Below are positions 1 through 64,000 of a stretch of DNA of 64,000 nt, piece after piece. Origin of the DNA: an uncultured Roseicyclus sp. GTDB taxonomy: Bacteria; Pseudomonadota; Alphaproteobacteria; Rhodobacterales; Rhodobacteraceae. Location: positions 887,288 through 951,287 of the forward strand of contig CANLXA010000003.1 in NCBI GenBank assembly GCA_947494975.1. Reading direction: 5' to 3'. The notes under the pieces are model-generated. The model saw only the letters and a program-made list of their open reading frames with translations, was not told the origin of the DNA and did no database searches. A program made the translations under genes and the position numbers. Numbering within the stretch: position 1 is the first letter of the stretch; each line of letters begins with the position of its first letter.

Positions 1-618
1 TACGATCTGGCGCGTACCCATGGCCTGGCGCTGATCGTGGATGAAACCTACCGCGATTTTCATTCCTCGGATGCCGCACCCCATGATCTCTTCACCGATC
101 CCGATTGGGACGAGACCTTCATCCACCTCTATTCCTTCTCCAAGGCCTACCGGCTGACCGGCCACCGGGTGGGGGCGATCATGGCGAGTGAGGCGCGGTT
201 GGCGGAAGTTGAGAAATTCCTCGACACGGTCGCGATCTGTCCACCGCAGGTGGGCCAGATCGGCGCGCTATGGGGGATGCGGAACCTGGGGCAGTGGCTG
301 GCCGGCGAACGGCTGGAAATCCTCGCGCGGCGCGATGCGATCGTGCAGGGCTTCGGGCGGCTGCCCGAGTGGCAGGTGCTGGGATGTGGCGCCTATTTCG
401 CCTATGTCCGCCACCCGTTTAACAGACCGTCGGATCAGGTGGCCAGGGATCTGGTGGATCAGGCGCATCTGCTGGTTCTGCCCGGCACCATGTTCGGCCC
501 CCTGAAGGCCCGGGGCGGCACCGGCCAGGCCGAGGCCACCTTGCGCATCGCATTTGCCAATGCCGACCGCGCGGGCCTTGACCATCTTGTGACACGGCTG
601 GCGGACCTGCCCGGATAG
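1..618 (+). CDS. Class I/II pyridoxal-phosphate aminotransferase, 5' end missing
   Basis: The reading frame is open from the first base of the window, so the N-terminal half lies upstream; 205 codons remain. The visible part is the C-terminal portion of a fold-type I PLP aminotransferase. It has the VDETY strand whose Asp contacts the PLP ring nitrogen, then the PLP-lysine segment SFSKAYRLTGHRVG, and a C-terminal small domain with the substrate-carboxylate Arg in TLRIAFAN. The family transfers amino groups between amino acids and 2-oxo acids in the cytoplasm. The substrate cannot be read from this fragment. It ends 81 bp before the next gene on the same strand. Confidence 0.9.
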   Translation, partial: YDLARTHGLALIVDETYRDFHSSDAAPHDLFTDPDWDETFIHLYSFSKAYRLTGHRVGAIMASEARLAEVEKFLDTVAICPPQVGQIGALWGMRNLGQWLAGERLEILARRDAIVQGFGRLPEWQVLGCGAYFAYVRHPFNRPSDQVARDLVDQAHLLVLPGTMFGPLKARGGTGQAEATLRIAFANADRAGLDHLVTRLADLPG

Positions 619-699
619 ACCCGCATCCCCTTGCCCCCGCTGGGGCGATTGCGTATCGGTTCCTGCAAGAAATTTCACGCGCAAGGGGCGACCGGATCA

Positions 700-2553
700 A
701 TGGCCAGAGCAGCGGCAAAGAAAGCCTCCAACGTCTTCGTCTGGATCCTGATGGGCCTGTTGTTCATCGCCCTGGCGGGCTTCGGCATCGGGTCGTTCAG
801 CGGCGGCGCCAGCCAGGTCGGCGCCGTGGGTGACGTGGAGATCACGGCCGAGGATTATTTCCGCGCCCTCAACAACGAGATCACGGCCCAGATCGCCCAG
901 ACCGGGGAGCCGGTGAACTTCGCCAGCCTGCGCGCGCGCGGCATCGATCAGCAGGTGCTGGCCGGGCTGGTGGCCCGCGCGGCGCTCTCCAACGAGGCGG
1001 CGCAGATGGGGATTTCCGTGGGCGACGAGGAGGTTGCCCGCCAGATCCAGCAGATCAGCGCGTTTCAGGGCACCGCGGGGGTGTTCGACCGCGAGACCTA
1101 CGAATTTGTCCTGCAGCAGCAGGGCGCATCCCCCCGCGAGTTCGAGGCCGATACCCGCGAGGATGTCAGCCGCGCGATCCTGCAAAGCGCCGTGATCGGG
1201 GGGCTGTCGGCACCCGACCTCTTTGCCGAGGCCATCGTGGCCTATCAGGGCGAGACCCGCGATTTCACCCGCCTGACTGTGACGCGCAATGAACTGACCG
1301 AGCCGCTGCCGGAGCCCACCGACGAGGACCTGGCCGCCTATTACGACGAAAATCCGCAGCGCTTCACCCGCCCCGAGGCCCGCGCGATCACCTATGCGTG
1401 GATCATACCGGCCCAAATCATGGATGGCGTCGATGTGGATGAGGACGCCCTGCGCGATCTCTACAACGATCGCGCAAGCCTCTACATCCAGCCCGAGCGG
1501 CGGCTTCTGGAACGGCTTGTTTTCGGCACCGAGGACGACGCCCAAGCCGCCTATGACGCGATTGCCGCGGGCGAGACGGATTTCGACACTCTGGTGGAAG
1601 ACCGCGACCTGACGCTGGACGATGTCGATCTGGGCGAAGTCTCCCGCATCGACCTGGGCGCCGAGGCGGCAGAGGCGATCTTTGCCGATGACGAGAGTGA
1701 GATCATCGGCCCGGTGCAGAGCAATCTCGGCCCCGCGCTGTTCCGGGTCAACGCGGTGCTGGAAGCGTCCGAAGTGTCGTTCGAGGAGGCCCGCGGCGAG
1801 CTGCGCGAGGAACTGGCCGATGAGGCCGCGCGCCGCGCCATCGACGATATGCGCGAAGCGATGGACGACATGCTGGCCGAGGGGCTGACGTTGGAAGAAC
1901 TGGCGGACCAGACCGAGATGGACTTGGGCACAATCGAGTATACCGCCACATCCGAAGACGGGATCGCGGGCTACGACGCGTTCCGCGATGCGGCCGAAGC
2001 CGTTGAGGAACGCGATTTCCCCGAGCTTATGGAGCTGAGCGACGGCGGCCTGTTCGCGCTGCGCCTGGATGAGATCATCCCCCCGACCCTGCCGCCGCTT
2101 GCGGATGTCGAAGACGAAGTCACCGAAGCGTGGGAGCAGTCGGCCCTGCGCGATGCCGTGGCCGCCCGCGCGCAGGAGCTTGTGGGTCAACTGGCGCAAG
2201 GTGCCACCTTGGAAGATCTGGGCGACACGGCGGAAGAACGCCTGATCCGCCGTCAGGATCTGCTCCCCGATCTGCCACCCACCACGGCGCCGCAGGTGTT
2301 TCAACTGGCCTCCGAGGGTGACGTGGTGATGATCCCCGGGGCGCAGGCCGCCCATATCGTGCGCCTCGATGCGATCAACGCCGCCGCACGCGACGCGCCC
2401 GATACATCGATCCTGCTGACGATTCTGGAACAGACGATCACGCAAAGCATGGCGACGGACATCTTCGAGGCTTACGGGCAGGCGGCACAGGCCGATGCCG
2501 GGATTTCCACCAATTCCGGCGTGATCAACTCCGTGCACGCCGCATTCCCGTGA
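700..2553 (+). CDS. PpiD-like membrane-anchored peptidyl-prolyl cis-trans isomerase
   Basis: A 617-residue protein with a short basic N-terminus and one membrane helix at about residues 10-33 (FVWILMGLLFIALAGFGIG), followed by a long acidic periplasmic part. Residues about 40-200 resemble the SurA N-terminal chaperone domain, and about 235-370 resemble a parvulin-type rotamase domain. Such proteins stay anchored in the inner membrane and help fold outer-membrane and secreted proteins. I chose the ATG at 700 because it follows GCAAGGGGCG and places a normal basic N-terminus before the helix. A longer frame from 631 would add 23 unlikely residues. trpE starts 10 bp after its stop, so the two are probably co-transcribed. 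Confidence 0.88.
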   Translation: MARAAAKKASNVFVWILMGLLFIALAGFGIGSFSGGASQVGAVGDVEITAEDYFRALNNEITAQIAQTGEPVNFASLRARGIDQQVLAGLVARAALSNEAAQMGISVGDEEVARQIQQISAFQGTAGVFDRETYEFVLQQQGASPREFEADTREDVSRAILQSAVIGGLSAPDLFAEAIVAYQGETRDFTRLTVTRNELTEPLPEPTDEDLAAYYDENPQRFTRPEARAITYAWIIPAQIMDGVDVDEDALRDLYNDRASLYIQPERRLLERLVFGTEDDAQAAYDAIAAGETDFDTLVEDRDLTLDDVDLGEVSRIDLGAEAAEAIFADDESEIIGPVQSNLGPALFRVNAVLEASEVSFEEARGELREELADEAARRAIDDMREAMDDMLAEGLTLEELADQTEMDLGTIEYTATSEDGIAGYDAFRDAAEAVEERDFPELMELSDGGLFALRLDEIIPPTLPPLADVEDEVTEAWEQSALRDAVAARAQELVGQLAQGATLEDLGDTAEERLIRRQDLLPDLPPTTAPQVFQLASEGDVVMIPGAQAAHIVRLDAINAAARDAPDTSILLTILEQTITQSMATDIFEAYGQAAQADAGISTNSGVINSVHAAFP

Positions 2554-2563
2554 TGGCCCGGTA

Positions 2564-4072
2564 ATGGCGCAGCTCAGCGATTTCGAACGCTTCGCCGCCG
2601 CGTGGGAGCGGGGTGAAAATCAACTGCTCCATGCCCGGCTGGCCGCCGATCTCGATACGCCCGTATCCGTGATGCTGAAGCTGACCGATGCCGGGCGCGA
2701 TGCGTTCATCCTTGAATCCGTGACCGGCGGCGAGATCCGCGGGCGCTACTCCATCATCGGCATGAAACCCGATCTGATCTGGGATTGCCGCGGCGAAGAG
2801 GCCCGGATCAACCGGTCTGCCCGCTATGATCGTGAGGCGTTCGAACCCTGCGCCGAAGCTCCGCTGGAGGCCCTGCGCGCGCTGCTCGCCGAAAGCGCCA
2901 TCGACATGCCCGATGATCTGCCCGCCGCCGCGGCGGGGCTTTTCGGCTATCTGGGCTACGACATGATCCGGCTGGTCGAGCATCTGCCGGATGTGAACCC
3001 GGATCCGCTCGGCCTGCCCGATGCGGTGCTGATCCGGCCCTCCGTCATCGCGGTTCTGGACGGGGTGAAGGGCGAGGTCACGATCGTGTCCCCGGCCTGG
3101 CAATCCAGCGGTCTGTCGGCCCGTGCGGCCTATGCCCAGGCGGCGGAGCGGGTGAGCGATGCTCTGCGCGATCTGGAGCGCTCGCCCGCCGTGGCCGCCC
3201 GCGAAATGGGCGCTGCGCAGCCCCTGGGGGAGCCTGTCTCGAATTTCAGCCATCAGGGCTATCTCGACGCCGTTGAGCAGGCCAAAGACTACATCCGCGC
3301 GGGCGACATCTTTCAGGTTGTGCCGTCGCAGCGCTGGACGCTCGATTTCCCCGAACCGCCCTTCGCGCTCTACCGCGCGCTGCGCCGCACCAACCCCTCG
3401 CCCTTCATGTTCTATTTCAACTTCGGCGGCTTCCAGGTGATCGGTGCGTCACCCGAAATCCTGGTGCGGGTCTTCGATGATGAGGTCACGATCCGGCCCA
3501 TCGCAGGCACCCGGCCGCGCGGCGCGACTCCGGAAGAGGACCGCGCGCTGGAGGCCGACCTGCTGGCCGATCAGAAGGAACTGGCCGAGCATCTGATGCT
3601 GCTGGATCTGGGCCGGAACGATACCGGCAAGGTGTCGAAGATCGGCACCGTGCGTCCGACCGAAGAATTCATTGTGGAGCGCTACAGCCACGTCATGCAC
3701 ATCGTGTCCAACGTGGTCGGCGAGTTGAGCGAGGATCACGACGCGCTCTCTGCGCTTCTGGCAGGCCTGCCCGCAGGCACCGTGTCCGGCGCGCCCAAGG
3801 TGCGCGCGATGGAGATCATCGACGAGTTGGAACCCGAAAAGCGTGGCGTCTATGGCGGCGGTGTCGGCTATTTCAGCGCCGGCGGCGACATGGATATGTG
3901 CATCGCGCTGCGCACTGCCGTGGTGCAGGACGGCAAACTCTACATCCAGGCCGGGGGTGGTGTTGTCTACGACAGCGACCCGGAGGCCGAATTTCAGGAA
4001 ACCGTCAACAAATCCCGTGCGATCCGCAAAGCGGCGGAGGACGCGAGCCTCTTCTCCCGCGGCAACACCTAG
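2564..4072 (+). CDS. trpE: Anthranilate synthase component I
   Basis: A 502-residue chorismate-utilising enzyme that, with the TrpG amidotransferase, converts chorismate and glutamine to anthranilate, the first step of tryptophan synthesis. The N-terminal domain carries FILES, the LLES-type feedback site that binds tryptophan. The C-terminal catalytic domain has RPIAGTRPRG, DLGRNDTGKVS, AGTVSGAPKVRAMEII and the closing YIQAGGGVVYDSDPE motif. Length is normal for the alphaproteobacterial unfused enzyme. It follows the PpiD-like gene by 10 bp. Its partner trpG is 2.2 kb downstream, separated by one gene on the opposite strand, so trpE and trpG are not in one transcript here. Confidence 0.97.
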   Translation: MAQLSDFERFAAAWERGENQLLHARLAADLDTPVSVMLKLTDAGRDAFILESVTGGEIRGRYSIIGMKPDLIWDCRGEEARINRSARYDREAFEPCAEAPLEALRALLAESAIDMPDDLPAAAAGLFGYLGYDMIRLVEHLPDVNPDPLGLPDAVLIRPSVIAVLDGVKGEVTIVSPAWQSSGLSARAAYAQAAERVSDALRDLERSPAVAAREMGAAQPLGEPVSNFSHQGYLDAVEQAKDYIRAGDIFQVVPSQRWTLDFPEPPFALYRALRRTNPSPFMFYFNFGGFQVIGASPEILVRVFDDEVTIRPIAGTRPRGATPEEDRALEADLLADQKELAEHLMLLDLGRNDTGKVSKIGTVRPTEEFIVERYSHVMHIVSNVVGELSEDHDALSALLAGLPAGTVSGAPKVRAMEIIDELEPEKRGVYGGGVGYFSAGGDMDMCIALRTAVVQDGKLYIQAGGGVVYDSDPEAEFQETVNKSRAIRKAAEDASLFSRGNT

Positions 4073-4261
4073 GCACCCCGTCCGGCCATTCCGGGCCAGA
4101 CCCGCCCATCTTTGTTCCCCGAAAATGCATCTTCCGGAGCGCCGCTGCGTCCCTCGCGCGGCCAGCGGCACGCGCAGATCACCGCTGCAAAACCTGCGCC
4201 GCAATCCTTAAATATCGTTAACAATACCGGCTTTCCCGAGCGATATCAGTCCCATAACCCT

Positions 4262-4281
4262 GCTTATCAACCTTGATAAGC
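4262..4281. repeat. Perfect 9-bp inverted repeat between convergent genes
   Basis: The sequence reads GCTTATCAA-CC-TTGATAAGC. It sits 6 bp beyond the stop codon of the minus-strand deacetylase-like gene and about 190 bp after trpE. Its position between convergent genes suggests a transcription terminator or mRNA 3' stabiliser, but no T-run follows on either strand, so the role is unproven. A related half (GCTTGATAAGC) appears at 50878-50888. Confidence 0.5.
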
Positions 4282-4287
4282 CAGCGC

Positions 4288-6093
4288 TCACTCCCCCGAG
4301 GCCCGCAACAGCGTGGCCGACAGCGGCGCAATCGCCACCGCTTCGGACCGGTCCCCCAAAGCCCAGGAAAACAACGCCGTGATCGTATCGGGGCGCGTAT
4401 GGCCCGCCACGATCACCGTCCCCTCCTGCGTCGCGGTGAATTCGGCCCGCGCCAGGAAGCGCGTGATCATCGTGGCGCGCTGATCCTGATCGTCGAGCAA
4501 CCGGAACAGCGTCGCACCGGGCACGCCGCTGCGGCTGGCGCTTTGTTCGGCGGCGTTCAGGCCCCGTGGAAAGGCGAGAAGCCCGTGGCCGGTTTCCGCC
4601 AGCGCGGCGACGGTGGCGTCAAGGATCGGCCGGTCGCCCTGAATGCGGCCATCGGGGCTGTCGAGCAGGGCCACGGCCTCCGGCAGCGTGCCGCGCGCCG
4701 AGGTCAACGCAACTTCCAGATCCGAGGGCGTGGCACCTTCGGGAACCATGGAACCCAGGATCACAACCTCGAACCCGGCCTCCCGGTAGGCCGCGGCACG
4801 GGCTTCGGCATCGGGGTGCAGCGGATCGATGGCGAAGGCCACCGGGATGCTGAACCGCAGAAGCGTGGATTGGTCGATCCGGCTATCGGGTTCATCGATC
4901 AGGACGATCGCCATCAGGGGCCGATCTTCGGCCGCGTCGAACGGGGATGCGAACGCGATGATCGCGCGGCCGGACGTATCGGGGTCCGCATCGTCAGCGG
5001 CGGCCGCATCGGGCGCGGCCTCATCGGGCAGCACTGGGTCGGGGTCCGGCGTCGGCGTGGGCGCGATGACCACCTGTGGCAAGGTGGAGCTTTGCGGAAA
5101 CAGCGGTGTGGAGAACGTTGCAGTATCGACGGACGGCATCACGGTTTCAGACGAAGGCGCCGCGCTGATCGTCGGGAATGCGGGCGCGGCGGGCGTCTCC
5201 GGCTCCGCTGCTTCCGCCGTTTCGCGGGTGTCGGCCACGGTCTCGTCCGGCGTTTCGGCACCCGCCGGCGTCTCCTGTGTTTCGGGGACGGCAGGGGCGG
5301 TCTCGTCAGTCGCAGCGGGCGCAGCCTCGGCCTCAGGTCCCGTGGCTGCCACCTCCGGCTCGGGGGCTGTCTCCGGCTCCTCCCGCACCTCCGGATCGGC
5401 CTCAACCGCCGACTCCGGCACCACGTCCGGCTCCGGCTCAGGCACGATTTGCGGCAAACGCGCCGTGGTGATGGTCGGGGTCTCGGTTGTATCCGGCTCG
5501 CTGAGGGCCACCGGGCCGTCGCCCACATTGGGCCGGGCGCTGGTTGCCGGGCGGTCAGGGGCTGCGCTTGCGCCGGTCTCGGTGGACAGCGACGCTGGTG
5601 CGTCTACCCCCACATCGGGCTGCGCCGCCGGGGCGGTATCAAACCGCGGAGCCGTGCTTTCGGTGGCGATCAGCGGGGCCGCGGGCACGAAGGCGCTTGG
5701 CCGCGCATCGGCGGCGGGAATCGCGGCCTCGGGCTCCGGCGGGGGGCGGTTGAATTCGCTTCCGGACGGCAGTGGCACTTCGGTGGACGGGGTGGCACGG
5801 TTTTCGACCGGCTCCGCCTCGGGCTCCGGCGCATCCGATCCGGCGGGTGCGTCGGCCATGTCCGCCGGTCCGTCCCCCGTATCGGTGCCATCGGCATCGT
5901 CCGCCACATCAGCGGCGTTCGGCTGCCCGTCGCCTGCATCCGCCGCGTCCGGTGCGGCATCGCCCGCATCGGTCGCCACCTCAACCGGCGTGTCGTCCTC
6001 CCGGGGCGGCAACGGCGTGCTTAACGACACCGCCGCAAGGCCGACGATCGCAACCACACAGCCCCAGAAAATTCCGCCACCTAGCCCACCCAT
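4288..6093 (-). CDS. Divergent polysaccharide deacetylase (YibQ-like) with long low-complexity linker
   Basis: A 601-residue protein. An N-terminal membrane helix (about residues 5-27, GGGIFWGCVVAIVGLAAVSL) is followed by some 330 residues extremely rich in Pro, Ala, Glu, Asp and Thr. A C-terminal domain of about 230 residues matches the divergent polysaccharide deacetylase family: RPLMAIVLIDEPD, then PVAFAIDP, LLDSPDGR and a final VIVAGHTRP. The domain has a beta/alpha barrel fold related to NodB, but usual metal ligands are not obvious. It probably acts at the envelope with the linker spanning the periplasm. The gene is convergent to trpE and divergent from trpG. The substrate is unknown. 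Confidence 0.85.
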   Translation of the reverse strand: MGGLGGGIFWGCVVAIVGLAAVSLSTPLPPREDDTPVEVATDAGDAAPDAADAGDGQPNAADVADDADGTDTGDGPADMADAPAGSDAPEPEAEPVENRATPSTEVPLPSGSEFNRPPPEPEAAIPAADARPSAFVPAAPLIATESTAPRFDTAPAAQPDVGVDAPASLSTETGASAAPDRPATSARPNVGDGPVALSEPDTTETPTITTARLPQIVPEPEPDVVPESAVEADPEVREEPETAPEPEVAATGPEAEAAPAATDETAPAVPETQETPAGAETPDETVADTRETAEAAEPETPAAPAFPTISAAPSSETVMPSVDTATFSTPLFPQSSTLPQVVIAPTPTPDPDPVLPDEAAPDAAAADDADPDTSGRAIIAFASPFDAAEDRPLMAIVLIDEPDSRIDQSTLLRFSIPVAFAIDPLHPDAEARAAAYREAGFEVVILGSMVPEGATPSDLEVALTSARGTLPEAVALLDSPDGRIQGDRPILDATVAALAETGHGLLAFPRGLNAAEQSASRSGVPGATLFRLLDDQDQRATMITRFLARAEFTATQEGTVIVAGHTRPDTITALFSWALGDRSEAVAIAPLSATLLRASGE

Positions 6094-6247
6094 GGCCTAT
6101 GCTCCTGTCTGCTCGCCCCCGAGGTAGATCCCCGGGTGATCAATCGCGCCGACGGTGCGGCCATTGCTTGACCCCCGGGCGCGGCTTTGAAACATGTATA
6201 GCGCGGGCGCGCGGCGCCTTCACCCCTTTTCGCTCGAGGTCCCCCGG

Positions 6248-6838
6248 ATGCTGTTGCTTATCGATAATTATGACAGTTTCACCTACAATCTGGTCCATTA
6301 CCTGGGGGAGCTTGGGGCCGATATCCGCGTCGTGCGCAACGATCAGATCTCGGTGCAGGACGCCATGGCCAGCGGGGCCAGGGGCATCGTACTCAGCCCC
6401 GGGCCCGGCTACCCGGAGCAGGCGGGGATCTGCCTGCCGCTGACCAGGGCGGCCGCGGGAGCGGGCCTGCCGCTTCTGGGTGTGTGTCTGGGCCATCAGA
6501 CGATTGGCGCGGCCTTTGGCGGCACGGTCGGGCAGCATTCCGAGATCGTGCACGGCAAACTCGGCCAGATCCGCCACGAGGGCAAAGGCGTGTTCGCGGG
6601 CCTCCCCTCGCCGCTCGCCGCAACGCGCTACCATTCGCTGGTTGTGGAGCGCGAAAGCCTGCCTGCGGAGCTAGAGGTGACGGCGGAACTGGAGGACGGC
6701 ACGATCATGGGCCTGCGCCACCGCGACCTGCCCATCGAAGGGGTGCAATTCCATCCCGAAAGCATCCGGTCGGAGCACGGCCACGCGATGCTGAAGACTT
6801 TCCTGAAGACGACCGACATGAAAGAACCCGCTTTATGA
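6248..6838 (+). CDS. trpG: Anthranilate synthase component II, glutamine amidotransferase
   Basis: A 196-residue class I glutamine amidotransferase that supplies ammonia to TrpE. It begins [20 protein letters not shown], the typical TrpG/PabA start. The nucleophile Cys is in [10 protein letters not shown] (about residue 79) and the His-Glu pair in [14 protein letters not shown] near the C-terminus. An in-frame ATG at 6194 would add 18 residues before the conserved start and is unlikely. The stop overlaps the start of trpD by ATGA, so translation is coupled. In many bacteria the same subunit also serves p-aminobenzoate synthase; no second copy is visible here. Confidence 0.96.
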
Positions 6839-7881
6839 GCACGTCCGCACCCGATCCCAAAGGGGTCAACGCCCTGAAACCCATCATTTTCGCGGCGTCC
6901 GAAGGGCCGCTTTCCCGGGCGCAGGCGGAAGAGGCGTTCCGCCACCTGTTCGACGGCACGGCCTCACCGGCGCAGATGGGCGGGCTGATCATGGCGATGC
7001 GCGCCCGCGGCGAATCCGTGGCCGAATATGCAGCCGCCGCCCAGGTGATGCGCGAGAAATGCGTGGCCGTGACGGCGCCCGACGGCGCGATGGACATCGT
7101 GGGCACCGGCGGCGACGGCATGGGCACGCTCAACATTTCCACCGCCACCGCCTTTGTCGTGGCCGGTGCAGGCGTGCCCGTGGCCAAGCATGGCAACCGC
7201 AACCTCAGCTCCAAATCCGGCGCGGCGGATGTGCTGACGCAGATGGGCATCAACGTCATGGTCGGCCCGGACGTGGTGGAGGCGTCGCTGAAAGAGGCCA
7301 ATATCGGCTTCATGATGGCGCCCATGCATCACCCGGCGGTCAAACACGTCATGCCCGTCCGGCAGGAACTGGGGTGCAAGACGATCTTCAATATCCTCGG
7401 GCCGCTCACCAACCCCGCGGGCGTGAAACGGCAGCTGACCGGCGCCTTCGCGATCGACCTGATCTACCCGATGGCCGAGACGCTCAAGGAGTTGGGATCC
7501 GAGGCCGCGTGGCTTGTCCATGGCGCGGACGGCACCGACGAGATCTCGATCGCAGGGCCGACCTCCGTGGTGGAATTGAAGGACGGAAAGCTACGCGGGC
7601 GCGAGGTGCACCCCGAAGATGCGGGCCTGCCAGTGCATCCGTTCCGTGATATCCTCGGCGGCACACCGGAGGAGAACGCGAACGCTTTCCGCGCCGTTCT
7701 GGCCGGTGAAAAGGGCGCTTACCGCGACGCGGTCCTGATGAACGCCGCCGCCGCGCTGATCGTGGCGGGCCGCGTGTCGGACCTGCGTGACGGCGTGGAG
7801 ATTGCGGCGGATGCCATCGACATCGGCAAGGCGAAGGCAGCGGTGGACGCAGTGGCGCGGGTGACCTCAGCAGGTGTATGA
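6835..7881 (+). CDS. trpD: Anthranilate phosphoribosyltransferase
   Basis: A 348-residue enzyme that transfers the phosphoribosyl group of PRPP to anthranilate, the second step of the pathway. The PRPP-binding signature [19 protein letters not shown] is at about residues 88-106, followed by [17 protein letters not shown] and the metal-binding [13 protein letters not shown] chose the ATG that overlaps the trpG stop by four bases; an open frame further upstream overlaps trpG completely and is a shadow. A 154-bp gap containing a repeat-like hairpin separates it from trpC. Confidence 0.97.
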
Positions 7882-7914
7882 CGGGATCGCCGCGCGGGGC
7901 GCGTCGACCGAAGC

Positions 7915-7960
7915 GGGGGGCCAGCCCCCCGCACCCCCCGGAGTTTTTTGCCAAGATGAA
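7915..7960 (+). repeat. Dispersed hairpin repeat, copy A (terminator-like)
   Basis: The element has a GGGGGG-CCAG-CCCCCC hairpin, a second C-run, then GGAGTTTTTTGCCAAGATGAA. A second copy in the opposite orientation lies at 37719-37763 with the same order and nearly the same tail (AGAGTTTTTGGCCAAGATGAA). This looks like a short dispersed intergenic repeat. Lying between trpD and trpC, it could reduce transcription into trpC. Confidence 0.7.
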
Positions 7961-8035
7961 GGCGCAGACCGCGCAGCGGGCCCGGCCGGGCGGGATGATC
8001 TTGGCGGGCCGGACCCGATCGCGTAAGGGAGGGAC

Positions 8036-8836
8036 ATGAGCACGATACTCGACAAGATCAAAGCCTATAAGCTGGACGAAGTGGCCGCCGCCAAGGCCGC
8101 ACGCCCCCTGGCGCAGGTTGAGGATGCGGCCCGTGCCGCGCCGCCCCTCCGCGGCTTTGCCGATGCGCTGCGCGCCGCGCAGGAGACCGGCTATGGCCTG
8201 ATCGCGGAGATCAAGAAGGCCAGCCCCTCCAAAGGCCTGATCCGTGCCGATTTCGATCCGCCCGCGCTTGCCAAGGCCTATGAGGGGGGCGGGGCGACCT
8301 GCCTCTCGGTCCTCACCGATACGCCGTCCTTTCAGGGCGCGCCCGCGTATCTGCAAGCCGCCCGCGCCGCCACCGCCCTGCCCTGCCTGCGCAAGGATTT
8401 CCTCTACGACACCTATCAGGTGGCCGAGGCGCGCGCCTGGGGGGCGGATTGCATCCTGATCATCATGGCATCCGTAAGCGATGCGCAAGCCGCCGAGCTG
8501 GAAGACGCCGCGCGGCATTGGGGCATGGATGCCCTGATCGAGGTCCATGACGGCGCCGAACTCGACCGCGCCATGGCGCTGAAATCCCCGCTTCTGGGCA
8601 TCAACAACCGCAACCTCAACACGTTCGAGACGTCGCTTGACACGACCCGCACCTTGGCCGCCCGTGTGCCCGCGGACCGCATGGTGATCTCCGAATCCGG
8701 GCTGTTCACGCCCTCCGATCTGGCCGATATGGCCGCCCACGGCGCGCGCAGCTTCCTGATCGGCGAAAGCCTCATGCGGCAAGGCGATGTGGCGGCAGCG
8801 ACGGCGGCCCTGCTGGCTGATCCGGTGGCGGCATAA
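8036..8836 (+). CDS. trpC: Indole-3-glycerol phosphate synthase
   Basis: A 266-residue TIM-barrel enzyme that closes the indole ring from carboxyphenylamino-deoxyribulose phosphate. The signature [13 protein letters not shown] is at about residues 58-70, followed by [27 protein letters not shown] and VISESG, all in the right order. The start is preceded by AAGGGAGGGAC, a strong ribosome-binding site. The stop codon overlaps the first base of the moaC ATG. No trpF is visible nearby; in this group trpF and trpBA usually lie elsewhere. Confidence 0.97.
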
Positions 8837-9351
8837 TGGCGGATCTCACGCATTTTGATGGGGACGGCCACGCCCATATGGTCGATGTCTCGGGCAAACC
8901 CGTGACCGACCGGATCGCGATCGCGGAAGCGCACATCAAGATGTTGCCGCAAACCCTTGATCTTGTGGAACAAGGAACCGCCCAGAAGGGCGATGTTCTG
9001 GGTGTCGCGCGGCTGGCCGGGATCATGGGGGCCAAGAAATGCGCGGAGCTGATCCCGCTTTGCCATCCGCTGCCGATCACGAAGGTTGCCGTGGATCTGA
9101 TGACCGATCGGGACCTGCCCGGCGTCCGGATCACCGCAACGGTCAAGACATCCGGCCAGACCGGGGTGGAGATGGAGGCGCTCACCGCCGCCTCCACCGC
9201 CGCGCTCACGGTCTATGACATGCTGAAAGCGGCCGAGAAAAGCATGGAAATCGGGGGCCTGCGGGTGGTTCTGAAAGACGGCGGCACGTCCGGACATTAT
9301 CGCGCCGACCCGGGGGGGGGCGATGAGGCCCCGGAAGGAAGCATGTCGTGA
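8836..9351 (+). CDS. moaC: Cyclic pyranopterin monophosphate synthase
   Basis: A 171-residue molybdenum-cofactor enzyme that, with MoaA, converts GTP to cyclic pyranopterin monophosphate. Conserved blocks are [47 protein letters not shown], and the active-site [17 protein letters not shown] with Glu and the following helix. A glycine- and glutamate-rich tail of about 18 residues extends past the usual end. It overlaps trpC by one base and moeA by four (GTGA), so the trp and moco genes here form one translationally coupled run. Confidence 0.96.
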
Positions 9352-10547
9352 TTTCCGTGGAAGAGGCGCTGGCCGCCTGCCTTGATCTTGCGCGGCCTCT
9401 GGGCACGGAAACCGTGCCGCTGGCCGAGGCCGGGGGCCGCGTTCTGGTGGAGCCGGTGGTGGCCTTCCGCGATCAGCCGCCGTTCAGTGCGTCGGCCATG
9501 GATGGCTATGCCGTGCGCGATGTGGAGGCGATCCCCGGCCGTCGCCTGAAGGTGGTGGGCGAAGCGCCCGCAGGCCGCCACTGGCCCGGCACGATCGGGC
9601 CGGGTGAGGCGCTCAGGATCTTCACGGGCGCGCCACTCCCCGATGGCACCGACCGTGTGATCATCCAGGAGGACGTCGAGCGCAACGAGGATCGGATCAC
9701 GCTGGGGCGCAACCTGTCATCGGGCATGAATGTGCGCCCCTCCGGCGCGGATTTCGTGGAGGGGGATCGGCTGCAGGCCCCGCGCAGGCTGAGCCCCGCC
9801 GATGTGGCGCTGGCCGCCGCGATGAACGCGCCGCGGCTCACCGTGGCCAAACGCCCCGACGTGGCCCTGATCGCAACGGGCGACGAACTCGTGACGCCTG
9901 GCGAAACACCGGCGCCGGATCAGATCATCGCCTCCAACACCTATGGCCTGAAGGCGCGGATCGAGGCGGCGGGCGCGTCGGCGCGCCTGTTGCCGATCGC
10001 ACGCGACAGGCGCGAGAGCCTGGAGCAGGTCTTTGATCTGGCCAAGGGCGCCGACCTGATCGTGACGGTGGGCGGCGCGTCGGTGGGCGACCATGATCTG
10101 GTGGGTGAGGTCGCCGCCGGGCTGGGGTTGGAACGCGCCTTCTACAAGGTCGCCATGCGCCCGGGCAAACCGCTGATGGCGGGCCGCCTCGGCGATGCGG
10201 TGCTTCTGGGGCTGCCGGGCAATCCGGTCTCGGCCATGGTGTGCGGCGAATTGTTCCTGATCCCGATGCTGCACGCGATGATGGGCCTGGCCGGGGCCGC
10301 CCGGCCCCGTCTCCGCGCGCGTCTGGGCACCGATCTGCCGCCCAATGGCCCCCGCGAACACTACATGCGCGCCGAGCTGCATCCCGGCGACGATCTCCCG
10401 ACGATCACGCCCTATGGCAGTCAGGACAGCTCGCTCCTGACGGTGCTGTCGGGGGCCTCCGCCCTATTGGTGCGGCCGGTCGATGAGCCGGGTCGCCGGG
10501 CCGGTGACGTGGTCGAATATGTGGGCCTTTCAGACGTATTTTCGTGA
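9348..10547 (+). CDS. moeA: Molybdopterin molybdenumtransferase
   Basis: A 399-residue enzyme that inserts molybdate into adenylylated molybdopterin. Domains run in the usual MoeA order: an N-terminal segment with [18 protein letters not shown], then [18 protein letters not shown], the MoCF domain (about residues 175-315) with [28 protein letters not shown] and KPLMAG, and [10 protein letters not shown], then a C-terminal beta domain. Translation starts at a GTG overlapping the moaC stop (GTGA). The last gene of the trp-moa run; lexA follows after 125 bp with its own promoter. Confidence 0.96.
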
Positions 10548-10551
10548 TTCG

Positions 10552-10602
10552 TTGACAAATTGTTCGGAACATGGGTAGAACATACCCGGAACGGGCAGGA
10601 AC
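10552..10602 (+). promoter_or_regulatory. lexA promoter with tandem SOS boxes
   Basis: TTGACA at 10552-10557 is followed after 18 bp by TAGAAC (10576-10581), a plausible sigma-70 promoter. Over its -10 lie GAAC words at 10567, 10578 and 10589, each 11 bp apart, giving two overlapping GAAC-N7-GAAC sites. GAAC-N7-GAAC is the reverse complement of the alphaproteobacterial LexA box GTTC-N7-GTTC. A fourth GAAC at 10599 has a 6-bp gap. Autorepression of lexA by LexA is the expected consequence. Confidence 0.88.
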
Positions 10603-10672
10603 GTGTCCCGTCGGATCCGAGCAGTCACGTCCACGACCCTTAGGGGCGGGACGACAATGGAGGGAGACGAAG

Positions 10673-11350
10673 ATGCTGACGCGGAAACAGCGCGATCTTC
10701 TGGAGTTCATTCACAAGCGGATGCAGAAGGATGGCGTGCCGCCCTCCTTCGATGAGATGAAGGAAGCGCTTGATCTGCGCTCCAAATCCGGCATCCACCG
10801 TCTGATCACGGCGCTGGAGGAACGCGGGTTCATCCGGCGGCTGGCGCACCGGGCGCGCGCGATCGAGATCGTGAAGATGCCCGAAGCGATGGAGGGCTTT
10901 TCACCCCGTCTGATCGATGGCGACCGCCACGATCCGCCCCCGGGCGCGATGCCGGTCCAGGCCGCGGCCGTCGATTTGCCCGTCATGGGCAAGATCGCCG
11001 CCGGTGTGCCGATCGAGGCCATCTCGCAGGTGGCCGCCCACGTGGCGGTGCCGCAACAGATGCTGGGAACCGGGCGCAGCCATTATGCGCTGGAGGTCAA
11101 GGGCGACTCGATGATCGATGCGGGCATCAATGACGGTGATGTCGTGGTCATCGAGGAAGGCGATACCGCCGATAACGGCGATATCGTCGTGGCCCTTGTG
11201 GAAGACCACGAGGCGACGCTGAAGCGCCTGCGCCGCAAGGGCGGCATGATCGCGCTCGAGGCCGCCAACCCGGCCTATGAAACGCGGGTCTTCCGCGGCG
11301 ATCAGGTGAAGGTGCAGGGCAAGCTTGTCGGGCTGATCCGCACCTATTGA
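10673..11350 (+). CDS. lexA: SOS response repressor LexA
   Basis: A 225-residue repressor that binds SOS boxes and cleaves itself when RecA filaments form on damaged DNA. Residues 1-65 are a winged helix-turn-helix ([13 protein letters not shown], then [17 protein letters not shown]). The self-cleavage bond is the Ala110-Gly111 pair in [11 protein letters not shown]. The catalytic dyad is Ser146 in [10 protein letters not shown] and Lys184 in [11 protein letters not shown] chose the ATG at 10673, preceded by GGAGGGAGACGAAG; a longer frame from 10571 would start inside the operator. The upstream SOS boxes show that it controls itself. It is transcribed separately from moeA. Confidence 0.97.
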
Positions 11351-11366
11351 TCCCGAAGACCAAGAC

Positions 11367-11395
11367 GGGGCGGAGGCGGCAATCGCCTCTGCCCC
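11367..11395 (+). terminator. Hairpin after lexA
   Basis: Arms GGGGCGGAGGCG and CGCCTCTGCCCC form a 12-bp stem with one G-T pair and a 5-base loop, 17 bp beyond the lexA stop. No T-run follows, so it may act as a weak or Rho-assisted terminator. Confidence 0.6.
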
Positions 11396-11618
11396 CATGC
11401 CGTGAGCGGCCTTCCGTCACCAGGGCCTACTGAACGTCAGGATTGAGCTGGCTGGTCGGGCGGCTCTGCAAACGTATGAATATTCCTGAAAAGACGAACG
11501 ATGGCCGCGCAATAAGGCTCTGACCCGGAGGGGCCAGACCGGCGCGAGGGATGGACGGTTGCGAGACCATCACCGGCGCCCTAGCTTGCGGCTCAGATCC
11601 AGCCCCGGAGAGCTCCCG

Positions 11619-14258
11619 ATGCACGATACCCCGCCAGCGCGTCCGGCCGCGCCGCAGCCCGTAAGGCTGGAAGACTATACCCCCTACCCCTTCCGCATCG
11701 ATGCCGTCTCGCTCACCTTCCGCTTGCACCCGACGCGCACACAAGTTCTGGCTAGCCTTGAGGTGACGCCCACGACATCCGGCGCCAGCCTCGATCTGAT
11801 GGGGGAGGGTCTGACCCTGCTCAAAGATGAGACCGGCGCGGACAAGATCCGCATCGACGGTCAACCCGTCGCCCATGCACCGCTTGACCCCAACGCGCCG
11901 CCCTATGCCGAGGGCCTGCGCATCGCGGCGACGGATCTGCCGGACGGGCCGTTCACCCTCACGACCGAGGTGGAGATCAACCCCTCCGCCAACACATCGC
12001 TGGAGGGGCTCTACATGTCCAACGGCATGTATTGCACCCAATGTGAGGCCGAGGGCTTCCGCAAGATCACCTATTACCCCGACCGTCCGGACGTGATGGC
12101 CCCGTTCCGGGTGCGGATCGAAAGCGATCTGCCGGTTCTGTTATCGAACGGCAATCCCGAGGGCGCGGGCCTGTGGCACGATCCGCATCCCAAACCATCC
12201 TACCTGTTTGCCCTGGTCGCCGGCGATCTGGTGGCCCATTCGGATCATTTCACCACGGCCAGTGGCGCGCCGGTGGACCTCAACATCTGGGTGCGCCCCG
12301 GAGACGAGGATAGATGCGCCTACGCCATGGATGCGCTGAAACGGTCGATGCGGTGGGACGAAACCGAATATGGCCGGGAATACGACCTCAGCGTGTTCAA
12401 CATCGTGGCGGTGGATGATTTCAACATGGGCGCGATGGAGAACAAGGGGCTGAACATCTTCAACTCCAAATACGTGCTGGCCAGCCCGGAAACAGCGACC
12501 GACCGCGATTATGCGTTCATCGAGGCCATCGTGGCGCACGAATACTTCCACAACTGGACCGGCAACCGCATCACCTGCCGCGACTGGTTCCAGCTCTGCC
12601 TGAAGGAAGGGCTGACCGTCTTCCGCGATCAGCAGTTCAGCTCCGATATGCGCAGCGCGCCGGTCAAGCGGATCGAGGATGTGCTGCAGCTGCGCGACCG
12701 GCAGTTCCGCGAAGATGCCGGGCCGCTGGCCCATAACGTGCGGCCCGAGAGCTATATAGAGATCAACAATTTCTACACCGCCACCGTCTACGAAAAAGGT
12801 GCCGAGGTGATCGGCATGTTGCGCACCTATCTCGGCGCGGACCTCTACCGCGCGGGCGTCGACCTCTATTTCGATCGCCATGACGGGCAGGCCTGCACGA
12901 TCGAGGATTGGCTGGCCTGTTTCGAGGAGGTCGCTGGCCAGGATCTGAGCCAGTTCAAGCGCTGGTATTCCCAGGCCGGGACGCCGCGTGTTGCCGCCGA
13001 ATGGCAGCGCGACGGCGACAAGCTGCACCTGACCCTGCGCCAGGAGATGCCGCCGACCCCGGGCCAGCCGATGAAAGAGCCCGCCCGGATCCCCGTTGTT
13101 CTGGGCCTTCTGGCGACGGATGGTGCGGAGATCCTGCCCTCGACCCTCGTGGATCTCGACGGGCCGGCCCTGGACCTGACCTTCGATCTGGCCGATCTGG
13201 CGGGTGGTCCCGCCCCCGATCACGTCGTGCCGTCACTGCTGCGGGGGTTCTCGGCCCCCGTCGTGCTGGACGCCCCGCTCAGCGCCGAAGATCGCGCGGT
13301 GCTTCTGGCCCACGATACCGACCCCTTCAATCGCTGGGAGGCCGGGCGGAGCTTGCTGCGCGAAGTGTTGGTGGAGGAGATCATCACACCGACGGCCACC
13401 GCCGATCATATTACCCTGCGCGACCGGATGATTGCCGCAATGGGGCGGACCCTGCGCGATACCACGCTCGATCCGGCGTTCCGCGCCCTGGTTCTCAGCT
13501 TCCCGTCCGAAGACGATCTTGCCCAGGCGGTGGTCGATGCGGGCGCGGTGCCGGATCCGGGGCGGATCCATACCGTGCGCAACGCCCTCATGGCCGACTT
13601 CGGCGAGGCCCTCGCGGAACCGCTGCAAGAGATCTACGACACCCACAATCCCGGCCCGATCTATCGCCCGGACGCCGGGGATGCGGGCAAACGCAGCCTG
13701 CGCAACACCGCGCTGGCCCTCCTCAGCGCAGGCGCCGACCAAAACCTGGCGCGCGCGCATTTCGAGGCTGCGACCAACATGACCGATCAGATCGCCGCCC
13801 TCTCGGTGCTGATCAAGGCAGGCGACCGGGACGCCGCCGCCGCGTTCGAGGCGCAATGGCAAGGCGACCGTCTGGTGATGGACAAGTGGTTCATGTTGTC
13901 GGTCGCCAGCGCGCCCGCCCCGGACGCTTTGGATGTGGCAAAGGCGCTGAGCGGCCATGCACTGTTCGACTGGAAGAACCCCAACCGCTTCCGAGCGCTT
14001 CTGGGCGGGCTCATCGCCAATCCGGCCGCCTTCCACGATCCGTCGGGCGCGGGCTACGCGTTTTTGGCCGACTGGCTGATCAAGCTTGACGGCGCCAACC
14101 CGCAGACGGCCGCGCGCATGTCCGGCGCGTTCGAGACCTGGCAACGTTACGACGCGGATCGGCAGGGTCTGATACAGGAGCAACTGGCGCGCATGGCCGG
14201 GGCGCCGGGCGTCAGCCGGGATCTGGCCGAAATGGTCGCGCGGATGCGGGCGGATTAG
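11619..14258 (+). CDS. pepN: Aminopeptidase N (M1 zinc metallopeptidase)
   Basis: An 879-residue cytoplasmic M1 aminopeptidase that removes N-terminal residues from peptides. The exopeptidase motif GAMENKGLN is at about residues 271-279. The zinc site is VAHEYFHNW (HExxH at about 307-311) with the third ligand Glu in LKEGLTVFRDQQFS. The catalytic Tyr is in the YTATVYEKGAEV segment. Length and the Ig-like and helical C-terminal domains match the E. coli PepN type. The ATG at 11619 has GGAGAG upstream; an earlier in-frame codon at 11559 adds a region unlike the family. The 268 bp after lexA hold only the hairpin above. Confidence 0.96.
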   Translation: MHDTPPARPAAPQPVRLEDYTPYPFRIDAVSLTFRLHPTRTQVLASLEVTPTTSGASLDLMGEGLTLLKDETGADKIRIDGQPVAHAPLDPNAPPYAEGLRIAATDLPDGPFTLTTEVEINPSANTSLEGLYMSNGMYCTQCEAEGFRKITYYPDRPDVMAPFRVRIESDLPVLLSNGNPEGAGLWHDPHPKPSYLFALVAGDLVAHSDHFTTASGAPVDLNIWVRPGDEDRCAYAMDALKRSMRWDETEYGREYDLSVFNIVAVDDFNMGAMENKGLNIFNSKYVLASPETATDRDYAFIEAIVAHEYFHNWTGNRITCRDWFQLCLKEGLTVFRDQQFSSDMRSAPVKRIEDVLQLRDRQFREDAGPLAHNVRPESYIEINNFYTATVYEKGAEVIGMLRTYLGADLYRAGVDLYFDRHDGQACTIEDWLACFEEVAGQDLSQFKRWYSQAGTPRVAAEWQRDGDKLHLTLRQEMPPTPGQPMKEPARIPVVLGLLATDGAEILPSTLVDLDGPALDLTFDLADLAGGPAPDHVVPSLLRGFSAPVVLDAPLSAEDRAVLLAHDTDPFNRWEAGRSLLREVLVEEIITPTATADHITLRDRMIAAMGRTLRDTTLDPAFRALVLSFPSEDDLAQAVVDAGAVPDPGRIHTVRNALMADFGEALAEPLQEIYDTHNPGPIYRPDAGDAGKRSLRNTALALLSAGADQNLARAHFEAATNMTDQIAALSVLIKAGDRDAAAAFEAQWQGDRLVMDKWFMLSVASAPAPDALDVAKALSGHALFDWKNPNRFRALLGGLIANPAAFHDPSGAGYAFLADWLIKLDGANPQTAARMSGAFETWQRYDADRQGLIQEQLARMAGAPGVSRDLAEMVARMRAD

Positions 14259-14272
14259 GGCACGCGCAGGCG

Positions 14273-15010
14273 CTAGCGCAGCACCTGAGTCGCGGTCCAG
14301 ACCAGGCCGATCAGGATCGGCTGATGCAGCAGATAGATGATCAGGCTGTGGCGACCGGGAAAGCTGACCCAACGCGCCGCGGCGCCGGGATGCGTTGTGC
14401 CAAGCCGCGCCCAGAGCCCGGCCCCCTCCATCAGCTTGGCCAACGCCACCCCGACGAGGAACGGCGCGAACCACGGGAAGACCGGCTCATAATCCACGGT
14501 CCGCAGGGGCACGGTCTGTAGGCCGGTCCACCAGAACCACGGCGCGTCAAAGGCGGGGGATCGGGCAACATCGGGCGCGAAGAACACCGCCACCGCCAGC
14601 ACAAGGATCGCCACAACCGGCAGCCGCAAGGCCGCCAGCCCCAGAAGCGAGCACAGGGCAATGGAATGCAGGATGCCGAAAAAGACGAAGGCCTCGGGAA
14701 AGGCCACATAGGTGCCGATGGTCACGGCCAGCGCCGCCGCCGCGATCACCGCAAAGCGCCGGGCAAAGGCGCGCCACCGGATGCCCGCGCCATGGGCCAG
14801 CCACAGCGACACGCCCGCAAGCAGCAGGAAGGATCCCGCCGTCGCCACCGCCAGCGCCCGCCAGAACCCCTCCCCGGTCGTGCCGGGCGGCACATAGCCG
14901 AAAAGCTCCAGATCAAAGACGAAATGAAACGCCACCATGGCACCCAGGGCCACGGTCCGGGCAATATCGAGCGCGGGGATGCGCGGGCGGGTGGAAGCTG
15001 TCGTCTGCAT
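14273..15010 (-). CDS. DUF1624 (heparan-alpha-glucosaminide N-acetyltransferase-like) membrane protein
   Basis: A 245-residue polytopic membrane protein with about seven predicted helices. It begins RIPALDIARTVALGAMVAFHF, with the family's LD-hAR motif. It also has the GSFLLLAGVSLWLAHG loop, and near the end FPGRHSLIIYLLHQPILIG, in which the GRHSLxIYLLHQP signature is clear. Members are related to acyltransferases that move an acyl group across a membrane onto a sugar or other acceptor; the bacterial substrate is not known. It is convergent with pepN with only 14 bp between the stops. Its start is 154 bp from the next gene, on the opposite strand. Confidence 0.85.
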   Translation of the reverse strand: MQTTASTRPRIPALDIARTVALGAMVAFHFVFDLELFGYVPPGTTGEGFWRALAVATAGSFLLLAGVSLWLAHGAGIRWRAFARRFAVIAAAALAVTIGTYVAFPEAFVFFGILHSIALCSLLGLAALRLPVVAILVLAVAVFFAPDVARSPAFDAPWFWWTGLQTVPLRTVDYEPVFPWFAPFLVGVALAKLMEGAGLWARLGTTHPGAAARWVSFPGRHSLIIYLLHQPILIGLVWTATQVLR

Positions 15011-15164
15011 GTCGCGTCAGGCTATCAGCCCGCCCTGCCCTTGCCCATCGGCGACCCGCGCAAAAGGCGCAAAAACCCGATGTCTACAAATCATGCCAAA
15101 CTTGCCGCGGCTCCGTCGCGTGCCTTCCGCAATCTGGGCACAATTGGCTCTCTATATGATCCCC

Positions 15165-15578
15165 ATGTCTGATACATTCACATATGCCGTCCGCCCCGGA
15201 AGCTCCACGCTCAGCGTCGTTGCCTTCGTCGGCCTTGGCGCGCTCACCGCCCTTCTCTGGCAGGCTGTCCCCGCCTTCCTTTTGTTGTTCATGATCCCGG
15301 CCCTGGCCGCGTGCCTCTGGCAGGTGACAAAGGTGCCGACCTACGGGATCCGCATCACGCCAGACGCCTGGTTCGTGATGGGCGGATACGAGGATCTCGA
15401 GATCCCGACCGGCCAGATCTCGTATCTGAAAGTCATCGACCGCAACGATCAGCGTCGCGCGACCCTGATGCTGGTGGATGGCTCCGAGATCATCCTGTCC
15501 TCCGATAGCCTGCCTGCACCGCTGGACCTGATCCGCGAAGCCACGCAGCGCGGCATCCCGGTGCGCGAAATCTCCTGA
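15165..15578 (+). CDS. Small membrane protein with a PH-like soluble tail
   Basis: About 137 residues beginning MSDTFTYAVRPGSS. Two closely spaced hydrophobic segments (about residues 15-33 and 36-52) form a hairpin. The soluble C-terminal part (about 55-137) has beta-rich composition with YGIRITPDAWFVMGGYEDLEIP and LMLVDGSEIILSSDSL. This pattern resembles bacterial PH-domain (YdbS/YdbT-like) membrane proteins, a tentative match. An ATG at 15156 would add only three residues; no strong ribosome-binding site distinguishes the two. It is divergent from the DUF1624 gene. Function unknown. Confidence 0.7.
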   Translation: MSDTFTYAVRPGSSTLSVVAFVGLGALTALLWQAVPAFLLLFMIPALAACLWQVTKVPTYGIRITPDAWFVMGGYEDLEIPTGQISYLKVIDRNDQRRATLMLVDGSEIILSSDSLPAPLDLIREATQRGIPVREIS

Positions 15579-15609
15579 ACCTCGCCACCGCGGCGAACGT
15601 CATGACAGC

Positions 15610-16596
15610 TCAATCAGTATTCGGACGGGGCACGGGGCGCGGCAGCGCCCCTATCTCCGTGTCCAGATCCGGCGCGATGCGTTGGGACGATAGGGTGACG
15701 GCGGGTTCATCAACGCCAAGCCCATCGGGGCGCATGACAGGGCGCATTGCCGGGGGCGGAGCCTGGCAATAGGGCTGATCGCTCACCCAATTGCGCATCT
15801 CTTCGCGCTTGCGGCGGGAATGGAACGGCCCCCAATCGGCGGCCACCCCCCGCATCCCCTCGGACACGACCAGATCACGCGGCACGGTCGTTGCCATGAT
15901 CCGGATGCCACAGCGCAGGTTTGCAGGCCCGCTCATCAGCGCCTCCGCCGAGCGCACATCGCAATCCCGCCACCGCGCCGTGCCCGGCGCGATCTGCACC
16001 AGCCCGAACCACTGGCCGCCACCACCCACCGCGTTGGGGCGGTGGGTGCTTTCGTGCCAGGCCAGCGTCGAGATCAGGCCGGTCCAGAACGCCGCCCGTT
16101 GCGCGGGCGAGGCCTGCTCGTATCCCGGGCACCAGGCGTGGATATCGCGCGGCACCACATCCAGAAGCGGCGCGCCGGGTCCGCGCAGCGCCGAGAGCAC
16201 CGCCGCCGTCCAGGCCGGGCCGCGCGGGTGATCGTCCCACTGCGCCGTCGGAACGGCCCAAGTATCGCGCATCGCGGGGCGGAGGGAGCGGGCCGGGGCC
16301 AGCGCCGAAATCTCCGGCTCCGGCTCGGCCAGATCCGGCGGGTCGCCGACATCCGGCTCCAGCAACGGCGCATTCAGGGCAATCTCGCCATCGGGTACAT
16401 CGGGCCGGTCCAGCGCGACGCCATCATCGATCACGCCCGATGTCACCTCCACCGCAACTTCGGCTGGCGGCTCTGCCACGGGATCCGCCTGCGCCTGCAC
16501 CGAAGCAGGCGCAAACGTGGCGCAGGCCACAAGGCCTCCGACACAGCAGATCAGGCGCAAGGCACCCATTGGCAGCCATCCCCCCAAGGTTGGCAT
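15610..16596 (-). CDS. Secreted lytic-transglycosylase-like (SLT) protein, paralogue 1
   Basis: About 328 residues. A signal peptide (MGALRLICCVGGLVACATF, with cleavage near VQAQA) precedes a Pro/Glu-rich spacer, and a C-terminal SLT-like domain covers about residues 145-300. The catalytic-Glu segment is LAWHESTHRPNAVGGGG, followed by WFGLVQIAPGTARW and conserved cysteines. Such enzymes cleave peptidoglycan glycan strands in the periplasm. Its domain closely parallels the next gene upstream, so the pair is a tandem duplication. The start at 16596 (MPTLGGW) has AGGA upstream; the ATG at 16569, with GGGGGGA upstream, is equally possible and gives a shorter signal peptide. Confidence 0.8.
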   Translation of the reverse strand: MPTLGGWLPMGALRLICCVGGLVACATFAPASVQAQADPVAEPPAEVAVEVTSGVIDDGVALDRPDVPDGEIALNAPLLEPDVGDPPDLAEPEPEISALAPARSLRPAMRDTWAVPTAQWDDHPRGPAWTAAVLSALRGPGAPLLDVVPRDIHAWCPGYEQASPAQRAAFWTGLISTLAWHESTHRPNAVGGGGQWFGLVQIAPGTARWRDCDVRSAEALMSGPANLRCGIRIMATTVPRDLVVSEGMRGVAADWGPFHSRRKREEMRNWVSDQPYCQAPPPAMRPVMRPDGLGVDEPAVTLSSQRIAPDLDTEIGALPRPVPRPNTD

Positions 16597-16650
16597 GAAG
16601 GCTTCATCCTGCCCCGAAGCGCGTGCTTCGGGCAAGCCCAAGCCGCGGTC

Positions 16651-17274
16651 TCAGCCCTGGCAGTAGGGCTGGGACGAGATCCAGGCGCGCATCTCCTCGC
16701 GCTTCTGGGATTGTACGAACGGCCCCCAATCGGCCGCAACGCCACCGCGTTGTGCGGCTACGACACCGTCACGCGGGACCGTTTCGGCCCAGATCCGCAG
16801 CGCGCAGGCAATGTTCGCCGACCCGTTGGTCAAAGCCGCGCCGGACGTCGCCTGGCAGCCATAGTAGCGCGCCGTGGCCGGGCTGATCTGCACCAGCCCG
16901 AACCAGCGCCCACCGCCGCCAACGGCCTGCGGGTTCCAGGTGCTTTCGTGGCGGGCCAGCGCCGACATCAGGCCAACCCAGAACGCTTCACGGTCAGGCT
17001 CGGACGCTTCGGGATAGGCCGGACACCATTGCTCGATATCCGCGGGCACGATCTCGGGCAGAACGGCAGCATGGGTGTCGAGCGCGGCGAAGGCGGAGCG
17101 GGTCCACTCGCCTGCTTCGGGCCGGTGATCCCAGCGCATTGCGACGGTTTCGATCTCGGGATCTTCGCCGAACCGGGACACGCCCAGATCCGACAGGGCC
17201 GCGCAGGCCGACAGGCTCAGCGTGAGGGTGACGCCAGCCGCGATACGGACCAGCTGAAGAGGCAATAGGGTCAT
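16651..17274 (-). CDS. Lytic-transglycosylase-like (SLT) lipoprotein, paralogue 2
   Basis: A 207-residue lipoprotein. The N-terminus MTLLPLQLVRIAAGVTLTLS leads into a lipobox LSAC at about residues 21-24. The SLT-like domain has ALARHESTWNPQAVGGGG (catalytic Glu in HES), WFGLVQISPATARYYGC, IWAETVPRDGVV and the closing SSQPYCQG. Four conserved cysteines suggest disulphides in the periplasm. It lacks the long Pro/Glu-rich spacer of its neighbour. I chose the ATG at 17274 because it puts the lipobox in the right place; the open frame extends 39 codons further without sense. The intergenic gap to its paralogue is about 54-80 bp, so they may share a transcript. Confidence 0.83.
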   Translation of the reverse strand: MTLLPLQLVRIAAGVTLTLSLSACAALSDLGVSRFGEDPEIETVAMRWDHRPEAGEWTRSAFAALDTHAAVLPEIVPADIEQWCPAYPEASEPDREAFWVGLMSALARHESTWNPQAVGGGGRWFGLVQISPATARYYGCQATSGAALTNGSANIACALRIWAETVPRDGVVAAQRGGVAADWGPFVQSQKREEMRAWISSQPYCQG

Positions 17275-17551
17275 TCGAAAAGTCTTGAACTGTTGCAGAC
17301 TTGCCGTTCTTTCAGAAATCTTTCGGACAAAACAAGCCTTGGCTCCGGTTAACCCCCTGCCAAAGGCCGTTTTCCGCTGATTTCGCCCCAAAGCGGGACG
17401 TGACGCGGCGTCACGTCAGGCCCCGCAGGCACCAGATTCGCGAATCACGGGCCCCGGGATGAGGGTATCCGGGCCTGCGCCGGTCCGACAAAACCTCCAC
17501 CGCGCCGCCAGTGCACAGACGCCATTCTTGCCAATCTTACAGGTTTCCCCC

Positions 17552-17689
17552 GTGCCTGTCCTCATCCTGAGCAACAGCAACGACGACTGGATGTTCACAT
17601 CTGGCAACGACACCGCCGGGGGCGGCACCGGCACCGACCGGAACACCCTTCAAGGCTTCGCGTTCGGGGCGACGACACCATCACCTTGA
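17552..17689 (+). pseudogene. Frameshifted remnant of an RTX-type calcium-binding gene
   Basis: A GTG-initiated frame reads VPVLILSNSNDDWMF, then TSGNDTAGGGTGTD and GFAFGATTPSP before a stop. Removing one G from the GGGG run at 17666-17669 changes the end to FGDDTITLI, an RTX-like motif. The start resembles that of the intact RTX protein 0.8 kb downstream ([14 protein letters not shown]). I read it as the broken 5' end of a related gene; no further RTX repeats follow. The other 277 bp back to the SLT gene show nothing I can name. A short unrelated coding frame is the main alternative. Confidence 0.42.
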
Positions 17690-17779
17690 TCCTCCAGGCT
17701 CCGAAAATCGCCCCACTTTCACCAAAAACAGCCTGCAAAAGCCGGGACAGACCAGTTTTCGACACGGACGGCCAATGCC

Positions 17780-18304
17780 ATGCATATTCTTATCGGCTTG
17801 ATCACCCTCATTGGCGGCATCGCCTTCTGGATTTACCGGGCCCGCATGGCTGCCAATGCCGCCAGTGAAATCGCCGATATCGCGGGCACGGTCGTGGGTG
17901 CGGCACGGCGGTTCGGCTTTCGCCGCCGCCACGACATGCACCCGGTCGATTGCATCGACGACGCCACCTTGGCCGCCGGGGCGCTGACCGTCGCCTTCCT
18001 CGATCTCGGCCCTGCCCAGACGGAAGAGATCCGCAAGGCCCACCTTCTGGCCCTGCAACAGCATTTCGCCATCGAAAAGGTCGAGGCGGAGGAGCTTCTG
18101 GTGATGGGCCATTGGCTCGTCAATGAATGCAACGGCCCCGCGCCCGCCACCACGCGGCTCGGCAAACGTCTGATGAAGCTCACCGGCTCCCACGCGCTGG
18201 ACGCGCCTTTGAAGGTGATCAATGACGTGGCGGGCGCCAGCGGCGGGCTGATCGACAGCCAACGCGACGCGCTCCACGACCTGCGCACGATCTTCCGCCG
18301 CTAA
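17780..18304 (+). CDS. Conserved hypothetical protein with N-terminal membrane helix
   Basis: A 174-residue protein. Residues about 1-19 (MHILIGLITLIGGIAFWIYR) form one membrane anchor; the rest is soluble and mainly helical. The segment EELLVMGHWLVNECNGP and the end LKVINDVAGASGGLIDSQRDAL faintly recall the paired helical halves of TerB-like domains, but I cannot assign the family firmly. No metal ligands or catalytic motifs stand out. The stop is followed after two bases by a perfect (CT)20 tract and then a GC-rich hairpin. Function unknown. Confidence 0.7.
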   Translation: MHILIGLITLIGGIAFWIYRARMAANAASEIADIAGTVVGAARRFGFRRRHDMHPVDCIDDATLAAGALTVAFLDLGPAQTEEIRKAHLLALQQHFAIEKVEAEELLVMGHWLVNECNGPAPATTRLGKRLMKLTGSHALDAPLKVINDVAGASGGLIDSQRDALHDLRTIFRR

Positions 18305-18349
<45 letters not shown>

Positions 18350-18354
18350 CACCA

Positions 18355-18372
18355 AGCCCCGCCCGCGGGGCT
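18355..18372 (+). terminator. GC-rich hairpin after the CT tract
   Basis: AGCCCCG-CCCG-CGGGGCT forms a perfect 7-bp stem. It is followed by CTCTCC rather than a T-run. It lies between a hypothetical gene and the RTX gene on the same strand and probably ends the upstream transcript. Confidence 0.55.
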
Positions 18373-18521
18373 CTCTCCGCTTGCCTGGTGCGCGCACCGC
18401 TGCCCCACCCGGCGGCCCGACGGCCCGGAATGCGGGTTTCCCCACCCTGCGCGCCGCCCCCCAGTCCGGTAAAGTCCTGTCATTGTTTGATGCTTTTTCT
18501 TAACTCCCGTGGGAGATACCG

Positions 18522-20075
18522 ATGCCTGTTTATTTCCTTACTCCCGGCGCGGATTACCGCGGCTATGGCAACGACGACGACTCGATCTGGGCTTATGGCG
18601 GCGCGGATTACATCTATTCCGGTGGTGGGGATGATTTCATCTTCGGGATGGATGGCGAAGACACGTTGATCGGCGGCTACGGCGCCGACCGGATCGATGG
18701 CGGCGATGATGACGATGTCATCTATGGCGGCATGCCCGGCGGGGCCGATACCGGTACGAACACACTCTTCGGCGGCGAGGGTCGCGATACGATTTATGCC
18801 GGCGAAAGCGGCGATCTTGTTGATGGCGGGCTGGGTAACGATGCGGTGTATGGCGCGTCCGGGCGCGACACGATCTTCGGCGGCCTTGGCAACGATTACA
18901 TCGACGGCGGCGCCGGATGGGACAGTATCGAGGGCGGTGACGGTTTCGACAGCATCCTCGGCGGCGGTGGCCATGACACCATCCGCGGCGGCGAAGGACG
19001 CGACACGATCCGCGGCGGCAGTGGCGATGATGCCATTTTCGGCGGCCGCGACAGCGACCTGATCTACGGCGATGACGGGCGCGACTGGCTATTTGGCGAA
19101 GACGGCAACGACACCATCTTCGGCGGGCGCGGCAGTGATACGATTGTCGGCGGCGAAGGCCGGGACTATCTCGACGGCGGGCGCGGCCATGACAGCATCT
19201 TCGGCGACGCTGGCAACGACACGGTCTTCGGCAACCGTGGCAATGACCATATCGAACTCGGCGACGGCGAAGACCGCGCCTATGGCGGCGACGGCAATGA
19301 CACGATCGAGACCGGGTCCGGAAATGACTACGCGGCCGGCGGTATTGGCGACGATCGCATCTATTCCGAAAGCGGCCGCGATACAGTCTTTGCGGGGGAT
19401 GGCGATGATACGGTCATCTTCTATTCCTCGGAAGATGAGGCTGGTGTCAGCGAAACCGATCTCGGCGCGGGGCGCGACCATTTCTGGACCTTCGGCCATG
19501 CCGACGACATCGTCCAAGGCGGCGCAGGCAGCGACTTCATCTACCTCGAAGGCGGCACCAATATCGCTGATGGCGGTGTGGGCAACGATACACTCTGGGG
19601 CGGTGATTTCGACATCGTCGATGGCGTAGAGGTCGCCAATTTCGAAATCCTGTCGGGCGTCGATGGAGATGACCGGATCCTTGCGGGCGGCGGCAATACC
19701 ATCGCGCTCGGTGGCGAAGGCAACGACACCATTGATGCACAGACCTTTACCGAAGATGCCCTGGGCAACGTTGCCATGGACGGCACGACCCATATGAACG
19801 GCGGTGCCGGGAACGACCTCCTGATCGGACGCCTCGGCTCGGTCGACGAGTTCGTCTTCACCCATGGCGGGGATTTCGGCAGTGACTACATCAAGGGCTT
19901 CGAAAGCGGGACCGACGTGATCCTGATCGACACCTTCCAGGATGATCCGGTGGACTACACCGTGCAAAACGTCGGGATCGGCATTTACGTCATCACATTC
20001 GAGGGCGATCTGGGTGACATCACCGTCGAAACCGCCTCCGGCGGCTTCAACGACAACTGGATCGCATTCATCTGA
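18522..20075 (+). CDS. RTX-type calcium-binding secreted protein
   Basis: A 517-residue acidic protein made mostly of glycine-aspartate nonapeptide repeats of the form GGxGxDxhx. They run from about residue 20 ([17 protein letters not shown]) to about residue 300, with a second patch near 395-440. These repeats fold into parallel beta-rolls when they bind calcium outside the cell. There is no N-terminal signal peptide, as expected for type I secretion with a C-terminal signal; the last 80 residues ([17 protein letters not shown] to the end) look like that region. The start has GGGAGATACC upstream. No catalytic domain or type I transporter genes are seen nearby, so its activity is unknown. Confidence 0.9.
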
Positions 20076-20151
20076 CCGACCGGCCAGCAGCCCCCTCTTG
20101 CCCGCCTCCGCGCCCTGCCCTAAACCGCTGTGGCGCAACCCGGAGGCCCCC

Positions 20152-21663
20152 ATGCTCGACCTGACCTACGACACCCCGAAACCCAAAGTCATTGCCGGGG
20201 CCAGGCAGGATTGGGAGCTTGTGATCGGGATGGAAGTGCACGCCCAGGTGGCGACCAATGCCAAGCTCTTCTCAGGCGCCTCGACCACTTTCGGGGCGGA
20301 GCCCAATTCCAACGTCGCTTTCGTGGATGCGGGCATGCCCGGCATGTTGCCGGTGATCAACGATGCCTGCGTGGCCCAGGCGGTGCGCACCGGCCTTGGC
20401 CTGAAGGCCGAAATCCACTTGAATTCCGCCTTCGACCGGAAGAATTACTTCTACCCCGACCTGCCGCAGGGCTACCAGATTTCACAGCTCTACCACCCGA
20501 TTGTCGGCGAAGGCGAAGTGCTGGTCGAACTCGGCGACGGCACGGCGCGCATGGTCCGCATCGAACGCATCCACCTCGAACAGGATGCAGGCAAATCGAT
20601 CCACGACATGGACCCGGCGCTCAGCTTCGTGGACCTCAACCGCACCGGCGTCGCCCTGATGGAGATTGTCTCGCGCCCTGACATCCGCGGGCCGGAGGAG
20701 GCCGCCGCCTACCTGCTGAAACTGCGCCAGATCATGCTCTATCTCGGCACCTGCGACGGCAACATGCAAAACGGCAACCTGCGGGCGGATGTGAACGTCT
20801 CGGTCTGCGCGCCGGGCCAGTACGAGAAGTATCAGGCGACACAGGATTTCAGCCATCTCGGCACGCGGTGCGAGATCAAGAACATGAACTCCACCCGCTT
20901 CATCCAGCAAGCGATCGAGGTTGAGGCGAAGCGCCAGATCGCCATCATCGAGGCGGGCGGCACCATCGATCAAGAAACCCGCCTCTACGATCCCGACAAG
21001 GGGGAAACGCGCTCCATGCGGTCCAAGGAGGAGGCCCATGATTACCGCTACTTCCCCGATCCCGATCTGCTTCCGCTGGTGATCGAACAAAGCTACATCG
21101 ACGATATCGCCGCCAACCTGCCCGAATTGCCCGACGCCAAGAAGGCGCGCTTCATGGGCGATTTCGGGCTGGCCGATTACGATGCCTCGGTGCTGACCGC
21201 CGATCTTGAGGCCGCCGCCTATTTCGAGGCCGTGGCCGCCAGGACGAATGGCAAACTCGCCGCCAACTGGGTCATCAACGAGCTTTTCGGCCGCCTGAAG
21301 AAGGATGACCGCGAGATCGAGGACAGCCCCGTCACCCCGGCGCAGCTCTCGTCCCTCATTGCGCTCATCGAAGCCGACACGATCTCCGGCAAGATCGCCA
21401 AGGACGTGTTCGAGATCTGCTATACATCGGGCCGCGATCCGGACGAAATCGTCGAAACCGAGGGCCTGAAACAGGTGACGGATACCGGCGCCATCGAGGC
21501 CGCCGTGGACCAGATCATTGCCGACAATCCCGAGCAGGTCGAAAAGGCCAAGCAGAACCCCAAGCTTGCGGGCTGGTTCGTGGGCCAGGTGATGAAGGCG
21601 ACGGGTGGCAAGGCGAACCCGAAGGCCGTGAACCAGATCGTCTCCCAGCGCCTATCGCAATAA
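20152..21663 (+). CDS. gatB: Aspartyl/glutamyl-tRNA amidotransferase subunit B
   Basis: A 503-residue subunit of the GatCAB complex, which converts Glu-tRNA(Gln) and Asp-tRNA(Asn) to the amidated forms. Conserved blocks are [61 protein letters not shown] and RADVNVSV. The C-terminal YqeY-like tail (about residues 360-503) ends in [13 protein letters not shown]. The ATG at 20152 follows CGGAGGCCCC. gatA and gatC are not adjacent, as is common in this group. It follows the RTX gene by 76 bp on the same strand but is probably independent of it. Confidence 0.97.
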
Positions 21664-21793
21664 CGCCGTCACGCCCGGTAACGCATTGTTTCCAAACGCG
21701 TCACAAATCTGATCGATTGTGGCCACTTTTCCCATGGCGTCCACGGATCGGCCTTGGTAGAGGTGCTTCGATTTTGTCTCAAGAGTGACTCTT

Positions 21794-22456
21794 ATGCGTA
21801 AACTCATTTCTGCTGCCCTGTTCGCCGTGCTCGGCGCTACCGCAGCCCACGCCTCCCCCGTGAACCTGATCACGAATGGCAGCTTCGAAAACTATACCGG
21901 CACCCTGAACAGCAGCGGTTGGGCCCATCTTGGCGCCGCGGCCATCGACGGTTGGACAGGTGATCCCAATGTCGAGATTCAGACGCAACCCACCCTTGGC
22001 ATCACGCCGCAGGACGGTCTTGCCTATGTCGAGCTTGATACCAGCCTCAACGCATCGCTCTCGCAGACCGTGACGCTGGATGCAGGCCGGTATGAATTCA
22101 GCTTCTACTACCGCCCCCGCGTCAACAATCCGGGCGGGGACAACAACGATCTTCGCTATACCGCGCTTGGCACCGGCGTCATGGCCGGCGGCCTGATCCA
22201 GGGCGCGCCCAACCCGGACTTCCCGATCAACGAATGGGTTCAGGTCGCGATGGACTTCGCAGTGGGCGCCGACAATACCGACGTGACCTTCAGCTTCTTC
22301 GCCCTTGGCGCGTCTGGCCGGGGTGACGGCGAACGCTGCGGCAACTGCGGTGCACTGGTCGACAACGTGCGGCTGGCCCCGGTTCCGCTGCCCGCCGGTA
22401 TCGTCCTGCTGCTCAGCGCCGTGGGTGGCTTCGCCGCCCTTCGCCGCCGCGCCTGA
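21794..22456 (+). CDS. VPLPA-CTERM surface protein
   Basis: A 220-residue secreted protein with a signal peptide (MRKLISAALFAVLGATAAHA), a beta-rich central domain of about 170 residues beginning NLITNGSFENY, and a C-terminal sorting signal. That signal is VPLPAGIVLLLSAVGGFAAL followed by RRRA: the VPLPA-CTERM tripartite tag described for Rhodobacterales and thought to be processed by a dedicated exosortase. The central domain resembles DUF642/carbohydrate-binding-like modules. The ATG at 21794 gives a clean signal peptide; a GTG nine bases earlier is possible. A strong terminator follows, so the gene stands alone. The exosortase is not in this window. Confidence 0.88.
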   Translation: MRKLISAALFAVLGATAAHASPVNLITNGSFENYTGTLNSSGWAHLGAAAIDGWTGDPNVEIQTQPTLGITPQDGLAYVELDTSLNASLSQTVTLDAGRYEFSFYYRPRVNNPGGDNNDLRYTALGTGVMAGGLIQGAPNPDFPINEWVQVAMDFAVGADNTDVTFSFFALGASGRGDGERCGNCGALVDNVRLAPVPLPAGIVLLLSAVGGFAALRRRA

Positions 22457-22479
22457 TCTTTCGACTGACAGCTATATAG

Positions 22480-22507
22480 ACCCCCGCTCCGGCGGGGGTT
22501 TTTCTTT
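22480..22507 (+). terminator. Rho-independent terminator after the VPLPA-CTERM gene
   Basis: ACCCCCGC and GCGGGGGT form an 8-bp stem with loop TCCG, followed directly by TTTTTCTTT. It starts 24 bp after the stop codon. Confidence 0.9.
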
Positions 22508-22651
22508 GCATGGGGCGCGATTGACCGGCTTCGATCATCCAGGTGGGACCTGCAGAATCAAGTCGCCGTCGCACATCGTCCCGTCTTCGGGGGCAGTGCG
22601 ATTTCCCGTCTCGTGCAAGCGGCCCCGCATCTGCCAAGCGCGTCCCGCCGG

Positions 22652-22679
22652 TGTACGGGCGGTGTACAATCTTTGTACA
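22652..22679 (+). promoter_or_regulatory. Three TGTAC words at 11-bp spacing, operator-like
   Basis: TGTAC begins at 22652, 22663 and 22674, exactly 11 bp apart, and the last two form TGTACA-N5-TGTACA, which is both a direct and an inverted repeat. The array lies 68-95 bp before the DUF4177-type gene. One helical turn between words suggests cooperative binding of a regulator on one face of the DNA. I do not recognise the factor. Nothing else in the 290-bp gap stands out. Confidence 0.5.
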
Positions 22680-22746
22680 GCCGGCGCCCCCTTGCCCGTC
22701 GCCCCATGGCCCGCCATAACGCCCCAAACCTGCGCGTGGAGGCCCT

Positions 22747-23151
22747 ATGCCAAACTACGAATACAAAGTCGTCCCAGCCCCGGAAAAAGCCCGCAAGGTC
22801 AGGGGCCTGAAGGGCCCCGCGATCTTTGCCCATGCGCTGGAAGACCTGATGAATGAATTTGGTGCCGAAGGCTGGTCCTACCTGCGCGCCGAGACCCTTC
22901 CGCAAGAGGAGCGCACCGGCCTGACCTCCAGGACAACGACGTATCGTAACCTGTTGGTTTTTCAGCGGGAAATTCCCGATGAGATCGTCGAGGATCAACT
23001 CGAAGAGAGCCCGGACCCACGGGCGGTGGATGAGCCGGAGTATGAGGTGGACGAGGCGGACGAGGCCGAAAATTTCTGGACCGGCCCCGATGCCGATACC
23101 CCGCCCGCGCCGCTATTCCCGAACCGTCAGGGCCAGCGCGTGGATCTCTGA
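22747..23151 (+). CDS. DUF4177-type small protein with acidic tail
   Basis: A 134-residue cytoplasmic protein. The N-terminal 75 residues (MPNYEYKVVPAPEKARKVRG, then NEFGAEGWSYLRAETLP and TTYRNLLVFQRE) match the DUF4177 pattern of a small alpha/beta fold with a conserved GAEGWE/S-type core. The C-terminal 55 residues are strongly acidic and low in complexity. The start has GTGGAGGCCCT upstream. The last 39 bp overlap the end of the convergent BolA gene. No activity is known for the family. The TGTAC array upstream suggests specific regulation. Confidence 0.78.
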   Translation: MPNYEYKVVPAPEKARKVRGLKGPAIFAHALEDLMNEFGAEGWSYLRAETLPQEERTGLTSRTTTYRNLLVFQREIPDEIVEDQLEESPDPRAVDEPEYEVDEADEAENFWTGPDADTPPAPLFPNRQGQRVDL

Positions 23152-23370
23152 CATCAGCGGCTTGCCGATGGCCTCATGCACCGCCCGATGCTTCGCGATC
23201 CGGCTAAGGCCTCGAAATTTTTCGCTTTCGACCACGACGTTGAAATGGCTTTCGCCGCCATCCTGATACCCCGCATGGCCCCGATGCGCCTCGCTGTCAT
23301 CCACGACTTCCAGCACCCTCGGCGCGAATGCCGCTTGCAAAGCCGCTTCAATTTTCTCTGTCCGCGTCAT
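23113..23370 (-). CDS. BolA family protein
   Basis: About 85 residues with the BolA fold. The core has VVDDSEAHRGHAGYQDGGES, HFNVVVESEKFRGLSRIAKH, and RAVHEAIGKPLMSEIHALAL. The His in the SEAHRGH loop and the invariant His-Ala-Leu near the C-terminus are present. BolA proteins work with monothiol glutaredoxins in iron-sulphur trafficking and also act in stress and cell-shape control. The ATG at 23370 is preceded by GGTGGA; a GTG nine bases upstream is possible. It is divergent from the J-domain gene (78 bp apart), a pairing common in Rhodobacteraceae. Confidence 0.92.
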   Translation of the reverse strand: MTRTEKIEAALQAAFAPRVLEVVDDSEAHRGHAGYQDGGESHFNVVVESEKFRGLSRIAKHRAVHEAIGKPLMSEIHALALTVRE

Positions 23371-23448
23371 CTTTTCCACCCGTCAAGACCTTCCCCTCAG
23401 CCGTCAAAACTCTAAACTGCTTCTTCCGAGTCGAGAAGGTGCGCGAAC

Positions 23449-24081
23449 ATGGCCGAGAAAGATCCATTCAATTTCGATCTCCGCGTCTCGACGGACAAGA
23501 AGAAGCGTCGCACCGGGCGCCGGGGCATGTCGGGTGCGTTCGAGACCTCGCAGCGCCAATGCGAGGCCCCGGACTGTGAGGAACAGGGCCAGTACCGCGC
23601 GCCCAAGAGCCCTGATAACGTTGAGGATTTTCACTGGTTCTGCCGCGAACACGTGCGCGCATACAACCTGAAATGGAACTTCTTCGAAGGCACGACCGAG
23701 GCCGAGATGGAAGCGCAGCTCGACCGCGACCGCGTCTGGGACCGGCCCACCAAGCCGCTGAAACGCTCGGCGGAGGAGCGCGCCTGGTCGCGACTTGGCA
23801 TTGAGGATCCGCATCAGGTCCTGGGCCAGAACGCCACCCAGAATCCGGGCCGCGGCGCCGGAACGAAAGGGCGCAAGCTGCCCCCTACCGAGCGCCGGGC
23901 CGTCGAGATCCTCGAGGTCAAGGACAACGCCACCAAGGTGGAGATCCGCAAGGCCTACAAGGCGCTGATCAAGGTGCTGCACCCCGACATGAATGGCGGC
24001 GACCGGTCGGATGAAGATCGCCTGCAAGAGGTTGTCTGGGCCTGGGATCAGCTGAAGGTCAGCCGCAATTTCGCGGACTAG
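23449..24081 (+). CDS. J-domain (DnaJ-like) co-chaperone
   Basis: A 210-residue protein with the J-domain at the C-terminus, about residues 150-208: RAVEILEVKDNATKVEIRKA followed by the HPD motif in KVLHPDMNGGDRS. The N-terminal part has CEAPDCEEQGQYRAP and HWFCREHVRAYN, a possible small zinc site of two Cys and two Cys/His. J-domains stimulate the ATPase of DnaK and bring it to specific clients; this C-terminal arrangement is typical for an alphaproteobacterial subfamily. In relatives it is often followed by cobS and cobT (from memory); here another sequence follows instead. Confidence 0.92.
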   Translation: MAEKDPFNFDLRVSTDKKKRRTGRRGMSGAFETSQRQCEAPDCEEQGQYRAPKSPDNVEDFHWFCREHVRAYNLKWNFFEGTTEAEMEAQLDRDRVWDRPTKPLKRSAEERAWSRLGIEDPHQVLGQNATQNPGRGAGTKGRKLPPTERRAVEILEVKDNATKVEIRKAYKALIKVLHPDMNGGDRSDEDRLQEVVWAWDQLKVSRNFAD

Positions 24082-24083
24082 GC

Positions 24084-24476
24084 ATGGCTGCCTTCGCCAA
24101 TCTCGACAGCGCAGAAGATCAGCTGCACGAAGGCGACGTGGCATGCACGTTTGTCACACAACTCATGGCCGAGGCGCGGGACGCGCTGATCGTGACGCGG
24201 CGCATGATGCCGAACGCGGATGTCCCACTTGGGTTCTGCAAACTGGGTGGCGCGCGGGACCTGCCCGCGGGTGCCGATCGGCCCACCGGCGCCGCTGGAA
24301 TCCCATTCTCGGACTTGCTGGCGAAAGCGACCAGTCAGGTTTTCCGTTCCGTTGGGGCGATGGCGATCTTCATGTTCAGAACCGGCCCGATCCGATGGCA
24401 CCCGGCACCCTTGGGCAGGTCTGGGCCACCAGCCGGCAGACCTGATCCGATGCCGCTTACCGCCACCTCCCGATGA
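24084..24476 (+). CDS. Uncertain ORF between the J-domain gene and the flavoprotein gene
   Basis: A 130-codon frame starting two bases after the J-domain stop and overlapping the next gene by ATGA. The first 60 residues look protein-like (HEGDVACTFVTQLMAEARDA, LIVTRRMMPNADVPLGF), whereas the second half is Pro/Arg/Gly-rich and looks non-coding. No domain is recognised. The tight spacing on both sides argues for translation; the composition argues against. It may be a decayed gene, or only an untranslated spacer. Confidence 0.35.
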   Translation: MAAFANLDSAEDQLHEGDVACTFVTQLMAEARDALIVTRRMMPNADVPLGFCKLGGARDLPAGADRPTGAAGIPFSDLLAKATSQVFRSVGAMAIFMFRTGPIRWHPAPLGRSGPPAGRPDPMPLTATSR

Positions 24477-25657
24477 CACATCACGTCACCACCCTGATCC
24501 TTGGCGCCGGGGCAGCCGGGATGATGTGCGCCGCCTTTTCGGGGCCTGACACGCTTGTCGTCGATCACGCCAAGGCCCCCGGCGAAAAGATCCGCATCTC
24601 GGGTGGCGGGCGGTGTAACTTCACCAACATGCATACCCGCGCGGACAATTTCCTGAGTGAAAACATTCACTTCGCGAAATCCGCACTGAGCCGCTACACC
24701 CAATGGGATTTCATCAATCTGGTGGATCGCCACGCAATCCCGTGGCACGAGAAGACGTTGGGGCAGCTCTTTTGCGACCGCTCTGCCAAGGACATCATCG
24801 CGATGTTGGTGGCCGAGATGGGCCCGGCGCAAACGTGGCTTCAGACCGAGATCGGTGAGGTCGCCCACCGCGACGGGCGCTTCCATGTCACGTTGTCCCG
24901 AGAGGGGCGACGACAGGATGTGACGGCGCAAAACCTGGTGCTGGCGACCGGGGGCAAATCCATTCCGAAAATGGGCGCGACGGGCCTCGCCTATCGCATT
25001 GCCGAGCAATTCGGCCATCGCAATACCGAGACACGCCCCGCGCTGGTGCCGCTGACCTTCGACGGGGCGGCCAAGGCGCACTTCGCGTCGCTCTCCGGCA
25101 CTTCCGTTCCCGCGCGCGTGTCGTGCAACGGAACGGCGTTCGAGGAGGGCATGCTGTTCACCCACCGGGGCCTGAGCGGGCCGTCGATCCTCCAGATCTC
25201 ATCCTACTGGACCGAGGGGGATAGCCTTGTCCTGCATCTCCTGCCGCAGATGGATCTTTACGAGACCTTGCGGGCACGCCGGGGGCAATCGGGCGGCAAG
25301 GCGCTGACAACCGTTCTGGCCGATCTGCTGCCCAAGAAGCTGGTGCAGCATCTGGCCGAGGCCTGGGCGCTCAGCGGCAACCTGGGGGATCAATCCGATG
25401 CCGCCCTCCGCGCCCTAGCAGATCGTCTAACGGCGTGGTCGGTCACGCCGACCTCATCGGAGGGATATCGCACCGCGGAAGTCACGCTTGGCGGTGTCGC
25501 GACCGATGGGATCGATGCGCGCAGCCTGGAAAGCAAGCACGTGCCCAACCTTTATATCATTGGCGAAGCCGTCGATGTGACGGGCTGGCTTGGCGGCTAC
25601 AATTTCCAGTGGGCGTGGTCGTCCGGGGCCGCCGCAGGCCGCGCAATCGCAAGCTAG
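24473..25657 (+). CDS. HI0933/YhiN-family FAD-dependent oxidoreductase
   Basis: A 394-residue flavoprotein. The dinucleotide-binding motif TLILGAGAAGMMCAA is at about residues 7-21, then PGEKIRISGGGRCNFTNMH, the family signature. LATGGKSIPKMGATGLAYRI follows in the middle, and GEAVDVTGWLGGYNFQWAWS with SSGAAAGR near the C-terminus. Members are annotated as aminoacetone oxidase family or BaiN-like NAD(P)/FAD oxidoreductases; the natural substrate is uncertain. Its 3' end overlaps that of the convergent trkH-like gene by four bases. Confidence 0.9.
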   Translation: MTHHVTTLILGAGAAGMMCAAFSGPDTLVVDHAKAPGEKIRISGGGRCNFTNMHTRADNFLSENIHFAKSALSRYTQWDFINLVDRHAIPWHEKTLGQLFCDRSAKDIIAMLVAEMGPAQTWLQTEIGEVAHRDGRFHVTLSREGRRQDVTAQNLVLATGGKSIPKMGATGLAYRIAEQFGHRNTETRPALVPLTFDGAAKAHFASLSGTSVPARVSCNGTAFEEGMLFTHRGLSGPSILQISSYWTEGDSLVLHLLPQMDLYETLRARRGQSGGKALTTVLADLLPKKLVQHLAEAWALSGNLGDQSDAALRALADRLTAWSVTPTSSEGYRTAEVTLGGVATDGIDARSLESKHVPNLYIIGEAVDVTGWLGGYNFQWAWSSGAAAGRAIAS

Positions 25658-27108
25658 GCGCGCCAGAACGTGGCGGTGAACAGCACCAGCACCGCCATCA
25701 GCTCCAGCCGCCCGATCAGCATCGCCGCCGACAGGATCCATTTTGCGGTATCGCCGATCTGGGGGCTGGCATAGTTGCCCGAGGGGCCGATCAGATCGCC
25801 CAGACCGGGCCCGATATTGCCCAAGGCGGCCGCAGCACCCGAGACGGACGTGATCACGTCGAGCCCGGTCAGCCCCAACAGCACCGCCGTGATCCCCAGT
25901 GTCACGAAAAACAGCACGAAAAACGCCATGACCGAGGAGATCACCTCTTCGGCCACGGGCCGCCCCTCGAACCGAGGCTCGAAAATACCGTGGGGGGCGT
26001 AGAGGCGGCGGACTTGGGTGGAAATCGCGGCGAACAGGAGTTGATAGCGGAACACCTTGATCGAGCAGGAGGTCGATCCGGCGCAGCCGCCGATCAGGCC
26101 GATGAAAAAGAAGGCGGGCACGGCCACGGCCCCCCATGTCTGGTAGTCGGTGCTGGCGTATCCGGTGCCGGAAATGATCGAGATGACGTTGAAGAGCCCT
26201 TCGCGCAGGCTCTGTTCGAAGCCGGTGCCATTGACGGCCAGTCGGTAGGTCACGAAGGCCAGAGTGATGATCAGGATCGTCGCGACATAAGCCCGGATCT
26301 GGCTGTCGAGCAGGATCGGGCGGGCGGTGCCAGCGACCAGCTGGATGTAGCGCACGAAGGGCAGGCTTGCGAGCAGCATGAACAGTGCGCCCACATATTC
26401 CAATGGCCCCTGAAACGCCCCGAACGAGGCGTTGTAGCTGGAGAACCCACCGGTCGAAAGTGTCGTCAGCGCGTGCATCAGGGCATCGAAAGGCTCCATG
26501 CCCAAGGCGTTGTAGGTGATGCCGCACGCGATCGTCAGCACCAGGTAGATAACGGAAATCCGGCTTGCGATCTCACCGGCGCGCGGCAGGATTTTACCCA
26601 ATGTATCAAAGCCTTCGGATCGGAAGATCTGCATACCACCCACGCGCAGCTCCGGCAGGAACACCATCGCGACCACGATGATCCCGATACCGCCGAACCA
26701 TTGCATCAGGCCGCGCCACAGGTTCAGGCCGCGGGGCAGGCTATCAAGGTTGGGCAGCACCGTGGCGCCGGTGGTGGTGAAGCCCGACATCGCCTCGAAA
26801 AACGCGTCCACGAGGCGCGCATCGGGTTGCCCCAACATGAAGGGCAAGGCGCCGAAAATCGGCAGGATCAGCCAGACGCCGGTTGTCAGGAAAAAGGTTT
26901 GCTGGATCGACAAGGTGGGCGTGAGACCGTTGGCGCAGGCCAAGGTCAGGAACAGGCCGGTAATGCCGGTGATCGCCGCGGATTCCGCGAACGCGCCCCA
27001 ATGATCGTTGCCCGCCATGACATCGGCGCCGAGCGGGATCAGCATCGTGACCCCCAGCGTCATGACCAACAGGCCGAGGACATAGCCCACAGGGCGTAGA
27101 TCGAACAT
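25654..27108 (-). CDS. TrkH-family potassium uptake channel subunit
   Basis: A 484-residue membrane protein with the four-fold M1-P-M2 architecture of TrkH/KtrB. The P-loop selectivity segments are visible: TTTGATVLPNLD, LSTGGFSSYNASFG, ISGTGYASTDYQTWG and GGCAGSTSCSIKVFRYQ, each with the conserved glycine. The protein conducts K+ across the inner membrane and needs a cytosolic TrkA/KtrA-type NAD-binding subunit, which is not in this window. Length is normal. It is convergent with the flavoprotein gene and divergent from a small hypothetical gene. Confidence 0.93.
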   Translation of the reverse strand: MFDLRPVGYVLGLLVMTLGVTMLIPLGADVMAGNDHWGAFAESAAITGITGLFLTLACANGLTPTLSIQQTFFLTTGVWLILPIFGALPFMLGQPDARLVDAFFEAMSGFTTTGATVLPNLDSLPRGLNLWRGLMQWFGGIGIIVVAMVFLPELRVGGMQIFRSEGFDTLGKILPRAGEIASRISVIYLVLTIACGITYNALGMEPFDALMHALTTLSTGGFSSYNASFGAFQGPLEYVGALFMLLASLPFVRYIQLVAGTARPILLDSQIRAYVATILIITLAFVTYRLAVNGTGFEQSLREGLFNVISIISGTGYASTDYQTWGAVAVPAFFFIGLIGGCAGSTSCSIKVFRYQLLFAAISTQVRRLYAPHGIFEPRFEGRPVAEEVISSVMAFFVLFFVTLGITAVLLGLTGLDVITSVSGAAAALGNIGPGLGDLIGPSGNYASPQIGDTAKWILSAAMLIGRLELMAVLVLFTATFWRA

Positions 27109-27281
27109 GGGGCGGAGCGTTGGCGCGCTCCACCCCCGGTGTCAAGAACGCCCGTATGTCTTGCCCACTAAATGATTGATTTGACGCATCTTCGCGGCTA
27201 CGGTTTTGCCAATCATGTCCCGATAGGGCCGTTGTGCGACGGTCAGCCATGGGGGCGGAGCGCGCCATTGGGATGGTCACG

Positions 27282-27500
27282 ATGTCGGATAAATCGGCGA
27301 AAAGCGGGGCGAAACCGTCGTTGAGCGACGATGATATCGCAACCTATACGCGGCGCCCCGGGCCACAGGGCGGTGCTCTCGGAACCGATGCCGATGCCCA
27401 TGCCGGACCCGATGTGGACGTCCATGCGCCGACCGATGTGGATACCGATACGGCCAAGGGCGCGGGCAGCGACAAAGCGACGGACAAGGATACGAGCTAG
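27282..27500 (+). CDS. Small hydrophilic hypothetical protein
   Basis: A 72-residue frame beginning MSDKSAKSGAKPSLSDDDIA, rich in Asp, Ala, Thr and Lys with no hydrophobic segment, probably disordered. The later part has alternating Asp-Val-Asp-Ala motifs (GPDVDVHAPTDVDTDTAKG). The ATG at 27282 has GGGATGG upstream; ATG at 27273 is possible. No family is recognised. It lies in a 475-bp gap between divergent trkH and the Tat lipoprotein gene and might not be real. Confidence 0.45.
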   Translation: MSDKSAKSGAKPSLSDDDIATYTRRPGPQGGALGTDADAHAGPDVDVHAPTDVDTDTAKGAGSDKATDKDTS

Positions 27501-27583
27501 CCGATCAAACACCCGCGCCCCTGCCCATTACGGGGGACTCGATATTTCAACCCCAGCCTGATTTTGCAAGGGAGACACCCGAG

Positions 27584-27916
27584 ATGGATGACAACAGCAA
27601 CGACAAGAAGACAAAGGTGCCTGCTGCCGGCAACCCTTTGACGGAAGACCAGATCAAGACCAAACGCGTGGATCGCCGGACGCTGCTGCGCAGCGCGGGC
27701 CTTGCCGGTCTGGGTGCGGGCACCTTGGGTGTGACCGGCTGCGTTGTCGTCCCTGTGGGCTCCGGCATCACCGATGTCGACAACGGCAACATCACCGACC
27801 CGGTTGGCGCCGGGCGCGGGTCGCCGCGCGCCAGCTATACCGGGATCACGGATCGCGATTGGGGCGGGAACATCACCGATCCGGGCGGCCGTGGCCGGGG
27901 GCAGCCTTACTACTAA
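27584..27916 (+). CDS. Small Tat-exported lipoprotein with internal duplication
   Basis: A 110-residue protein. Residues about 30-53 form a signal of the twin-arginine type (VDRRTLLRSAGLAGLGAG), ending in a lipobox GVTGC, so it should be exported folded and lipidated. The mature part of some 58 residues contains two copies of a GITDxDxGNITDPxGxGRG unit, at about residues 60-79 and 87-106. The start has AGGGAGACACCCGAG upstream. A strong bidirectional-looking terminator follows. No cofactor site is obvious. Function unknown. Confidence 0.75.
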   Translation: MDDNSNDKKTKVPAAGNPLTEDQIKTKRVDRRTLLRSAGLAGLGAGTLGVTGCVVVPVGSGITDVDNGNITDPVGAGRGSPRASYTGITDRDWGGNITDPGGRGRGQPYY

Positions 27917-27936
27917 GGCCTGCCATCCCTCAGATC

Positions 27937-27975
27937 GGAAAACCCCTGAGATATTCTCGGGGGTTTTCCTTTTTT
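27937..27975. terminator. Strong hairpin terminator between convergent genes
   Basis: A 15-bp stem (GGAAAACCCCTGAGA with TCTCGGGGGTTTTCC, one G-T pair) with loop TAT is followed by TTTTTT on the plus strand. A-rich sequence on the other side lets it serve the minus-strand folE2 as well. Confidence 0.9.
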
Positions 27976-27999
27976 CATCAATGCGCTGTCTGTCGACGT

Positions 28000-29088
28000 T
28001 CAACCTGCATGGATGAGGGACGGGAACAGCATCGGGTCAAGACTGACCTCCGCAAAGGTATCCCCTTCCGTCAGCAGGCTGACGGCATCATGGCTGTGCA
28101 GGCTTTCCTGATGGCTGGCCATTACGCGGAAATCGCCGACGCCTTTGTTAGCCTGTAGCTGTTCGGCGAACAGGCGCGCGGCATCCTCGACGAAGATCGG
28201 GTTGGCGGCGTTCAACTCGGCGAAGGCTTGCTCGTCTTCGCGTTTGACCATCACCTGTGTCTCGGTCGGCACGCCACTGCGCGCCATCTCGATCAGATCC
28301 TCGAACCAGACGCCTTCGCCCTTCAACTCCACCGACAGCCGCGCAACGGAGCGCTGCGAATGGGGTGTGGCCAACTGCCCGCGCGTGGCGCGCGCATGCT
28401 CCGCCAGTTCCAGCGAACAGGGGCAGGTTGATGAATAGACATAGTCGAGATGCACGATCCGCTGCCGCACGCCGTCCTTCTCGACCAGTTCCAACGCGAT
28501 ATCGTAATATTGCCAGCCGTTGAGGCCTGAACGCAGGCTTTCCACCTGCATCGGATAGCTCAACCGCATCTGGATGCGGGCATCGAAACTCTCGAGATCG
28601 GCTTTGTAATCGTCCAACGCCGCTTCGATCACATCGAAGCCGAAGAGGTCATCGGCATGGGCATAGAAGGACCGCATGATGCGGCTCATGTTGATGCCCT
28701 TCTTGTCGGCCTCAAGGCTGACCGTGCCGGTGACGGACGTCTCCAGCATGGCCTCGCCGCCGCCCCGCACGGCGTAGCGGATCGGCAGGCGGAAATTCGA
28801 GATGCCCACATGCTGAATGCGCCGGTTGGCGCCCTGGATCAACGAGGCCGGGCCGTTCTGCAAATCGGGGAGCGACGCCTTGTAGGCAGCATCCACCTTG
28901 AATTCTTCTGGGTAATCTCGTCGGAACTCGGGGTAGGTCCGCGCGCGCAACATCCGCGCCACATCGGGGTCCAAAGCGTCCATCTGGTCGCGACTGGCTC
29001 CCTCGGCCCAATTGGTCAAAAGTGCCAACGCCTCAGCCAGTTGAGCGGCATCTTGGTCGTGATTGGCGGTCTTAACATGAACGTTCAT
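28000..29088 (-). CDS. folE2: GTP cyclohydrolase FolE2 (type IB)
   Basis: A 362-residue enzyme that converts GTP to dihydroneopterin triphosphate, the first step of folate synthesis. It belongs to the FolE2 (COG1469) family, unrelated in sequence to FolE. Diagnostic segments are ANRRIQHVGISNFRLPIRYA, TGTVSLEADKKGINMSRIMR, YSSTCPCSLELAEHARATRG with the catalytic Cys, and SVELKGEGVWFEDLIEMARSG with the metal-binding Glu. The start is preceded by the perfect ribosome-binding site GGAAGGAGGTGG. FolE2 tolerates metals other than zinc; no Zur-like site is visible in the 131-bp upstream gap. Confidence 0.96.
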   Translation of the reverse strand: MNVHVKTANHDQDAAQLAEALALLTNWAEGASRDQMDALDPDVARMLRARTYPEFRRDYPEEFKVDAAYKASLPDLQNGPASLIQGANRRIQHVGISNFRLPIRYAVRGGGEAMLETSVTGTVSLEADKKGINMSRIMRSFYAHADDLFGFDVIEAALDDYKADLESFDARIQMRLSYPMQVESLRSGLNGWQYYDIALELVEKDGVRQRIVHLDYVYSSTCPCSLELAEHARATRGQLATPHSQRSVARLSVELKGEGVWFEDLIEMARSGVPTETQVMVKREDEQAFAELNAANPIFVEDAARLFAEQLQANKGVGDFRVMASHQESLHSHDAVSLLTEGDTFAEVSLDPMLFPSLIHAG

Positions 29089-29219
29089 GTGCCACCTCCT
29101 TCCCTGTTCCTACGCCGACGCAATATGGGGCGTAGTGCGAAATTCGAAAGCCTTGTTTTTGAATTGTTACACGCTAACGCGGCGCGGCGGAGCCGTATTC
29201 CCCTGTAGTTCAAGGGAAA

Positions 29220-29951
29220 TCAGCCGAACCGGGTCACGAAATTTTGCAAAATCCGTTCCGGAACCGTGATCGTTTCGGCGAGCACGGACCGGGTCAACGG
29301 GACGGCATCGTCCGGCGCGAAATAGCCCCGGTGCTTGTAGATCGCGATGCGATTGGCAAAGTTCTCCCCCCGCGCTTCGGGGTGGAACTGGGTCGCATAG
29401 ACGTTCCGGCCCGCGCGGATCATCTGAAACGGACATGGCACAGACGAGACGAGATGCACCGCACTTTCGGGGAGATCCTCCACCGCCTCCTTGTGACCGA
29501 CCAGCGCGCGGAACTGGCCCGGGAGATCGCGAAGCAACGGGTCGGATGCGCCCGCCTCTGTCACGTTGCAATCGACACCGCCAATTGGCTCCCCAAAACG
29601 GCCCTTGCCCACCGGCGCATTCAGGGCCGCGCCGAGGATCCCCATCCCGTAGCAACAGCCCAGAAACGGCATGTCCCGGCCCAAGACCTGAGGCATCAGG
29701 CCCATGATATCGGCCTCGATCCGGGCTTCCAGCGGGTCTTTCGCCGCGGGGTCATCGCTTACGCATCCCGGCCCGCCGCCCACGATGATGCCGGCGTAAT
29801 CGCCGAGCGACAGCGCGGGCAACGGCGCCTGATCCAAGCGCACGCGGTGCACCTGATCCTCCGCCAGCCCACCCCGGGCCACGAAGGCGTCGAATTCCTC
29901 ATCCGCCGCCTCGTCTTCCGGTCGCAATTGCAGGATCAGGAATCGGCTCAT
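29220..29951 (-). CDS. Class I glutamine amidotransferase-like protein
   Basis: A 243-residue protein of the GMP-synthase-like GATase1 group. The nucleophile Cys is in FLGCCYGMGILGAAL (about residue 97-99) and the His-x-Glu in YATQFHPEARGENFANR. GIIVGGGPGCVSDDP corresponds to the oxyanion loop. Such free-standing domains hydrolyse glutamine or related gamma-glutamyl compounds; the acceptor is unknown. It is the last gene of a tightly packed operon with the GNAT gene and metZ, overlapping the former by ATGA. Confidence 0.88.
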   Translation of the reverse strand: MSRFLILQLRPEDEAADEEFDAFVARGGLAEDQVHRVRLDQAPLPALSLGDYAGIIVGGGPGCVSDDPAAKDPLEARIEADIMGLMPQVLGRDMPFLGCCYGMGILGAALNAPVGKGRFGEPIGGVDCNVTEAGASDPLLRDLPGQFRALVGHKEAVEDLPESAVHLVSSVPCPFQMIRAGRNVYATQFHPEARGENFANRIAIYKHRGYFAPDDAVPLTRSVLAETITVPERILQNFVTRFG

Positions 29952-30442
29952 GCAGCAGCGAACCGCCGTGTCAGGTGCTTTTCCATGACCGCATTGGGGA
30001 TTTTCACGCCGCCGCGCTCAACCTCCTGCCGTTTGACCAGCCGCCATCCATGCTTGCGAAAGAACGGCTGCGCCAGAAGGCTCGCCTCGGTATCCAGCCG
30101 CTGCAGCCCGCGAACCCGGGCCCGCCCCTCGATCACCGCATAAAGCGCATCGGCCACACCCTTGCCCATCGCCTCCGGCGCGACATAGGCGAAATCAAGA
30201 TAGCCGGTGTCCATGTCGAGGGTCATGAACCCCTGATGCACGCCGCCGCGTTCCGCCACAAGTGTATCGGCCTCCTCCACCCGCGCCCGCCAACCGGCCG
30301 AAGTGGGGGGGCGGTCGCACCAGGCCTCCCGCTGCGCCGCGTCGTAATGCTCCGCCGTGCCTTCCTGAACCGCCCTGTGAAAGAGCGTTGCCAGCCCGAT
30401 TGCATCTGCGGGCCGATAGGGTCGGATAATCAAGCCATTCAT
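29948..30442 (-). CDS. GNAT-family N-acetyltransferase
   Basis: A 164-residue acetyl-CoA-dependent acetyltransferase. It starts LIIRPYRPADAIGLATLFH, has the central YLDFAYVAPEAMGKGVADAL motif in which the acetyl-CoA pyrophosphate is bound (MGKGVA in place of RxxGxG/A), and the C-terminal PFFRKHGWRLVKRQEV block. The acceptor cannot be inferred. It overlaps metZ upstream and the amidotransferase gene downstream by four bases each. Confidence 0.9.
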   Translation of the reverse strand: MNGLIIRPYRPADAIGLATLFHRAVQEGTAEHYDAAQREAWCDRPPTSAGWRARVEEADTLVAERGGVHQGFMTLDMDTGYLDFAYVAPEAMGKGVADALYAVIEGRARVRGLQRLDTEASLLAQPFFRKHGWRLVKRQEVERGGVKIPNAVMEKHLTRRFAAA

Positions 30443-31632
30443 GCCAGCGCCAAAGCCCCCTTCAGGTCCGCGATCAGATCGGCCGGGTCCTCCAGACCCA
30501 CCGACAGGCGGATCAGGCCGGGCGTGATCCCCAGTTCGGCCCGTTGCTCATCGGTCAGCCGTTGATGCGTTGTGGTGGTGGGATGGGTCACGATGGATTT
30601 CGCATCGCCCAGATTGTTGGAGATCTTGATGATCTCCAGCGCGTTCAGTACACGAAACGCCGCCGCCTGCCCGCCCGCAACCTCCAAAGCGATCACCGTG
30701 CCGGGTTCTTCCAACTGCCGTCGGGCCAGATCATGCTGGGGATGAGAGGCAAGGCCGGGATAGATCACGCGCGTCAGGCCTGCGGCACCCTCGAGCGCCT
30801 CGGCAATCGCCTGCGCGCTGGCCGCCTGCGCCCGGCACCGCAAATCCACGGTCTCCAGCGACTTCAGCATCACCCAGGCGTTGAACGGCGACATCGCCCC
30901 GCCCGTATGCTTCAAATAGGGCTCCACCGTTTTGCGGATGAACTGCTCGGTACCCAGGATGACACCGCCCAGGCAGCGCCCCTGCCCGTCGATATGCTTG
31001 GTGGCGGAATAGACGACCACATCCGCCCCCTGCCCGATCGCATCACCAAAGACGGGGGTGGAGAACACGTTGTCACAAATCACGGTCGCGCCGACCTCGT
31101 GGGCGATGGCGGAAACGGCCTCGATATCGATCATCTCAAGTGTTGGGTTGGAGAGCGACTCGAAGAACACCGCCTTGGTGTCGGGCCGCATGGCCGCGCG
31201 CCAGGCATCCAGATCGGTGCCGTCCACGAATGTTACCTCCACGCCATAGCGCGTCAGCACGTCTTCAAGGATGTAGAGGCACGAGCCGAAAAGCGCCCGG
31301 GACGACACCACGTGATCGCCCGCGCGCAGCATCGACACCAGCGCGCCATTGACCGCCGCCATGCCCGATGCGGTGGCAAACGCCGCCTCCGCCCCTTCCA
31401 GGGCCGCGATGCGGTCCTCGAACATCGCCACCGTAGGGTTGCCATAACGGGCATAGATGAATTCGTCCGGGCCAGCCTCGATAAACCGGGCCTCCGCGGC
31501 CTCGGCGCTGTCGTAGACAAAGCCCTGGGTCAGAAACATTGCCTCCGACAATTCGCCATACTGGCTCCGGCGTGTGCCGGAATGCACCGCGCGGGTGCGT
31601 TTCGACCATGACTTCCGAGCATTATCCTTCAT
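30439..31632 (-). CDS. metZ: O-succinylhomoserine sulfhydrylase
   Basis: A 397-residue PLP enzyme of the Cys/Met metabolism family that forms homocysteine from O-succinylhomoserine and sulphide. The PLP lysine is in VVYSATKHIDGQGRCLGG. The start RAVHSGTRRSQYGELSEAMF is typical of MetZ rather than MetB. Other conserved parts are YARYGNPTVAMFEDR and ATASGMAAVNGAL. The upstream SAM-II riboswitch supports a role in methionine synthesis. It leads an operon with a GNAT acetyltransferase and a glutamine amidotransferase, each overlapping by ATGA. Confidence 0.95.
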   Translation of the reverse strand: MKDNARKSWSKRTRAVHSGTRRSQYGELSEAMFLTQGFVYDSAEAAEARFIEAGPDEFIYARYGNPTVAMFEDRIAALEGAEAAFATASGMAAVNGALVSMLRAGDHVVSSRALFGSCLYILEDVLTRYGVEVTFVDGTDLDAWRAAMRPDTKAVFFESLSNPTLEMIDIEAVSAIAHEVGATVICDNVFSTPVFGDAIGQGADVVVYSATKHIDGQGRCLGGVILGTEQFIRKTVEPYLKHTGGAMSPFNAWVMLKSLETVDLRCRAQAASAQAIAEALEGAAGLTRVIYPGLASHPQHDLARRQLEEPGTVIALEVAGGQAAAFRVLNALEIIKISNNLGDAKSIVTHPTTTTHQRLTDEQRAELGITPGLIRLSVGLEDPADLIADLKGALALA

Positions 31633-31719
31633 GCCCCATTCCTTCCTGTCATCGGTCCGGGGGTCGGCCCCGAAGCCATATGGGCGGTCGGGGCAGGCGC
31701 TGAAACCTCAGCCGCCGCG

Positions 31720-31776
31720 ACCTCTTTAGCGGAATGTTTAACGTGGCCCGCAATCCGGTTCACAAATCGCCACGGG
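31720..31776 (-). promoter_or_regulatory. SAM-II (SAM-alpha) riboswitch upstream of metZ
   Basis: Read on the minus strand, a P1 stem CGTGG/CCACG (31770-31774 and 31742-31746) encloses GCGATTTGTGAACCGG and GATTGC. It is followed by GTTAAACATTCC, the conserved GCTAAA and AGAGG. This matches the SAM-II pseudoknot known from alphaproteobacterial met genes. S-adenosylmethionine binding should switch off metZ. The aptamer ends about 88 nt before the start codon, further than in SAM-II elements that mask the ribosome-binding site, and GCTGA-GGTT-TCAGC lies between, so attenuation is possible. The rest of the 384-bp gap upstream of metZ holds the dyads listed next. Confidence 0.92.
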
Positions 31777-31932
31777 CGCTTGGCTACGCCCGTGTGCTCA
31801 ACCCGTCAAGGCGCAAACGTGTGAACCGGGGGAGACGCCCACCCGCTTTCCCCCTTGTGATTGCGCCATATCGTCCCGATCTCTACCCCACCAGCCGATG
31901 GGTGGCATCAAACCGCCTGTGTCTCTGGTTTT

Positions 31933-31986
31933 TGCAGGGAAATCTGCATATCGTTGCTGTGGAAAAGACCTGCCAAACATGGCAGG
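31933..31986 (+). promoter_or_regulatory. Two dyads upstream of the TelA-XpaC cluster
   Basis: TGCAG-N6-CTGCA at 31933-31948 and the perfect CCTGCCA-AACA-TGGCAGG at 31969-31986 lie 30-85 bp before the microprotein start. They could be an operator and a 5' leader hairpin. I do not recognise the factor. Confidence 0.4.
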
Positions 31987-32016
31987 ACACTAAAAAGTCG
32001 GACGGACGGGGCCATT

Positions 32017-32106
32017 ATGTCATCAAGCTTTCTCCAAGGCGTTTCCTTCTTCGTGCTGGTCCTTGTGATCGTGGGCGCGATCTTTGGCGGATATGGGGCT
32101 CTGTAG
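32017..32106 (+). CDS. 29-residue single-span membrane microprotein
   Basis: The frame encodes MSSSFLQGVSFFVLVLVIVG and then AIFGGYGAL. Apart from the first six residues it is one hydrophobic helix. GGACGGGG lies 7-10 bases before the ATG and the stop is three bases before the start of the XpaC-like gene, so it has its own ribosome-binding site and looks like the first gene of the cluster. Small membrane proteins often modulate neighbouring membrane partners, but no function can be assigned. It could also be a leader peptide. Confidence 0.55.
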   Translation: MSSSFLQGVSFFVLVLVIVGAIFGGYGAL

Positions 32107-32109
32107 CCC

Positions 32110-33048
32110 ATGTCGAAACGCTTCGGAGGCGAATTCAGCCCAACCGGCACCCGCGACGGCACAACGCCCCGCGAGACCGTGACCCATCAAAAGATGGAGA
32201 TTGCGCCCTTCAAGGGCCGCAAGCCGCTGCGCCACGGGGCCAAGCTGAATATCCTGTTCCTTCTGCCGCTTCTGGTGATCTTTCCGGCCGTCCTGTTCAG
32301 TTCCGGCGTCACGCAGATGGCCACCGATCTGGCGGGCGGTGCGATGCTGCTTCTGTCAGCCTGGCTCACGCGCGACGGCGTGCGGGCGGAGGATGCCTTC
32401 AACGAACGCAAGGTGGCGCGCAAACCGGCCATCCCGCGCAAGATCTTCGGCTCCATCGGCACCGGTATTGGCGTGGCGCTTCTGATCCTCGGGGGCTCCG
32501 GCTTCGGCGTGTCCGAGCTTGTGGCCGCCAACATCGTCGGTTTCCTTGCGGCCGGGCTGCACCTGTTCTCCTTCGGGCTCGATCCGTTGAAGAACAAGGG
32601 GATGGAGGGTGTGGATACCTTCACCTCCGACCGTGTGGCCCGCAAGATCGAAGAGGCCGAGGCACTTCTGACCGAACAAAGGGACGCCATCCTGCGCGCC
32701 CGGGACCGGCAGTTGGAGGCCCGCGTGGATCAGTTCCAAACCACCGTGCGCGCGCTTTTCCGGCAGGTCGAGGAAGATCCGCGCGACCTGAATGCCGCAC
32801 GCCGCTATCTGGGCGTCTACCTGCAGGGCGCGCGGGACGCCACGGTGCAATTCGCCAACCTTTACGCCAACAAACGCGACGATCAGATCCGCTCGGATTA
32901 CGTCGCCTTCCTCGACGATCTCGAACAGAATTTCGCGGCCCGCAAGGAGACGCTGCTGATCGATGATCGCACCAATTTCGACGTGGAGATCGAGGTCCTG
33001 CAGGATCGACTGAACCGCGAGACACAATATCTGGAAAGACAGGGATAA
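32110..33048 (+). CDS. XpaC-like (5-bromo-4-chloroindolyl phosphate hydrolysis family) membrane protein
   Basis: A 312-residue protein. Two pairs of membrane helices lie at about residues 45-85 (LNILFLLPLLVIFPAVLF, then AGGAMLLLSAWL) and 112-155 (IGTGIGVALLILGGSGFG, then ANIVGFLAAGLHLFSFG). A long charged, helical C-terminal region follows, with coiled-coil tendency to residue 312. The family name comes from a Bacillus gene linked to X-phosphate hydrolysis, but no phosphatase motif is seen. XpaC proteins are usually encoded next to TelA, as here (5 bp gap), and probably act with it at the membrane. Confidence 0.88.
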   Translation: MSKRFGGEFSPTGTRDGTTPRETVTHQKMEIAPFKGRKPLRHGAKLNILFLLPLLVIFPAVLFSSGVTQMATDLAGGAMLLLSAWLTRDGVRAEDAFNERKVARKPAIPRKIFGSIGTGIGVALLILGGSGFGVSELVAANIVGFLAAGLHLFSFGLDPLKNKGMEGVDTFTSDRVARKIEEAEALLTEQRDAILRARDRQLEARVDQFQTTVRALFRQVEEDPRDLNAARRYLGVYLQGARDATVQFANLYANKRDDQIRSDYVAFLDDLEQNFAARKETLLIDDRTNFDVEIEVLQDRLNRETQYLERQG

Positions 33049-33053
33049 ACGCA

Positions 33054-34262
33054 ATGCAATCTGAGACCCATATGCAGGCCAAGGAAGTTGAAACGCTTGT
33101 TGAGGAGCTGAACGCCGTGGTGCTGCCCGAACCCTCTGCCGATCTTGTCCCCCTGCCCGAGGCCGACGCGCCCACCCAGGAAGAAATCCGAACCCGGATG
33201 AACGAGATCGACATGGCCGACACGAATTCCATCGTGTCCTTCGGCTCTGCCGCCCAGGCCGAGCTGCAGCAGATTTCCCAAGCCATGCTGGCTGGCGTGA
33301 AAAACAAGGATGTTGGCCCTGCGGGCGACAGCTTGCGCGAAATCGTCGGCACGATCCGCGGCTTCTCCGTCGATGAGCTGGACCCCAACCGCAAGCAAAG
33401 CTGGTGGGAACGCCTGTTCGGCAAGGCCAAGCCGATCCACGACTTCATGGCAAAATACGAGGATGTGCAGGAGCAGATCGACAAGATCACCGACAACCTG
33501 CTGGCCCATGAGCACACGCTGATGAAGGACATCAAGTCGCTCGACAAGCTCTATGAGAAGACGCTCGATTTCTATGACGAGCTGGCGCTCTACATCGCCG
33601 CCGGTGAGGAGAAGCTGAAAGACCTCGATGAAAATGTCATCCCCGCCAAGGAGGCCGAAGTGCAGGCCGCCCCCGAGGATGATCAGGTGATCAAGGCACA
33701 GGAGCTGCGCGACATGCGCGCCGCCCGCGACGATCTGGAACGCCGGGTGCATGACCTCAAGCTGACCCGCCAGGTGACGATGCAATCGCTGCCGTCGATC
33801 CGCCTGGTGCAGGAAAACGACAAATCGCTGGTCACCAAGATCAACTCGACCCTCGTGAACACGGTGCCGCTGTGGGAAACCCAACTGGCCCAGGCCGTTA
33901 CGATCCAGCGCTCCACCGAGGCCGCCAAGGCGGTGAAGGAAGCCACCGACCTCACCAACGAGCTTCTGACCCGCAATGCCGAGAACCTGCGTGAAAGCAA
34001 CCGCATGGTCCGTCAGGAGATGGAGCGGGGTGTCTTCGACATCGAAGCCGTGAAGAAGGCCAATGCGGAATTGATCGCCACAATCAACGAAAGCCTTGAG
34101 ATCGCCGATGAAGGCAAGCGCAAGCGCGCCGAGGCAGAGCGTGAGATGGAGAAGATGGAGGCCGAACTGCGCGACACCCTGTCGGCGGCGTCCGCCCGGC
34201 GCCCGGCACCGGTGGATGGCGATGTGATCGACGGGGATGCCGCACCCGCCGCCAATTCCTGA
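33054..34262 (+). CDS. TelA-family toxic anion resistance protein
   Basis: A 402-residue soluble protein, almost wholly helical. Family marks include IVSFGSAAQAELQQISQAML, KQSWWERLFGKAKPIHDFMA, TLMKDIKSLDKLYEK and QSLPSIRLVQENDKSLVTKI. TelA/KlaA was named for tellurite resistance on plasmid RK2; chromosomal copies are linked to resistance to cell-wall-active agents and general envelope stress. The biochemical role is unknown. It follows the XpaC-like gene by 5 bp and precedes a lipoprotein gene by 14 bp, so all are in one operon. Confidence 0.93.
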   Translation: MQSETHMQAKEVETLVEELNAVVLPEPSADLVPLPEADAPTQEEIRTRMNEIDMADTNSIVSFGSAAQAELQQISQAMLAGVKNKDVGPAGDSLREIVGTIRGFSVDELDPNRKQSWWERLFGKAKPIHDFMAKYEDVQEQIDKITDNLLAHEHTLMKDIKSLDKLYEKTLDFYDELALYIAAGEEKLKDLDENVIPAKEAEVQAAPEDDQVIKAQELRDMRAARDDLERRVHDLKLTRQVTMQSLPSIRLVQENDKSLVTKINSTLVNTVPLWETQLAQAVTIQRSTEAAKAVKEATDLTNELLTRNAENLRESNRMVRQEMERGVFDIEAVKKANAELIATINESLEIADEGKRKRAEAEREMEKMEAELRDTLSAASARRPAPVDGDVIDGDAAPAANS

Positions 34263-34276
34263 CCACAGGAGAGACC

Positions 34277-35209
34277 GTGCCCCGCATATCCCTTTCCGTT
34301 GTTCTGGCGATCGGCACGCTGGCCCTGAGCGCCTGCATTACGCCCGCCCCCGAAACCTCCCCCCGGCCCGAGCCGCGGGTGGAGGTCGAGGTGGCGGAGC
34401 CGTCGCAGGAAAGCCAGTCCTTCGCGCGCTACTACCGCAGCGTGGAGGCGCGACTGGTGGGACAGGGCATGTTGCGGACCGATGCGGGCGGGCCGGATAC
34501 CCCGTTTTCGGCCGATCAGCTGGCGCGGAATTTCGAGCGGATCGCGCTGTACGATGAATACCAGTTGCAGGGCGACCGCTTCGTCGCCCGCCAGACGGAA
34601 TCGCGCCTGCGGCGGTGGTCAGGCCCGGTGCGCATCCAACCGCATTTCGGCGACTCGGTCGATGATCGGCAGCAGGCGGAAGACCGGTCGGTTCTGACAA
34701 CCTATGCCACCCGCCTTGCGCGCCTCACCGGCCACCCGATCCGGTCCGTCAGCTCCGGTGGCAATTTTCACGTCCTATACATGAGCACCGACAGCCTGTC
34801 CGAGGTGGAACCGCTTCTGCGGGACCTCGTCCCCGGCATCACCGCCCCCACGATCCGCGAGATCCAGACCCTCGGGCGGCTGACCTTCTGCTCGGTCTAC
34901 GCCTTCTCGCCGTCGGGCAGCTCCGACTATGTGGCGGCCATTGCCGTGATCCGGGATGAGCATCCCGACCTTCTGCGCCGGTCCTGCGTGCACGAGGAGG
35001 TGGCCCAGGGCCTCGGCCTGCCCAATGACAGCCCCGCCGCGCGCCCGTCGATCTTCAACGACGATGAGGAATTCGCGCTGTTGACCCGCCATGATGAGCT
35101 TCTGCTGACCATGCTCTACGATCCGCGCCTGACCCCCGGCCTCGGCCCGGAAGAAGCGCGGCCCATCGTGCGCCAGATCGCAAGCGAGCTTCTCGGCGGC
35201 CCCTCCTGA
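34277..35209 (+). CDS. DUF2927 lipoprotein, putative metal-dependent hydrolase fold
   Basis: A 310-residue lipoprotein: signal MPRISLSVVLAIGTLALSAC with lipobox LSAC at about residues 17-20, then a Pro/Glu-rich linker and a DUF2927 domain of about 200 residues. The domain contains SCVHEEVAQGLGLPND, a HExxQ-type pattern reminiscent of a degenerate zincin, and LLTRHDELLLTMLYDPRL. The start is a GTG after AGGAGAGACC. In this family the domain occurs in periplasmic proteins of unknown function. The position between telA and the SPFH gene suggests it is the envelope-facing part of the same system. Confidence 0.85.
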   Translation: MPRISLSVVLAIGTLALSACITPAPETSPRPEPRVEVEVAEPSQESQSFARYYRSVEARLVGQGMLRTDAGGPDTPFSADQLARNFERIALYDEYQLQGDRFVARQTESRLRRWSGPVRIQPHFGDSVDDRQQAEDRSVLTTYATRLARLTGHPIRSVSSGGNFHVLYMSTDSLSEVEPLLRDLVPGITAPTIREIQTLGRLTFCSVYAFSPSGSSDYVAAIAVIRDEHPDLLRRSCVHEEVAQGLGLPNDSPAARPSIFNDDEEFALLTRHDELLLTMLYDPRLTPGLGPEEARPIVRQIASELLGGPS

Positions 35210-35428
35210 TCCGCGCTCTACGCGCACGTCGTCGGCGGCGCGTATAAACTGGCCCTTCCGCCGCTCCGTATGGAACGGCGGCGCTATCGCCCCAAAAGGG
35301 GTGAAAAAGGCGACGGATTTCCCTCCCCCAATTCCCTGTAGATTGGGGAAGGTCGTCCCTATATCATAGCTGAAAGCACAACAGTCGGCGGCCGCGCCGG
35401 CGCAGGTTTCAACAGGGGATATTGCCCA

Positions 35429-36547
35429 ATGGCCATTATGGATTTTCTCAAAGGTCAGTTCATCGATGTCATCGAGTGGACCGACGACAGCCGTGACACG
35501 ATGGTCTATCGGTTCGAACGCTACGGCCACGAGATCAAGTACGGCGCCAAGCTGACGGTCCGCGAGGGCCAGGTTGCGGTGTTCATCCATGAAGGCCAGT
35601 TGGCGGATGTCTTCACACCGGGTCTCTACATGCTTGAGACCAACAACATGCCGATCATGACGTCCCTGCAGCATTGGGATCACGGCTTCTCAAGCCCGTT
35701 CAAGTCCGAGATCTACTTCGTGAACACCAACCGGTTCACGGACCTCAAATGGGGCACGAAAAACCCCATAATGATCCGCGACAGCGATTTCGGCCCCACG
35801 CGCATTCGCGCCTTCGGAACCTACACGGTGAAGGTGAAGGATGCAGGCCTCTTCATGACGGAGATCGTGGGCACCGATGGCGAATTCACCACCGACGAGG
35901 TCACGCATCAGATCCGCAACATCATCGTTCAGCAGTTTTCGCAGGCTGTCGCAGGCTCCGGCATCCCGGTCCTCGATATGGCCGCGAATACCGGCCAGAT
36001 GGGGGATCTGGTGGCCGAGCGGATTTCCGAAACGATCAGTTCCTACGGCCTGACCCTGCCCGAGCTTTACATCGAGAACATCTCGCTGCCGCCTGCTGTG
36101 GAAGAGGCGCTCGACAAGCGCACATCGATGGGCGTCGTCGGCGATCTGAACAAATACACCCAGTTCCAGACCGCGGAAGCGATGCGCGCGGCCGCCGAAA
36201 ATCCCGGTGGCGGCGGCATGGGCGAGGGCCTTGGCATGGGGATGGGCATGGCGATGGCGCAAGGCTTTGCCAATAATATGGGGGGACAGCAGCAGCCCCA
36301 CCAGGCCGCCCACGCAGCGCCCCCGCCGCCCCCGGTGGAGCATGTCTGGCACGTGGCCGAAAACGGCGCCACCAAGGGCCCGTTCTCCAAGGCGGATCTC
36401 GGCCGCATGGTCGCCGACGGGTCGCTCTCCCGCGACACCATGGTCTGGACCGCCGGTCAGGACGGTTGGATGAAGGCCGATGATGTCACTGAGCTGGCTC
36501 AGCTGTTCACCGTCATGCCGCCCCCTCCGCCGCCGCCGGCCCCATGA
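35429..36547 (+). CDS. SPFH-domain protein with C-terminal GYF_2 module
   Basis: A 372-residue protein of the virion-core/YdjI-like SPFH group. The SPFH region spans about residues 30-265 (EIKYGAKLTVREGQVAVFIH, SEIYFVNTNRFTDLKWGTKN, RIRAFGTYTVKV, SSYGLTLPELYIENISLP). A Gly/Met-rich linker and a proline stretch follow, then a GYF_2/DUF4339 module at about 308-355 (WHVAENGATKGPFSKADL and MVWTAGQDGWMKADDV). There is no membrane helix. Such proteins form oligomers at the membrane and bring partners through the GYF_2 part. It lies 219 bp after the DUF2927 gene and is followed by a terminator, so it ends the cluster. Confidence 0.9.
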   Translation: MAIMDFLKGQFIDVIEWTDDSRDTMVYRFERYGHEIKYGAKLTVREGQVAVFIHEGQLADVFTPGLYMLETNNMPIMTSLQHWDHGFSSPFKSEIYFVNTNRFTDLKWGTKNPIMIRDSDFGPTRIRAFGTYTVKVKDAGLFMTEIVGTDGEFTTDEVTHQIRNIIVQQFSQAVAGSGIPVLDMAANTGQMGDLVAERISETISSYGLTLPELYIENISLPPAVEEALDKRTSMGVVGDLNKYTQFQTAEAMRAAAENPGGGGMGEGLGMGMGMAMAQGFANNMGGQQQPHQAAHAAPPPPPVEHVWHVAENGATKGPFSKADLGRMVADGSLSRDTMVWTAGQDGWMKADDVTELAQLFTVMPPPPPPPAP

Positions 36548-36562
36548 TCTGACCAAGGTCTG

Positions 36563-36588
36563 GCCCCGCCCCTCAGGCGGGGCTTTTT
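36563..36588 (+). terminator. Rho-independent terminator after the SPFH gene
   Basis: GCCCCGCC and GGCGGGGC form a perfect 8-bp stem with loop CCTCA, followed by TTTTTC. It starts 15 bp after the stop codon. Confidence 0.93.
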
Positions 36589-37030
36589 CTTGGAGCGTCC
36601 CGATCTTTCCCGGCGCGTGTGCAAGGTTGCACAAACCACTCAAACCGTTGTCAGGAAAGCAAAAACCGACTTTCTCCAAAACACCGTTAACCAAGAAACC
36701 CGTCCCAAGTGCCCCCCTAGCCAGGTCATCACGCGGCCCTGTCGCAGGCCCGGTTGCGCCCTTGACCCGCTCCGCCCCGATGCGCGTCCATCGCTCGCGA
36801 AACCGGCGGACTTGCCGCCAAGATCAACGCGCCCGGATCCGCATCTGCCGTTTCGATCAAATCAGTGCCGCCGATCCCGGCACCGAAATCCAACCCGGTC
36901 AGCGTCAGGGTGCCGGGTGGGTTTGCAGCGCCACGGCCCGCCACCGGTGTTGTTGCAGGTCAGCGACACGACCTTATCGGAAAGGTCGATGAAGAGTTCG
37001 CGGACCGGAGGCGTCGCACCTGGCCCGACC
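36589..37030. other. Gap without a supported gene, possible decayed coding fragment on the minus strand
   Basis: No complete gene is visible. On the minus strand two short frames read like secreted beta-rich protein: ELFIDLSDKVVSLTCNNTGG near 36,930-37,000, and, after a shift of frame, PPGTLTLTGLDFGAGIGG near 36,865-36,920. No start, signal peptide or stop gives a sensible gene. It could be a frameshifted remnant or chance. Confidence 0.3.
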
Positions 37031-37582
37031 TCACATCATCCGCTTCAACAACCCGTCTTTCTTGAACACCTGGTGCCGGAGGACGAGCCCGATATGGAAG
37101 GCCATCGCCGCCAAAAGGACCCAACCCGCCCCGATATGCGCCCATTTGAACACGTCGCGCAACGTGTCGTTGCGGGGCAGCGGGCGCGGCATCTCCCAGA
37201 ACCCGAACAGGTTCACACCATAATGACCGTACATCACATAGAGCCAACCCGTGATCGGCATGATGAGCATCGCGGCATAAAAGACCTGCTCCACCCGGTG
37301 GATGAGCTTCTGCTCCAGCGTTGAAAGCGTCGGGGCCCAGGGCGGCAATTGGCCCATCTGGCGGTTGATGATCCGCGCGATGGCCACGATCAGCGCCACC
37401 AACCCCAGCGACTTGTGCCAATTGTAGTAGGTGTTCGTCTCGATCCCCGCGAAGCTGGAGTTGAAGCCGATCGCCACCATGATGTTCCCGCCCAGATACT
37501 GCGCGGCGAACAGGATCACGATCAGCCAATGGAAGAGTTTCGTGAGGGATCCATAGCCCTCGTTGGAATTGCGTAAACCCAC
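37031..37582 (-). CDS. Cytochrome b561-family membrane protein
   Basis: A 183-residue protein with four membrane helices of the bacterial cytochrome b561 type. Likely haem-ligating His residues are in TKLFHWLIVILFAAQY (helix 1), YYNWHKSLGLVALIVA (helix 2), and FKWAHIGAGWVLLAAMAFHI (helix 4). Members pass electrons between quinol and partners in the inner membrane; no attached substrate domain is present. I chose the GTG at 37582, preceded by GGGGGACGGGCA; a TTG eight codons upstream has no good ribosome-binding site. It stands alone between a gap and a dispersed repeat. Confidence 0.88.
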   Translation of the reverse strand: MGLRNSNEGYGSLTKLFHWLIVILFAAQYLGGNIMVAIGFNSSFAGIETNTYYNWHKSLGLVALIVAIARIINRQMGQLPPWAPTLSTLEQKLIHRVEQVFYAAMLIMPITGWLYVMYGHYGVNLFGFWEMPRPLPRNDTLRDVFKWAHIGAGWVLLAAMAFHIGLVLRHQVFKKDGLLKRMM

Positions 37583-37718
37583 TGCCCGTCCCCCGGTTCT
37601 GGTCAATTGCCGCGCTTGGTGTCGGAAACATCGCGCGGTCTGTCAAAACACTGGACGGTTTCGGGCCCTTTCTCAAGCACAAGGCCGTGATCGGCCAACG
37701 GCTCAAACCCGGGGCCAT

Positions 37719-37763
37719 TTCATCTTGGCCAAAAACTCTGGGGGTCTGGGGGCAACGCCCCCA
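37719..37763 (-). repeat. Dispersed hairpin repeat, copy B (terminator-like)
   Basis: On the minus strand: TGGGGGC-GTT-GCCCCCA hairpin, then GACCCCC, AGAGTTTTTGGCCAAGATGAA. This mirrors copy A at 7915-7960 on the plus strand. It lies downstream of the malate synthase gene, 56 bp from its stop, consistent with a terminator role there. Confidence 0.7.
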
Positions 37764-37818
37764 GCCACGTCCCCCAACCGCGGGACGCGGGGCGGGGATC
37801 ACCGGGTTCCGCAAACCG

Positions 37819-39957
37819 TCAGGCCGCTTTCCATTCCAACCGGCGGGCGTGGAGCACCGGCTCGGTATAGCCGCTCGGCAAGTCGCGGCCCTTCAGGACA
37901 AGGTCCATCGCCGCCGCAAAGGCGATCCCGTTATAGCCGGGCGCCATCGGCACGTAGGTCGGGTCATCGGCGTTCTGCCGATCCACCACCTCTGCCATCC
38001 GCCGGAACACCTCGCCCACATCGGCCTCATTGACCACGCCGTGATGCAGCCAGTTGGCGATGTGCTGCGCCGAAATCCGGCACGTCGCGCGGTCCTCCAT
38101 CAGGCCCACATCGTTCACGTCCGGCACCTTGGAGCAGCCCACCCCGTGGTCGATCCAGCGCACGACGTAGCCCAGGATGCCCTGGGCGTTGTTCTCCACC
38201 TCCCGGATCACCTGATCGCGGGTCCAGCGACGATAGGCGGCCAGCGGAATGTCCAGGAGCGCGGTCACGTAGGCCCGCCGGCCGCCGGCCTCCAGCTTCT
38301 CCTGTACCGCGGCCACGTCCACCCGGTGATAATGCAGCGCGTGCAGCGTGGCCGCGGTGGGCGACGGCACCCAGGCGCAATTGGCGCCCGCGCGGGGGTG
38401 TTCGATCTTCTGTTCCAGCATCTCGGCCATGGCGTCGGGCTTCGCCCACATGCCCTTGCCGATCTGCGCCCGCCCTCTCAGCCCGCATTCCAGGCCGATA
38501 TCGACATTCTGGTTCTCATAGGCCCCGATCCAGCCCTTGCGTTTGATGAAATCCTTGCGGGAAAACGGCCCCGCCTCCATCGAGGTGTGGATCTCATCGC
38601 CGGTCCGATCCAGAAAACCGGTATTGATGAAGGCCACACGGTGCTTTGCGGCGCGGATACATTCCTTGAGGTTCACCGATGTCCGGCGTTCCTCGTCCAT
38701 GATGCCGAGTTTGACCGTATAGCGCTCCAGCCCCAGGGCGGCCTCAACGGCACCGAAGATCTGATCGGAAAACGCCACCTCGTCGGGCCCGTGCATCTTG
38801 GGCTTCACCACATAGACGGAGCCCGCAACGGAATTGCCGCCCTCGCGCCCCAGATCGTGCATCGCGATCAGCGTGGTGATCATCGCATCCATCAGGCCTT
38901 CATAGGCCTCGGACCCGTCGCTGAGCAGGATCGCGGGGTTGGTCATCAGGTGGCCGACATTGCGCACCAGCATCAGGGCGCGGCCCTTCACCGTGAATTC
39001 CGCGCCATCGGGGCCGATGAACACCTTGTCGTCTTCCAGGCGCCGCGTCATCTGCGCGCCGCCCTTCTCGAACGTCTCTTCCAGATCGCCCTTCATCAGG
39101 CCGAGCCAGTTGGAATAGGCCAGCACCTTGTCCTCGGCATCGACGCAGGCCACGCTGTCCTCGCAATCCATGATCGCGGAGACCGCCGCCTCCATCCGCA
39201 CATCGGCGAGCCCCGCCTGATCCCGCGCGCCGATCATGTGGGCGCGGTCGAAAACCAGCTCCACATGCAGCCCGTGATTGACCAGGAGCACGGCATCCGG
39301 CGCCTTCGGGTTGCCGCGATAGCCTGCGAATTTCTCGGGGCTGACGAGGGGTTTGTCATCCACCAGAAGCGCGCCCTTTTCGACGTGGTAGCGGCGCATG
39401 TCAGCGTGCGACGCGCCCTTGATCGGGAACGCATCGTCCAGAAACACCCGCGCGCGGGCCACAACGCGTGCGCCGCGCCCCCGTGCGTACCCGCCCGATG
39501 GCGGCGGTGTCCCCATCGCATCCGTGCCGTAATAGGCGTCATACAGGCTGCCCCAGCGCGCGTTGGCGGCATTCAGCGCAAAGCGCGCATTGGTGATCGG
39601 CACGACAAGCTGCGGGCCCGCCACGGTGGCGATTTCCGGGTCGATCTTGGTGGTGTCGATGCGGAATGGCGCGCCTTCGGGCCGGAGATAGCCGATCTCG
39701 CGCAGGAATTCCTGATAGGTATCAAGGTCATGGGCCTGATCCCGGTGGGCGATGTGCCAGGCGTCGATCTTGGCCTGAAGCGCCTCGCGTTCCGCCAGAA
39801 GGGCGGCGTTTTTCGGGGCCAGGTCGTGAAGGAGGGCCGAGAACGATTGCCAGAACGCCTCCGCCTCGATGCCGGTGCCCGGCAGGGCGCGCGTTTCGAT
39901 GAAATCGGCCATCACGGCCTCGACCTGCAGGCCGTTGCGATCCACACGATTGGCCAT
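37819..39957 (-). CDS. glcB: Malate synthase G
   Basis: A 712-residue enzyme that condenses glyoxylate with acetyl-CoA to malate. Length and sequence fit the long, monomeric G isoform. Recognisable segments are [46 protein letters not shown] near the N-terminus, the Mg-binding [26 protein letters not shown] and the C-terminal [18 protein letters not shown]. It probably serves glyoxylate or glycolate assimilation; no isocitrate lyase or glycolate oxidase gene is visible nearby. It is a single gene, followed by the dispersed repeat. Confidence 0.97.
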
Positions 39958-40049
39958 CTATGCCCCTCTTCCCTACTCGAATTTCGCGCCGGTATGCCGA
40001 CGTATTCCGTGCATCCGGTTAGGCAAAAACGCCCCGGCAGGCAATGTAT

Positions 40050-40211
40050 TTACGTTTGATGTCCCTTGCGAGAGCGGTTGCGGCGGCACCGCTCCGAGCA
40101 ATAGCGGACCTCCTCCCACATATCGGCCCATTTCTTGCGCCATGTGAACGGGCGGCCACAGGTGGCGCAGGTCTTCCGTGGCAGGTCGGATGTCTTGCGG
40201 GTCTTAGCCAT
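40050..40211 (-). CDS. DUF2256 zinc-ribbon-like small protein
   Basis: A 53-residue protein: [20 protein letters not shown], then [20 protein letters not shown] and [13 protein letters not shown]. It matches the small DUF2256 family, with two Cys pairs (CxxC and CxxxC) that probably bind one zinc and a WRKKW core. Very basic, so nucleic-acid binding is possible but unproven. Located 92 bp upstream of the malate synthase start on the same strand and downstream of comEC. Function unknown. Confidence 0.85.
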
Positions 40212-40292
40212 GGGGCGAAGATAGGCGCGTGTCCGCTTTTGACGAGTGGGCGGGCCTTGCGGGGCGCAGCCGTCAAGGCTTGAAGCGGTTGC

Positions 40293-42461
40293 CTATTGCG
40301 GGGACCAGAGGCGTTGGCCCTGATGTGCGCGGGCCGTATCGAAATGGAGCGCACCTTCGTGGAGCGAAATGGCGACGGCCCCGGATTGCGCCAGAATGCG
40401 GGGGGAGAAGATCAGGCAGGGTCCGGATTGGTCCGCGCGCGCGGCCCCGGCGCCGGGTGTGGACCGGGACAGACGGGCGAGCGTTTGGGCGGCGGCCTCC
40501 TGTAACATGGGCCCCGGATCCTCGGGGGTGTTGTTCAGCACGATGATGTCATGGGCGGCGCAGGCGCGGTCGGCCTCTCGCGCCGCGGCGCGACCGGTGC
40601 CGTGCCAAAGGCTCAGCGGGCCGAGATCGATGCTCTGGCCCGCACCGTCTTCGGACCACGCGATGCGCGCGGCGGCGGCCTCCTGCCCCTCGGGGTCGCC
40701 ATCATTTTCAAGCCAGATGCCCGCCACGAAACCGTCGCCACGCTCCCGGCTGAGCGCGCGGCCCTGTTCCGTCATCTGCCCCACAAGCCCGCCCGATTCC
40801 GCCACCAGCAGCGACGGACGCTCGGATACCTGCCACAGCAGGAGGCCCGCAACGACCGGCAGGGCAGCCAGCCAGCGGCCGCGACCCTCCCACAGGCACA
40901 TGCCGATCGCACCCAATGCGATCATCGCAAGGATGGCGCCGGGGGGGCTTGCAACCCAATCCACCGCGCCGGGCAGATCGGCGATCCAATGGGCGACGGC
41001 CAGGATCCAGATCAGGCCCTGCTCCATGATCGCGAACGCCACCCAGGAGAGGCCGAAGGGCAGAAGCATCACCGCCAGCACGGCGCAGGGGATCACAACC
41101 GACCCCATCACCGGCACCGTCACAAGGTTCGCGGCCAGCCCGTAGACGGCGATCCGGTTGAAGTGGGCGGCGGCAAAGGGCGCGGTGGCGACCCCGGCCA
41201 CGACAGACGACGTGACAAGCGCGAAAAGCCACTTTCCCCAGCTTGGCCAGCCCTGCATCCACGTGACGCCCCGCAACCCTGTGAAGACCGCGACCAACGC
41301 CGTTGTGGCCGCAAACGACATCTGGAAGCCAGGCGACATCAGGGTTTCGGGCCGCCGCGCCAGAACGATGATCGCCGCAATGGCCACGGAGCGCAGCGTG
41401 ATGGCGCGCCGATCCAGCAAGACGGCGGTGAACATCACCGCAACCTGGATGAAGGCCCGTTCGGTGGCGACATTGCCGCCGGAAAGCGCAAGGTAGAACG
41501 CGCCGGAGGCCAGCGCCGCGACCGCCGCCCATTTACGGATCGGGTAGCGCAGGGCCACGGGCGGGATCAGGGCGAGGATGAACCGCACGGCGCCATAGAT
41601 GAACCCGGTCAGCAGGCCCACATGGAGGCCGGAGATCGCCAGCAGATGCGCGATATTGGCATCGCGCATATCCTGGACCGGCCCCTGTTCCAGCCCGGAG
41701 CGGTCGCCGGTGAGAACCGCCGCCGCAAAGGCACCCGGTTGGCCGCCGATCTGGCCTTGAATGGCCTGGGAAATCCGCATCCGCAGGTGAAACAGCGGCG
41801 TCGCGCCGTCTTCGGGTGCGGCCAGCAACACGACCGGCGCCCGCACATATCCGACACCGCCAAGGGATTGAAACCAGGCGTGGCGCTGAAAGTCGAAGCC
41901 ACCGGGCTCCGCCGCGCCGCCGGGGCGCGACAGGTGGCCCGTCGTCATCACCACCGCGCCGGGTTCGGGATCGATATAGCCCTGCTCCCCATGCAGGGCG
42001 ATGCGCACCCTGAGCGGCGTGTTGCGGACATCGTCGAGACGCACATTATCGAGCGTCAGACGGATCGCGTCGGAGGCCGAGCGGTCAATGCCGACAATCC
42101 GCCCCTCGATCGGGCCATAATAGCGGAAATCGATGACGGGCCCGGCCACGGAATGGGCGCGCCAGCCTGCCACGCTGAGCCCCAGCGCCATGAGGGCCAG
42201 CGCGATCCCGAGGGGCCCCAACACCTCGCGCCGCCAGATCAGGAGCGCGATGCCGATGGCAAAGATCGCGCCCGCCGCCCCGTACCCCGCGATGCCCGGC
42301 TCCACCGGCAGGGCAAAGTAGAGCCCGACGCCCAATCCGAACATCACGGCCGCCCATGGCATGAGCGCGCCACGCTGGCCCTGCTGGACCGCGTTCACCC
42401 GTTGGAGGATCGCTGCGCCTTGCACCTGTTGCACCTGCCCTTGCCGAGAAAGGCCACCCAA
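40293..42461 (-). CDS. ComEC/Rec2-family DNA uptake channel
   Basis: A 722-residue polytopic protein with an N-terminal DUF4131-like region (about residues 30-170) and the Competence domain (about 220-490). Marks are HLLAISGLHVGLLTGFIYG, AERAFIQVAVMFTAVLLDRR, and SPGFQMSFAATTALVAVF. The family forms the inner-membrane channel for single-stranded DNA in natural transformation. The C-terminal domain lacks the HxHxDH metallo-beta-lactamase motif of Bacillus ComEC, so it is a degenerate form. It is divergent from gltX (103 bp). Whether the strain is competent cannot be told. Confidence 0.9.
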   Translation of the reverse strand: MGGLSRQGQVQQVQGAAILQRVNAVQQGQRGALMPWAAVMFGLGVGLYFALPVEPGIAGYGAAGAIFAIGIALLIWRREVLGPLGIALALMALGLSVAGWRAHSVAGPVIDFRYYGPIEGRIVGIDRSASDAIRLTLDNVRLDDVRNTPLRVRIALHGEQGYIDPEPGAVVMTTGHLSRPGGAAEPGGFDFQRHAWFQSLGGVGYVRAPVVLLAAPEDGATPLFHLRMRISQAIQGQIGGQPGAFAAAVLTGDRSGLEQGPVQDMRDANIAHLLAISGLHVGLLTGFIYGAVRFILALIPPVALRYPIRKWAAVAALASGAFYLALSGGNVATERAFIQVAVMFTAVLLDRRAITLRSVAIAAIIVLARRPETLMSPGFQMSFAATTALVAVFTGLRGVTWMQGWPSWGKWLFALVTSSVVAGVATAPFAAAHFNRIAVYGLAANLVTVPVMGSVVIPCAVLAVMLLPFGLSWVAFAIMEQGLIWILAVAHWIADLPGAVDWVASPPGAILAMIALGAIGMCLWEGRGRWLAALPVVAGLLLWQVSERPSLLVAESGGLVGQMTEQGRALSRERGDGFVAGIWLENDGDPEGQEAAAARIAWSEDGAGQSIDLGPLSLWHGTGRAAAREADRACAAHDIIVLNNTPEDPGPMLQEAAAQTLARLSRSTPGAGAARADQSGPCLIFSPRILAQSGAVAISLHEGALHFDTARAHQGQRLWSPQ

Positions 42462-42564
42462 GTTAGCTAGCCCCTCGAAGAGGGCCTGCTTCTGAAGTGC
42501 CAGAGCATGGTTTCCAAAAGGTTAACGCGCGCGTATCCGGTTTACGCGCCGGAAAGGTTCGCAG

Positions 42565-43974
42565 ATGGCTCAAGAGGCCCAGATCGTCACCCGCATCGCG
42601 CCATCGCCGACGGGATACATGCATATCGGCACGGCGCGGACGGCGTTGTTCAACTGGCTCTATGCGCGGGGACGCGGCGGCAAGTTCGTGCTGCGGATCG
42701 AGGATACGGACCGGGCGCGGTCGACGCCGGAGGCGACGCAGGCGATCCTCGACGGGATGGCCTGGCTGGGGCTCGATCACGATGGCGAGGCCGTCAGCCA
42801 GTTTGCCCGCGCCGACCGGCACCGGCAGGTGGCCGAGGAGATGTTGGCGACGGGCCATGCATACAAGTGTTTTTCCACCCAGGACGAGATCGCCGCGTTC
42901 CGCGATGCGGCCAGAGCGGAGGGGCGCTCCACCCTGTTTCTCAGCCCGTGGCGGGAGCGCGACGATCACCCCGACGCGCCTTACGTGATCCGCCTGAAGG
43001 CCCCGCGCGATGGCCAGACGATCATCGCCGATCAGGTGCAGGGGGATGTGACGATCCAGAACGCGACGCTCGACGACATGATCCTGCTGCGCTCGGACGG
43101 GACGCCGACCTATATGCACGCGGTGGTGGTGGACGATCACGACATGGGCGTGACCCATGTGATCCGGGGTGACGATCACCTCAACAACGCCGCGCGCCAG
43201 ATCCAGATTTACCGTGCGATGGGGTGGCCGGAGCCGGTCTGGGCCCATATCCCGCTGATCCACGGTGAAGACGGCAAGAAGCTCAGCAAACGCCACGGCG
43301 CCACCGGTGTGATGGAATATGCCGAAATGGGTATCCCGGCCGCCGCCATGCGCAACTACCTGGCGCGGCTGGGGTGGAGCCACGGCGACGATGAGCTGTT
43401 CACCGACGCGCAGGCGCTGGAGTGGTTCGATCTGAGCGGCATCGGGAAGTCGCCTGCGCGCCTCGATATGAAGAAACTGGGCAATGTCGCAGGATGGCAT
43501 ATCGCCAATGCCGAGGATGCGGATCTGGTGGCGCAGATCGGCCAATTCCTCGACATCACCGGGCAGCCCTCCCTTTCGCAGGTGCAGCAAGATGGCCTGA
43601 CCCGTGCGATGTATTGCCTCAAGGATCGGGCCAGGTCCTTGCCAGAGCTTCTGGATAAGGGCCGGTTTGTATTGGACAATCGCCCGCTGGACTACGATGA
43701 AAAGGCCGTGAGCACGCTCGATCCGGTATCCCGTGGTATACTGCGGGAATTGACTGCGCAGTTGCAGAATGCTAGCTGGACCCGTGACACGCTGGAGGGC
43801 GTCTTGAACGCCGCCGCGGTCTCCCATGGGTTGAAATTCGGCAAGCTGGCCGGACCGCTGCGCGCGGCCCTCTCTGGGCGAACCGTCTCTCCGAGCGTGT
43901 TCGACATGATGCTCGTCATCGGCCGGGAGGAAACACTCGCCCGCCTGACGGAAGCGGCCTCCCTCGGCGACTGA
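42565..43974 (+). CDS. gltX: Glutamyl-tRNA synthetase
   Basis: A 469-residue class I aminoacyl-tRNA synthetase. The HIGH motif is [17 protein letters not shown] (about residues 16-32) and the KMSKS motif is [14 protein letters not shown] (about 237-250). Other blocks are [33 protein letters not shown] and [15 protein letters not shown]. In alphaproteobacteria that use GatCAB, one GluRS form charges tRNA-Gln as well, in line with gatB in this window. It precedes gltA by 86 bp on the same strand. Confidence 0.97.
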
Positions 43975-44060
43975 GCGGCGGGGGGCAGCATGGGGGGCCC
44001 GTGTCCCCTGCCCCATCGCCGGCGCTCGCGCTGGCCCGCCAGACGCATGAAGGGACGACC

Positions 44061-45353
44061 ATGGCCGACACCAAAACCGCCACCTTGACCATCGACGGGC
44101 AAAGCTTCGAGCTGCCGATCCATTCGCCCACCGCGGGCCCCGACGTTGTCGATATCGGCAAGCTTTACGGGCAAGCGGGTGTGTTCACCCACGATCCCGG
44201 CTTCACCTCGACCTCGGCGTGCGAAAGCTCCATCACCTTCATCGACGGCGGCAAGGGCGAACTGCTGCATCGCGGCTATCCGATCGACCAGCTGGCGGAG
44301 CATTCCCATTACCTCGAAGTCTGCTTCCTGCTGCTTTACGGCTACCTGCCCGGCAAGGAAGAGTTGGAAACCTTTGAGTACACGATCACGCGGCATACGA
44401 TGCTGCACGAGCAGATGGCCAATTTCTTCCGGGGGTTCCGGCGGGACGCGCATCCGATGGCCGTCATGGTGGGCGTGGTGGGCGCGATGTCGGCGTTCTA
44501 TCACGACAGCACCGACATCACCGACGAACGCCAGCGTGAAATCGCGTCGCACCGCCTGATTGCCAAGATGCCGACGATTGCGGCCTGGGCCTACAAATAC
44601 ACGATCGGCCAGCCTTTCGTGTATCCGCGCAATGACCTGAGCTATGCCGCGAACTTCCTGCGCATGTGCTTTGCGGTGCCAGCCGAGGAATACGTGGTCG
44701 ACCCGATCCTTGAACGTGCGATGGACCGGATCTTCACGCTCCACGCCGATCACGAACAGAATGCGTCCACCTCCACGGTCCGCCTGGCCTCATCCTCGGG
44801 CGCCAACCCGTTTGCGTGCATCGCCGCCGGTATTGCGTGCCTCTGGGGCCCGGCCCATGGCGGCGCAAACCAGGCCTGTCTGGAGATGCTGGAAGAGATC
44901 GGCACGGTGGATCGCATCCCCGAATTCATCGCGCGGGCGAAGGACAAGAACGACGATTACCGGCTGATGGGCTTCGGTCACCGCGTCTACAAGAACTTCG
45001 ATCCGCGTGCGACGGTGATGAAAAAGTCCGCCGACGAGGTGCTGGAGCTTCTGGGGGTCGAGAACAACCCCAAGCTTCAGGTTGCCAAGGAACTGGAAAA
45101 ACAGGCGCTCGACGATCCGTATTTCGCGGACAAGAAGCTGTTCCCGAACGTGGATTTCTATTCCGGCATCATTCTTGAGGCGATGGGCTTCCCGACCTCG
45201 ATGTTCACGCCGATCTTCGCGCTTAGCCGTACCGTTGGCTGGATTTCCCAGTGGAAAGAGCAGCTGGCCGATCCGGCGCTGAAAATCGGCCGCCCGCGCC
45301 AGCTTTATACCGGTGAGACGGCGCGGGATTATGTGCCGATCGAAAATCGCTGA
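44061..45353 (+). CDS. gltA: Citrate synthase
   Basis: A 430-residue type II (hexameric, proteobacterial) citrate synthase that condenses oxaloacetate and acetyl-CoA. The active-site His residues are in [16 protein letters not shown] and [18 protein letters not shown], and the Asp is in [18 protein letters not shown]. It starts [21 protein letters not shown] chose the ATG at 44061 (AAGGGACGACC upstream) over an earlier frame that is Pro/Ala-rich and not conserved. A hairpin follows that separates it from the convergent sufE-like gene. Confidence 0.97.
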
Positions 45354-45378
45354 AGCCCCCTTTTTTGAGACGACTGCG

Positions 45379-45404
45379 CGGCCATCCCGAAGGCGGGGTG
45401 GCCG
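45379..45404. terminator. Hairpin between convergent gltA and the SufE gene
   Basis: CGGCCATCCCG and CGGGGTGGCCG form an 11-bp stem with one G-T pair and loop AAGG, followed by CTTTCG. It lies 25 bp after gltA and 20 bp from the other stop, so it can serve both. Confidence 0.7.
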
Positions 45405-45423
45405 CTTTCGTCCCGGTTGAGGA

Positions 45424-45840
45424 TCAGGCCGCCGCCTTGTCCGCCGCCAGAAGGCGGATGCGTTCCACCATTGCCCGCACGCCGTTGGAGCGCTGGGACG
45501 ACAGGTGCTCATCAAGGCCGAGCCGGCCCAGTTCCGCGGCCGCATCGACCTCAAGAACATCGTGCACGCTGAGGCCCGCATAGAGCGCATGCAACACGGC
45601 GATCAGGCCGCGCACGATGATCGCGTCGCTGTCCCCCTGGAAATCAAAGGTCTGCCCCTCGATCCGGGGCAGAATCCAGACCTGGCTGGCGCATCCATCG
45701 ACCTTGGTGGCCGGCACTTTCACCGCATCGTCCATCGCCTCCATCGCCTTGCCGAGCTCAATGACATGGCGATACCGCTCTTCCCAATCATCAAGAAAAT
45801 CAAAGGTTTCGGCGATCTCTTCAAAGGCTTCGGTGGCCAT
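45424..45840 (-). CDS. SufE-family cysteine desulfurase sulphur acceptor
   Basis: A 138-residue protein beginning MATEAFEEIAETFDFLDDWE. The fold marks are ERYRHVIELGKAM, KVDGCASQVWILPRIEGQ with the sulphur-accepting Cys in GCASQVW, and IVRGLIAVLHALYAGLSVHD. SufE takes persulphide from SufS and stimulates iron-sulphur cluster assembly. I chose the ATG at 45840 with CCGGAG upstream; earlier frame is spurious. The rest of the suf operon is not in the window. Confidence 0.93.
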   Translation of the reverse strand: MATEAFEEIAETFDFLDDWEERYRHVIELGKAMEAMDDAVKVPATKVDGCASQVWILPRIEGQTFDFQGDSDAIIVRGLIAVLHALYAGLSVHDVLEVDAAAELGRLGLDEHLSSQRSNGVRAMVERIRLLAADKAAA

Positions 45841-45981
45841 GGGGCACTCCGGGTTCAGGACGTCTGCAGGGGAGGTAAGGCGCGCGGGCCACAAGGTAAA
45901 GGGCAGCGGGTGCGCCTCCCTTCCCAATACGGCGCCGATCCGCTAGGCAAGGACGGCAGAATTACGTCAAAGGTCCGCCCC

Positions 45982-46431
45982 ATGTTGCGCCCCCTTCTTA
46001 TCGTGTCCCTGATCCTGACGCTTGGCGCATGTGGCAGCCGTCTGAACCCGCTCAACTGGTTCGGCGGGGACCGCGAAGAGCGCATTCGCGTTGATCCCGA
46101 TGCCGCCGGGTCGGTGGGCCTGGCGCTGGACCCGCGCGCCCTTGTGGCCGAGATCACGCAATTGTCGGTGGAGCCCACAACATCCGGGGCGATCCTGAGG
46201 GCGACCGGCGTGACCCCGTTGCAAGGCTATTTCGACGCCAGCCTGCGGCTTGTTGAACGGACCGAAACCGCGATTGTCTATGAATTCCGCGCCGCCCCGC
46301 CGCTCAACGGATCCACCCAGGGTGTGCAGGAGATTGTGGCGGGCACCACGCTGTCGAACGGCGAATTGCAGGGCATCCGGTCGATCACGGTCATCGCCCA
46401 GAACAACCGCCGGACGGTCAGCCGCCGCTAG
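45982..46431 (+). CDS. Small conserved lipoprotein
   Basis: A 149-residue lipoprotein. Signal MLRPLLIVSLILTLGAC has the lipobox LGAC at about residues 14-17. The mature part begins GSRLNPLNWFGG and holds a beta-rich domain of about 110 residues (VAEITQLSVEPTTSGAILRA, TAIVYEFRAAPP, ITVIAQNNRRTVSRR). The pattern GSRLNPxNWFG is familiar from Roseobacter lipoproteins of unknown function. It ends 14 bp before the convergent rnd stop. No ligand sites are evident. Confidence 0.8.
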   Translation: MLRPLLIVSLILTLGACGSRLNPLNWFGGDREERIRVDPDAAGSVGLALDPRALVAEITQLSVEPTTSGAILRATGVTPLQGYFDASLRLVERTETAIVYEFRAAPPLNGSTQGVQEIVAGTTLSNGELQGIRSITVIAQNNRRTVSRR

Positions 46432-46445
46432 CGCCGATCTTTCGA

Positions 46446-47606
46446 TCACACATCGACGATGCAGACTTTCTGCCCCTTGGCAGACAGCGCAACTTCGCCG
46501 TTCAGAAGCCGCACGGCATCGGCCCCGAAGACCTCGTGCCGCCACCCGGTTGACCAGACGCCATCGGTATGGCCGGAGGCGATATCGTCCAGATCACTCG
46601 AGGAGGCGATCAGCTTGGGGGCCACATTCGCGGCCTCGGCCTTGGCCTTCAGCAGAACACGCAACAGATCGGCGAGCGCGGGGTTGAGGTTGGATCGGTC
46701 CTTGCCCTGGGCGGGTTTGGGCAGATCGGAATTGGGCACCGCCAATCCCTTGGCGACCGCGTCGATCAGCCCCTCGGCAATCGCGCCCTTGCGGGCATCG
46801 CGCAGCAACAGCCGGGATTTTCCCAGATCGGCCACATTCTTGGGCTTGGTGGAGGCAATCTCGACCAGCGCATCGTCTTTCAGCACACGGTTCCGCGGGA
46901 CGTTCCGCGCCTGTGCGTAGCGTTCCCGAAACGCCGCCAGTTCCCGCGCAATTGCCAGCATTCGCGGCGAATTGGAGCGCAGTTTCAACCGCCGCCACGC
47001 GGAATCGGGCTCCACCACGTAATTGTCGGCATTGGTCAGCTGCGCCAGTTCTTCCTCCAGCCAATGGGTGCGGCCGGTCCGCTCCAGCTCGGCGGACAGA
47101 TATTCGTAGATCTGCCGCAAATGGGTGACATCGGCCAAGGCGTAGGTCTTTTGTGCATCGCTGAGCGGGCGGCGCGACCAATCGGTGAAGCGTGAGGATT
47201 TGTCGAGCGACGCCTTTGCGATCCGGCGCACCAATGTTTCATAGCCCACCTGATCGCCGAAGCCGCAGACCATGGCCGCAACCTGCGTATCGAACAGCGG
47301 CGCGGGCACAAGATCGCCCTCGACGTGGAAAATCTCCAGATCCTGCCGGGCGGCGTGGAAGACCTTCACCACATTCTTGTTGCGGAACAGTTCGTAGAGC
47401 GGCTCCAGCGACAGGCCCTCGGCCAGCGGGTCAACGAGGACGGCATCGGTGTCATCGGTTCCCGGAAGCGCCAGCTGCACAAGGCAGAGTTGGGCGAAAT
47501 ACGTCCGCTCGCGCAGGAATTCGGTATCGACGGTGACATAGGGAACGTGAGCGGCGCGGGCACAGAATTCGGCCAGCGCGTCAGTGGTGGTGAGGGTGTT
47601 GGGCAC
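46446..47606 (-). CDS. rnd: Ribonuclease D
   Basis: A 386-residue 3'-5' exoribonuclease of the DEDDy type that trims tRNA precursors. ExoI is VTVDTEFLRERTYFAQLCLV (Asp and Glu), ExoII is VVKVFHAARQDLEIFHVEG, and ExoIII is QKTYALADVTHLRQIYEYL with the catalytic Tyr-Asp pattern. An HRDC domain of about 80 residues follows (RELAAFRERYAQARNVPRNR). Length is normal. It is convergent to the lipoprotein gene and is followed upstream by purN on the same strand after 87 bp. Confidence 0.96.
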   Translation of the reverse strand: MPNTLTTTDALAEFCARAAHVPYVTVDTEFLRERTYFAQLCLVQLALPGTDDTDAVLVDPLAEGLSLEPLYELFRNKNVVKVFHAARQDLEIFHVEGDLVPAPLFDTQVAAMVCGFGDQVGYETLVRRIAKASLDKSSRFTDWSRRPLSDAQKTYALADVTHLRQIYEYLSAELERTGRTHWLEEELAQLTNADNYVVEPDSAWRRLKLRSNSPRMLAIARELAAFRERYAQARNVPRNRVLKDDALVEIASTKPKNVADLGKSRLLLRDARKGAIAEGLIDAVAKGLAVPNSDLPKPAQGKDRSNLNPALADLLRVLLKAKAEAANVAPKLIASSSDLDDIASGHTDGVWSTGWRHEVFGADAVRLLNGEVALSAKGQKVCIVDV

Positions 47607-47693
47607 GTGGAACCGATGTCTGATGTAAATGACGGGTTGCGCGGTGATAGAGGAGGATCGCGCGGAAGGAAAGAGACGGCGGGGCGCGCGCCG

Positions 47694-48287
47694 TCAGGGC
47701 AGGTAAACCGGCGTCCGGTCCCCGCCAACAAAGCGGCGCAGAACGGCGGGGTAGAGGCGATGTTCCATCGGCAAGATGCGCGCGGCGAGCGTATCGGGCG
47801 TGTCGCCGGGATGGATCGGAACCCGCGCCTGCCCCAGGATCGGGCCGTCATCCAGGGCGGCCGTTACCTCGTGCACACTGCACCCGGCCTCGGCATCGCC
47901 GGCCGCTATGGCGCGGGCATGGGTCTCAAGCCCCTTGTATTTCGGCAGGAGCGACGGGTGGATGTTGAGCATGCGCCCGGTCCATTTGTCGGTAAAGGCG
48001 GGTGTGAGGATCCGCATGAACCCGGCAAGGCAGAGGATGTCGGGTCGGTATTCCATGAGCGTGCCGTGCAGTGCCCCCTCGAAGGCCGGGCGATCCCCGG
48101 CGAAGCTGCGATGATCGACGCAGGCCGTGGGCACGTTTAGGTCCGCCGCGCGGGCCAACCCGCCCGCCCCCGGCACGTTGGACAGGACCAGGCAGGGCCG
48201 CGCCGGATGATCGCCGACCATGGATCGCACCAGCGCCACCATGTTCGATCCGCCGCCCGAGATCAGGATGGCGACCCGTTTCGTCAC
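47694..48287 (-). CDS. purN: Phosphoribosylglycinamide formyltransferase
   Basis: A 197-residue enzyme that transfers the formyl group of 10-formyltetrahydrofolate to glycinamide ribonucleotide, the third purine step. It has [19 protein letters not shown] at the start, [20 protein letters not shown] and [20 protein letters not shown] with the catalytic Asn-His, and [20 protein letters not shown] with the Asp. Translation begins at a GTG overlapping the purM stop as GTGA, so the two are translated together. Confidence 0.96.
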
Positions 48288-49333
48288 CCAAGCCGCCCCG
48301 TGTAATGCATGCCGGGCGTGTCCGTCACGTGGCCGATGCGGTGCACCTGCTCGCCCGCGGCCTCAAGGGTTTGGGTGACGGCCCCGGCCCGGTCCGCCGC
48401 CACGACCAAAACCATGCCGATCCCAGCATTGAAGGTTTTCAGAAGCTCCGCCTGATCGAGGCCGCCTTCGGCAGCGAGCCACCGGAACACGGGCGGCAGC
48501 GGCCAGGATGTCAGGTCGATCTGCGCGCCGAGCCCGTCGGGCAGGACCCGCGGCAGGTTCTCCGTCAAGCCACCGCCGGTGACATGGGCCAGCCCGTGGA
48601 CGCCGCCTGCGCGGATCGCGTTCAACGCGGATGTCACGTAGAGCCGCGTGGGCGTCAGAAGCGCCGCGCCGAGGCTGGTATTCGCAAACGGCGCGGGCGC
48701 GTCCCAATCCAGGCCGGTGCGCGCCACCACGCGGCGAACCAGCGAATATCCGTTGGAATGGACACCGTCCGATGCGAGGCCCAGAAGCACGTCGCCCTCG
48801 GCCACATCGGCGGGCAGCGTCGCGCCGCGATTCATCGCGCCGACGGCAAAGCCCGCAAGGTCAAAATCACCGGGGGCGTACAGCCCCGGCATCTCCGCCG
48901 TCTCGCCGCCGATCAGCGCGCAGCCCGAGGCCTTGCAGCCCGCGGCGATGCCTTCGACGATGCGCGCGGCGGCCTCGACCTCCAGCTTGCCGGTGGCGAA
49001 ATAATCCAGGAAAAACAGAGGCTCCGCCCCCTGGCACACCAGATCGTTGACGCACATCGCGACCAGATCCACGCCGATCGTGTCGAAATGGCCGGTGTCG
49101 ATTGCGATCTTGAGCTTGGTGCCGACGCCGTCCGTGGCGGCCACCAGGACCGGGTCGTCATAGCCCGCGGCCTTGAGGTCAAAAAGCGCCCCGAACCCGC
49201 CCAGTCCGGCCATCACGCCGGGCCGTGTCGTGGCGGCGGCGGCGGGCTTGATCCGATCCACCAGCGCATTGCCCGCGTCGATATCGACGCCCGCATCGGC
49301 ATAGGTCAGCGCGTCCTTGCTCTGCTCGGTCAT
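48284..49333 (-). CDS. purM: Phosphoribosylformylglycinamidine cyclo-ligase
   Basis: A 349-residue ATP-dependent enzyme that closes the imidazole ring in the fifth purine step. Marks are [74 protein letters not shown] and [21 protein letters not shown] chose the ATG at 49333; a far longer frame runs upstream but has no PurM-like sequence. It is translated before purN with a four-base overlap and is divergent from the glycosyltransferase-like gene (168 bp). Confidence 0.97.
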
Positions 49334-49501
49334 CAAAATGGCCCCTTGTCCCAGACGGCTTTCGGTTATCAGCCCGGTTGCGCCCCGTCCATGGCACTTG
49401 CGCCGCACCTGCAAACCCGAAGCCGCAATCTGCCCAATTTTAGACAAATTCTTTCCATAGCCCCCGTCCTCAACAAAGAAAAACACGACGAGGCGCATGT
49501 C

Positions 49502-50518
49502 ATGGCGGCATCGAAATCCACCGAGATCTTCTTCATCGTCGACGGCGCGCGGCTTGAGGCGCAGGCCTGCCTGCTGGCCCCGTCGCTCAAGCGTCATCTG
49601 ATGGAAGGCCAACGGGCGGTGGCCTATATGCGCGAGGATTTCCGCGAGCAGATGGAGCCGTTTACGGCCGATATCCTGACCGCATCCGACGTCGAGATCC
49701 GCTGCATTCCCGGCACCGATGGCGGCCACGCGCCCTGGGCCGCGCCCTACCCCCATGGCAACAAGATCCTTGCGGCCGCAGCGCCGCGGGATTGTGACGT
49801 GTCGGTCTTTCTGGATACGGACACGATCTTGACCGAACCGGTTGATTTCGCATCCGAACTGGGCGACGCGCTGATCGCGGCCTGCGTGTCCGACTACGCG
49901 GCCTCTGCCGGATCCGACGAGGATTGGGCGCATTATTACGCCGCGTTCGACCTGCCGCTGCCGGCCGACCGCGTGCAATTCAACGCCGGGCGCAAGCTGA
50001 TCTCCCTGCCCTATTTCAACGCCGGTGTGGTCCTGTTTCGGGAGCGCACCGATGACGGCGTGCCAACCGGCGTCGGGCGCGACTGGCTGAAGGCCGCCGT
50101 GCAATTCGAGCGCGAGGTGAGCCGCGATTACCTGCGCGCGAATATCGATCAATTCACCCTGCCGATCCTGGGCTACCTGCGCGGCGCGCCGGTCAGGCCG
50201 CTGGATCAGCACATGAATTTCAACATCCAGAGCTTCGGCCACGCGCCGGACCAGCGCCAGAGCGTCGCCCATTATCACCGTCTTGGCGTACTCTGGCAGC
50301 ATTCCAGCCACGGGCGATTGGCCCTGGAATGCCTGGCGGAGCTGCGCGGCGCGGCTGCGGCCGAGGAATATCTGGAAACCTTCGGCACCATCGCCAAACG
50401 CAAGCGGATGAAACACCATTTGCGGGCCATGGCCGATGCGACCGCCTCAGCCCTGCCGACGGGCTCCGATCCGGCTGCCGATCCACAGGAACAGCGCCAG
50501 CATCAATCCCGCGGATAG
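49502..50518 (+). CDS. Glycosyltransferase-like protein (nucleotide-sugar fold)
   Basis: A 338-residue protein beginning [20 protein letters not shown]. The sequence [19 protein letters not shown] at about residues 98-116 holds a DxD motif in the usual position of GT-A nucleotide-sugar transferases. [16 protein letters not shown] fits the N-A-G-V-h-h-F block seen in GT8-like and related folds. [14 protein letters not shown] and LDQHMNFN resemble the acceptor side. The donor and acceptor are unknown. The ATG at 49502 has GACGAGGC upstream. No other sugar genes are nearby. The 3' end overlaps the convergent membrane-protein gene by 72 bp. Confidence 0.75.
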
Positions 50519-50845
50519 GTTTACCAGAACAAGGCTGCGCAAGCCGACCGGATCATTCATGATCTGGCGGAAGGCAGGCACCAGCATCGCCGGAACGATG
50601 ACGTTGATGATCAGGTAGATGGAGATCAGGAGGGCCCAGATCGTGGCCCAATCCCTGGCGGCAAGGGCGCGCGTGGCCTTGCGCACCGCCTGCAGGCCGA
50701 TATCCATCGCAGGCACCGATGCGAGGATAACGGTGGTTGCCAAAGTGTTGGGAAGGCCCAGAAAACTGACGGCGGCAATATAGAGGATCCGAAGGCCGAT
50801 CAGCCAGACCAGGTAGCGCAGCGCAAGCGGCGTGAGGGGGGGCAT
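50447..50845 (-). CDS. Small four-helix membrane protein
   Basis: A 132-residue protein with four hydrophobic segments at about residues 8-30, 35-52, 68-90 and 100-122, including WATIWALLISIYLIINVIVP and [19 protein letters not shown]. It resembles the ABZJ_00895-type small membrane proteins, a tentative match. The start has CCGGAGTTTGCCC upstream. The last 72 bp overlap the end of the convergent glycosyltransferase-like gene, an unusually long coding overlap. Function unknown. Confidence 0.65.
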   Translation of the reverse strand: MPPLTPLALRYLVWLIGLRILYIAAVSFLGLPNTLATTVILASVPAMDIGLQAVRKATRALAARDWATIWALLISIYLIINVIVPAMLVPAFRQIMNDPVGLRSLVLVNLSAGLMLALFLWIGSRIGARRQG

Positions 50846-50865
50846 CGGGCAAACTCCGGCCTTGG

Positions 50866-50884
50866 ATCAAGCTTTTCGCTTGAT
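50866..50884. repeat. Perfect 7-bp inverted repeat upstream of the membrane-protein gene
   Basis: ATCAAGC-TTTTC-GCTTGAT lies 21-39 bp before the start of the minus-strand gene ending at 50845. It could be an operator or a leader hairpin. Its right half shares TTGATAAGC with the repeat at 4262-4281. Confidence 0.45.
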
Positions 50885-50967
50885 AAGCGACCCGGCCGCA
50901 CGCCGCAACGTGATCTGACCGCTTTCCCCTTCCGGTTTGCTCTGCTACCTCTCGGATTCATGATCGG

Positions 50968-51044
50968 GGGCCTGTAGCTCAATTGGTTAGAGCAGAGCGC
51001 TCATAACGCTTTGGTTGCGGGTTCAAGTCCTGCCGGGCCTACCA
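50968..51044 (+). tRNA. tRNA with CAU anticodon (tRNA-Met or tRNA-Ile2)
   Basis: A 77-nt cloverleaf with encoded CCA. Acceptor GGGCCTG pairs with CGGGCCT; D-arm GCTC/GAGC; anticodon stem GAGCG/CGCTT (one G-T) with loop CTCATAA, anticodon CAT; T-arm GCGGG-TTCAAGT-CCTGC. There are no three G-C pairs next to the anticodon loop, so it is not the initiator. The AGCAG...CGCTTTGGTTGC pattern is closer to the lysidine-modified isoleucine tRNA (ileX type) than to elongator methionine tRNA. Confidence 0.95.
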
Positions 51045-51252
51045 TCATTTTCCCCGAACCGCTTAACGCGCGCCCCTTCTGCCCAGGGAGTGGGCAAGGC
51101 GGCCAGAGGCGGCGGATACCGCGCCTTGACACGGGTTTTGTTTGGAAAACGTCGCAAATTTGCGGGATATTAACCCTACGGAACGACCCTGCATGCGGGC
51201 TCGGCCATCCGTGCTAACTGGCCGAGCCTTCCCCAGACGGAGGGTTCGCCAG

Positions 51253-51420
51253 ATGAACCAGTTGAAACTGTTATTGTTTTACCTCGACCATGCCTCCGCC
51301 CGCGCGATTGACCGGGCGGGCGCGGATTGGATCGGGGGCGACACACGGCGCGAACGCGCCAAGGCCCACGGGCAGTTGGCCCGGGATGCGAGCAAGGCCC
51401 TGCTGCCGCGCCGACACTGA
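51253..51420 (+). CDS. Small hypothetical protein
   Basis: A 55-residue frame starting MNQLKLLLFYLDHASARAID, ending DASKALLPRRH. It has one mildly hydrophobic N-terminal segment and a basic, helical remainder. GGAGG lies 11 bases before the ATG. No family is recognised. The stop is 9 bp from the end of the convergent histidine-kinase gene. The preceding 208 bp from the tRNA show no clear feature. Confidence 0.42.
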   Translation: MNQLKLLLFYLDHASARAIDRAGADWIGGDTRRERAKAHGQLARDASKALLPRRH

Positions 51421-51429
51421 CAAGGGCGC

Positions 51430-52743
51430 TTATCGCGGCAGGGTCAGATCGACCCTCAGGCCGCCCATCTCGCTGCTGTGCCCAAGCGCCAGCGATCCGC
51501 CGTGACGGCGGGCGATATCGTTGGCGATCGCGAGGCCCAGACCCACGCCCGACCCCCGGTTCTGATTGCGCGCCTGATCCAGCCGGATGAAGGGCCGCAA
51601 GGCGTCGGCCCGCCGGTTCTCGGGGATGCCGGGCCCGTCATCCTCTACCGTAAACCGCACGGCCCGGTCGATCAGCGCCACGCTGACGGAGGCCGTCTCC
51701 CCATACCGCAGAGCGTTGGACAGCAGGTTCATCAGCGCCCGTTTGACGGCCATTGGGCGCATCGGCACCGCCGCCGTCTCCTCCGGCACGGTCAGGCGCA
51801 CCTCGCCGCCACTGCGCCTTGCATTCTCGACCACCTCGCGCGCCAGGGCGATGGGATCGCCCGGCACCGGATCGTCCAGCGCCTCGCCCCGCACGAAATC
51901 GAGGAATGTGTTCAGCAGCGCCTCCATCTCATCGACATCCCGGGACAGATCGGCGCGATCGGGCCCCTCCTCCATCATCCCCAATGCAAGGCGCATCCGC
52001 GTGAGCGGCGTGCGGAGATCGTGGCTGACCCCCGACAGGAGCAGCGTGCGCTGTTCCAGATGGCCCTCGATCCGGGCCCGCATATCCAGAAAGGCCCGCC
52101 CCGCCGAGCGAACCTCGAGCGCGCCGGAGGGGTGATACTCCACCGGGCGGCCCTTGCCGAAGGCCTCCGCGGCCCCTGCCAGGCGGCGGATCGGGCGCAA
52201 TTGGTTGCGCAGGAACACGAAGGCCACCAGCGTCATCAGAATGCCGGTCGCCACCATGATCACCAGCAATTGGTGGGGGGCGGGCGCCGAAACCCGTCGC
52301 CGGGACGCGCTGAGTGTGACGGCACCGTCGTCCCGATTGACCAACAGGGCAATCTCGCGCCCCTCGGTGGCCAGATCCAGGCCCGCAAGTCCGGGGATTG
52401 CGCGCTCCAGCACGTCGATCACGACGACGCCCGACAGGTCGTAGAACCACCGCTGATATCCCGGCTCCACCGCCCGCGTGTTGATCCCGATATCCAACGC
52501 ATCGGCCAGCGCCCGGGCCGCGTCGGGGCCGTCCGCGGCCCATGTGTCGAGGATCAGGTTCAGGTCCAGCGACAGCGCACTGGTCAATTGCTGGGTCACA
52601 TCCTCGAAATGGCGTTGCAGAAAGACCGAACTGACGACAAGCTGGATCGTCACAACGGGCACGATCAGGATCAGTGCCGCGCGCCCGTACAGGCCACGGG
52701 GCAGAAATCTCTTGATCCAGGCGGAAACCGTCATGGGCGCCAT
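51430..52743 (-). CDS. EnvZ-like sensor histidine kinase
   Basis: A 437-residue inner-membrane kinase. Helix 1 (about residues 22-42, AALILIVPVVTIQLVVSSVF), a periplasmic domain of about 115 residues, helix 2 (about 158-178), HAMP, then the H-box LLLSGVSHDLRTPLTRMRLA. N-box NLLSNALRYG, G1 DDGPGIPEN and G2 GSGVGLGLAIANDIARRHGG follow. Residues in the H-box fit EnvZ/OsmY-type osmosensing kinases. No response regulator is adjacent, so it is an orphan here. The start is 21 bp from the divergent MBL gene; MAPM at 52743 or M at 52734 are both possible, with no clear ribosome-binding site. Confidence 0.92.
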   Translation of the reverse strand: MAPMTVSAWIKRFLPRGLYGRAALILIVPVVTIQLVVSSVFLQRHFEDVTQQLTSALSLDLNLILDTWAADGPDAARALADALDIGINTRAVEPGYQRWFYDLSGVVVIDVLERAIPGLAGLDLATEGREIALLVNRDDGAVTLSASRRRVSAPAPHQLLVIMVATGILMTLVAFVFLRNQLRPIRRLAGAAEAFGKGRPVEYHPSGALEVRSAGRAFLDMRARIEGHLEQRTLLLSGVSHDLRTPLTRMRLALGMMEEGPDRADLSRDVDEMEALLNTFLDFVRGEALDDPVPGDPIALAREVVENARRSGGEVRLTVPEETAAVPMRPMAVKRALMNLLSNALRYGETASVSVALIDRAVRFTVEDDGPGIPENRRADALRPFIRLDQARNQNRGSGVGLGLAIANDIARRHGGSLALGHSSEMGGLRVDLTLPR

Positions 52744-52764
52744 CTAAGCGGGAGGGGGGGCAGC

Positions 52765-53646
52765 TTGCAAAGCGAAACGCTGGAACCGGGCCTGCGCCGG
52801 ATCACCGCCCCGAACCCGTCACCGATGACCTTCACCGGCACGCAGACCTACCTCTTGGGCGAAGACGAGGTTGTGGTGATCGACCCCGGCCCCGCCGTGC
52901 CGGACCATCTGGACGCGATCCTGGCAGCCCTTCCACCGGGCGGGCAGGTTGCGAAGATCCTCGTCACCCATTCCCATCTGGATCACTCCCCCCTTGCCCG
53001 GCCCCTGGCCGACGCCACCGGCGCGCCGATCCTTGCGGCCGGCCCCAGCGATTGGGGGCGCAGTGCGATCATGCACGATCTGGCACAAGGCGGGCTGATC
53101 GGGGGCGGCGAAGGCGTCGATGATACCTTCGCGCCGGACCTCCGGATCGCGGAGGGGGACAGCGTTGACGGGCCCTGGGGCCGCATCGGCGTGCTGGAAA
53201 CGCCGGGGCACATGGCCAACCATCTGAGCTTCACCTGGAATGGCGCGCTGTTTTCGGGGGATCTGGTGATGGGCTGGTCCACCTCGATGGTGTCACCGCC
53301 GGACGGGGACATGACGGCCTTTCTCGCCTCCGTCGCGCGGCTGGCCGGGCGGGATGACCGGATCTACTATCCGGGCCACGGCGACCCGGTGGCCGATCCG
53401 CAGGACCGCGCCCGCGCCCTCATCGCGCATCGCCAGGGTCGCGAGGCACAGATCCTGAACGCCTTGTCCGCCACCGGACCGGCGACACCCGCCCTCCTTG
53501 CCGCCCGGATCTATACGGACGTGGCCCCCGCCCTGCTGCCCGCCGCCGAACGCAATGTGCTGGCCCACCTGATCGATCTGGTCAGCCGATCCAAGATCCA
53601 ATGCGATGGCCCCGTCCGCGCCACAACACAGTTTGCGCTGCGATGA
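52765..53646 (+). CDS. MBL-fold metallo-hydrolase with winged-helix tail
   Basis: A 293-residue metallo-beta-lactamase-fold hydrolase. The metal-binding HxHxDH is VTHSHLDHSPLARPL (about residues 68-82), with further ligands in GVLETPGHMANHLSF, FSGDLVMGWS and IYYPGHGDPV. The C-terminal 70 residues form the BLACT winged helix seen in LACTB2-like hydrolases. I chose the TTG at 52765, after the very strong GGGAGGGGGGG, because the conserved GLRRITAPNPSPMTFTG precedes the first ATG. Substrate unknown. tRNA-Asn follows after 59 bp. Confidence 0.88.
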   Translation: MQSETLEPGLRRITAPNPSPMTFTGTQTYLLGEDEVVVIDPGPAVPDHLDAILAALPPGGQVAKILVTHSHLDHSPLARPLADATGAPILAAGPSDWGRSAIMHDLAQGGLIGGGEGVDDTFAPDLRIAEGDSVDGPWGRIGVLETPGHMANHLSFTWNGALFSGDLVMGWSTSMVSPPDGDMTAFLASVARLAGRDDRIYYPGHGDPVADPQDRARALIAHRQGREAQILNALSATGPATPALLAARIYTDVAPALLPAAERNVLAHLIDLVSRSKIQCDGPVRATTQFALR

Positions 53647-53705
53647 AATTTTCCGGTTTCCCCCACTGGACGCCCAGAATCCCCCTTGCTATATGCCACG
53701 ACAGT

Positions 53706-53780
53706 TCCGGCGTAGCTCAGCGGTAGAGCAGTTGACTGTTAATCAATTGGTCGTAGGTTCGATCCCTACCGCCGGAGCCA
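53706..53780 (+). tRNA. tRNA-Asn (GUU)
   Basis: A 75-nt cloverleaf with encoded CCA. Acceptor TCCGGCG pairs with CGCCGGA, discriminator G; D-arm GCTC/GAGC; anticodon stem TTGAC... with loop CTGTTAA, anticodon GTT; T-arm GTAGG-TTCGATC-CCTAC. An unusual three-gene operon starts 134 bp beyond it, convergent to the tRNA. No repeat of the tRNA end is visible elsewhere in the window. Confidence 0.97.
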
Positions 53781-53914
53781 AATTCACTAATCCTGTCAGA
53801 GCCTTATGCGGCGCTGTTGAAGTGCGGCAATGCAGGGTGAGGGTCTGGCGCGGCCATGGGTGGTTGGTGCGGTGATCGAAAGTCCCGCATGGGCGCATTC
53901 ACCCCTTCCTGACG

Positions 53915-56900
53915 TCAGGCGCTCCGCAGGCGGTCCACCTTGGCAAGGCCGGGGGCGAAATCCTGTTCCTGGTAGATCGATGCCGCGGCGGCGAAATGCT
54001 CCTCCGCCCTGGCGTCCTGCTTGCGGGATTGGGCGATGACCGCGAGGCCCAGATGGGCATCGGCGTCAAAAAAACCAGACGGGATTTGCCGGAACTCGAA
54101 GTACCGCTGGTAGAGCTGCTCGGCCCGTTTGACCGCACCAATCCGCAACGAAATCGCCTTCAACAGGTCGAGCGGATGCATTCTGGGCCGCGGCTGGTCG
54201 CTTGGCAGCAGGCCTGCGAGGGTCAGGAGAAACTCGGCCTCGCCAAGGAATTGGCGGTAGATCGACGCCTTGTGCCCGGCGTCCAGCGCGAAGTCGCCCG
54301 CTTGCTGGAGCCGCGCCCATCCGCGGCGAATGTGACCGTCCAGGATCATGGCAACCGCCACCTGTTGCCCGACCGGCGTGGCGAACACCTTGTCGCCGAA
54401 CTCAAGGCATTTCTGGTGCTGAGCTTCGAAAATCTCGGGCCGAATGGTTCGGTCACCCGACAGGCTCCGGGCGGCATTGATGAAGAAATGCGCCGCCTGC
54501 CAATCGACGGTACCCGGCACGGTGTATTCGATGCTTTCGTATGAGGCGCTCTGGGCGGCGTCGAGTTGACCCTTGAGGTGATGCGAAATCGACTCGGTCC
54601 ACTTGGCATAGGCGAGCGCCCAATTGCGCTTCCTGGCATGGCCGAATGCGAGCAGGGCCTCGACCGTGGCATCCATGTTCTTCATGTCGCCCAGAACGCG
54701 GTAGCGCAGGGCCGTCATGTGCAGAACCGTCTGGGTCAGGTGATCGTCATCGGTGGCGCGGGCGACCTTGCCCACCTCATCGAGGATCTCCCCGATCTCC
54801 TGCTGGTAATCACGCGGGTGGTCGATCAACGTCCAGAGCTTGATCGTTTTGACATGGGAGGCGGCATAGGTATCGCCCGCATCGACAGCAATCTGCTCCG
54901 CCTCTTCGATGATCTGCAGCGAGGCCTCGATCTGGCCGCCCACGCATTGGGCCTTGCCGTAGAGGGACATGCAGATGGTCCGGGCGACGATGTTCGTGCT
55001 GCGATCCAGCTGTGCCCGATAGGTCGTGACGATGCGGATGATCTTGGCGAAGTTGCCGTAGATATCGAGGCATCGGCACCAGATGAGGAGCGCTTCGGCC
55101 AGCACGTCCGGCGGCAATTCGGTGGGCAGATCCTCGATCAACTCGGCGCAGCGGTCCATGAATTTGTCGCAGGTCGGAAGCGCATAGACATCCAGCGCCG
55201 ATTGCGCGGCGGCGTAGTAGTGTTCCAGCGCTGGCTCAACGGCACCGGCCTGATCGAAATGGAAGGCAAGCACGGCGTTCACATCGGTGTCGTTCCCGCT
55301 GACCTCCTTGATGATCCGGGCGGCCTGCAGGTGGAGGTCTTTCTTGTGGTCACGCGGCAGGCTGCCGATGATCGCATCGCGGATCAGGGCATGGGAGAAC
55401 CTGTATCGCTGCGTCTTGGCGTCATGTTCGATCAGGCCTTGGCTGGCCGCGGTTTCCAGCACCTGATCGGCCTCCTCCGCGCGGCCCATCTGTGCCGAGA
55501 GGTAATCATGATTGATGTAGCGGTCGATGATCGCGGCGAATTTCAGGCTGGTCTTGAGGTCATTGGGCAGAAGATCGAACCGCGCGAAAATCAGGTTTTG
55601 CAAGGTGCCGATGGTTCGAATAACGGGCACGATCTCCGCGGGGTTCTGGCCCGGTTCGGTCAACCGGGCCTTGATGTGGCGCAGGATCTCTTCCGCGAAC
55701 AGGGGATTGCCTTCGGATTTTTCGTAAACCGTCGCGCTGAGGGGGGCGAGGTCTTCAAAATCGGGGAAAGATTGCTGAACGAGGGACAGAATGTTGCCCG
55801 GGCTGAGCGGCCGCAATTCGAGGGCATTGGGAACCAGCGTGGTGGACCAGGTGAAATCGTCGCGGAAGCGGCTGATCAGGACGATCTTGTCGTGGCGCGC
55901 GCGTGTCTCCAGGAATTCGCCAAGAATTTCGGCACTTTGCGCATCCATCCAGTGGATGTCCTCGAAGACGATCCGTGTATTTGTCCGCGTGGTGATGGCG
56001 TGAAACAGAAAGCCGAGGTCGCGGCGGATATCGACGGCATCGTTCTCGACCACGTGGCGCAGGCGACGTTGCAGAAGGGCGATGGTTTTCTCGGAGATCA
56101 GCCTGTCGTTTTGCGACAGATCAGCCAGCGCAGCGCCCATGTCCGCCAATGGATCCTGGCCGCGTCGCGCCACATGCGCCCGGACGATATCGGCGACGGC
56201 GGCGAAGGGCTCGTCGCGGGTGGTGACGGAGCAATTGACGAAGATGTTGGGTTGTTGGTGTTCGGGATGCTTCAGGGCCTGATGGATGAAGCGCGATTTG
56301 CCGATGCCGGCGGGCCCGTGGACCAGCCGAACCTGCGCCTGCGCCGCGTCATCGGCCAGCCACGCGCGAAACTCGGCGATCATCTCCTCGCGGCCGACAT
56401 AGTCATGCCCGCCGCGGAAGATACGCGCCTCAAGCGACGTCTTGGCCTCGAAGATATCCGTCAGCCGAAAGGCAATGACCGGATCGGGAAAGCCCTTGAG
56501 CTCGAAGGCCCCGACCTTCCGAGTCTCGGCGAACCCCTCGATCTCGTGGTGCACTTCCTCGGAGCAGAACACCTGCCCCGGCTCCGCGATGCTCTGAAGC
56601 CGTGCGGCAAGGTTCACGGCGGAACCGAGCGCATTCAGCCTGATCTGCTCGTCGATCCCGAGCCCGCCGATCAGAACCTCGCCGCCCCCGATGCCGATGC
56701 GGATATCCGGCGACACGCCGTAGCGTGCCTCGAAATCGGCCTTGCGGCCCCGAACCTTCTCCAGAATGCCGAACGCGGTCTTGCAGGCCACAAGCGCCGC
56801 GTTCTCGACGGCCTTGGGCGCGCCGAAAATGGCGAACATGCTGTCCCCGGCGAAATCGACGGGATAGCCGTCGGCCCCCCTGACGCTGTCCACGATATCG

Positions 56901-57160
56901 CGCAAGATGTCCTGCATCACGCTGAACGTGTCTTCGGCGCCGATCCGGTTGGTCAACTCGGTGGAGCCGACGACGTCGACCATGAGCGTCGCAACCCACC
57001 GCTTCTCATTCATCGTCTCATCAAGCACGGGCAGTCGTCTCGATTCATCAAAATGCGTCCAACCCGGCATTTGGGCATGGGGTAACCCTAGGTCGCCTCC
57101 GGGGAGCGGGCCATCGAATTCTAGCCTTGCCGCCTGCGGGCCACTGACACAGGTCTGCAT
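53915..57160 (-). CDS. Class III cyclase / AAA-type ATPase / TPR-like signalling protein
   Basis: A 1,081-residue multidomain protein. Residues about 50-235 are a class III adenylate/guanylate cyclase-like domain: LMVDVVGSTELTNRIG (first metal Asp), FAGDSMFAIFGAP (second Asp) and LGSAVNLAARLQSIAEPGQV (Asn and Arg). About 255-600 is a STAND/AAA-type ATPase with Walker A VHGPAGIGKSRF and Walker B RIVFEDIHWMDAQSAE. About 600-1081 is helical with TPR-like repeats. This plan resembles the LuxR/AfsR-like ATPases with cyclase. The usual Lys before the second Asp is replaced by Asp-Phe, so purine choice or activity is uncertain. The start has GGCGGAG. It lies 33 bp after the GMC gene. Confidence 0.9.
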   Translation of the reverse strand: MQTCVSGPQAARLEFDGPLPGGDLGLPHAQMPGWTHFDESRRLPVLDETMNEKRWVATLMVDVVGSTELTNRIGAEDTFSVMQDILRDIVDSVRGADGYPVDFAGDSMFAIFGAPKAVENAALVACKTAFGILEKVRGRKADFEARYGVSPDIRIGIGGGEVLIGGLGIDEQIRLNALGSAVNLAARLQSIAEPGQVFCSEEVHHEIEGFAETRKVGAFELKGFPDPVIAFRLTDIFEAKTSLEARIFRGGHDYVGREEMIAEFRAWLADDAAQAQVRLVHGPAGIGKSRFIHQALKHPEHQQPNIFVNCSVTTRDEPFAAVADIVRAHVARRGQDPLADMGAALADLSQNDRLISEKTIALLQRRLRHVVENDAVDIRRDLGFLFHAITTRTNTRIVFEDIHWMDAQSAEILGEFLETRARHDKIVLISRFRDDFTWSTTLVPNALELRPLSPGNILSLVQQSFPDFEDLAPLSATVYEKSEGNPLFAEEILRHIKARLTEPGQNPAEIVPVIRTIGTLQNLIFARFDLLPNDLKTSLKFAAIIDRYINHDYLSAQMGRAEEADQVLETAASQGLIEHDAKTQRYRFSHALIRDAIIGSLPRDHKKDLHLQAARIIKEVSGNDTDVNAVLAFHFDQAGAVEPALEHYYAAAQSALDVYALPTCDKFMDRCAELIEDLPTELPPDVLAEALLIWCRCLDIYGNFAKIIRIVTTYRAQLDRSTNIVARTICMSLYGKAQCVGGQIEASLQIIEEAEQIAVDAGDTYAASHVKTIKLWTLIDHPRDYQQEIGEILDEVGKVARATDDDHLTQTVLHMTALRYRVLGDMKNMDATVEALLAFGHARKRNWALAYAKWTESISHHLKGQLDAAQSASYESIEYTVPGTVDWQAAHFFINAARSLSGDRTIRPEIFEAQHQKCLEFGDKVFATPVGQQVAVAMILDGHIRRGWARLQQAGDFALDAGHKASIYRQFLGEAEFLLTLAGLLPSDQPRPRMHPLDLLKAISLRIGAVKRAEQLYQRYFEFRQIPSGFFDADAHLGLAVIAQSRKQDARAEEHFAAAASIYQEQDFAPGLAKVDRLRSA

Positions 57161-57193
57161 CGGTGCTCCGCCGACGGCGTCGCGGCGTTTGGG

Positions 57194-60100
57194 TCAATTG
57201 TAGGTGTTCAGCACCGCAACCAGATCGGGATAGACATCCACATCCGCCCCTTTGCCGATGAACGTGTCCATATGGCCATAGCCTTTGTAGACCTTGCGGC
57301 TGAACTTCTCGCGGGAGGCCGGCATCGAGTTGCGCAGCCACTCCACCGTGCGCAGGGAGGATCCCGGCAGAACGATGGTGTTCTGTGCCCCGGCGATGAA
57401 GTGGTTCGGGAAATCCAGGTTCTCGAAATGCGGCAGGTAGATATCCCTGCCCCTGGCACTGATCGCGTGGCCCGCGGCAAACATCGCCCCCAGCTGTTCG
57501 AAGGATTTGACCGACACCTTGCCGAACATGTCCTTGATCGCGTTGTGGGTTTCGAGGTTGAGGTTCTCGTGAAAGTAACTCGGCCCGTAGATCCCGAAGA
57601 TCCGGTGGCAGGTCGGGCTGTTGCACGGCTCGCCATTGGGGAACGGCACGCTGTACATCATCATGTCGAAGATCGTGTCGAACGTATCGTCGTCCGAGGG
57701 CACCGGCGCGACCATGTCGATCACCGGCATGCCCGACAGCGCCTTTTCGATGTCCTTGCTGCCCATGAATTTGCCGATGGCCTCGGCCACGGCCTTGGGC
57801 AAGCCCTTGTAGATCGCCTGTGCCAGATGCACGTCCGCCTTGAGCAGGTTGAACCAGTTCGTCACCGGATGCACGGTGAGCTGGGACGAGATCATGTTGC
57901 GCACCTGCGCCTTGGTGATCGTGCCTTTCAGGAGCGCCATCTGCGCGGTCAGCGCGCCGACGCAATGGCCCACGATCTGCAGGTCGGACGCGTTGGTTTC
58001 CTGCAGCACCAGGTCCACGGCCCAGGGCCAGTCATTGTCGGCGATATCGTCGATGTCGTAGGGCGCGTAATCGTTGTATTTCCCGCCTTGGGGGCTGCCG
58101 CGATAATCGAACAGCCACACGTCATAGCCGTCGGCCACAAGCGCATCCACGAAGGATTGCGCCGTCGTTTGCACGGCAAAGGATTGCGCGATCGTCGAAA
58201 TCCCCGGGGCCAGAACAACGGGGCCCTTGGCGCCGCCCTGATAGCGGATCAGCTGGCCAACGGGGATCAGGCCGGGGACTTTGGGTGGATTGGTCTCGCA
58301 CGTATAAAGAACCGAAGACACCTTGGGATGGCGCGGCAGGGGCGCGCCATCATCGGGCGGGATGGCGTTTGACGTGTCGGTGCGGCTTTCGAAATTGAAG
58401 AGGTAAGCCGGGACGCCGCCATAGGTCTCGAAGATCAGGCCCGCGAACTTGGCCGCGACGCTGGCGGCGAAATAGGCCTTGATCATCTGGATCGGCTCAA
58501 CCAGCGCGGAGGTGCTGTCGGGCACGGATTTGACGCCCAGAAGCGTCTTGATCAGGCGGTTCCAGAACGCGGTGCCCGTCAGCAGATCCTTGAGCTGCAG
58601 CTTGGTGATCGCGTCGAGCATCATCTCGATAGTGTCGCTGGCGCCTTTCGTGCCGGGATCGGGGTAGTTCGGATCAATCGTGCTGGCCTGTTTGGCCAGA
58701 TCCTGGAGACCCAGTGAAATGATACCGGTCAGGGCGACGCCGTTCTTCTGAGCGCCGGCCACGATATCGGTGTAGGTGATATCGATGGGCAGGGTCGTCA
58801 GATCATGCCACCACGTGGATCCGGGCCTGCGGCGCAGGGTCTTGTGGCCGGAGAAGGCCATGGGCCGCCGCCCGCCACTCAGCTGGCCCTTGTAGGTCAT
58901 GCGCCACTCATCAACCGTTGCCGGATCTGCCGCCAGCAGTTGGAAGGTGCCATCCACGACGTCCAGCGCCGCCTCCGTGCCGCCATCGGCGGGGTCGTTC
59001 ACGGTGAGCGTCCCGGTCAGGGGCACGGGTTTGCTATCGGCCAGCGCAAAATCCAGAGCACTGGGCGCGGAGATGGCGAAGCTGCCCACCAGCGGCTGAT
59101 CATTCGCCCGGCCCCGCGCCGCGGCGACCTCGTAGGGGTCGGACACCCCGCCTGCATGGAGCTTCTCGGGCCGCGATACGTAGCCCGACATGGTTTCCTG
59201 AAACGACAGCGGCGGGCTGACATCACCAAAACTCTTCTCGATTGCCGCCAGCACGCGCGTCACGATCGAAGAATCGTCAGGTACCGTTGCCGGATCGAAT
59301 GCGTCACACAGATCGGAGATGATCCCGAGCATGATCTTCAGCGCCGGGATCAGATCATCGCTGACATCGCTGCCGGACAGCGAATTGAAGGCGGTTTCGG
59401 TGGCCGTGTAGAGCTTGGCCTGGGCGGCGGGATCGGTCACGAGATTGTCGATCAGGTAGGATTTGAAATCCTCGATCACCGTGTCCTTGGTCAGCGACCA
59501 CCAATACGTCTCCAGCTTGCTGATCCCCGAGGACAGATCATCGCGGATCTCCACCAGCTTGTCGTGAATGATCTTGGCTTCGTCATCCGTGGGGATCGGC
59601 GTGATTTCCTGCATCAGCGGGACGGAATTCGCGGGCACCGCCGGGCCGTCCTTGACCCAGCCCTTGCGCTTGATGAGAACATCCATGGCGCGTTCCGTGA
59701 CCGCCGAAATGGTCAGCAACGGGTTGAGCCCGAGGGACGTGGGCATGACGGAGCCATCACAGACCAAAAGCCCGTCATAAACGCCCTCCCCCGACCCGGT
59801 ATAAACCTGGCAATCGGGGTTCACGACGCCGTCGGCGGCGCTATCGGCCATGCGGCAGCCGCCAACCGGGTGAACGGTGACAAGGTTCCAGTCAAACGCC
59901 TCGCTCCAGGTCGGGTTGGGCAGGTAATTCGACCAGATCGATTCCGCGTAAGTGCGCAAGATGTCGTTGTCGCGGGGATAGGGAAACTCGCGGCCCACAC
60001 CGGGCCAGTCGACGACAACGGTATCGGACGTCTGATTGTACCGCAGAAGCCCATCGGCATTGTCATGGGACATTACGAGGTAGGATTGCGTCTGCGCCAG

Positions 60101-61468
60101 AGCGCCGGTGTAGGACAGCGCCGAGATATCGCCGGCTTCCTTGAGCTGCTGGCCCAATTCGCTGATGTCCTTCAGGCGGCGGGCGGCGTCGGGGAACCGC
60201 GTGAAATCCGCCGTGACCGCATCGTTGAGAAAGAAGATCGCGGGATAGGCCGTGGCCAGCGCGCCGGGTGGGGAGCCATCTTCGATGACGAGGCCGTCCT
60301 TGACGTCATCCCCCTCGCCCATATCCACCTTGACGACCCCGGTGATACAGGGCCCCGGCCTATATTGCGGCTTGTTGGGAAGATTGCTGCCAGCCCCAAT
60401 GCTGTAGATCGGTTTGATTGGATTGGGCGGCTCCAATGGTTCCAGCGGCAGTTCCGGCCCGGCCGCATCATCGGGCGGCGGGGGTGGCACGTATTGATCG
60501 ACATTGGCATCGAACCCAAAGCCCAGAATGTCGCCATTGCCCGAAAATCCCTTGCCGAGGTTATCGGCGGAGAGCGGCAATCCGGCCATGGCGGACCGGT
60601 GCAGGATCCCGAAACTGCCCAGTGTTCCTGCGGCCACAACGACCATCTTCGCCTTGATTGCGATTGGTTTTGGAGAGGCGGCACCGGGCGAGACATCCTC
60701 CACGCTCACCACATAGCCCGACGCGTCATCGCCGCTGATTGTCTGGACCTTCGCCTCGGTGGCTATTTTCGCGCCATTGGCATGGGCATAGGGCAGGTAG
60801 TTCATCAGGGTCGTGTTCTTGGCGCCGTAATTGCAGCCCGAACAGCAATCGCCACACATGGTGCAGGCCACCTGCATATTGCCGAAATGGTTCGGGCCCT
60901 GCTTGAACGTCACATTGATCGGCGCGCGTTCAAACGTCCCCAGGCCGGTGCGTTTGGCGGACGTCTCCAGCGCGGCAAGTTTGGGCACGGTCACGTCGTC
61001 GGGAAGCGTGGTCGTCCCCAGCGCCTCGCTGGCCGTGTCGTAATACCCGTCAAGGATCGTGCCACCCTTGTAGATCGCGGGCCAGCGGGGATCGTCGAAG
61101 ACGTTCGGTTGGCATCGGAGCGCGACATTCGCGTTGATCAGGGAGCCGCCCCCCAGCCCGCAGCCGACGATGACGTGCATATCCGCGTTCAGGTGGACCT
61201 CCATGATGCCGTTGGCGCCGGGCACCAGCGGGCCGTTTTCGGCCGTCGAGACCTGCACTTCCTTTTGCACCGATCCCAGATCGGTGGGGTATTCGCCGGG
61301 CAGCACCTCCCGGCCCCGCTCCAGCAGCAGGACATTCCGGCCCGCAAGCGTCAGGCGGGCCGCGGAAATCGCACCGCCATAGCCGGACCCGATCACAATC
61401 GCATCGAAGACAGGGCTCAGATCCGTTTCCGACAGCGTCTTCGATATTCTGTGCATCGTCAGGGTCAT
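57194..61468 (-). CDS. GMC oxidoreductase fused to an alpha/beta hydrolase
   Basis: A 1,424-residue fusion. Residues 1-610 are a GMC/cholesterol-oxidase-like flavoprotein: FAD motif IVIGSGYGGAISAARL (about 25-40), VGCGLGGGSLINANVALR, a Cys cluster in CTMCGDCCSGCNYGAKNT (about 201-218), and the C-terminal VHPVGGCRMADSA with SLGLNPLLTISAVTERA. About 620-800 is helical, about 800-960 is a beta-rich extension with GTLTVNDP and FSGHKTLRRRPG. About 1080-1424 is an alpha/beta hydrolase with box GHCVGALTA, i.e. Cys where Ser is usual, and YKGYGHMDTFIGK with the His. It overlaps the upstream gene by ATGA. Substrate unknown; a sterol or long-chain alcohol is my inference. Confidence 0.88.
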   Translation of the reverse strand: MTLTMHRISKTLSETDLSPVFDAIVIGSGYGGAISAARLTLAGRNVLLLERGREVLPGEYPTDLGSVQKEVQVSTAENGPLVPGANGIMEVHLNADMHVIVGCGLGGGSLINANVALRCQPNVFDDPRWPAIYKGGTILDGYYDTASEALGTTTLPDDVTVPKLAALETSAKRTGLGTFERAPINVTFKQGPNHFGNMQVACTMCGDCCSGCNYGAKNTTLMNYLPYAHANGAKIATEAKVQTISGDDASGYVVSVEDVSPGAASPKPIAIKAKMVVVAAGTLGSFGILHRSAMAGLPLSADNLGKGFSGNGDILGFGFDANVDQYVPPPPPDDAAGPELPLEPLEPPNPIKPIYSIGAGSNLPNKPQYRPGPCITGVVKVDMGEGDDVKDGLVIEDGSPPGALATAYPAIFFLNDAVTADFTRFPDAARRLKDISELGQQLKEAGDISALSYTGALAQTQSYLVMSHDNADGLLRYNQTSDTVVVDWPGVGREFPYPRDNDILRTYAESIWSNYLPNPTWSEAFDWNLVTVHPVGGCRMADSAADGVVNPDCQVYTGSGEGVYDGLLVCDGSVMPTSLGLNPLLTISAVTERAMDVLIKRKGWVKDGPAVPANSVPLMQEITPIPTDDEAKIIHDKLVEIRDDLSSGISKLETYWWSLTKDTVIEDFKSYLIDNLVTDPAAQAKLYTATETAFNSLSGSDVSDDLIPALKIMLGIISDLCDAFDPATVPDDSSIVTRVLAAIEKSFGDVSPPLSFQETMSGYVSRPEKLHAGGVSDPYEVAAARGRANDQPLVGSFAISAPSALDFALADSKPVPLTGTLTVNDPADGGTEAALDVVDGTFQLLAADPATVDEWRMTYKGQLSGGRRPMAFSGHKTLRRRPGSTWWHDLTTLPIDITYTDIVAGAQKNGVALTGIISLGLQDLAKQASTIDPNYPDPGTKGASDTIEMMLDAITKLQLKDLLTGTAFWNRLIKTLLGVKSVPDSTSALVEPIQMIKAYFAASVAAKFAGLIFETYGGVPAYLFNFESRTDTSNAIPPDDGAPLPRHPKVSSVLYTCETNPPKVPGLIPVGQLIRYQGGAKGPVVLAPGISTIAQSFAVQTTAQSFVDALVADGYDVWLFDYRGSPQGGKYNDYAPYDIDDIADNDWPWAVDLVLQETNASDLQIVGHCVGALTAQMALLKGTITKAQVRNMISSQLTVHPVTNWFNLLKADVHLAQAIYKGLPKAVAEAIGKFMGSKDIEKALSGMPVIDMVAPVPSDDDTFDTIFDMMMYSVPFPNGEPCNSPTCHRIFGIYGPSYFHENLNLETHNAIKDMFGKVSVKSFEQLGAMFAAGHAISARGRDIYLPHFENLDFPNHFIAGAQNTIVLPGSSLRTVEWLRNSMPASREKFSRKVYKGYGHMDTFIGKGADVDVYPDLVAVLNTYN

Positions 61469-62970
61469 ACCAGCCCCCCCGATGACCGTGCATCGTCTTC
61501 CGCCCTCTGGGCATTGCGCAAGAACATCTGCTGCTTGTCCAGCAGGCCCGCCGCCACGACGTAGGAGAATTTGCTCCACTCCGCCTCCGCCGCGTCCACC
61601 GCCTTGGTCAGGGACTGGAAGAGCGGGTTGTCCTCATCCGATGTGGGATCGGCGGAGACCACACTTACCTGCCCCACATCACTTTCATCGGGCAGGACCG
61701 TCCCGTCATCGGCGACGATCGTCTTGCGATTGAGTGGCATTTCGAACAACCGAAGGGCGGCGGTGTTCAGGTCGTCATCCACAAACACCGCCGACGCGCC
61801 CTCCACGGTGCTCAGAAGCGCGGTATCGAGCACCCATCCGCCGGTATTGTAAACCGTGACGGGCCGCGCGTATCCCGGCACAACCATCTGATCCTCAAAG
61901 GGTTTATGGGTATGGCCGAACACGAATGTCAGATGCTCGGGCCTGGGATCAGGCAATTCGGCGTCGATCTGCGTGCGCACGGTTTCCGACAGGTATCGCT
62001 TCAGGCCCTCAATCGAACTCTCCGAGAGGATCCTGGTATAGTCGAACCGTTCCAGCGTCGAAAACCGCCCCAGCAAGCTGTCCACGATGGCGTGGCTGAT
62101 GTAATCGAGCCCCCGCGAGATATTCTGCGATTCCGGTAGCGGCAGCATGTCCTGCATTTTCTGGGCCAGAATCCCGGAAATCCGGTTCTGCAATTGATGT
62201 GACGCCCCGCCGGTCGCCAGCAATTTCATGAAGCTGGCCATATCGTCCCCAAGCTCGCCCAGATCCCCCAGCGTGGACCAGCCGAAATCGATCCAGCTGC
62301 CATTGGCCTGTTCCAGTTTTTCCGCCGTCCACGCCCCGTCCTGATGGCCGCTGAGCAATTCGAGAAACCGCGTCATCAACGAATAGAGGCTTTCCACGTA
62401 ATGCCCGTGATGGAACACGACGGCGCGGGTTCCGTCCGGGCTGCACCAGCCGAAATTCGGGTTGTAGGTGGCGACCTGCAGATCAACGTCCAATTCGGCG
62501 ATCACTTCGTTGATGAGGGTTGTCGTGCCCACATCGTCCGGCGGCGCGAAGGCCTTGGTCGTGTGGGCCCAGAATTTGGGGTTATCCAGGTCGATATCCG
62601 GTGTCGGGGTCCGGCCGAACCGGTCCGCCGTCCAGACCTCGTGGTCGTGGTTTCCGGGCAGATAGAAGACCTGGCCGAAGACCGTCTCCCGCGTGCCTTC
62701 ATGGAGAAGGATGTTTCCCAGAAAGGTCCTGAGGATCGAGGTCGTGACATAAGGCGACGCAAACGACAGATCCAGAAGATCCCCGTGCAGGATCAGCTCC
62801 GGTTTTTCGGGCAGCGCCATATGCGTGAGGGTCGCATGAAGCGCGCGCATGAAGGTGATATTGGTGAAGGTATCAACCGCGATATCGGGATTGTCGCTCT
62901 TGTCCAATCCCGTGAACAGGCTGTTCCTTGCACCGACATGCAGATCGGAAATGGCGATGCGTAAGGCCAA
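61465..62970 (-). CDS. Calcineurin-like metallophosphoesterase
   Basis: A 501-residue protein with the calcineurin-type fold. Metal ligands are ISDLHVGARN (Asp9, His11), LHGDLLDL (Asp64), YLPGNHDHE (Asn107, His108), VFHHGHYVES and FVFGHTHKPFEDQ. A helical insert of about 150 residues sits between the last two. The start is a TTG at 62970 with GAGGGACG upstream, directly before the conserved strand LRIAISDLHVG; the open frame runs much further but is not protein-like. It overlaps the GMC-hydrolase start by ATGA, so it leads the operon. Phosphomonoester, diester or cyclic nucleotide are all possible substrates. Confidence 0.87.
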   Translation of the reverse strand: MALRIAISDLHVGARNSLFTGLDKSDNPDIAVDTFTNITFMRALHATLTHMALPEKPELILHGDLLDLSFASPYVTTSILRTFLGNILLHEGTRETVFGQVFYLPGNHDHEVWTADRFGRTPTPDIDLDNPKFWAHTTKAFAPPDDVGTTTLINEVIAELDVDLQVATYNPNFGWCSPDGTRAVVFHHGHYVESLYSLMTRFLELLSGHQDGAWTAEKLEQANGSWIDFGWSTLGDLGELGDDMASFMKLLATGGASHQLQNRISGILAQKMQDMLPLPESQNISRGLDYISHAIVDSLLGRFSTLERFDYTRILSESSIEGLKRYLSETVRTQIDAELPDPRPEHLTFVFGHTHKPFEDQMVVPGYARPVTVYNTGGWVLDTALLSTVEGASAVFVDDDLNTAALRLFEMPLNRKTIVADDGTVLPDESDVGQVSVVSADPTSDEDNPLFQSLTKAVDAAEAEWSKFSYVVAAGLLDKQQMFLRNAQRAEDDARSSGGLV

Positions 62971-63308
62971 AGCTGACGTCCCTCTAACATAATGAAGCGT
63001 ATAGGGATTCGGCAGCAAAGCAAGCGCCGCGAGAGGTGGTTTTCGGGGAAGGCCACATGGCCCCGACGCGACCTGTCGTTGGGACATACCGCTTGCGAGC
63101 AGCGGACTTTTGGATCGCCGACCCACGGGGAGATGAGCACGACGATCCCCAACCCGTACGCCGGCCCCGCCCCCCGGCATCGCCTCCGTCCGCGCAATTC
63201 CGCTCCATTTGTCGGGTAATCTTCGGGACATTCGCGCCCCGGCGAGAGCGTTTGTTAATCCCTGTCCGCCACATTTTCGCCACGGTTCGTGGAACAAGGG
63301 GTGGCGAT
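62971..63308. other. Divergent intergenic region, no gene seen
   Basis: These 338 bp separate the leftward operon from the rightward haem-oxygenase-like gene and should hold both promoters. A weak minus-strand TTGCTG-18-CATTAT lies just before the operon. No palindrome or known operator is clear. Confidence 0.4.
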
Positions 63309-63923
63309 ATGCAACGAACAACGGATTACTCATTGAAGGATCGGATTGATGCCGAAACCTTCATCGACCGCGGCGCGGTCAGGGAGGCTTTCAACCAATT
63401 CGACATAACAACGCGCGACGGATATCTTGGGATCCTGACGGCCCATGAACGGGCGTTGCATAGCCTAGCGCTTGCGCGAACGTCATCCCGGCTGCGGACC
63501 GCGGCAGATGCGGATGTCGATCACCTGCTGGCGCGGATCCGAGCCGATCTGACCTGCCTTGGGCAAGTGGGCTGGGGTGATGTGGCCCTTCCCGGTTCCG
63601 AAACGCCGTTGAACGGGACGGCGCTTGAATATGTCCAGGCGGGATCGCGGCGGGGATTGCGCGCGTTGCGTCAGGTGTGGTCCGGCTCCGCCGATGAGGC
63701 CGTGCGATCTACCTCCCGCTTCCTGACCAGCACCCACAACCCGGCGCGGTGGCGCTCGATCTGTGATCATCTGGATCGGTGCCCGGCCACGGGCGCCGAC
63801 GCCAATGGAGTGGTTGCGGATACGCGCCGGATTTTCTCCATTTATCGGGCCGCTCTGGCCTGGCGCGCGCCCCGGCAACTGCATCCGGACGTGGCGGACG
63901 CCCCTTTTGCCATGGCCAGCTAG
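63309..63923 (+). CDS. Haem-oxygenase-like protein lacking the usual proximal His
   Basis: A 204-residue helical protein whose layout resembles bacterial biliverdin-producing haem oxygenases (BphO/HemO). The segment NGTALEYVQAGSRRGLRALR fits their distal-helix pattern (Y/V-x-x-GSxxG). A C-terminal RRIFSIYRAALAW helix follows. In the N-terminal helix, where known enzymes have RxAHxxL/F, this protein reads VREAFNQFD, with Phe28 where His would be. If the alignment is right, haem cannot be ligated normally, so it may have another role. AAGGGGTGG precedes the ATG. A phytochrome partner, if any, would lie outside the window. Confidence 0.6.
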   Translation: MQRTTDYSLKDRIDAETFIDRGAVREAFNQFDITTRDGYLGILTAHERALHSLALARTSSRLRTAADADVDHLLARIRADLTCLGQVGWGDVALPGSETPLNGTALEYVQAGSRRGLRALRQVWSGSADEAVRSTSRFLTSTHNPARWRSICDHLDRCPATGADANGVVADTRRIFSIYRAALAWRAPRQLHPDVADAPFAMAS

Positions 63924-63936
63924 CCCCCCACGCGAA

Positions 63937-63964
63937 CACCCTCCGCCTGTTGAGGCGAAGGGTG
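63937..63964 (+). terminator. Hairpin after the haem-oxygenase-like gene
   Basis: CACCCTCCGCCT and AGGCGAAGGGTG form a 12-bp stem with one mismatch and loop GTTG, 13 bp after the stop codon. It is followed by CTGTTGGG, not a real T-run, so a moderate terminator call. Confidence 0.6.
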
Positions 63965-64000
63965 CTGTTGGGAGGGAGAGAGTGGGGCCCGGGATCGGGC

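Follow-up and report, generated by a model that had tools for sequence, protein, structure and literature searches.

Three minus-strand genes in the 64,000-nucleotide stretch of DNA analysed here (the window) form a conserved unit, within which a GMC-oxidoreductase/alpha-beta-hydrolase fusion and a calcineurin-like metallophosphoesterase (MPE) are a co-inherited catalytic pair. The third gene encodes a class III cyclase/AAA_16 protein, which, because of its conserved linkage to the pair, is best read as a regulator. We put the probability that the catalytic pair and the cyclase-ATPase together carry out switchable processing of a sterol-like or other lipid alcohol at roughly one half. The genes were assigned from ORF calls and Pfam domains, and their features lie at these window positions:

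53706..53780, plus strand: tRNA-Asn adjoining the 3' end of the trio; an integration hotspot in the genus, given as context only and outside the proposed mechanism
53915..57013, minus strand: class III cyclase/AAA_16 ATPase protein, 1,032 aa from a conserved ATG (1,081 aa if from the ATG at 57160)
55877..56398, minus strand: AAA_16/STAND-like ATPase domain, with GPAGIGKS and IVFEDIHWMD, which we take to be a P-loop and a Walker-B-like motif
56468..57007, minus strand: cyclase catalytic domain (Pfam), with putative metal-binding Asp13 and Asp57, and Asn134/Arg138 (1,032-aa numbering)
57194..61468, minus strand: GMC-hydrolase fusion, 1,424 aa, ATG at 61468; GMC oxidoreductase, helical bundle, probable beta-barrel and predicted Cys-nucleophile alpha/beta-hydrolase
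57197..58381, minus strand: acid-lipase-like alpha/beta-hydrolase domain of the fusion, residues about 1030-1424 (predicted structure), with predicted triad Cys1169, Asn1363, His1399
57962-57964, 57380-57382 and 57272-57274, minus strand: codons of predicted triad residues Cys1169, Asn1363 and His1399, respectively
58715..59209, minus strand: beta domain with antiparallel strands, a probable barrel, residues about 754-918 (predicted structure)
59228..59656, minus strand: helical bundle, residues about 605-747 (predicted structure)
59669..61420, minus strand: GMC oxidoreductase part, residues about 17-600, whose closest solved relative is cholesterol oxidase
60833..60865, minus strand: four cysteines of the GMC part, C202-x2-C205-x2-C208-x3-C212, not present in aligned 1coy
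61465..61468, minus strand: ATGA shared by the MPE stop and the fusion start (from the sequence and ORF ends)
61465..62970, minus strand: MPE, 501 aa, beginning with TTG at 62970 and with its stop ending at 61465; predicted fold LpxH-like, with a large inserted helical region

The original prediction described minus-strand genes of these families joined by an ATGA overlap and a 33-bp gap. Strand, families and overlap stand, whereas the short gap rests on the ATG at 57160, which is ACG in the sister genome G010; from the ATG at 57013, common to both genomes, the gap between fusion and cyclase is 180 bp. A simple scan placed no terminator-like or promoter-like site on the minus strand in the gaps between the trio genes; its totals were not above those of shuffles (terminator-like, 8 vs. 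6.6 ± 2.8; promoter-like, 1 vs. 2.6 ± 1.6). Purifying selection acts on all three genes (omega 0.08-0.12), with dN/dS against G010 of 0.121 for the MPE, 0.083 for the fusion and 0.107 for the cyclase. These low ratios, together with the conserved neighbourhood, argue that the trio is more than a chance arrangement. All three proteins look cytosolic, as their sequences contain no long hydrophobic segment.

Of the 295 family genomes sampled, 7 carry the fusion and 8 the MPE, and all 7 fusion genomes also have the MPE (Fisher P 2e-13, with relatedness ignored). The two genes are adjacent in six of these seven genomes and split over two contigs in the other. A class III cyclase adjoins the MPE in 8/8 MPE genomes, which hold 1, 1, 1, 1, 2, 3, 4 and 19 class III cyclase matches, the MPE-side copy being the sole one in four. 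In four of the eight the cyclase runs collinear with the pair, and in the other four it diverges from the MPE, so the 'operon' of the original prediction is firmer for the MPE/fusion pair than for the trio. The trio was also found in a Burkholderiales MAG (L020) and a Saprospiraceae MAG (L015); the proposal that the three genes belong together is thus borne out by their recurrence beyond the window. In a Bacteroidia MAG (L040), a different membrane cyclase adjoins the fusion/MPE pair. For 27 of the 48 top cyclase homologues, the longest contig has the same size as that of a listed fusion or MPE homologue, a proxy for a shared contig that was compared among the best 120 homologues listed per protein. 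A phylum-wide sample, with the MPE in 1/398 genomes, the window's own, is uninformative for linkage. Within the window's genus, presence of the trio is sporadic (2/13).

Over a wider set of loci, fusion and MPE distances are tightly correlated (r 0.96, n = 28, 0/2,000 permutations). Within 12 trio loci the correlations are 0.72 for MPE-cyclase, 0.62 for fusion-MPE and 0.41 for fusion-cyclase; all of these distance comparisons omit L013, whose MPE is not visible, as well as the duplicates or fragment L090, L091, L106 and L111. Of the 24 long-type loci in which the examined stretch showed no cyclase, 16 retain the MPE together with the fusion. Fusion homologues number 2,554 at E 0.001 among 7,994 candidates scored. 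No phosphoesterase of the kinds sought is visible in 19/86 loci, and a generic phosphoesterase motif search yielded only two further loci (L055 and L072). Next to short-type fusions the phosphoesterases belong to other subfamilies, and in Ensifer the C-terminus carries a fused PhoD domain. Directly upstream of the MPE lie esterase-family genes in eight sphingomonad-type and three comamonad-type loci, the family having been tested on one locus of each kind (PF00144 for L014, Abhydrolase for L027).

The MPE itself is a borderline match to Pfam Metallophos (21.4 bits; cut-off 21.5), and several of its homologues are assigned PF00149. Its dimetal motifs (DxH, GD, GNHD, H and GHxH) are conserved both in a set of 50 sequences and in a 21-sequence alignment, where one member begins only downstream of the first Asp. 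The folds nearest to its predicted structure are LpxH, the acid-sphingomyelinase-like SMPDL3B and purple acid phosphatase, not cyclic-nucleotide phosphodiesterases; SMPDL3B was the top Foldseek match but is not among the best 50 listed after realignment, which excludes nothing. Searching PDB sequences with a profile of the MPE yielded no match below E 0.04, and no LpxH model in NCBIfam was matched at E 0.01. Although the MPE shares its predicted fold with LpxH (UDP-2,3-diacylglucosamine pyrophosphatase), it differs in sequence (about 15% identity), in its large helical insert (model residues about 193-340) and in having the GMC fusion as its genomic partner.

Calcineurin-like enzymes include cyclic-nucleotide phosphodiesterases, and the original prediction held that the cyclase makes a nucleotide signal that the phosphoesterase breaks, which would leave the fusion as the controlled enzyme. 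Such a loop would account for the shared locus of MPE and cyclase, for one family genome (G264) that has both without the fusion, and for the correlation of their distances in the trio loci. We consider it unlikely, however. The MPE tracks the fusion (r 0.96) and stays with it in 16/24 long-type loci whose examined stretch showed no cyclase, its nearest folds are those of LpxH, SMPDL3B and purple acid phosphatase, and short-type fusions are accompanied by other phosphoesterase subfamilies, with PhoD joined to the fusion itself in Ensifer.

In the oxidase half of the fusion, both GMC domains score above their Pfam cut-offs (GMC_oxred_N, PF00732, 57 bits; GMC_oxred_C, PF05199, 52 bits), and the best PDB sequence match is cholesterol oxidase (1coy, E 2.9e-21). 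The fusion shares with GMC-type cholesterol oxidases (1coy, 4u2l) the FAD-binding GMC fold, the GSGYGG motif and a C-terminal GMC segment with an Asn. In contrast to these enzymes, it is matched over only about 40% of its length, shows no signal peptide or long hydrophobic segment, and carries four extra conserved Cys; against the NCBIfam cholesterol-oxidase model NF058674 it scores 161 bits (cut-off 850). His533 (59870-59872) and Asn582 (59723-59725), which we take to be the catalytic positions of the C-terminal GMC part, are conserved in 55/55 sequences, as are C205, C208 and C212, with C202 in 54/55. The four-Cys stretch is a possible metal or Fe-S site. The counts refer to 55 fusions scoring >1,000 bits, with 22 near-identical Pseudomonas loci left out; the sister's copy, L103, remains in the set, as do two duplicates (L106 of L019, L008 of L042).

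The hydrolase half, which has a Pfam Abhydrolase_1 match, is predicted to adopt an alpha/beta-hydrolase fold with the cap arrangement of acid lipases, its closest fold being lysosomal acid lipase; the fold comparison for the fusion model covered mainly model residues 425-819. Relative to lysosomal acid lipase and gastric lipase (6v7n, 1k8q, 1hlg), the nucleophilic Ser would be replaced by Cys1169, conserved in 55/55 fusions, and the Asp by Asn1363, while the His is kept; the fusion is, moreover, bacterial, cytosolic by prediction and joined to a flavoenzyme. A Cys-His-Asn triad with an acyl-thioester intermediate is predicted to favour acyl transfer as much as hydrolysis. Taken with cholesterol oxidase as the relative of the other half, these folds fit the lipid or sterol-like oxidation and ester/thioester chemistry first suggested for the locus. 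The Cys nucleophile in an alpha/beta hydrolase is shared with the polyhydroxyalkanoate (PHA) synthase PhaC, and the hydrolase half might instead be a PhaC-like acyl polymerase, fed by the GMC half for polymer or storage-lipid synthesis, with the MPE recycling a phosphorylated primer or carrier. We regard this as improbable. PhaC gives a lower fold score, the PhaC III model TIGR01836 is matched at 21.7 bits (cut-off 365), and the PhaC triad has an acidic residue where the fusion has Asn.

For the third protein, both the cyclase catalytic domain (PF00211, Guanylate_cyc, 62.9 bits) and AAA_16 (51.5 bits) score above cut-off. Asp13, Asp57, Asn134 and Arg138 presumably have the roles of the corresponding class III residues. 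The base-selecting positions are atypical: in alignments to CyaB and CyaC, Asp53 and Asn127 stand where CyaB has Lys and Thr. The first metal Asp is missing from the cyclases that lie near the L007 and L009 short-type fusions, so cyclase activity may not be universal. As for the TPR-like repeats of the original prediction, the window's own cyclase matched no TPR family in Pfam at E 0.01; TPR families occur in some close relatives (TPR_12 in L110 and in several of the homologues listed). The third gene is also exchangeable, being a PAS histidine kinase in L026 and a 7TMR-DISM histidine kinase in L062, and a winged-helix/STAND/TPR regulator adjoins L004, L017, L029 and L035.

Several known regulators resemble this protein in part. 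The TOMM kinase/cyclase model TIGR03903 (class III cyclase-AAA-TPR) aligns with its cyclase-then-ATPase order over residues 47-657 (158 bits), but the cut-off of 706 bits is not reached and the window protein has no kinase domain match. Like LipJ (Rv1900c), the locus would place hydrolase and cyclase chemistry in one unit, although LipJ is a single protein without GMC or MPE and its model NF058673 matches the cyclase at 32 bits (cut-off 800). MalT and other STAND regulators likewise have a long sensor-like region behind a P-loop ATPase, whereas the output here is a cyclase, not a DNA-binding domain. We borrow for the cyclase the inducer-driven assembly of MalT-type STAND regulators (PMC4381067). 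In Xanthomonas, a class III cyclase gene is linked to a cyclic-nucleotide-binding receptor gene (XC_0250/XC_0249), but the output there is cyclic di-GMP signalling, and the abstract of that paper mentions neither GMC nor MPE (PMC3770947).

Cyclic-nucleotide-binding proteins lie beside 6 of 12 trio loci (L011, L012, L021, L105, L107 and L108). With a Crp-built profile, no such gene was found beside the trio in the window, nor any cyclic-nucleotide-gated effector (TIR or TM) beside its cyclase, the sequence ending at 64000; none adjoins the trio genes in G010, G099, G182, G196 or G264. Partners of this kind recall Pycsar (PycC plus effector), with its class III-type cyclase, although the window cyclase is adjoined by enzymes instead of an effector. 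A Pycsar-type anti-phage or stress defence, in which infection, once sensed by the STAND-cyclase, leads to damage of the cell's own lipids through the cyclic nucleotide or through the enzymes, would suit the sporadic presence in the genus and the tRNA-Asn, which carries islands in relatives, some with defence-model matches. The cyclase does match PycC models (12 at E 0.01, best E 3.7e-15), but generically, because these are class III cyclase models. Small proteins beside L011, L105 and L107 combine a non-cNMP N-terminal part with a C-terminal cyclic-nucleotide-binding domain; the PycTIR matches of neighbours, however, fall on the cyclic-nucleotide-binding part and not on a TIR domain. PADLOC gave no convincing defence partner among the three proteins, 59 neighbours of 11 trio loci and 9 cyclic-nucleotide-binding neighbours: neither fusion nor MPE matched a model, and few of the 59 neighbours did at 1e-10 (6 families). 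The 59 were picked from 90 neighbour ORFs, leaving out short or contig-edge ORFs and all of L103 and L110 and adding one; several, lying in GC-rich sequence, may be spurious ORFs. The swap of the cyclase for histidine kinases and the esterase linkage look more like metabolism, and we hold a defence role to be improbable.

Among 12 other loci scanned, 11 have no tRNA in the stretch examined and the twelfth (L010) has one about 6.6 kb beyond the trio, so the position of the tRNA is not general to the trio; this counts against defence, and a mobile-element reading of the trio was rejected. That the three genes are unrelated passengers, chance neighbours in a genomic island, is suggested by the tRNA-Asn hotspot and the patchy distribution but is very improbable, since the neighbourhood counts already contradict it: the genes recur in other taxa and, in rearranged order, in those family genomes where the sole class III cyclase adjoins the MPE, and the 27/48 contig-size proxy points the same way.

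Under switchable processing of a lipid alcohol, the reading we prefer, the STAND-like ATPase part would bind an inducer, the substrate, and assemble, turning the cyclase on; we infer this step from the likeness to MalT. The cyclase product would then switch the MPE/fusion pair on. The cyclic nucleotide may be read by Crp-type regulators, which are found beside the trio in some relatives and elsewhere in the window's genome. From folds and residues, the GMC half is predicted to oxidise a lipid-like secondary alcohol with FAD, and the acid-lipase-like half to deacylate or transacylate via an acyl-thioester. The MPE would act on the same intermediate or on a neighbouring one, removing phosphate or cleaving a phosphodiester or pyrophosphate.

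A more elaborate version, which we offer tentatively and with the odds against it, is gated lipid remodelling: the STAND cyclase would sense a trigger and make a non-canonical cyclic nucleotide that licenses the oxidase/acyltransferase chain and the LpxH-like MPE to rebuild sterol-like or membrane lipids. The same signal would gate membrane and transporter proteins of relatives that carry C-terminal cyclic-nucleotide domains, perhaps in an island-borne programme of defence or stress response. Literature searches of open-access papers found, among the entries listed, no description of this gene combination, in keeping with the earlier statement that no named system with it is known; that gated lipid remodelling is a kind of system not yet described is a similarly speculative proposal.

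With three genes and a culturable marine bacterium, the reading is directly testable. If it is true, members of a widespread uncharacterised family would carry out both alcohol oxidation and acyl chemistry with a single chain, the latter by an acid-lipase fold whose Cys-His-Asn triad would favour acyl transfer. It would also provide a rare defined input-output pair for the many bacterial cyclase-ATPase-TPR proteins, because the enzymes adjoining the cyclase point to the lipid that would be sensed.

All three genes named in the original prediction, an operon joining a phosphoesterase, a GMC-hydrolase fusion and a cyclase-ATPase, are present in the window as described, and they lie next to a tRNA gene.

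61465–62970, minus strand: LpxH-like calcineurin-type metallophosphoesterase (MPE)
57194–61468, minus strand: GMC oxidoreductase-alpha/beta-hydrolase fusion, 1,424 residues
53915–57013 (or to 57160), minus strand: class III cyclase-AAA_16 ATPase
53706–53780: tRNA-Asn, adjoining the 3' end of the cyclase gene

The MPE and fusion genes share an ATGA overlap. The gap between fusion and cyclase, given earlier as 33 bp, is probably 180 bp instead, because the annotated cyclase start reads ACG in the sister genome G010 (~94% identical to the window over the trio stretch) while the ATG at 57013 is kept in both. Codon comparison with G010 gave dN/dS values of 0.121 (MPE), 0.083 (fusion) and 0.107 (cyclase); thus, all three genes are maintained. 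The nearest named homologues come from Shimia, Limimaricola, Aliiroseovarius, Yoonia and Roseovarius, pointing to Rhodobacteraceae. Upstream of the MPE gene and divergent from it, an ORF at 63036–63923 (plus strand) had no Pfam match at E 0.01.

Among 295 genomes of the family, the MPE profile matches eight and the fusion profile seven. MPE is present in all seven fusion genomes, adjacent to the fusion in six and on a separate contig in G196; in the eighth MPE genome, G264, no fusion was found at E 1e-5. In the stretches compared, a class III cyclase adjoins MPE or the fusion in 7/7 of the other MPE genomes, and hence in 8/8 with the window included. The order MPE-fusion-cyclase is collinear in four genomes (the window's own, G099, G115 and G244), and the cyclase is divergent from MPE in the other four (G182, G196, G238 and G264). 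Class III cyclases (PF00211) are scarce in these genomes, with one match each in G115, G196, G238 and G244, two in G099, three in the window's genome and four in G182, except in G264, where adjacency says little given 19 matches.

We then scanned named genome contigs; this confirmed 492 relatives, of which the 80 best were retained, and six plasmid loci bring the set to 86. A long-type fusion (>1,200 bits) is present at 24 of these, with MPE immediately upstream at 23; the 24th, L013, begins at a contig edge. Within the stretch examined, a class III cyclase accompanies eight of the 24: Shimia, Aliiroseovarius, two further Rhodobacteraceae MAGs, Jannaschia, a Rhodospirillales bin (L013), a Burkholderiales MAG and a Saprospiraceae MAG (MAG taxa as binned). 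No cyclase was found in the stretch examined at the remaining 16, all with MPE and fusion (Erythrobacter, Qipengyuania, comamonads and a gammaproteobacterial MAG; L025, L026 and L031 are short contigs). Some metallophosphoesterase occurs at 67/86 loci: the window's kind at 26, one like the Pseudomonas PF00149 protein at 33, one like an annotated Azospirillum metallophosphoesterase at five, two recognized by motif (L055, L072) and one fused PhoD domain (L009); none of the kinds sought was found at the other 19. Therefore, the link between GMC-hydrolase and phosphoesterase is older and broader than the link to the cyclase.

Distances between proteins, with species relatedness ignored, correlate at r = 0.96 for fusion and MPE (28 loci; 0/2,000 permutations) and, over 12 trio loci, at 0.62 for fusion-MPE, 0.41 for fusion-cyclase (40/2,000 permutations) and 0.72 for MPE-cyclase. 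For 27 of the 48 best cyclase homologues, the length of the longest contig equals that for a listed fusion or MPE homologue, a proxy for a common contig. The original observation is confirmed, and the linkage of the trio as a conserved unit is well supported; we found no description of it in the literature searched.

A second conserved arrangement occurs in Pseudomonas and relatives, where a RoxA-like cytochrome c protein and then a PF00149 phosphoesterase come after the short-type fusion (L044 13627–16764, on which Pfam was run; another 29 loci resemble it in the first gene). Ensifer encodes GMC, alpha/beta-hydrolase and PhoD-like phosphatase as one 1,918-aa chain (L009 9818–15574), next to a divergent cyclase without the first metal Asp. 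At L054, L055, L065, L069 and L082 (cyanobacteria, Nitrospira, an acidobacterium and Chloroflexi), GMC (about 780–810 aa) and hydrolase (about 350 aa) are encoded by two separate, adjacent genes; four of these loci also have an acetoacetate-decarboxylase-like gene close by.

Within the genus, 2 of 13 genomes have the fusion, and the tRNA-Asn gene appears to be an integration hotspot. In nine relatives (L132–L140), similarity to the window reaches the tRNA 3' end (53780–53791) and then stops, and in four of them a second copy of this end (45–56 bp) lies 7–10 kb away, the trace expected of an integrated island. An integrase-like ORF was recognized by eye in two of the four islands, and ORFs in two match defence models (L133 2938–5343: MkoA, mad6, PD-T4-6 and LmuA; L132 2596–3855: AbiZ). 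At the other side, the window's contig ends at 64000, upstream of MPE, almost where contig C3 of G010 starts; a repeat is suggested there because both sister assemblies break at this point.

What might the cyclase do? Its cyclase-AAA_16 domain order is common to its relatives. The cyclase-ATPase is replaced by a PAS histidine kinase in L026, a 7TMR-DISM histidine kinase in L062 and a 7TMR-DISM class III cyclase in L040, and a winged-helix/STAND/TPR protein is convergent with the fusion in L004 (Pfam run), L017, L029 and L035. Because other sensors stand in where the cyclase-ATPase is missing, this supports a putative role as sensor-regulator rather than metabolic enzyme. According to PMC4381067, inducer binding switches STAND proteins such as MalT, and by analogy the cyclase-ATPase may be switched likewise.

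The cyclase keeps putative metal residues Asp13 and Asp57, as well as Asn134/Arg138, but has Asp53 and Asn127 at the usual base-selecting positions. Cyclic-nucleotide-binding proteins adjoin 6 of the 12 trio loci: Crp-type regulators (L011, L012, L021, L107, L108), a SulP-STAS-cNMP protein (L105), and proteins of about 231–237 aa with a C-terminal cNMP domain and an N-terminal part hydrophobic by eye and lacking a Pfam match (L011 14409–15104, L105 87–800, L107 16521–17216). In nine trio or MPE genomes, 6/79 PF00027 matches (two of the six below cut-off) fall near the trio, vs. 0.57 expected for a 30-kb stretch; G238 has three, G244 two, G115 one and the remaining six genomes none. The window, whose contig ends at 64000, shows none next to its own trio, and the 16 PF00027 matches of its genome lie elsewhere. 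In Xanthomonas, the genes for a cyclase and a cyclic-nucleotide receptor are known to be linked (PMC3770947). Contig C89 of G182 carries a further class III cyclase (15855–16397) with cyclic-nucleotide-binding proteins (16721–16981, 8288–8545), perhaps a similar signalling cassette.

The proposal that MPE breaks the cyclic nucleotide that the cyclase makes is live but weaker. Most likely, the trio is a predicted sensor-cyclase that would control a phosphoesterase and flavoenzyme-lipase pair, which would act on a sterol-like or other lipid, with substrate, reactions and regulation all predictions.
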